Source: an uncultured Clostridia bacterium | GTDB taxonomy: Bacteria; Bacillota; Clostridia; Oscillospirales; Ruminococcaceae | DNA length: 10,333 nucleotides | Direction of reading: 5' to 3' | Assembly (NCBI GenBank): GCA_947177545.1 | Contig: CAMWVF010000018.1 | Span: 1 to 10,333 of the forward strand | Shown here: one piece after another, positions 1 to 10,333 of the stretch | Layout of the letters: every line of letters begins with the position of its first letter | Numbering within the stretch: position 1 is the first letter of the stretch | Notes under the pieces: generated by a model | Told to the model about the DNA's origin: nothing | The model's input: only the letters and a program-made list of their open reading frames with translations | Databases searched by the model: none | Made by a program: the position numbers and the translations under genes

Positions 1-14
1 TCGTTGTACAGTTC

Positions 15-42
15 TGTATGGCGGGCTTGCTCCCGTCATACA
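15..42. repeat. Inverted repeat / RNA hairpin of unknown role
   Basis: Bases 15-25 pair with 32-42 around a 6-base loop (11 bp, one G-T wobble). No T-run follows on either strand, so it is not a standard intrinsic terminator. It may be the tail of a feature cut off by the window edge. Confidence 0.4.
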
Positions 43-63
43 ATTCAATGCTCAAAACTATGC

Positions 64-87
64 ACAAAATATTGTTTAATATTTTGT
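64..87. repeat. AT-rich perfect palindrome upstream of the repressor promoter
   Basis: ACAAAATATT (64-73) is followed by a 4-base spacer and its exact complement (78-87). It lies 13 bp before the -35 box of the promoter at 100-128. The hexamer TGCACA occurs on both sides (61-66 and 94-99). It could be an operator or an upstream bend; nothing in the sequence decides between these. Confidence 0.4.
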
Positions 88-99
88 TAATTCTGCACA

Positions 100-128
100 T
101 TGACTTTTGTAACTCGAAAGTGTATAAT
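100..128 (+). promoter_or_regulatory. Near-consensus sigma-A promoter for the RHH repressor gene
   Basis: TTGACT (100-105) and TATAAT (123-128) are separated by 17 bp, so transcription should begin near 135, about 26 nt before the start codon. One copy of the direct repeat (111-122) fills part of the spacer and abuts the -10 box, where a bound repressor would block RNA polymerase. Confidence 0.8.
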
Positions 129-150
129 GTAATTACGGAACTCGAAAGTG
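111..150 (+). repeat. Direct repeat, probable RHH operator
   Basis: AACTCGAAAGTG occurs exactly at 111-122 and again at 139-150, 28 bp apart start to start. The first copy lies between -35 and -10; the second ends at the ribosome binding site of the downstream ribbon-helix-helix gene. Small RHH proteins commonly bind repeated half-sites in their own promoters, so autoregulation is the likely role (inference). Confidence 0.6.
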
Positions 151-160
151 AGGTGATAAA

Positions 161-337
161 ATGTCTCCGAGGACAGGCAGACCAATAATAGGAGCGAAAA
201 AAGATATTGACGTAAAGGTTCGTTTCGACAAAGAAACGAATGATAAGCTTTTGGAGTATTGCAAAAAAAACAGTGTAACAAGAGCCGAAGTAATACGTCA
301 AAGCGTAACTCTATTTCTGTCTGAAGAAAAAAAATAA
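161..337 (+). CDS. Ribbon-helix-helix (CopG/Arc-like) DNA-binding protein, 58 aa
   Basis: The protein begins MSPRTGRP, a basic arm common on small Firmicute RHH proteins. A candidate beta strand follows (IDVKVRFD, residues 16-23), then helix A (KETNDKLLEYCKKN, 24-37) and a second helix after the turn SVTRAEVIRQSVTLFL (38-53). This is the usual RHH layout, which dimerises and inserts a two-stranded sheet into the DNA major groove. The length is normal for a single-domain member. The start is supported by GAGGTG (150-155), 5 bases upstream. The promoter at 100-128 and the repeated AACTCGAAAGTG suggest autoregulation. The final lysine/glutamate codons are A-rich and serve, on the other strand, as the T-run of an antisense terminator. 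There is no plus-strand terminator after it, so read-through into the gene at 459 is possible. The target other than its own promoter is unknown. Confidence 0.85.
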   Translation: MSPRTGRPIIGAKKDIDVKVRFDKETNDKLLEYCKKNSVTRAEVIRQSVTLFLSEEKK

Positions 338-374
338 CGCAAACTGCACCCTACCAAAGTTTCAGCTTGCGTTA
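327..374 (-). terminator. Intrinsic terminator of the minus-strand small RNA
   Basis: TAACGCAA (335-342) pairs with TTGCGTTA (367-374), extended by a 3-bp CTG/CAG step after one mismatch. Reading leftwards, the stem is followed directly by eight T residues (complement of A327-334). On the plus strand the stem has no T-run, so termination is minus-strand only. The T-run lies in the last codons of the RHH gene. Confidence 0.7.
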
Positions 375-401
375 CCCAAAACAGACAAGAAAGTCTATCC
401 G
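327..401 (-). ncRNA. Predicted ~75-nt small RNA convergent with the RHH gene
   Basis: A perfect TTGACA-17-TATAAT promoter on the minus strand (408-436) predicts a start near 401, and a hairpin with a T8 tail ends the transcript near 327. The RNA would have a short 5' stem (AGAC/GTCT around tttctt), a single-stranded stretch and the terminator hairpin. It has no credible reading frame with a ribosome binding site. It overlaps only the last few codons of the RHH gene, tail to tail. It could be a trans-acting RNA or an antisense regulator; no Rfam family is recognised. Confidence 0.6.
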
Positions 402-434
402 AAATCTATTATACATCGGAAATGCTTTCTTGTC
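384..434. repeat. 51-bp interrupted dyad centred on the small-RNA promoter
   Basis: GACAAGAAAG (384-393) mirrors CTTTCTTGTC (425-434), and TCCGA (398-402) mirrors TCGGA (416-420). Both pairs share the same centre at 409, inside the minus-strand -10 box. The left arm plus adjoining bases (ACAAGAAAGTC, 385-395) matches the RHH operator repeat ACTCGAAAGTG at 8 of 11 positions, so the RHH protein may bind here too. In a plus-strand read-through RNA it would fold as a hairpin. Confidence 0.5.
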
Positions 435-436
435 AA
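408..436 (-). promoter_or_regulatory. Consensus sigma-A promoter of the minus-strand small RNA
   Basis: Read on the minus strand, TTGACA (436-431) and TATAAT (413-408) match consensus exactly with a 17-bp spacer. The -35 region extends to TTGACAAGAAA, the same 11 bases found at the toxin promoter at 1014-1043. Confidence 0.75.
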
Positions 437-458
437 GACCTTTGAAAGGAAGTTTTTT

Positions 459-707
459 ATGGATAACAATGAATTTAGTTTTGACGCGCTTTTAAATAAC
501 GACGAATTTGCTCGCTATGAAAGTCCTGCAACTATGTACGCTATGGAAGATTTTTTGAAAGTTGTAAGGGAATGTGTCGGAGACGAAAAATCTATGGAAA
601 AAATCAAAAAAGAAAGCAAGGATTTATCATACTGCGTTTTTAACGACGCTTTTCAACAGGGCTTCTGCTTTGCGGTGAAATCGCTGAAATTTATGCTTAA
701 AATTTAG
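459..707 (+). CDS. Small acidic protein of unknown function, 82 aa
   Basis: The start at 459 follows GAAAGGAAG at a normal distance. The protein has an acidic, Asn-rich start (MDNNEFSFDALLNNDEF), a central stretch of charged helix (residues about 29-53) and a C-terminal amphipathic segment, NDAFQQGFCFAVKSLKFMLK (62-81). The ending F..GF..AVK.LKFML is reminiscent of small Firmicute proteins annotated as DUF6809, but I cannot confirm membership. No signal peptide or clear membrane segment is visible. It lies between the RHH/small-RNA unit and the toxin-antitoxin locus. A plus-strand promoter directly in front is not obvious; transcription from the RHH promoter, through the dyad at 384-434, is possible. 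Confidence 0.65.
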   Translation: MDNNEFSFDALLNNDEFARYESPATMYAMEDFLKVVRECVGDEKSMEKIKKESKDLSYCVFNDAFQQGFCFAVKSLKFMLKI

Positions 708-728
708 ACGCAAATAATCGGAAATGTG

Positions 729-757
729 TTGACAAAATCAGTTTTGAGTGGTATAAT
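729..757 (+). promoter_or_regulatory. Consensus promoter of the predicted antitoxin RNA
   Basis: TTGACA (729-734) and TATAAT (752-757) match consensus exactly with a 17-bp spacer, giving a start near 764. Strong, constitutive-looking promoters are usual for type I antitoxin RNAs. Confidence 0.85.
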
Positions 758-765
758 AATATCAT

Positions 766-806
766 AAAGGATATGATGAACTCTATGTCAAACATGAGTG
801 TTCACC
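766..806 (+). repeat. Direct repeats, antitoxin copy (DRa 766-777, DRb 788-806)
   Basis: AAAGGATATGAT (766-777) is identical to 942-953. TCAAACATGAGTGTTCACC (788-806) matches 958-975 at 16 of 19 aligned positions, with two substitutions and one gap. The two blocks are 10 bases apart here and 4 bases apart in the toxin copy. Two separate direct-repeat pairs are the defining RNA-RNA recognition elements of pAD1 par. Confidence 0.8.
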
Positions 807-843
807 AAAAATGCCCCCCGAGTGGTGTCGGGGGGACTTTTTT
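807..843. terminator. Shared bidirectional intrinsic terminator
   Basis: CCCCCCGA (814-821) pairs with TCGGGGGG (828-835) around the loop GTGGTG. On the plus strand six T residues follow after AC (838-843). On the minus strand the stem is followed by CA and a T5 run (complement of A807-811). It ends both the antitoxin RNA and the toxin mRNA and gives the two RNAs a further complementary segment, including the loops. Confidence 0.85.
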
Positions 844-860
844 GCTGTTGCTGCCTTCTT

Positions 861-965
861 TTACTTCTTTCGACCGTTCAGCCGATTGCGTATGTAGTCA
901 TAAAGGAAATTCGCGGCTACTTCCGCTCCAACGGTGACAAGAAAGGATATGATAAATTCAAACAC
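861..965 (-). CDS. Predicted Fst-like type I toxin peptide, 34 aa
   Basis: A GTG start at 965 is preceded at 8 bases by AGGTGG within GGAAAGGTGG (983-974). The peptide begins with a hydrophobic stretch (FEFIISFLVTVGAEVAANFL, residues 2-21), enough to span the membrane once, and ends in a basic tail, RNRLNGRKK. Fst/Ldr-family toxins are 30-35 residues with the same plan: one membrane helix and a charged tail. The mRNA would start near 1007, after the promoter at 1014-1043, and end near 808, about 200 nt, close to RNA I of pAD1. The Shine-Dalgarno and start region lies inside direct repeat DRb, complementary to the RNA at 764-843. Longer versions starting upstream (TTG at 1046) are excluded because they begin before the promoter. 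Assignment rests on architecture more than residue similarity. Confidence 0.72.
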   Translation of the reverse strand: MFEFIISFLVTVGAEVAANFLYDYIRNRLNGRKK

Positions 966-975
966 GAGCTTCACC
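942..975 (+). repeat. Direct repeats, toxin copy (DRa 942-953, DRb 958-975)
   Basis: This is the second copy of the blocks at 766-777 and 788-806. On the minus strand it covers the distal end of the Shine-Dalgarno sequence (974-975), the GTG start codon (963-965) and codons 2-8 of the toxin, so pairing with the antitoxin RNA would cover the translation initiation site. Confidence 0.8.
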
Positions 976-1013
976 ACCTTTCCGCCGTAAGCGTAGGGGT
1001 CGGCAACGTAAAT

Positions 1014-1043
1014 ATTATAGCATATTTTATCATTTCTTGTCAA
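1014..1043 (-). promoter_or_regulatory. Extended -10 promoter of the toxin mRNA
   Basis: Read on the minus strand, TTGACA (1043-1038) and TATAAT (1019-1014) have an 18-bp spacer ending in TGC, giving an extended -10 (TGCTATAAT). Transcription should start near 1007, leaving a leader of about 42 nt. In this leader TTGCCG (1006-1001) can pair with CGGCGG (987-982, partly by G-U), a hairpin that would reach into the Shine-Dalgarno sequence (983-974). Confidence 0.8.
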
Positions 1044-1072
1044 CAAAATAAACAGAAAGGAACATACCCAAA

Positions 1073-1915
1073 ATGCGCGAAATAAACGTCACCGAAATAG
1101 AAAACACCGTCCGCGACCTGTGCATACAGGCTAACCGCTTTCTGCCGAAGTCTTTGGCGGACTGTATCGGCTGCGCGGCGAAAAACGAAAAGTCCCCAAC
1201 GGGACGGGAGGTTCTCTCCGACCTTGTGCGGAATATCGACGCCGCCGAAAAGGAGGAGCTTGCGATTTGTCAGGACACGGGCATGGCTGTCATTTTTCTG
1301 GACGTGGGTCAGGACGTACACTTTATCGGCGGCTCTCTGACGGAGGCGATAAACAAGGGCGTTTCCCGCGGCTATACCGAGGGTTATCTCCGCTGCTCAA
1401 TAGTTTCCGATCCTTTGGAGCGTGTCAACACGGGAGACAACACTCCCGCCGTTATCCACACCCGTATCGTGGAGGGCGACAAGGTAAATATTTCCGTGTG
1501 TCCCAAGGGCTTCGGCAGTGAAAATATGTCCGCAGTGAAAATGTTTACCCCTTCCGCAAGCATTGAGGATATCGAGAATTTTGTGGTGGAGACAGTCTCA
1601 AAGGCTGGCAGCAACCCCTGTCCCCCAATGGTTATAGGCGTGGGACTTGGCGGCGATTTTGAGTATTGCGCTTTCCTTGCGAAAAAGGCTTTGTGCAGGG
1701 ACATTGCCGAAAAAAATCCGAAAAAGCTTTACGCCGACATGGAGCAGAGTATACTTGAAAAGGTGAATCGTTTAGGCATAGGTCCACAGGGCTTCGGGGG
1801 TACCACCACGGCTCTTTCCGTGGCGGTGGAGCAGGCTCCCACACATATTGCGGGACTCCCCGCGGCGGTGAATATCGGCTGTCATGTTACAAGACACGCC
1901 CATGCGGAGCTTTGA
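1073..1915 (+). CDS. fumA: Class I fumarate hydratase, alpha subunit (Fe-S), 280 aa
   Basis: The product is the N-terminal-domain subunit of the two-subunit [4Fe-4S] hydro-lyases that interconvert fumarate and malate (tartrate dehydratase TtdA is the close relative). Motifs in order are ICQDTG with C66, GDNTPAVIH, a glycine-rich KGFGSENMS segment, NPCPP with C183, GPQGFGGTTTAL and NIGCHVTRH with C270. The spacing C66/C183/C270 resembles the three cluster-ligating cysteines of the single-chain class I enzymes. At 280 residues it is full length for an alpha subunit. The start at 1073 follows AGAAAGGAA. Oddly, no beta-subunit gene follows: the next gene is an unrelated secreted protein after 307 bases. 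The enzyme should be inactive unless a beta subunit is encoded elsewhere. The toxin promoter diverges from its 5' end; no clear promoter for this gene was found. Fumarase versus tartrate dehydratase cannot be separated by eye. Confidence 0.9.
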   Translation: MREINVTEIENTVRDLCIQANRFLPKSLADCIGCAAKNEKSPTGREVLSDLVRNIDAAEKEELAICQDTGMAVIFLDVGQDVHFIGGSLTEAINKGVSRGYTEGYLRCSIVSDPLERVNTGDNTPAVIHTRIVEGDKVNISVCPKGFGSENMSAVKMFTPSASIEDIENFVVETVSKAGSNPCPPMVIGVGLGGDFEYCAFLAKKALCRDIAEKNPKKLYADMEQSILEKVNRLGIGPQGFGGTTTALSVAVEQAPTHIAGLPAAVNIGCHVTRHAHAEL

Positions 1916-2049
1916 CATTGTACAAGTTTTACAGCTTTGCGGCACAGCGGCGGGACGCGTCCGTCTAAAAATTTTTAAAGGTAAAAAAAGCTGTGATTTA
2001 CGCCTAAATATTACAAAATAGTAAAAAGGTAACAAAAATTGTAACCAAA

Positions 2050-2069
2050 TTTTCACTTTGGAGTGAAAA
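2050..2069. repeat. Hairpin in the fumarase downstream region
   Basis: TTTTCACT (2050-2057) and AGTGAAAA (2062-2069) form an 8-bp perfect stem with loop TTGG. It lacks a proper T-run on the plus strand, so its role is unclear. Confidence 0.45.
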
Positions 2070-2139
2070 ATAACCGCGCTTTTGTAGATACTGTACAAAA
2101 AAATATTTAAAAAAAGCTTAAATTTTGTAGCGTCGGCAA

Positions 2140-2168
2140 TTGGATTTAATCGTCAATTGTGTTATAAT
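2140..2168 (+). promoter_or_regulatory. Probable promoter of surface protein A
   Basis: TATAAT (2163-2168) lies 17 bp after a weak -35, TTGGAT (2140-2145). CAATTG occurs on both sides (2137-2142 and 2154-2159), overlapping the -35 and spacer, and may be an operator. The leader begins with a hairpin, CATAGTT/AACTATG (2174-2180/2187-2193). Confidence 0.55.
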
Positions 2169-2222
2169 TACAGCATAGTTAGGTTAAACTATGATAAAAC
2201 AATTGAATGGAGGAAAAAAACA

Positions 2223-2537
2223 ATGAAAATGAAGAAGATTCTTGCTGCTATCGCAGCTTGCGCAATGTCTGCAGCTATGGTTAGCATGACAGCTTTCGCT
2301 TCACCTGCTGAGGGCGAAGAGGAAGAGCTTCCCACAGATCCCGTTGAGATTGAGGATCCTGTTGATGATGAGGATCCTGCTGATGATGAGGATCCCGGCG
2401 AAGAGCCTGCTGATACCGATCCCGAGCCTGATCCTGCTCCCGCACCAAACCCCGGCACAGGCAACGCTCCTATCGCTCTTGCAGTAATTCCTGTAGCTCT
2501 TGCTGCTGCAGCTGTTGTTGCTAAGAAGGCTAAGTAA
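2223..2537 (+). CDS. Surface protein A: short acidic Pro-rich stalk with sorting signal, 104 aa
   Basis: Residues 1-26 form a signal peptide ending MTAFA, with cleavage expected before SPAEG. The mature part is an acidic, proline-rich chain without hydrophobic core (repeats of DPxDDEDP, then EPDPAPAPNP), so it should be extended. The last 29 residues start NPGTGN at residue 76, followed by a hydrophobic stretch and KKAK, the layout of a sortase signal with NPxTG in place of LPXTG. The start at 2223 has GGAGG (2209-2213) 9 bases upstream; an in-frame start at 2157 is rejected because it precedes the -10 box. It has its own promoter and a strong terminator. It shares both ends with proteins B-F but lacks their central domain, and may be a spacer-like wall protein or the vestige of a larger one. 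Confidence 0.8.
   Translation: MKMKKILAAIAACAMSAAMVSMTAFASPAEGEEEELPTDPVEIEDPVDDEDPADDEDPGEEPADTDPEPDPAPAPNPGTGNAPIALAVIPVALAAAAVVAKKAK
2353..2394 (+). repeat. Tandem 18-bp coding repeat
   Basis: AGGATCCTGYTGATGATG occurs at 2353-2370 and 2371-2388 (Y is T, then C), followed by a partial third copy. It encodes the repeated acidic DP-DDE units of protein A and could change in copy number by slippage. Confidence 0.75.
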
Positions 2538-2556
2538 GGCGAAAATTTGCAAATTC

Positions 2557-2588
2557 AAAGCCGTCCGTTTGGGGCGGCTTTGTTTTTT
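2557..2588 (+). terminator. Intrinsic terminator after surface protein A
   Basis: AAAGCCGTCC (2557-2566) pairs with the run ending CGGCTTT at 2581 (10 bp, one G-T wobble, 5-base loop), followed by G and six T residues. Confidence 0.9.
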
Positions 2589-2647
2589 GGCGGACTGTTC
2601 GGGGGTTTTTCAGAGCCTCGCAGGAAAAGTTTCCCTTAAATGGCGGA

Positions 2648-2667
2648 ATTGTGTAAAAATGCACAAT
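2648..2667. repeat. Inverted repeat upstream of surface protein B
   Basis: ATTGTG (2648-2653) and CACAAT (2662-2667) surround an 8-base AT-rich spacer. It adjoins the cre-like site and lies upstream of the -10 box at 2722, a reasonable place for a regulator to bind. The regulator is unknown. Confidence 0.4.
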
Positions 2668-2680
2668 GTAAACGTTATTA
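2667..2680 (+). promoter_or_regulatory. cre-like site (CcpA/LacI-family operator candidate)
   Basis: TGTAAACGTTATTA fits the catabolite-response consensus TGWAANCGNTNWCA at 13 of 14 positions; the mismatch is T for C at position 13. It lies about 42 bp before the -10 box of the B-C operon. Carbon-source control of these surface proteins would make sense if they bind glycans, but this rests on one short match. Confidence 0.4.
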
Positions 2681-2721
2681 TTTCTTGCAAAATTGATATA
2701 GATTTTTTTAAAGGTTTATTG

Positions 2722-2727
2722 TATAAT
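2722..2727 (+). promoter_or_regulatory. -10 box for the B-C operon
   Basis: TATAAT is present, but no good -35 lies at 16-18 bp. TTGATA (2693-2698) is 23 bp away, too far for ordinary sigma-A use. The promoter may need an activator. Confidence 0.45.
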
Positions 2728-2790
2728 TAAGCTGTAAGGTTGCCCATAATATAGGGTACACATACACATTATTTTTTGGAGGAGTTTATC

Positions 2791-3513
2791 ATGAAAATTA
2801 AAAAGATCATTGCTGCTGTTGCAGCGGCTGCAGTTGCAGTTTCAACTATGGCTATTTCTGTTTTTGCTGACGACTCATACAACGCTTATCTCGGCGTTCA
2901 GACAAATCCCAACTGGATTTTCAGAAACAGCTGGAATGACGGAAGCTTCGGAAGAGACAACTACGACAATTTCAACAACCTCAGCAAGGACGGCGCACCT
3001 GCCGATATCGCAGGCACATTCACAGATGTTGTGATCACAGGCGACGGAACTTATAAGGTTTCTCTCACAGGCGCAGACCTCAGCTCCGAGGAAATATTCA
3101 GCTTGCTGTTCATTTCCACAGATATTCCCCTTGACGCAGGCGTAACTATCAGCAACGTTAAGGTAATTATCGACGGTCAGACAAAGTATACTTTTGACGA
3201 GGCTTTCCTCAGCCCTGATGAAAAGACCTATATGTCTCCTATGGCTATCAACATCTGGAACGAAGACCTCGGCAAGGAAGACGGTCTGTTCGGATACACA
3301 ATGCCCAATGATTCCGTAGAAATGGAATTTACTGTTTCCGGTATGGGCAGCGGCGCAGCTGCTGATACAACAGAGGCTGCTGATACGGCTGAAGCACCCG
3401 CAGAGACAACTACAACCACGTCTCCCACAACAGGCAACGTTCCCGCTGCTGTTATGGTTTCAGTAATGGCTGTAGCAGGCACAGCTGCTGTTATTTCAAG
3501 AAAGAGAAAGTAA
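2791..3513 (+). CDS. Surface protein B: secreted, sortase-type anchor, beta-rich domain, 240 aa
   Basis: Residues 1-26 are a signal peptide (ending ISVFA, cleaved before DDSYN). A probable beta-sandwich fills residues about 28-190: WIFRNSW near 42-48, ITGDGTYKVSL from 82, LLFISTDIPL, VKVIIDG, MAINIWNE and EMEFTVSG are strand-like alternating segments. Such GDGTY.VS domains occur in exported proteins of ruminococci and suggest ligand, perhaps carbohydrate, binding (inference). A Thr/Ala/Glu linker (about 191-210) precedes the sorting signal SPTTGN (211-216), a hydrophobic stretch and RKRK. SPxTG resembles the (S/P)PxTG signal of Clostridioides difficile sortase B more than LPXTG. The start at 2791 has GGAGGAG 6 bases before it. 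Only 25 bases separate it from gene C, indicating an operon. Confidence 0.85.
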   Translation: MKIKKIIAAVAAAAVAVSTMAISVFADDSYNAYLGVQTNPNWIFRNSWNDGSFGRDNYDNFNNLSKDGAPADIAGTFTDVVITGDGTYKVSLTGADLSSEEIFSLLFISTDIPLDAGVTISNVKVIIDGQTKYTFDEAFLSPDEKTYMSPMAINIWNEDLGKEDGLFGYTMPNDSVEMEFTVSGMGSGAAADTTEAADTAEAPAETTTTTSPTTGNVPAAVMVSVMAVAGTAAVISRKRK

Positions 3514-3538
3514 TTTAATTTGAAAGGAAGATATTATT

Positions 3539-4279
3539 ATGAAAATCAAAAGAATTCTTGCTGCAGTTGCAGCAACAGCCGTTGCAGTTTCAACAATGGC
3601 AGTAACAGCTTTCGCAGGTCAGGATACAAGCAATCTTGCTGACGGAACAGCTTACCTCAACCTCAATACAGCTGACTGGGCTGCTTTTGACGCTGACTGG
3701 ACAAACGTTGAAGTTACAGGCGACGGCACATACACAGTTTCTATGACAGCTGCAAGCCCCGTAGACCTTGGTCAGTTCAATGCTCTTGAAATCATGAACG
3801 GCGAAACAAAGTTCGGCACAACTTATATTGTTACAGTTGATTCTATCAAGGTAAACGGTGTAGAGGCTAAGTCCGCAGAGGGATATACTTGTTCCGCTGA
3901 CGGCGCAGGCGTCCACACAAGAGTAAACATCTACAACGAGTGGAACAGCCCCGATGATACAGCTACAAATAAGGACACAGGCACACCCGATAACAGATGC
4001 ACAGACGGTGACATCATGAGCAAGTCCGCTCGTATGGTTGCTTCTATGGACGATATCGCAGGCGTTGAGACTATGGAAGTTACTTTCACAGTTTCCGGTA
4101 TCGGCGGCGCTGCTGCTCCTGCTGAGGAAACAACAGACGCAGCTGACACAGCAGAAGCTCCCGCAGCTGACACAGCTCCCACAACTACTGCTGCTACAGG
4201 CAATGTTCCCGCTGCTGTTATAGTTTCCGTAATGGCTGTTGCAGGCGTTGCTGCTGTTGCGACAAAGAAAAGAAAGTAA
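3539..4279 (+). CDS. Surface protein C: paralogue of B, 246 aa
   Basis: A 26-residue signal peptide (ends VTAFA) precedes a domain of about 155 residues with the same landmarks as B: VEVTGDGTYTVSM (57-69), VDSIKVNGVEA, RVNIYNEW and MEVTFTVSG. The two domains therefore share a fold while most residues differ. It has two cysteines close to NPD/GTPDN-type loops (YTCSADG and DNRCTDG), absent from B, which could form a disulfide. A Thr/Ala/Glu linker leads to AATGN (218-222), the hydrophobic segment and KKRK. The ribosome binding site AAAGGAAG lies 8 bases before the ATG. It is the second gene of the B-C operon, ended by the terminator at 4395-4429. Its binding target is unknown. Confidence 0.85.
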   Translation: MKIKRILAAVAATAVAVSTMAVTAFAGQDTSNLADGTAYLNLNTADWAAFDADWTNVEVTGDGTYTVSMTAASPVDLGQFNALEIMNGETKFGTTYIVTVDSIKVNGVEAKSAEGYTCSADGAGVHTRVNIYNEWNSPDDTATNKDTGTPDNRCTDGDIMSKSARMVASMDDIAGVETMEVTFTVSGIGGAAAPAEETTDAADTAEAPAADTAPTTTAATGNVPAAVIVSVMAVAGVAAVATKKRK

Positions 4280-4389
4280 GCACTGCGCGTGCGGCGTTGT
4301 TCTACCCCGCAGTTAGGCAGCGGCAAGCCGTTATTGTGCTAAGCCCCTATCAAGTGGCAGGTAAGATGCAGCAATATTTATTATTTTTA
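4280..4389 (+). other. 3' untranslated region of gene C with ~82-nt extra segment
   Basis: Bases 4280-4299 match 7055-7074, downstream of gene F, at 18 of 20 positions; from 4390 the two regions match again (AAAGTAA, then a similar CACCCG terminator). Between these anchors gene C has 90 nt and gene F has 8. The extra piece contains the perfect hairpin CGGCAAGCCG (4321-4330) and is richer in GC than the flanks. It may be a small inserted element or an RNA domain lost after F. Confidence 0.6.
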
Positions 4390-4394
4390 AAAGT

Positions 4395-4429
4395 AAGCAC
4401 CCGTGAATTTTTCTCGGGTGCTTTTGTTT
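4395..4429 (+). terminator. Intrinsic terminator of the B-C operon
   Basis: AAGCACCCG (4395-4403) pairs with CGGGTGCTT (4415-4423) around an 11-base loop, followed by TTGTTT. Confidence 0.85.
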
Positions 4430-4488
4430 ATAGTGCATTTTCGCTATTTTAAACAAAAAAATTGCGAAATAATTATTCAAAAAAGAGG

Positions 4489-4517
4489 TTGTTAATTTTC
4501 AATAATAATGTTATAAT
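4489..4517 (+). promoter_or_regulatory. Promoter of surface protein D (D-E unit)
   Basis: TTGTTA (4489-4494) and TATAAT (4512-4517) are 17 bp apart. Transcription should start near 4524, about 49 nt before the ATG at 4573, which rules out the longer in-frame start at 4462. Confidence 0.7.
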
Positions 4518-4572
4518 TATATCACGAATAGTGGCGCAACAGCCATACAAAAAGAAATGGAGGAAACATCAA

Positions 4573-5304
4573 ATGAAGATTTCTAAGATTCTTACATCTA
4601 TCGCAGCAGCAGCTACCGTTGCTTCTATGATTGCTGTAAGCGCAAGCGCAACAAACTGGGCTAATGCCAGCTATGCTGACAATGACCCAAACACAGTAAA
4701 GGTTATTTCAACAGACGAAAACAAGGCTTCCTTTACAGCTACTGCTGACGGAACAACAGCCAAGCTCCGTGTGACTGTTGGCGACATTCTTGAAGAGGCT
4801 GACATTGCAAATGTAAAGTCTGCTTCATGGACTGTTAATTACGAGATTCCCGAGGGAACTGCTGTAGGCAACGGTGTCGGCGGCGGTACATACTTCGGTA
4901 TCAAGAATTCCACAGGCTACTGGATCAGTCCTGATTATGATGATGACGGAAATGCTTACTGGGGCAGCACAACATACTCGGCTACAGACGACGCTAAGTT
5001 CCTGCTTCCTACAGAGATTCTTGCTGCTGATTCCGAGTTGGTATTTATGGATTGGTCAAACCATGAGGCTATTACAGCTATGACTGTAAGCATCACAGAC
5101 CTCAAGTTCTTTGACGCTGACGGCAATGAGATCGCTCAGAAAGCTTACGAGGGTACATCTGCTCCCGCAGCTACAGAGACTCCCGCAGCGGATAATGGTG
5201 CAGCTACAACTTCCGCAACAACGGGTAATGCTACGGTTGCTTCTATTGCTGCTGTAATGGCTGTTGCAGGCGTTGCTGCGATCGCTGCAAAAAAGAGAAA
5301 GTAA
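4573..5304 (+). CDS. Surface protein D: secreted, sortase-type anchor, 243 aa
   Basis: The signal peptide is 26 residues (MKISKILTSI to VSASA, cleaved before TNWAN). The mature domain (about 27-190) is beta-rich and aromatic: ASWTVNYEIPEG, GGGTYFGIKNSTGYWISP, YWGSTTY, LVFMDWSNHEA and a closing ITDLKFFDADGNEIAQK. The end strand with FDADGNE is typical of beta-sandwich carbohydrate-binding modules, and exposed tryptophans/tyrosines would fit sugar stacking, but no CBM family is recognised. A short Ala/Thr linker (EGTSAPAATETPAADNGAAT) precedes SATTGN (214-219), a hydrophobic stretch and KKRK. GGAGG (4559-4563) lies 9 bases before the ATG. Gene E follows after 69 bases with no terminator between, so both are probably co-transcribed. 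Confidence 0.83.
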   Translation: MKISKILTSIAAAATVASMIAVSASATNWANASYADNDPNTVKVISTDENKASFTATADGTTAKLRVTVGDILEEADIANVKSASWTVNYEIPEGTAVGNGVGGGTYFGIKNSTGYWISPDYDDDGNAYWGSTTYSATDDAKFLLPTEILAADSELVFMDWSNHEAITAMTVSITDLKFFDADGNEIAQKAYEGTSAPAATETPAADNGAATTSATTGNATVASIAAVMAVAGVAAIAAKKRK

Positions 5305-5373
5305 TATTGTGCGGTATTTTCCGGGCAATTTATTACTAAATAAATTTTAAAAAAAATTTTGGAGGAATTTACA

Positions 5374-6171
5374 ATGAAACTTAAAAAGATTCTCGCTGCT
5401 GTTGCAGCAGCTGCTGTTGCGGTTTCCACAATGGCAGTAAGCGCATTCGCTATTAAGGATTATCCCGACGGATATACTGTTGACCTTATTGCTGAAGGTT
5501 ACGATGTAACCGCTATTGCTGGATTTACTGTTAAGATTTCTGGAGATATCGACAGCGGTACAGGCGGCGGCGCAGGCTTTAACAGTGCTACAACAGGTTG
5601 GGATTCTACCGAGTGGGGCAACGCTGATGCTGCTAAGGCTATTAACGCTTCTGATGGAGAGATTACAATTAAGAGAGATGCTCCTGTATTTATGGAGTCA
5701 GATGTTACAGATCCTGACAATCCATATGCACAGATTTGGGTTCAGCAGTGGTGGGGTTCTGATATAACTATTGATAGTTTGACTGTTTTTGATAAGGACG
5801 GTAATGAGCTTGCTAAGGGTGCTGTTGATTATACTCCTGCTGAAACAGAGGCTGAGGCTGCTGAAACAGAAGCGGCTCCTGAGGAAACAACAGAAGCTGC
5901 TCCCGAGGAGACAGAGGCTGCTCCTGTTGAGACAGAGGCTGAGGTTGAAGACGAGGACGTTGATGTTGATGCTGACGAGCCCGAAGAAGAGGCTGAAGAG
6001 CCTGAGGAAGAGGTTGCTCCTGTTGAGACAGAGGCTCCCGCTGTTGAGGAAGCTCCTGCTCCCGAGACAAATACAGCTCCTGCACAGACAGGTAACGTTG
6101 CTGTTGCTTCTATCGTTGCTGTAATGGCTGTTGCCGGCGCTGCTACTATTGTAGCTAAGAAAAGAAAGTAA
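5374..6171 (+). CDS. Surface protein E: beta-rich domain plus long Glu-rich stalk, 265 aa
   Basis: A 26-residue signal peptide (ends VSAFA) is followed by a domain of about 120 residues: FTVKISGDIDSGTGGGAGF, TTGWDSTEW, YAQIWVQQWWGSDITIDSL and FDKDGNELAKG. The many tryptophans and the terminal FDKDGNE strand parallel protein D and suggest a carbohydrate-binding module (inference). Residues about 153-235 form an extremely acidic stalk (repeats of APxET, then EDEDVDVDADEPEEE), much longer than in the other members. The sorting signal PAQTGN (236-241) precedes a hydrophobic segment and KKRK. The ATG at 5374 has GGAGG (5361-5365) 8 bases upstream. It is probably the second gene of the D-E unit, ended at 6189-6221. 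The stalk should span cell wall or hold calcium-like cations, but neither is shown. Confidence 0.83.
   Translation: MKLKKILAAVAAAAVAVSTMAVSAFAIKDYPDGYTVDLIAEGYDVTAIAGFTVKISGDIDSGTGGGAGFNSATTGWDSTEWGNADAAKAINASDGEITIKRDAPVFMESDVTDPDNPYAQIWVQQWWGSDITIDSLTVFDKDGNELAKGAVDYTPAETEAEAAETEAAPEETTEAAPEETEAAPVETEAEVEDEDVDVDADEPEEEAEEPEEEVAPVETEAPAVEEAPAPETNTAPAQTGNVAVASIVAVMAVAGAATIVAKKRK
5920..6036 (+). repeat. Repeated stalk-coding segments in gene E
   Basis: The 21 bases at 5920-5940 recur exactly at 6016-6036, both encoding APVETEA, and shorter GAGACAGAGGCT units occur around them. Such repeats allow stalk length to change by recombination. Confidence 0.7.
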
Positions 6172-6188
6172 TTTCTGATACTTATTAT

Positions 6189-6221
6189 TTAAAGGGATAC
6201 TTCGGTATCCCTTTAATTTTT
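6189..6221 (+). terminator. Intrinsic terminator of the D-E unit
   Basis: TTAAAGGGATAC (6189-6200) and its complement (6205-6216) close a TTCG tetraloop, followed by five T residues (6217-6221). Confidence 0.9.
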
Positions 6222-6268
6222 CTCTGTTATATACAAAAAACAATGAAATTTTTTATATAAAAATGGAG

Positions 6269-6297
6269 TTGCTAAATCTAAAATTAAATGGTATAAT
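6269..6297 (+). promoter_or_regulatory. Promoter of surface protein F
   Basis: TTGCTA (6269-6274) and TATAAT (6292-6297) have a 17-bp spacer, predicting a start near 6304. The leader contains a 5-bp hairpin (AGCGG 6312-6316 / CCGCT 6322-6326) upstream of the Shine-Dalgarno sequence at 6335-6339. Confidence 0.7.
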
Positions 6298-6348
6298 TAT
6301 ATTGTATAAAAAGCGGATAAACCGCTAATGAATTGGAGGAAATTTACA

Positions 6349-7053
6349 ATGAAGATTAAAAAGTTCGTAGCTGCTTTGGCAGCTGCTGCTATGGCTGTTT
6401 CCATGGTGGCTGTTAACGCTTTCGCTGCAACCGTTACACTCGATTCCGAGTATCCCGGCGGCTGGCAGGCAAGCAAGGGTATTCCAAAGGCTGAGTTTGA
6501 GGCTATCGGCGGCGATGTTAAGGTAGTTCTCACAGTTGAGACAAAGGAACCCCTCGTTGGCGAGCACAATCACCTTGCTAAGCCTATGAATATGTGTGTA
6601 AGCTGGGACGCTATCACAGCTAACCTCAAGAGCGACACAGCTATTGCTAAGGGTGACGGATTTATCGTTTTTGCTGACGGTCAGACATCTCTCGAATTTG
6701 TAGTTCCCGAGTCCGTATGGTCCGAGTTCAAGGGCTATGTTGACGCTGACGGCAACGAGGACGAGAGCGCAGGTCTCTACTTCCAGGTAAACGATGTTAT
6801 CATCAAGTCTGCTGATCTTTCCGCTGCTGATGCTCAGGGTGATTTTATGATCATCTCCGAGGACGAGGCTAAGAGCGTTATGGAGGGTACACTTACACGT
6901 GACGCTGCTCCCGCAGCACCTGTTGAAGATGCTCCCGCTGCTGATACAGCTCCCACAACTTCCGCTACAACAGGCAACGTTCCCGCTGCTGTTATGGTTT
7001 CCGTAATGGCTGTTGCAGGCGCTGCTGCTATCGCTTCCAAGAAGAGAAAGTAA
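6349..7053 (+). CDS. Surface protein F: secreted, sortase-type anchor, 234 aa
   Basis: The signal peptide is 26 residues (MKIKKFVAAL to VNAFA, before ATVTL). The mature domain (about 27-185) includes VKVVLTVETKEP, MNMCVSWDAI, GFIVFADGQTSLEFVVPESVW and GLYFQVNDVIIKSADLS, strand-like segments compatible with a beta-sandwich. It has a single cysteine. An Ala/Pro/Asp linker leads to SATTGN (205-210), a hydrophobic segment and KKRK. The last ~50 bases of coding sequence are nearly the same as in B and C, and the region after the stop resembles that after C, so this end was duplicated recently or is kept alike by recombination. The ATG at 6349 has GGAGG 9 bases before it; an in-frame ATG at 6328 lies before that site. 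It is transcribed alone, between the promoter at 6269 and the terminator at 7095. Ligand unknown. Confidence 0.84.
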   Translation: MKIKKFVAALAAAAMAVSMVAVNAFAATVTLDSEYPGGWQASKGIPKAEFEAIGGDVKVVLTVETKEPLVGEHNHLAKPMNMCVSWDAITANLKSDTAIAKGDGFIVFADGQTSLEFVVPESVWSEFKGYVDADGNEDESAGLYFQVNDVIIKSADLSAADAQGDFMIISEDEAKSVMEGTLTRDAAPAAPVEDAPAADTAPTTSATTGNVPAAVMVSVMAVAGAAAIASKKRK

Positions 7054-7094
7054 GGCACTGCGCGTACAGCGTTGGTTTACTCAAAGTAAAAATT

Positions 7095-7122
7095 ACACCC
7101 GTGAGTTTTCACGGGTGTTTTT
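7095..7122 (+). terminator. Intrinsic terminator of gene F
   Basis: ACACCCGTG (7095-7103) pairs with CACGGGTGT (7110-7118) around AGTTTT, followed by TTTT and more T-rich sequence. Confidence 0.9.
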
Positions 7123-7148
7123 ATTTTAATATGCTTTTTGTAATTAAT

Positions 7149-7182
7149 AAAAAGGACAGAGTAAAAATCCTCTGTCCTTTTT
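7149..7182. terminator. Bidirectional terminator between the array and the esterase
   Basis: A perfect 13-bp stem (7149-7161 with 7170-7182) has A-runs and T-runs at its base, so it works on both strands. It lies 20 bases after the stop codon of the minus-strand esterase gene and probably mainly ends that transcript. Confidence 0.85.
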
Positions 7183-7202
7183 AATGTATGATTTAATTAT
7201 GC

Positions 7203-8399
7203 TTAAATTCCGAGAAGACTTTTTATCTCCGCCGCAAGCTTATCAGAAGCCTTTTCATGAGTTGTTACAGAAGGGTGCCAGTCCGCGGAATAACCGTCGT
7301 CTGGAAGCTGTACGTCAAACTTCATTGCCGAAACATTGCTGTCCCCTGTCTGCTCGGTGTAGTTGTACACCGCAAGCTGAACATAATCGAAAAGCCTGTC
7401 CCCCATTACGCCGAGGGTGCAGAGGATTTTAGCGTCGGGGTTGTTCTCGCGTATTTTCTTGATAAACTCGACATATGCGTCGCAGTACTCCTGCTGCCGC
7501 TCGCTGTCGGTCTTTGTGTAGCTGTCGTCGTTTGTGCCGAGGTTGATAACAACAACATCGGGCTGACGCTTGCTGAAATCCCAGTCGATGTTTGCGGGGA
7601 CGAAGCTGCCGTTGCTTGCCCAGGAATATCCAAGCTTTGTGTAGAACTGGGGCACGGTCTGCGCCTCAACCTTTTTGTCGTTGGTATAGCCCGAAATAAT
7701 TCCGTAGCCGCTGAATGAAACCATGCTGTAGTCGGCATTAAGCTTTTCGGCAGTCCTGTAGGCGTACGCCTTTGTAACGTCCTCGGTTTTGGTGGAGAAG
7801 TTGTGATCCTTGTCCGGATCGTCAATGCCGTAGCCGCAGGTAATGGAGTCGCCGACAAATTCAATAAGCAGGTCTTTATTCGGCGTGGGAGCTATTTTTG
7901 AACCCGTGGCTCTTATCTCCTTGATACCGATAGTGGACATTGGAGACTCGGAAAGCTTAACGATAGAGATCACCGCAGTTTCGGGGGTATCGCTTTCAAA
8001 CACGTCGTAAACCTCCTGAATATTGTCCACCATGTCGTCAACAACGCGCTCGCCGTTTACGTATATTGCAACGCGCGCCTGATTGTCCGCAGCCGTGGGG
8101 GACATGGCGTTAGAGTCACCCGTGACTACAACGGAGCATTTTGTGCCGTTAAAGGTAAATTCCGCTCCCGATCCTGAAAGGGCGCAGTAAAGCTTTTCGC
8201 CGTCAAAATATGTACGCCCCAGAAGCTTTACATTTTCCTCTGTGAGCTGATATATCGTTTCGGTATTCATATCGTGTTCTTCCTCCGTTACTGTTGTTTC
8301 ATTTGCGGCAGAAGCATTGTCCGCCGAATCTGTGTTGTTCCCACAGGCTGTAAGGGTAAGCAGCAATGACGCTGCCGTTAATAATTTTGCTATTCTCAT
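7203..8399 (-). CDS. SGNH/GDSL acetylesterase lipoprotein, CE2-like, 398 aa
   Basis: The N-terminus is a lipoprotein signal with lipobox LTAC (Cys19), then a Ser/Thr/Glu linker to about 45. Residues about 52-165 (LLGRTYFDGEKLYCALSGSG, ending IGIKEIRATG) form the N-terminal jelly-roll typical of carbohydrate esterase family 2. The SGNH hydrolase domain follows: FVGDSITCGYG with Ser185, the NLGTND block (286-291) and DWHPS with His375 near the C-terminus. CE2 enzymes remove acetyl groups from xylan and other polysaccharides; here it should sit outside the cell on a lipid anchor. The start at 8399 has GGGAGG upstream (8406-8411), and a promoter lies at 8444-8472. It is convergent with the surface-protein array. 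Substrate is not determined by the sequence; a general GDSL esterase is the alternative. Confidence 0.88.
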   Translation of the reverse strand: MRIAKLLTAASLLLTLTACGNNTDSADNASAANETTVTEEEHDMNTETIYQLTEENVKLLGRTYFDGEKLYCALSGSGAEFTFNGTKCSVVVTGDSNAMSPTAADNQARVAIYVNGERVVDDMVDNIQEVYDVFESDTPETAVISIVKLSESPMSTIGIKEIRATGSKIAPTPNKDLLIEFVGDSITCGYGIDDPDKDHNFSTKTEDVTKAYAYRTAEKLNADYSMVSFSGYGIISGYTNDKKVEAQTVPQFYTKLGYSWASNGSFVPANIDWDFSKRQPDVVVINLGTNDDSYTKTDSERQQEYCDAYVEFIKKIRENNPDAKILCTLGVMGDRLFDYVQLAVYNYTEQTGDSNVSAMKFDVQLPDDGYSADWHPSVTTHEKASDKLAAEIKSLLGI

Positions 8400-8443
8400 A
8401 TAATTCCTCCCAAAAGTAAATTAGCATTATTAATTATAACATT

Positions 8444-8472
8444 AGTATAGCACATAGTTGTATATAAATCAA
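8444..8472 (-). promoter_or_regulatory. Promoter of the CE2-like esterase
   Basis: On the minus strand, TTGATT (8472-8467) and TATACT (8449-8444) are 17 bp apart, with an extended -10 (TGCTATACT). An alternative TATAAT at 8438-8433 lacks a -35. Confidence 0.6.
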
Positions 8473-8480
8473 GCCCTCCA

Positions 8481-8530
8481 AAACAGCGCGGCGGAAAATA
8501 TTCGGGCGTACTTTTCAGCAGCCGCTGTTT
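8481..8530. repeat. Imperfect inverted repeat between esterase and isomerase genes
   Basis: AAACAGC (8481-8487) and GGC (8490-8492) pair with GCC (8521-8523) and GCTGTTT (8524-8530), leaving a 2-base bulge. Read leftwards the stem is followed by only four T residues, so it is at best a weak terminator for the isomerase operon. Confidence 0.4.
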
Positions 8531-8634
8531 ATGCTGTCCCACCGCTTAAAAACTACTATCTCCGTTTCGCTGCCTTTTGGGGACAGTTGATTACCAAGGT
8601 AAATTTTGTCGTCCCGCCAGAAATTAACGTTCAT
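8515..8634 (-). CDS. Possible small ORF, 39 aa
   Basis: It begins MNVNFWRDDKIYLGNQLSPK and ends FKRWDSINSGC. Composition looks protein-like, but the only upstream purine-rich signal, GGGCGG, is weak and about 11 bases away, and I recognise no family. It follows the isomerase gene on the same strand. It could equally be a decayed gene end or chance. Confidence 0.25.
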   Translation of the reverse strand: MNVNFWRDDKIYLGNQLSPKGSETEIVVFKRWDSINSGC

Positions 8635-8676
8635 ACCGCAATTTTTCCGCCCATAAATATTTTCCTTTCGGAATTT

Positions 8677-9468
8677 TTACAAATTATTTTTTATGAGGAA
8701 GTCATTCAGTACCCTGCAATTTTCCGCCAAGTCCGCCGCGCCGTCATGGCTTCCCTTGTAAAGCTCGATTATGAGATTTCCTCCGTAGCTAACTCTTTTC
8801 AACTCCTTGAAAAGAGCGAGATTGTCGTACTCCCCGAAGCCGAATTTGAGACAATCCCCCGCATCGCCGAAGTCGGAAAAATGGACGTGCTTAATATTGT
8901 CCCCCAGCGCGCGGATCATCTCTATAGGGTCGCTGCCGCTGCGGTGGGACTGCTTTATATCTAGCACAAACGCCGCCTTGTCTCCCAAGGTGTTTTTCAT
9001 TTTTATAAGGAAGTTTATGTTCCCTGCCGTACAACGCACTACATTTTCCTGTACCACGCATATCCCGAACTGTCCCGCAGCTTCCTGCAATTTTAAATAC
9101 CGTTCAAAATATTTTTCGTCGGGGAAAGGGTTTTGCGGCTTGTTGCCGTGGAGTACGAAAAACCTCGCCCCGAATAAATTCATGTATTCAAAAAAACGCT
9201 TGTAATAGTCCAGCATATCGGTCACCCGCCGTTCGTATGCGGTGAAAAGCATCATCGGCTCTATGCCGCAGGTGTAGGGGTGCACCGAGACCACGTCAAT
9301 GCAGTATTCTCTTTGCACTGCCAGCATTTCCCCGCAGTACGGGTCGCTTAGCTCGCAGTGGGAATTAACAAAAATTTCAGCGGTTTTCACGCCGTTTTCT
9401 CCGAACTGCAAAAAAGCATTTTCAACCTCCAGCGGATATAAACAGGCTGTTGACAGTCCCGCTTTCAT
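8677..9468 (-). CDS. Sugar phosphate isomerase/epimerase-like TIM-barrel protein, 263 aa
   Basis: The sequence has the pattern of the xylose-isomerase-like TIM-barrel superfamily (AP endonuclease 2 family fold). Candidate metal and substrate residues fall at strand ends in order: E31 (TAEIF), H63 (SVHPY), H107 (VLHGN), E141 (VQENV), D170 and H175 (VLDIKQSH), H196 (KHVHFSDF) and E235 (IIELY). All usual ligands appear present, so an active, metal-dependent isomerase or epimerase is likely; the substrate cannot be read from the sequence. Length is typical. The ATG at 9468 is preceded at 8 bases by AAGGAG (9477-9482). The upstream membrane-protein gene ends 16 bases away, so the two are probably one operon. 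No signal peptide; cytoplasmic. Confidence 0.82.
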   Translation of the reverse strand: MKAGLSTACLYPLEVENAFLQFGENGVKTAEIFVNSHCELSDPYCGEMLAVQREYCIDVVSVHPYTCGIEPMMLFTAYERRVTDMLDYYKRFFEYMNLFGARFFVLHGNKPQNPFPDEKYFERYLKLQEAAGQFGICVVQENVVRCTAGNINFLIKMKNTLGDKAAFVLDIKQSHRSGSDPIEMIRALGDNIKHVHFSDFGDAGDCLKFGFGEYDNLALFKELKRVSYGGNLIIELYKGSHDGAADLAENCRVLNDFLIKNNL

Positions 9469-9484
9469 TCGGAAGTCTCCTTTC

Positions 9485-9955
9485 TCAAAGAATTTCTTTT
9501 TTATGGTTCAAGTGTATGCCTATGTGCCCTGTGCCGAGAATTATAACCGAAATTATCATAAAAATATTTCTGCCGTACACACCAAGCAGCAGGAACGCCG
9601 CCACGGGCAGCGTCGCCCCCGCAACGGGAATGCCCAAAAGACTGCGGTAAAAATCAGCCATGGTTTTTTCACTTTTAAAATATCTTATCCAATAAATCTC
9701 ATAGAGCACCATTAAAATACAAGCTGCTCCAAGCCAAAGCGACCAAATTGAAATTTTCCCGATATTAAAATCGGAAAAAATCAGCGCGCAGCATGTAACG
9801 AGGATTTCTCCGACACGCTCAAAAATTTGCAGAGCTTTGTTTTCGTTCGCCGCATAATTTTCGTAATCCTTCGGCTGATTTTTCGTCCATATCAGATTTG
9901 GTATCATCAGCATTGCTATAAATATCAACCCTGTGTATGAAAATCCCAAACTCAT
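9485..9955 (-). CDS. Conserved multi-pass membrane protein of unknown function, 156 aa
   Basis: Four membrane segments are visible at about residues 5-23, 48-62, 69-88 and 107-147; the last is long enough for two helices, giving four or five passes. Cytoplasmic-looking loops include NQPKDYENYAANENKAL and the conserved-looking WIRYFKSEKTMADFYRSLLG; the C-terminus is GHIGIHLNHKKE. The family looks like a conserved Firmicute hypothetical, but no named domain is recognised and no catalytic motif is evident, apart from a His-rich end. The start at 9955 has AAGGAG 6-7 bases upstream and overlaps the stop of the preceding 38-residue ORF by four bases (ATGA), indicating translational coupling. The isomerase-like gene follows after 16 bases. 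Confidence 0.8.
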   Translation of the reverse strand: MSLGFSYTGLIFIAMLMIPNLIWTKNQPKDYENYAANENKALQIFERVGEILVTCCALIFSDFNIGKISIWSLWLGAACILMVLYEIYWIRYFKSEKTMADFYRSLLGIPVAGATLPVAAFLLLGVYGRNIFMIISVIILGTGHIGIHLNHKKEIL

Positions 9956-10068
9956 AAATTTCTCCTTTTTAATTGGTGATTAGGATCAATATCCTCCTTT
10001 GACTTTTTTCTGCCTGCCGCAAGAAAAATCATGCCGATAATTGTCAATATAATTCCTGCTTTTTTCAT
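9952..10068 (-). CDS. Small single-pass membrane peptide, 38 aa
   Basis: The sequence starts MKKAGIILTIIGMIFLAAG, one hydrophobic helix, followed by a charged tail (RKKSKEDIDPNHQLKRRNL). Its stop codon overlaps the start of the 156-residue membrane protein gene in the arrangement ATGA, and its own start lies 22 bases after the upstream hydrolase gene, with AAAGGAAGAAG before it. This packing argues for a real gene. Possible roles are a small subunit or stabiliser of the neighbouring membrane protein, or a leader ORF that couples its translation; neither is shown. Confidence 0.65.
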   Translation of the reverse strand: MKKAGIILTIIGMIFLAAGRKKSKEDIDPNHQLKRRNL

Positions 10069-10090
10069 TTTTTATACTTCTTCCTTTACT

Positions 10091-10333
10091 CTAAAGCCAT
10101 ACCGCCCAACTTCCGAAATCGAACGTACCGCTGCCGTGGCAAAGCTTTCCCTCATTTTTCAGCTTTCTGAATTCATCCCGCATTTCTGTAATTATCCTGG
10201 GACGCACGTCCAAGGAATGGTGTGCGGGGAAAACCTTTTTTGCGGGCAGCTCCGCAATTTTTTCAAGAGAAGACAAATACGCCTCGGGGTCGGTGGAGGG
10301 GTAGTAGGCAAACAAGGTGTCAAGATAAACCAA
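10091..10333 (-). CDS. Metallo-beta-lactamase-fold hydrolase, C-terminal fragment (cut by window)
   Basis: About 80 C-terminal residues are visible; the gene continues beyond 10333. YLDTLFAYYPSTDPEAYLSSLEKI followed by KVFPAHHSL matches the distal part of this fold: the Asp before TLF is the likely metal-bridging Asp, and the His in PAHH the last zinc ligand. The N-terminal HxHxDH motif would lie outside the window, so activity cannot be judged. Members include glyoxalase II-like and lactonase-like hydrolases. It is the most upstream visible gene of the minus-strand group with the 38-residue peptide, the membrane protein and the isomerase. Confidence 0.75.
   Translation of the reverse strand: MVYLDTLFAYYPSTDPEAYLSSLEKIAELPAKKVFPAHHSLDVRPRIITEMRDEFRKLKNEGKLCHGSGTFDFGSWAVWL

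What the first reader, a model, noticed from the sequence alone, without database searches (positions are those of the whole stretch)
729..1043. A pAD1 par/Fst-like type I toxin-antitoxin locus
Seen: two consensus promoters face each other (729-757 plus, 1014-1043 minus), one strong bidirectional terminator sits between (807-843), and the minus-strand mRNA (~200 nt) encodes a 34-residue membrane-helix peptide with basic tail (861-965) translated from GTG behind GGAAAGGTGG. The plus-strand RNA is ~80 nt. Known: pAD1 par has RNA I (~210 nt, Fst) and RNA II (~65 nt) converging on a shared terminator with direct repeats DRa/DRb. Inference: this is a chromosomal par-like module in a ruminococcal-type genome, with a peptide sequence different from classical Fst.
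Basis: partly seen in the sequence, partly recalled or inferred. Interest (0 to 1): 0.92.

Follow-up and report, generated by a model that had tools for sequence, protein, structure and literature searches.

The report
Par-like toxin–antisense RNA module
A gut-bacterium chromosome carries a 300-base module in which a tiny membrane peptide, probably toxic, is likely kept silent by a short RNA read from the opposite strand; it is laid out like a known plasmid addiction system and has many relatives whose matching RNA segments appear to change together.

Summary
In detail: two perfect facing promoters (729-757 plus; 1043-1014 minus), a shared hairpin terminator (814-835) and a 34-codon membrane-peptide ORF (861-965, minus, GTG). 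In 105 non-redundant loci the within-locus repeat match (mean 28.7) far exceeds cross-locus matches (14.4; largest of 20,000 permutations 16.2); 85 of 105 exceed the cross 99th percentile. Among 75 related pairs (remaining toxin CDS 75-100% identical), 72 keep own above cross. This supports a par-like type I toxin-antitoxin module in a Ruminococcus-like genome. The peptide is not a clean Fst: the window copy lacks the Fst/Ldr tryptophan and XXXG glycine and no curated model hits it above cut-off; most relatives keep the tryptophan, and many match C. difficile type I and Ldr models weakly. Some relatives form head-to-tail arrays; 30 of 32 units in multi-unit loci match their own antitoxin region best. 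Transcription and toxicity are untested.

The parts
729..757 (+). antitoxin promoter, TTGACA-17-TATAAT with extended TG
   Evidence: 12/12; antisense promoter of at least 9/12 downstream of the toxin in 50 of 54 loci against 31 of 153 background windows
764..842 (+). predicted antitoxin RNA, about 80 nt (ends inferred)
766..783 (+). direct repeat a, copy in the antitoxin gene (AAAGGATATGATGAACTC)
   Evidence: family D1
788..807 (+). direct repeat b, copy in the antitoxin gene (TCAAACATGAG..TTCACCA)
   Evidence: family D5, extended by reading
814..835 (.). shared bidirectional terminator hairpin (8 pairs, 7 G-C), T tract on both strands
   Evidence: hairpin within 95 bases of the stop in 48 of 54 loci
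849..856 (-). 3' side of the predicted upstream helix of the toxin mRNA, just past the stop codon
861..965 (-). toxin ORF, 34 codons, GTG start: MFEFIISFLVTVGAEVAANFLYDYIRNRLNGRKK
   Evidence: related frames in other loci
942..959 (-). direct repeat a, copy inside the toxin gene (first codons)
   Evidence: family D1
958..976 (-). direct repeat b, copy over the toxin start codon and part of the Shine-Dalgarno
974..983 (-). Shine-Dalgarno GGAAAGGTGG
   Evidence: predicted paired in the folded mRNA with probability 0.89-1.0
1001..1008 (-). 5' side of the predicted upstream helix at the mRNA 5' end
807..1007 (-). predicted toxin mRNA, about 200 nt (ends inferred)
1014..1043 (-). toxin promoter, TTGACA-18-TATAAT with extended TG
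   Evidence: 12/12; sense promoter of at least 9/12 upstream of the toxin in 46 of 54 loci against 18 of 154 background windows

Best explanation
It is a chromosomal type I toxin-antitoxin module built and controlled like par of pAD1. The minus-strand promoter makes a mRNA of about 200 nt that encodes a 34-residue single-helix membrane peptide; the plus-strand promoter makes an antitoxin RNA of about 80 nt; the two converge on one terminator. The antitoxin pairs with the mRNA at the shared terminator hairpin and at two repeat-derived segments that cover the Shine-Dalgarno, the GTG start and the first codons, and so blocks ribosome loading. The mRNA is also predicted to fold its 5' end onto the region after the stop codon and to hide its own Shine-Dalgarno until paired. 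Shown by sequence: layout, complementarity, per-locus co-variation, related reading frames. Inferred: transcription, translation block, membrane toxicity, and the benefit to the cell or element. The window copy, having lost two signature residues, may be weakened.
For: Promoters, terminator, ORF. Repeats. Predicted duplex of the antitoxin 5' part with the toxin start region -41.6 kcal/mol, spanning part of the Shine-Dalgarno and the GTG. Within-locus against cross-locus repeat match: 54 loci, own 29.5, cross 14.6, permutation maximum 17.2 of 20,000, own strictly best in its row in 40 of 54 and in its column in 39 of 54; 48 of 54 beat dinucleotide shuffles at p<=0.05 and 44 of 54 reach the floor of 1/301; 105 loci, own 28.7, cross 14.4, 85 above the 99th percentile of cross, own best in its row in 73. 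Of 75 related pairs (remaining CDS at least 75% identical; pairs with an own score of 23 or less left out), 72 have both own scores above both cross scores. Promoters and hairpins: all three in 37 of 54. Positional orthologue in G013 before the same fumarase gene: promoters kept, both repeat copies differ from the window's but match each other. Upstream helix stronger in own than in swapped pairs on average, 0 of 20,000 permutations. A plasmid locus annotated as Fst family toxin (L078) shows the same kind of repeat.
Against: No RNA or growth data. The window peptide has R where 28 of 30 aligned family rows have W, and E where most have G, S or N, and no Pfam or NCBIfam model above cut-off. 20 of 105 loci do not exceed the 99th percentile of cross matches, among them the own-genome paralogue L002 (own 19; shuffle p 0.043), and some (L051, L056, L058, L148, L151) show no clear repeat. 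The most similar pair (CDS 100%, L128/L129) is one of the 3 of 75 in which own does not beat cross. The Shine-Dalgarno hairpin, though predicted in the window, is no better in own than in swapped partners (8,084 of 20,000 permutations as good). The upstream-helix effect is a modest mean shift (-14.7 against -12.5; own below the 5th percentile of cross in only 12 of 95). The duplex measure is partly driven by the terminator region: the L002 antitoxin region scores about as well with two other mRNAs as with its own. Codon positions differ 0.36/0.33/0.49 in 12 genus copies, only a mild third-position excess.
Confidence: 0.88

Rival explanations
1. A C. difficile-style type I module: the peptide belongs with NF047374 and the antitoxin acts by a long overlap at the 3' ends and RNA decay, not at the start codon.
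For: 16 of 30 family peptides match NF047374, best E 2.2e-05; C. difficile modules are convergent, with long complementarity suggesting degradation (PMC6563280, passages).
Against: The window peptide itself does not match, the model's cut-off is 60 bits and the E-values are far from that, and the co-varying repeats lie over the start codon, which a 3'-overlap mechanism does not need.
Confidence: 0.08
2. A decaying copy of such a module (not exclusive of the best explanation): promoters and repeats persist but the window peptide is no longer toxic.
For: Window copy has E in the helix and R for the conserved W, while its positional orthologue and own-genome paralogue keep G and W.
Against: Promoters are perfect, the repeat match is intact (own 27, best in its row), the frame is open, and the prototype FstpAD1 lacks W too (PMC7472228).
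Confidence: 0.3
3. Convergent promoters and an ORF by chance, or an unrelated antisense RNA.
For: Background windows carry antisense promoters of 9/12 or better in 31 of 153.
Against: 0 of 200 samples with a convergent 12/12 pair; same layout in most of 54 loci and co-varying repeats.
Confidence: 0.01

Closest known systems
par of pAD1 (RNA I/Fst, RNA II) and chromosomal par homologues
   Same: Convergent promoters, shared bidirectional terminator, direct repeats over the toxin start region, GTG start, upstream helix, small membrane peptide (PMC7472228, passages, the section on sequence and structure). That review already counts commensal Clostridia among Fst carriers.
   Different: Window peptide not hit by NF033608, 1 of 30 relatives at E 0.13; window copy without W and XXXG; genus form has about four extra residues between SxxxG and W; no YUNR in the window's toxin-side terminator loop.
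C. difficile type I modules (NF047374; CD2517.1-RCd8 and kin)
   Same: Clostridial, convergent, mostly cognate-only antitoxins (PMC6563280 and PMC7699646, passages); weak profile match for 16 of 30 relatives.
   Different: Toxins of 47-53 residues in several modules, 34-35 in others; the passages seen describe no repeats over the start codon (a search for 'direct repeat' in both papers found none); window peptide does not match.
Ldr/Rdl (LdrD)
   Same: Peptide tail: best PDB profile match is LdrD, E 0.027; PF13940 weakly matched by 6 of 30.
   Different: Ldr control is described as more like hok/sok (PMC7472228).

Membership tests
par (RNA layout) | two convergent promoters | tested here: met
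par (RNA layout) | shared bidirectional intrinsic terminator | tested here: met
   hairpin in 48 of 54 loci
par (RNA layout) | direct repeats DRa/DRb giving antitoxin complementarity over the toxin translation start | tested here: met
par (RNA layout) | 5' upstream helix of RNA I | tested here: met
   predicted in the window; own better than swapped on average, 0 of 20,000 permutations, 95 of 105 loci used; a modest shift
par (RNA layout) | 5' stem-loop hiding the Shine-Dalgarno | tested here: inconclusive
   strongly predicted in the window, but own no better than swapped partners across loci
par (RNA layout) | U-turn (YUNR) in the toxin terminator loop | tested here: not met
   loop CACCAC on the toxin strand; PMC7472228 says not all homologues have one
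Fst/Ldr toxin superfamily | tryptophan between helix and charged tail | tested here: not met
   R in the window; W in 28 of 30 rows of A4, the other exception having G
Fst/Ldr toxin superfamily | P/D/S/TXXXG in the helix | tested here: not met
   window reads TVGAE; many relatives read SVAAG
Fst/Ldr toxin superfamily | hydrophobic helix and charged C-terminus, about 30-35 residues | tested here: met
   best 19-residue hydropathy 1.73, 34 residues, tail RNRLNGRKK
NCBIfam Fst toxin (NF033608) | match above curated cut-off | tested here: not met
   no hit at E<=1; 1 of 30 relatives at E 0.13
NCBIfam C. difficile type I toxin (NF047374) | match above curated cut-off | tested here: not met
   window no hit; 16 of 30 relatives match, best E 2.2e-05
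type I toxin-antitoxin system | peptide toxicity relieved by the RNA | not testable with these tools
   needs expression experiments

The most novel reading that the evidence does not exclude
Clostridia carry a large clade of par-like modules in which the pairing segments (start-codon arm and antitoxin arm) change together and faster than the rest of the toxin gene, so that neighbouring copies in head-to-tail arrays become mutually insulated: a diversifying antisense-specificity system, like plasmid incompatibility RNAs, built into chromosomes, plasmids and filamentous phages.
Probability: 0.35. Interest if true: 0.65.

Novelty: new variant of a known kind. Interest (0 to 1): 0.5.

Why it matters
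Specificity between par systems is described for one pair (pAD1 and EF0409; PMC7472228). Here about a hundred loci, some in tandem, give a natural data set for how an antisense RNA and its target change partners together while the toxin stays similar. It also suggests that many short membrane-peptide genes in gut Clostridia that the curated Fst model misses (1 of 30 tested hit it, and weakly) are type I toxins, and gives a sequence-only test, the within-locus repeat, to recognise them.

Tried and rejected
Curated models for the single window peptide: Pfam and NCBIfam gave nothing above cut-off; the best chance hit (MWFE, E 0.12-0.17) was rejected. Rfam: none at gathering score; best permissive match rli38, E 0.11, 26.5 bits against a cut-off of 49, rejected. 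DNA matches in the genus (16 of 21 genomes) overstate the family because many rows cover only about 20-50 bases at a promoter; the peptide profile gives 8 of 21. One control (+45..+135 against B, mean 24.5) was invalid because the two stretches overlap, and the upstream control (-150..-60; median 17, mean 21.8) is raised by loci with a neighbouring copy (that cause is my reading); the cross-locus and shuffle controls are the ones used. The Shine-Dalgarno hairpin as a locus-specific feature was not supported. The phage and plasmid protein searches had E-values of 0.1 or worse; of their 10 hits I fetched three (H2, H9, H10 = L080, L079, L078), which also match the profile and carry a repeat. In print: (open-licence library; lists capped: 20 of 3,516, 20 of 57, 15 of 7,017, 15 of 16; 1 of 1, 6 of 6) listed no paper whose title or abstract start concerns par-like modules in Ruminococcus or Oscillospiraceae; two primary sources recalled, a 2010 type I survey and T1TAdb, are not held, so priority is not established.

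Full report
Observation. The window holds three 12/12 sigma-70 promoters (one plus, two minus); first-order Markov samples average 0.005, and none of 200 holds a convergent pair within 400 bases. The ORF starts at a GTG (965-963) behind GGAAAGGTGG.

The missing piece. One search finds them: AAAGGATATGATGAACTC (766-783) recurs at 942-959 with two mismatches, and TCAAACATGAG (788-798) at 958-968 with one, followed on both sides by TTCACCA. Order: antitoxin promoter, repeats, terminator, toxin stop, toxin body, repeats over start and Shine-Dalgarno, toxin promoter. PMC7472228 (passages and figure legend) describes the same elements for par; the exact order in par is recalled. Because the RNAs run in opposite directions the repeats make them complementary: predicted pairing of the antitoxin 5' part with the toxin start region is -41.6 kcal/mol and spans part of the Shine-Dalgarno and the GTG.

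Relatives. The own genome (55% complete, 386 contigs) holds one more DNA match, L002, 67% identical, lying between an ftsH-like gene and a phosphoesterase-like gene (gene names are my reading of the ORFs). A peptide profile finds copies in 8 of 21 genomes of the genus, 29 of 297 sampled from the family (an earlier profile) and 19 of 398 sampled from the phylum, the own genome counted each time. Contigs of six of the 17 named loci have the same lengths as same-genus contigs and carry the same modules; they are recorded as Ruminococcus sp., Oscillospiraceae or uncultured Clostridia MAGs. Related modules lie on a 3.9-kb mobilizable plasmid (L079), in a filamentous phage from rodent faeces, bajarodino virus 15 (L080), in three viral contigs, and on a Megamonas plasmid where the peptide is annotated as an Fst family toxin (L078).

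The test. For each locus the stretch around the toxin start (-45..+45) was compared with the stretch 33-133 bases past the stop of the same locus and of all others. First set: 75 profile hits, of which 56 distinct loci at E<=0.001 were kept; one dropped for length (L034), one as a duplicate (L062), 54 used; own 29.5, cross 14.6, permutation maximum 17.2 in 20,000; 48 of 54 at p<=0.05 and 44 of 54 at the floor 1/301 against dinucleotide shuffles. Larger set: 168 profile hits, 58 duplicates and 5 at contig edges dropped, 105 used; own 28.7, cross 14.4, permutation maximum 16.2, 85 above the cross 99th percentile, own best in its row for 73. The window scores 27 and ranks first in its row. The 20 that do not pass include L002, and some show no repeat, so the feature is general but not universal.

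Concerted change. Among pairs whose remaining toxin CDS is at least 75% identical and whose own scores both exceed 23 (75 pairs, not independent; others left out), 72 have both own scores above both cross scores, including pairs 94%, 97% and 98% identical in the CDS; the one pair at 100% does not. In 22 pairs with CDS at least 85% identical the start-side arm averages 0.69 identity against 0.90 for the rest of the CDS, 0.70 for the promoter/leader and 0.45 for the best-matching antitoxin stretch; pairs were picked for high CDS identity, which biases this, the antitoxin stretches differ in length and place, and the start arm is no more variable than the leader. In G013 the module sits before the same fumarase gene (90% protein identity); its promoters and leader are similar, its peptide is 41% identical to the window's, and both repeat copies differ from the window's but match each other (own 27 and 30, cross 16 and 11). 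Of 20 fumarase loci fetched in the genus only these two have the module there; two of the others (L082, L086) hold less than 500 bases upstream. In 13 fetched loci with two or more units, 30 of 32 units match their own antitoxin region better than any same-locus partner by repeat score and 29 of 32 by duplex energy; L128 and L129 are related arrays, so these are not all independent.

Other par features. Promoters of at least 9/12 in 46 of 54 (toxin) and 50 of 54 (antitoxin), background 18 of 154 and 31 of 153; hairpins in 48 of 54; all three in 37 of 54. The 5' upstream helix is predicted in the window and is stronger in own than in swapped pairs on average (95 of 105 loci), though only 12 of 95 fall below the 5th percentile of cross. 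The Shine-Dalgarno hairpin is strongly predicted in the window but not locus-specific. No YUNR is present in the window's toxin-side terminator loop.

The peptide. Relatives share a short form (..SFLVSVAAGIAAYYICKWLDR..) and a long form with about four extra residues (..SFLVSVAAGIVANILYNIICKWLNGGRK) that includes the genus copies closest to the window's. By my count S to W is 13 residues in the short form; the matching PXXXG-to-W spacing in Fst is recalled, not computed here. This is the SXXXG..W pattern that PMC7472228 gives for the Fst/Ldr superfamily. The profile's best PDB match is LdrD (E 0.027), its best NCBIfam model the C. difficile type I toxin (16 of 30 members, best 2.2e-05). The window copy reads TVGAE and RNRLN, losing G and W, so it fails two signature tests and may be attenuated; FstpAD1 lacks W as well, while its proline and glycine were essential.

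What was known. PMC7472228 counts commensal Clostridia among Fst carriers; PMC6563280 (passages) reports that an earlier survey found Ldr/Fst-like sequences in only two clostridial species and describes C. difficile modules with mostly cognate-only antitoxins. I found no description of the present clade, within the limits given under Tried and rejected.

Verdict. It works like par, with high confidence from sequence. It is not filed as an Fst family toxin because tested features are not met. Novelty: a new variant of a known kind; the unusual part is the number of relatives, the arrays and the paired change of the pairing segments. No transcription or toxicity evidence exists here.

Noticed in passing
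window 100-440: A small ribbon-helix-helix gene (161-337) is met from the other side by a 12/12 minus-strand promoter (436-408) that would make a short RNA of about 75 nt ending in a hairpin and T tract. Close matches to that promoter (up to 1 mismatch to a degenerate pattern) lie at 20 places in 8 of 21 genus genomes (reversed-pattern control 0), four of them about 400 bp apart on own-genome contig C165; 15 of the 20 fetched loci hold an RHH match. No Rfam match in the window.
   Followed up: partly
window 459-704: 82-residue protein of unknown function, repeated: 6 matches in the own genome (itself included) and matches in 7 of 21 genus genomes; 7 of the 12 fetched loci also hold an RHH match at E<=0.001.
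   Followed up: partly
window 2223-7053: Run of six secreted-looking proteins with similar signal peptides, each with a TGN motif before a hydrophobic stretch and a basic end, which looks like a surface-sorting tail (my reading).
   Followed up: no
window 7203-8399 (minus): Putative lipoprotein esterase (lipobox is my reading) with CE2 N-terminal and GDSL lipase domains.
   Followed up: no
L080 1001-1081: The filamentous phage bajarodino virus 15 carries an unannotated copy of the peptide frame with its own repeat.
   Followed up: partly
L152, L150, L128, L161, L077: Head-to-tail runs of three or four modules about 300-620 bp apart in related genomes.
   Followed up: yes
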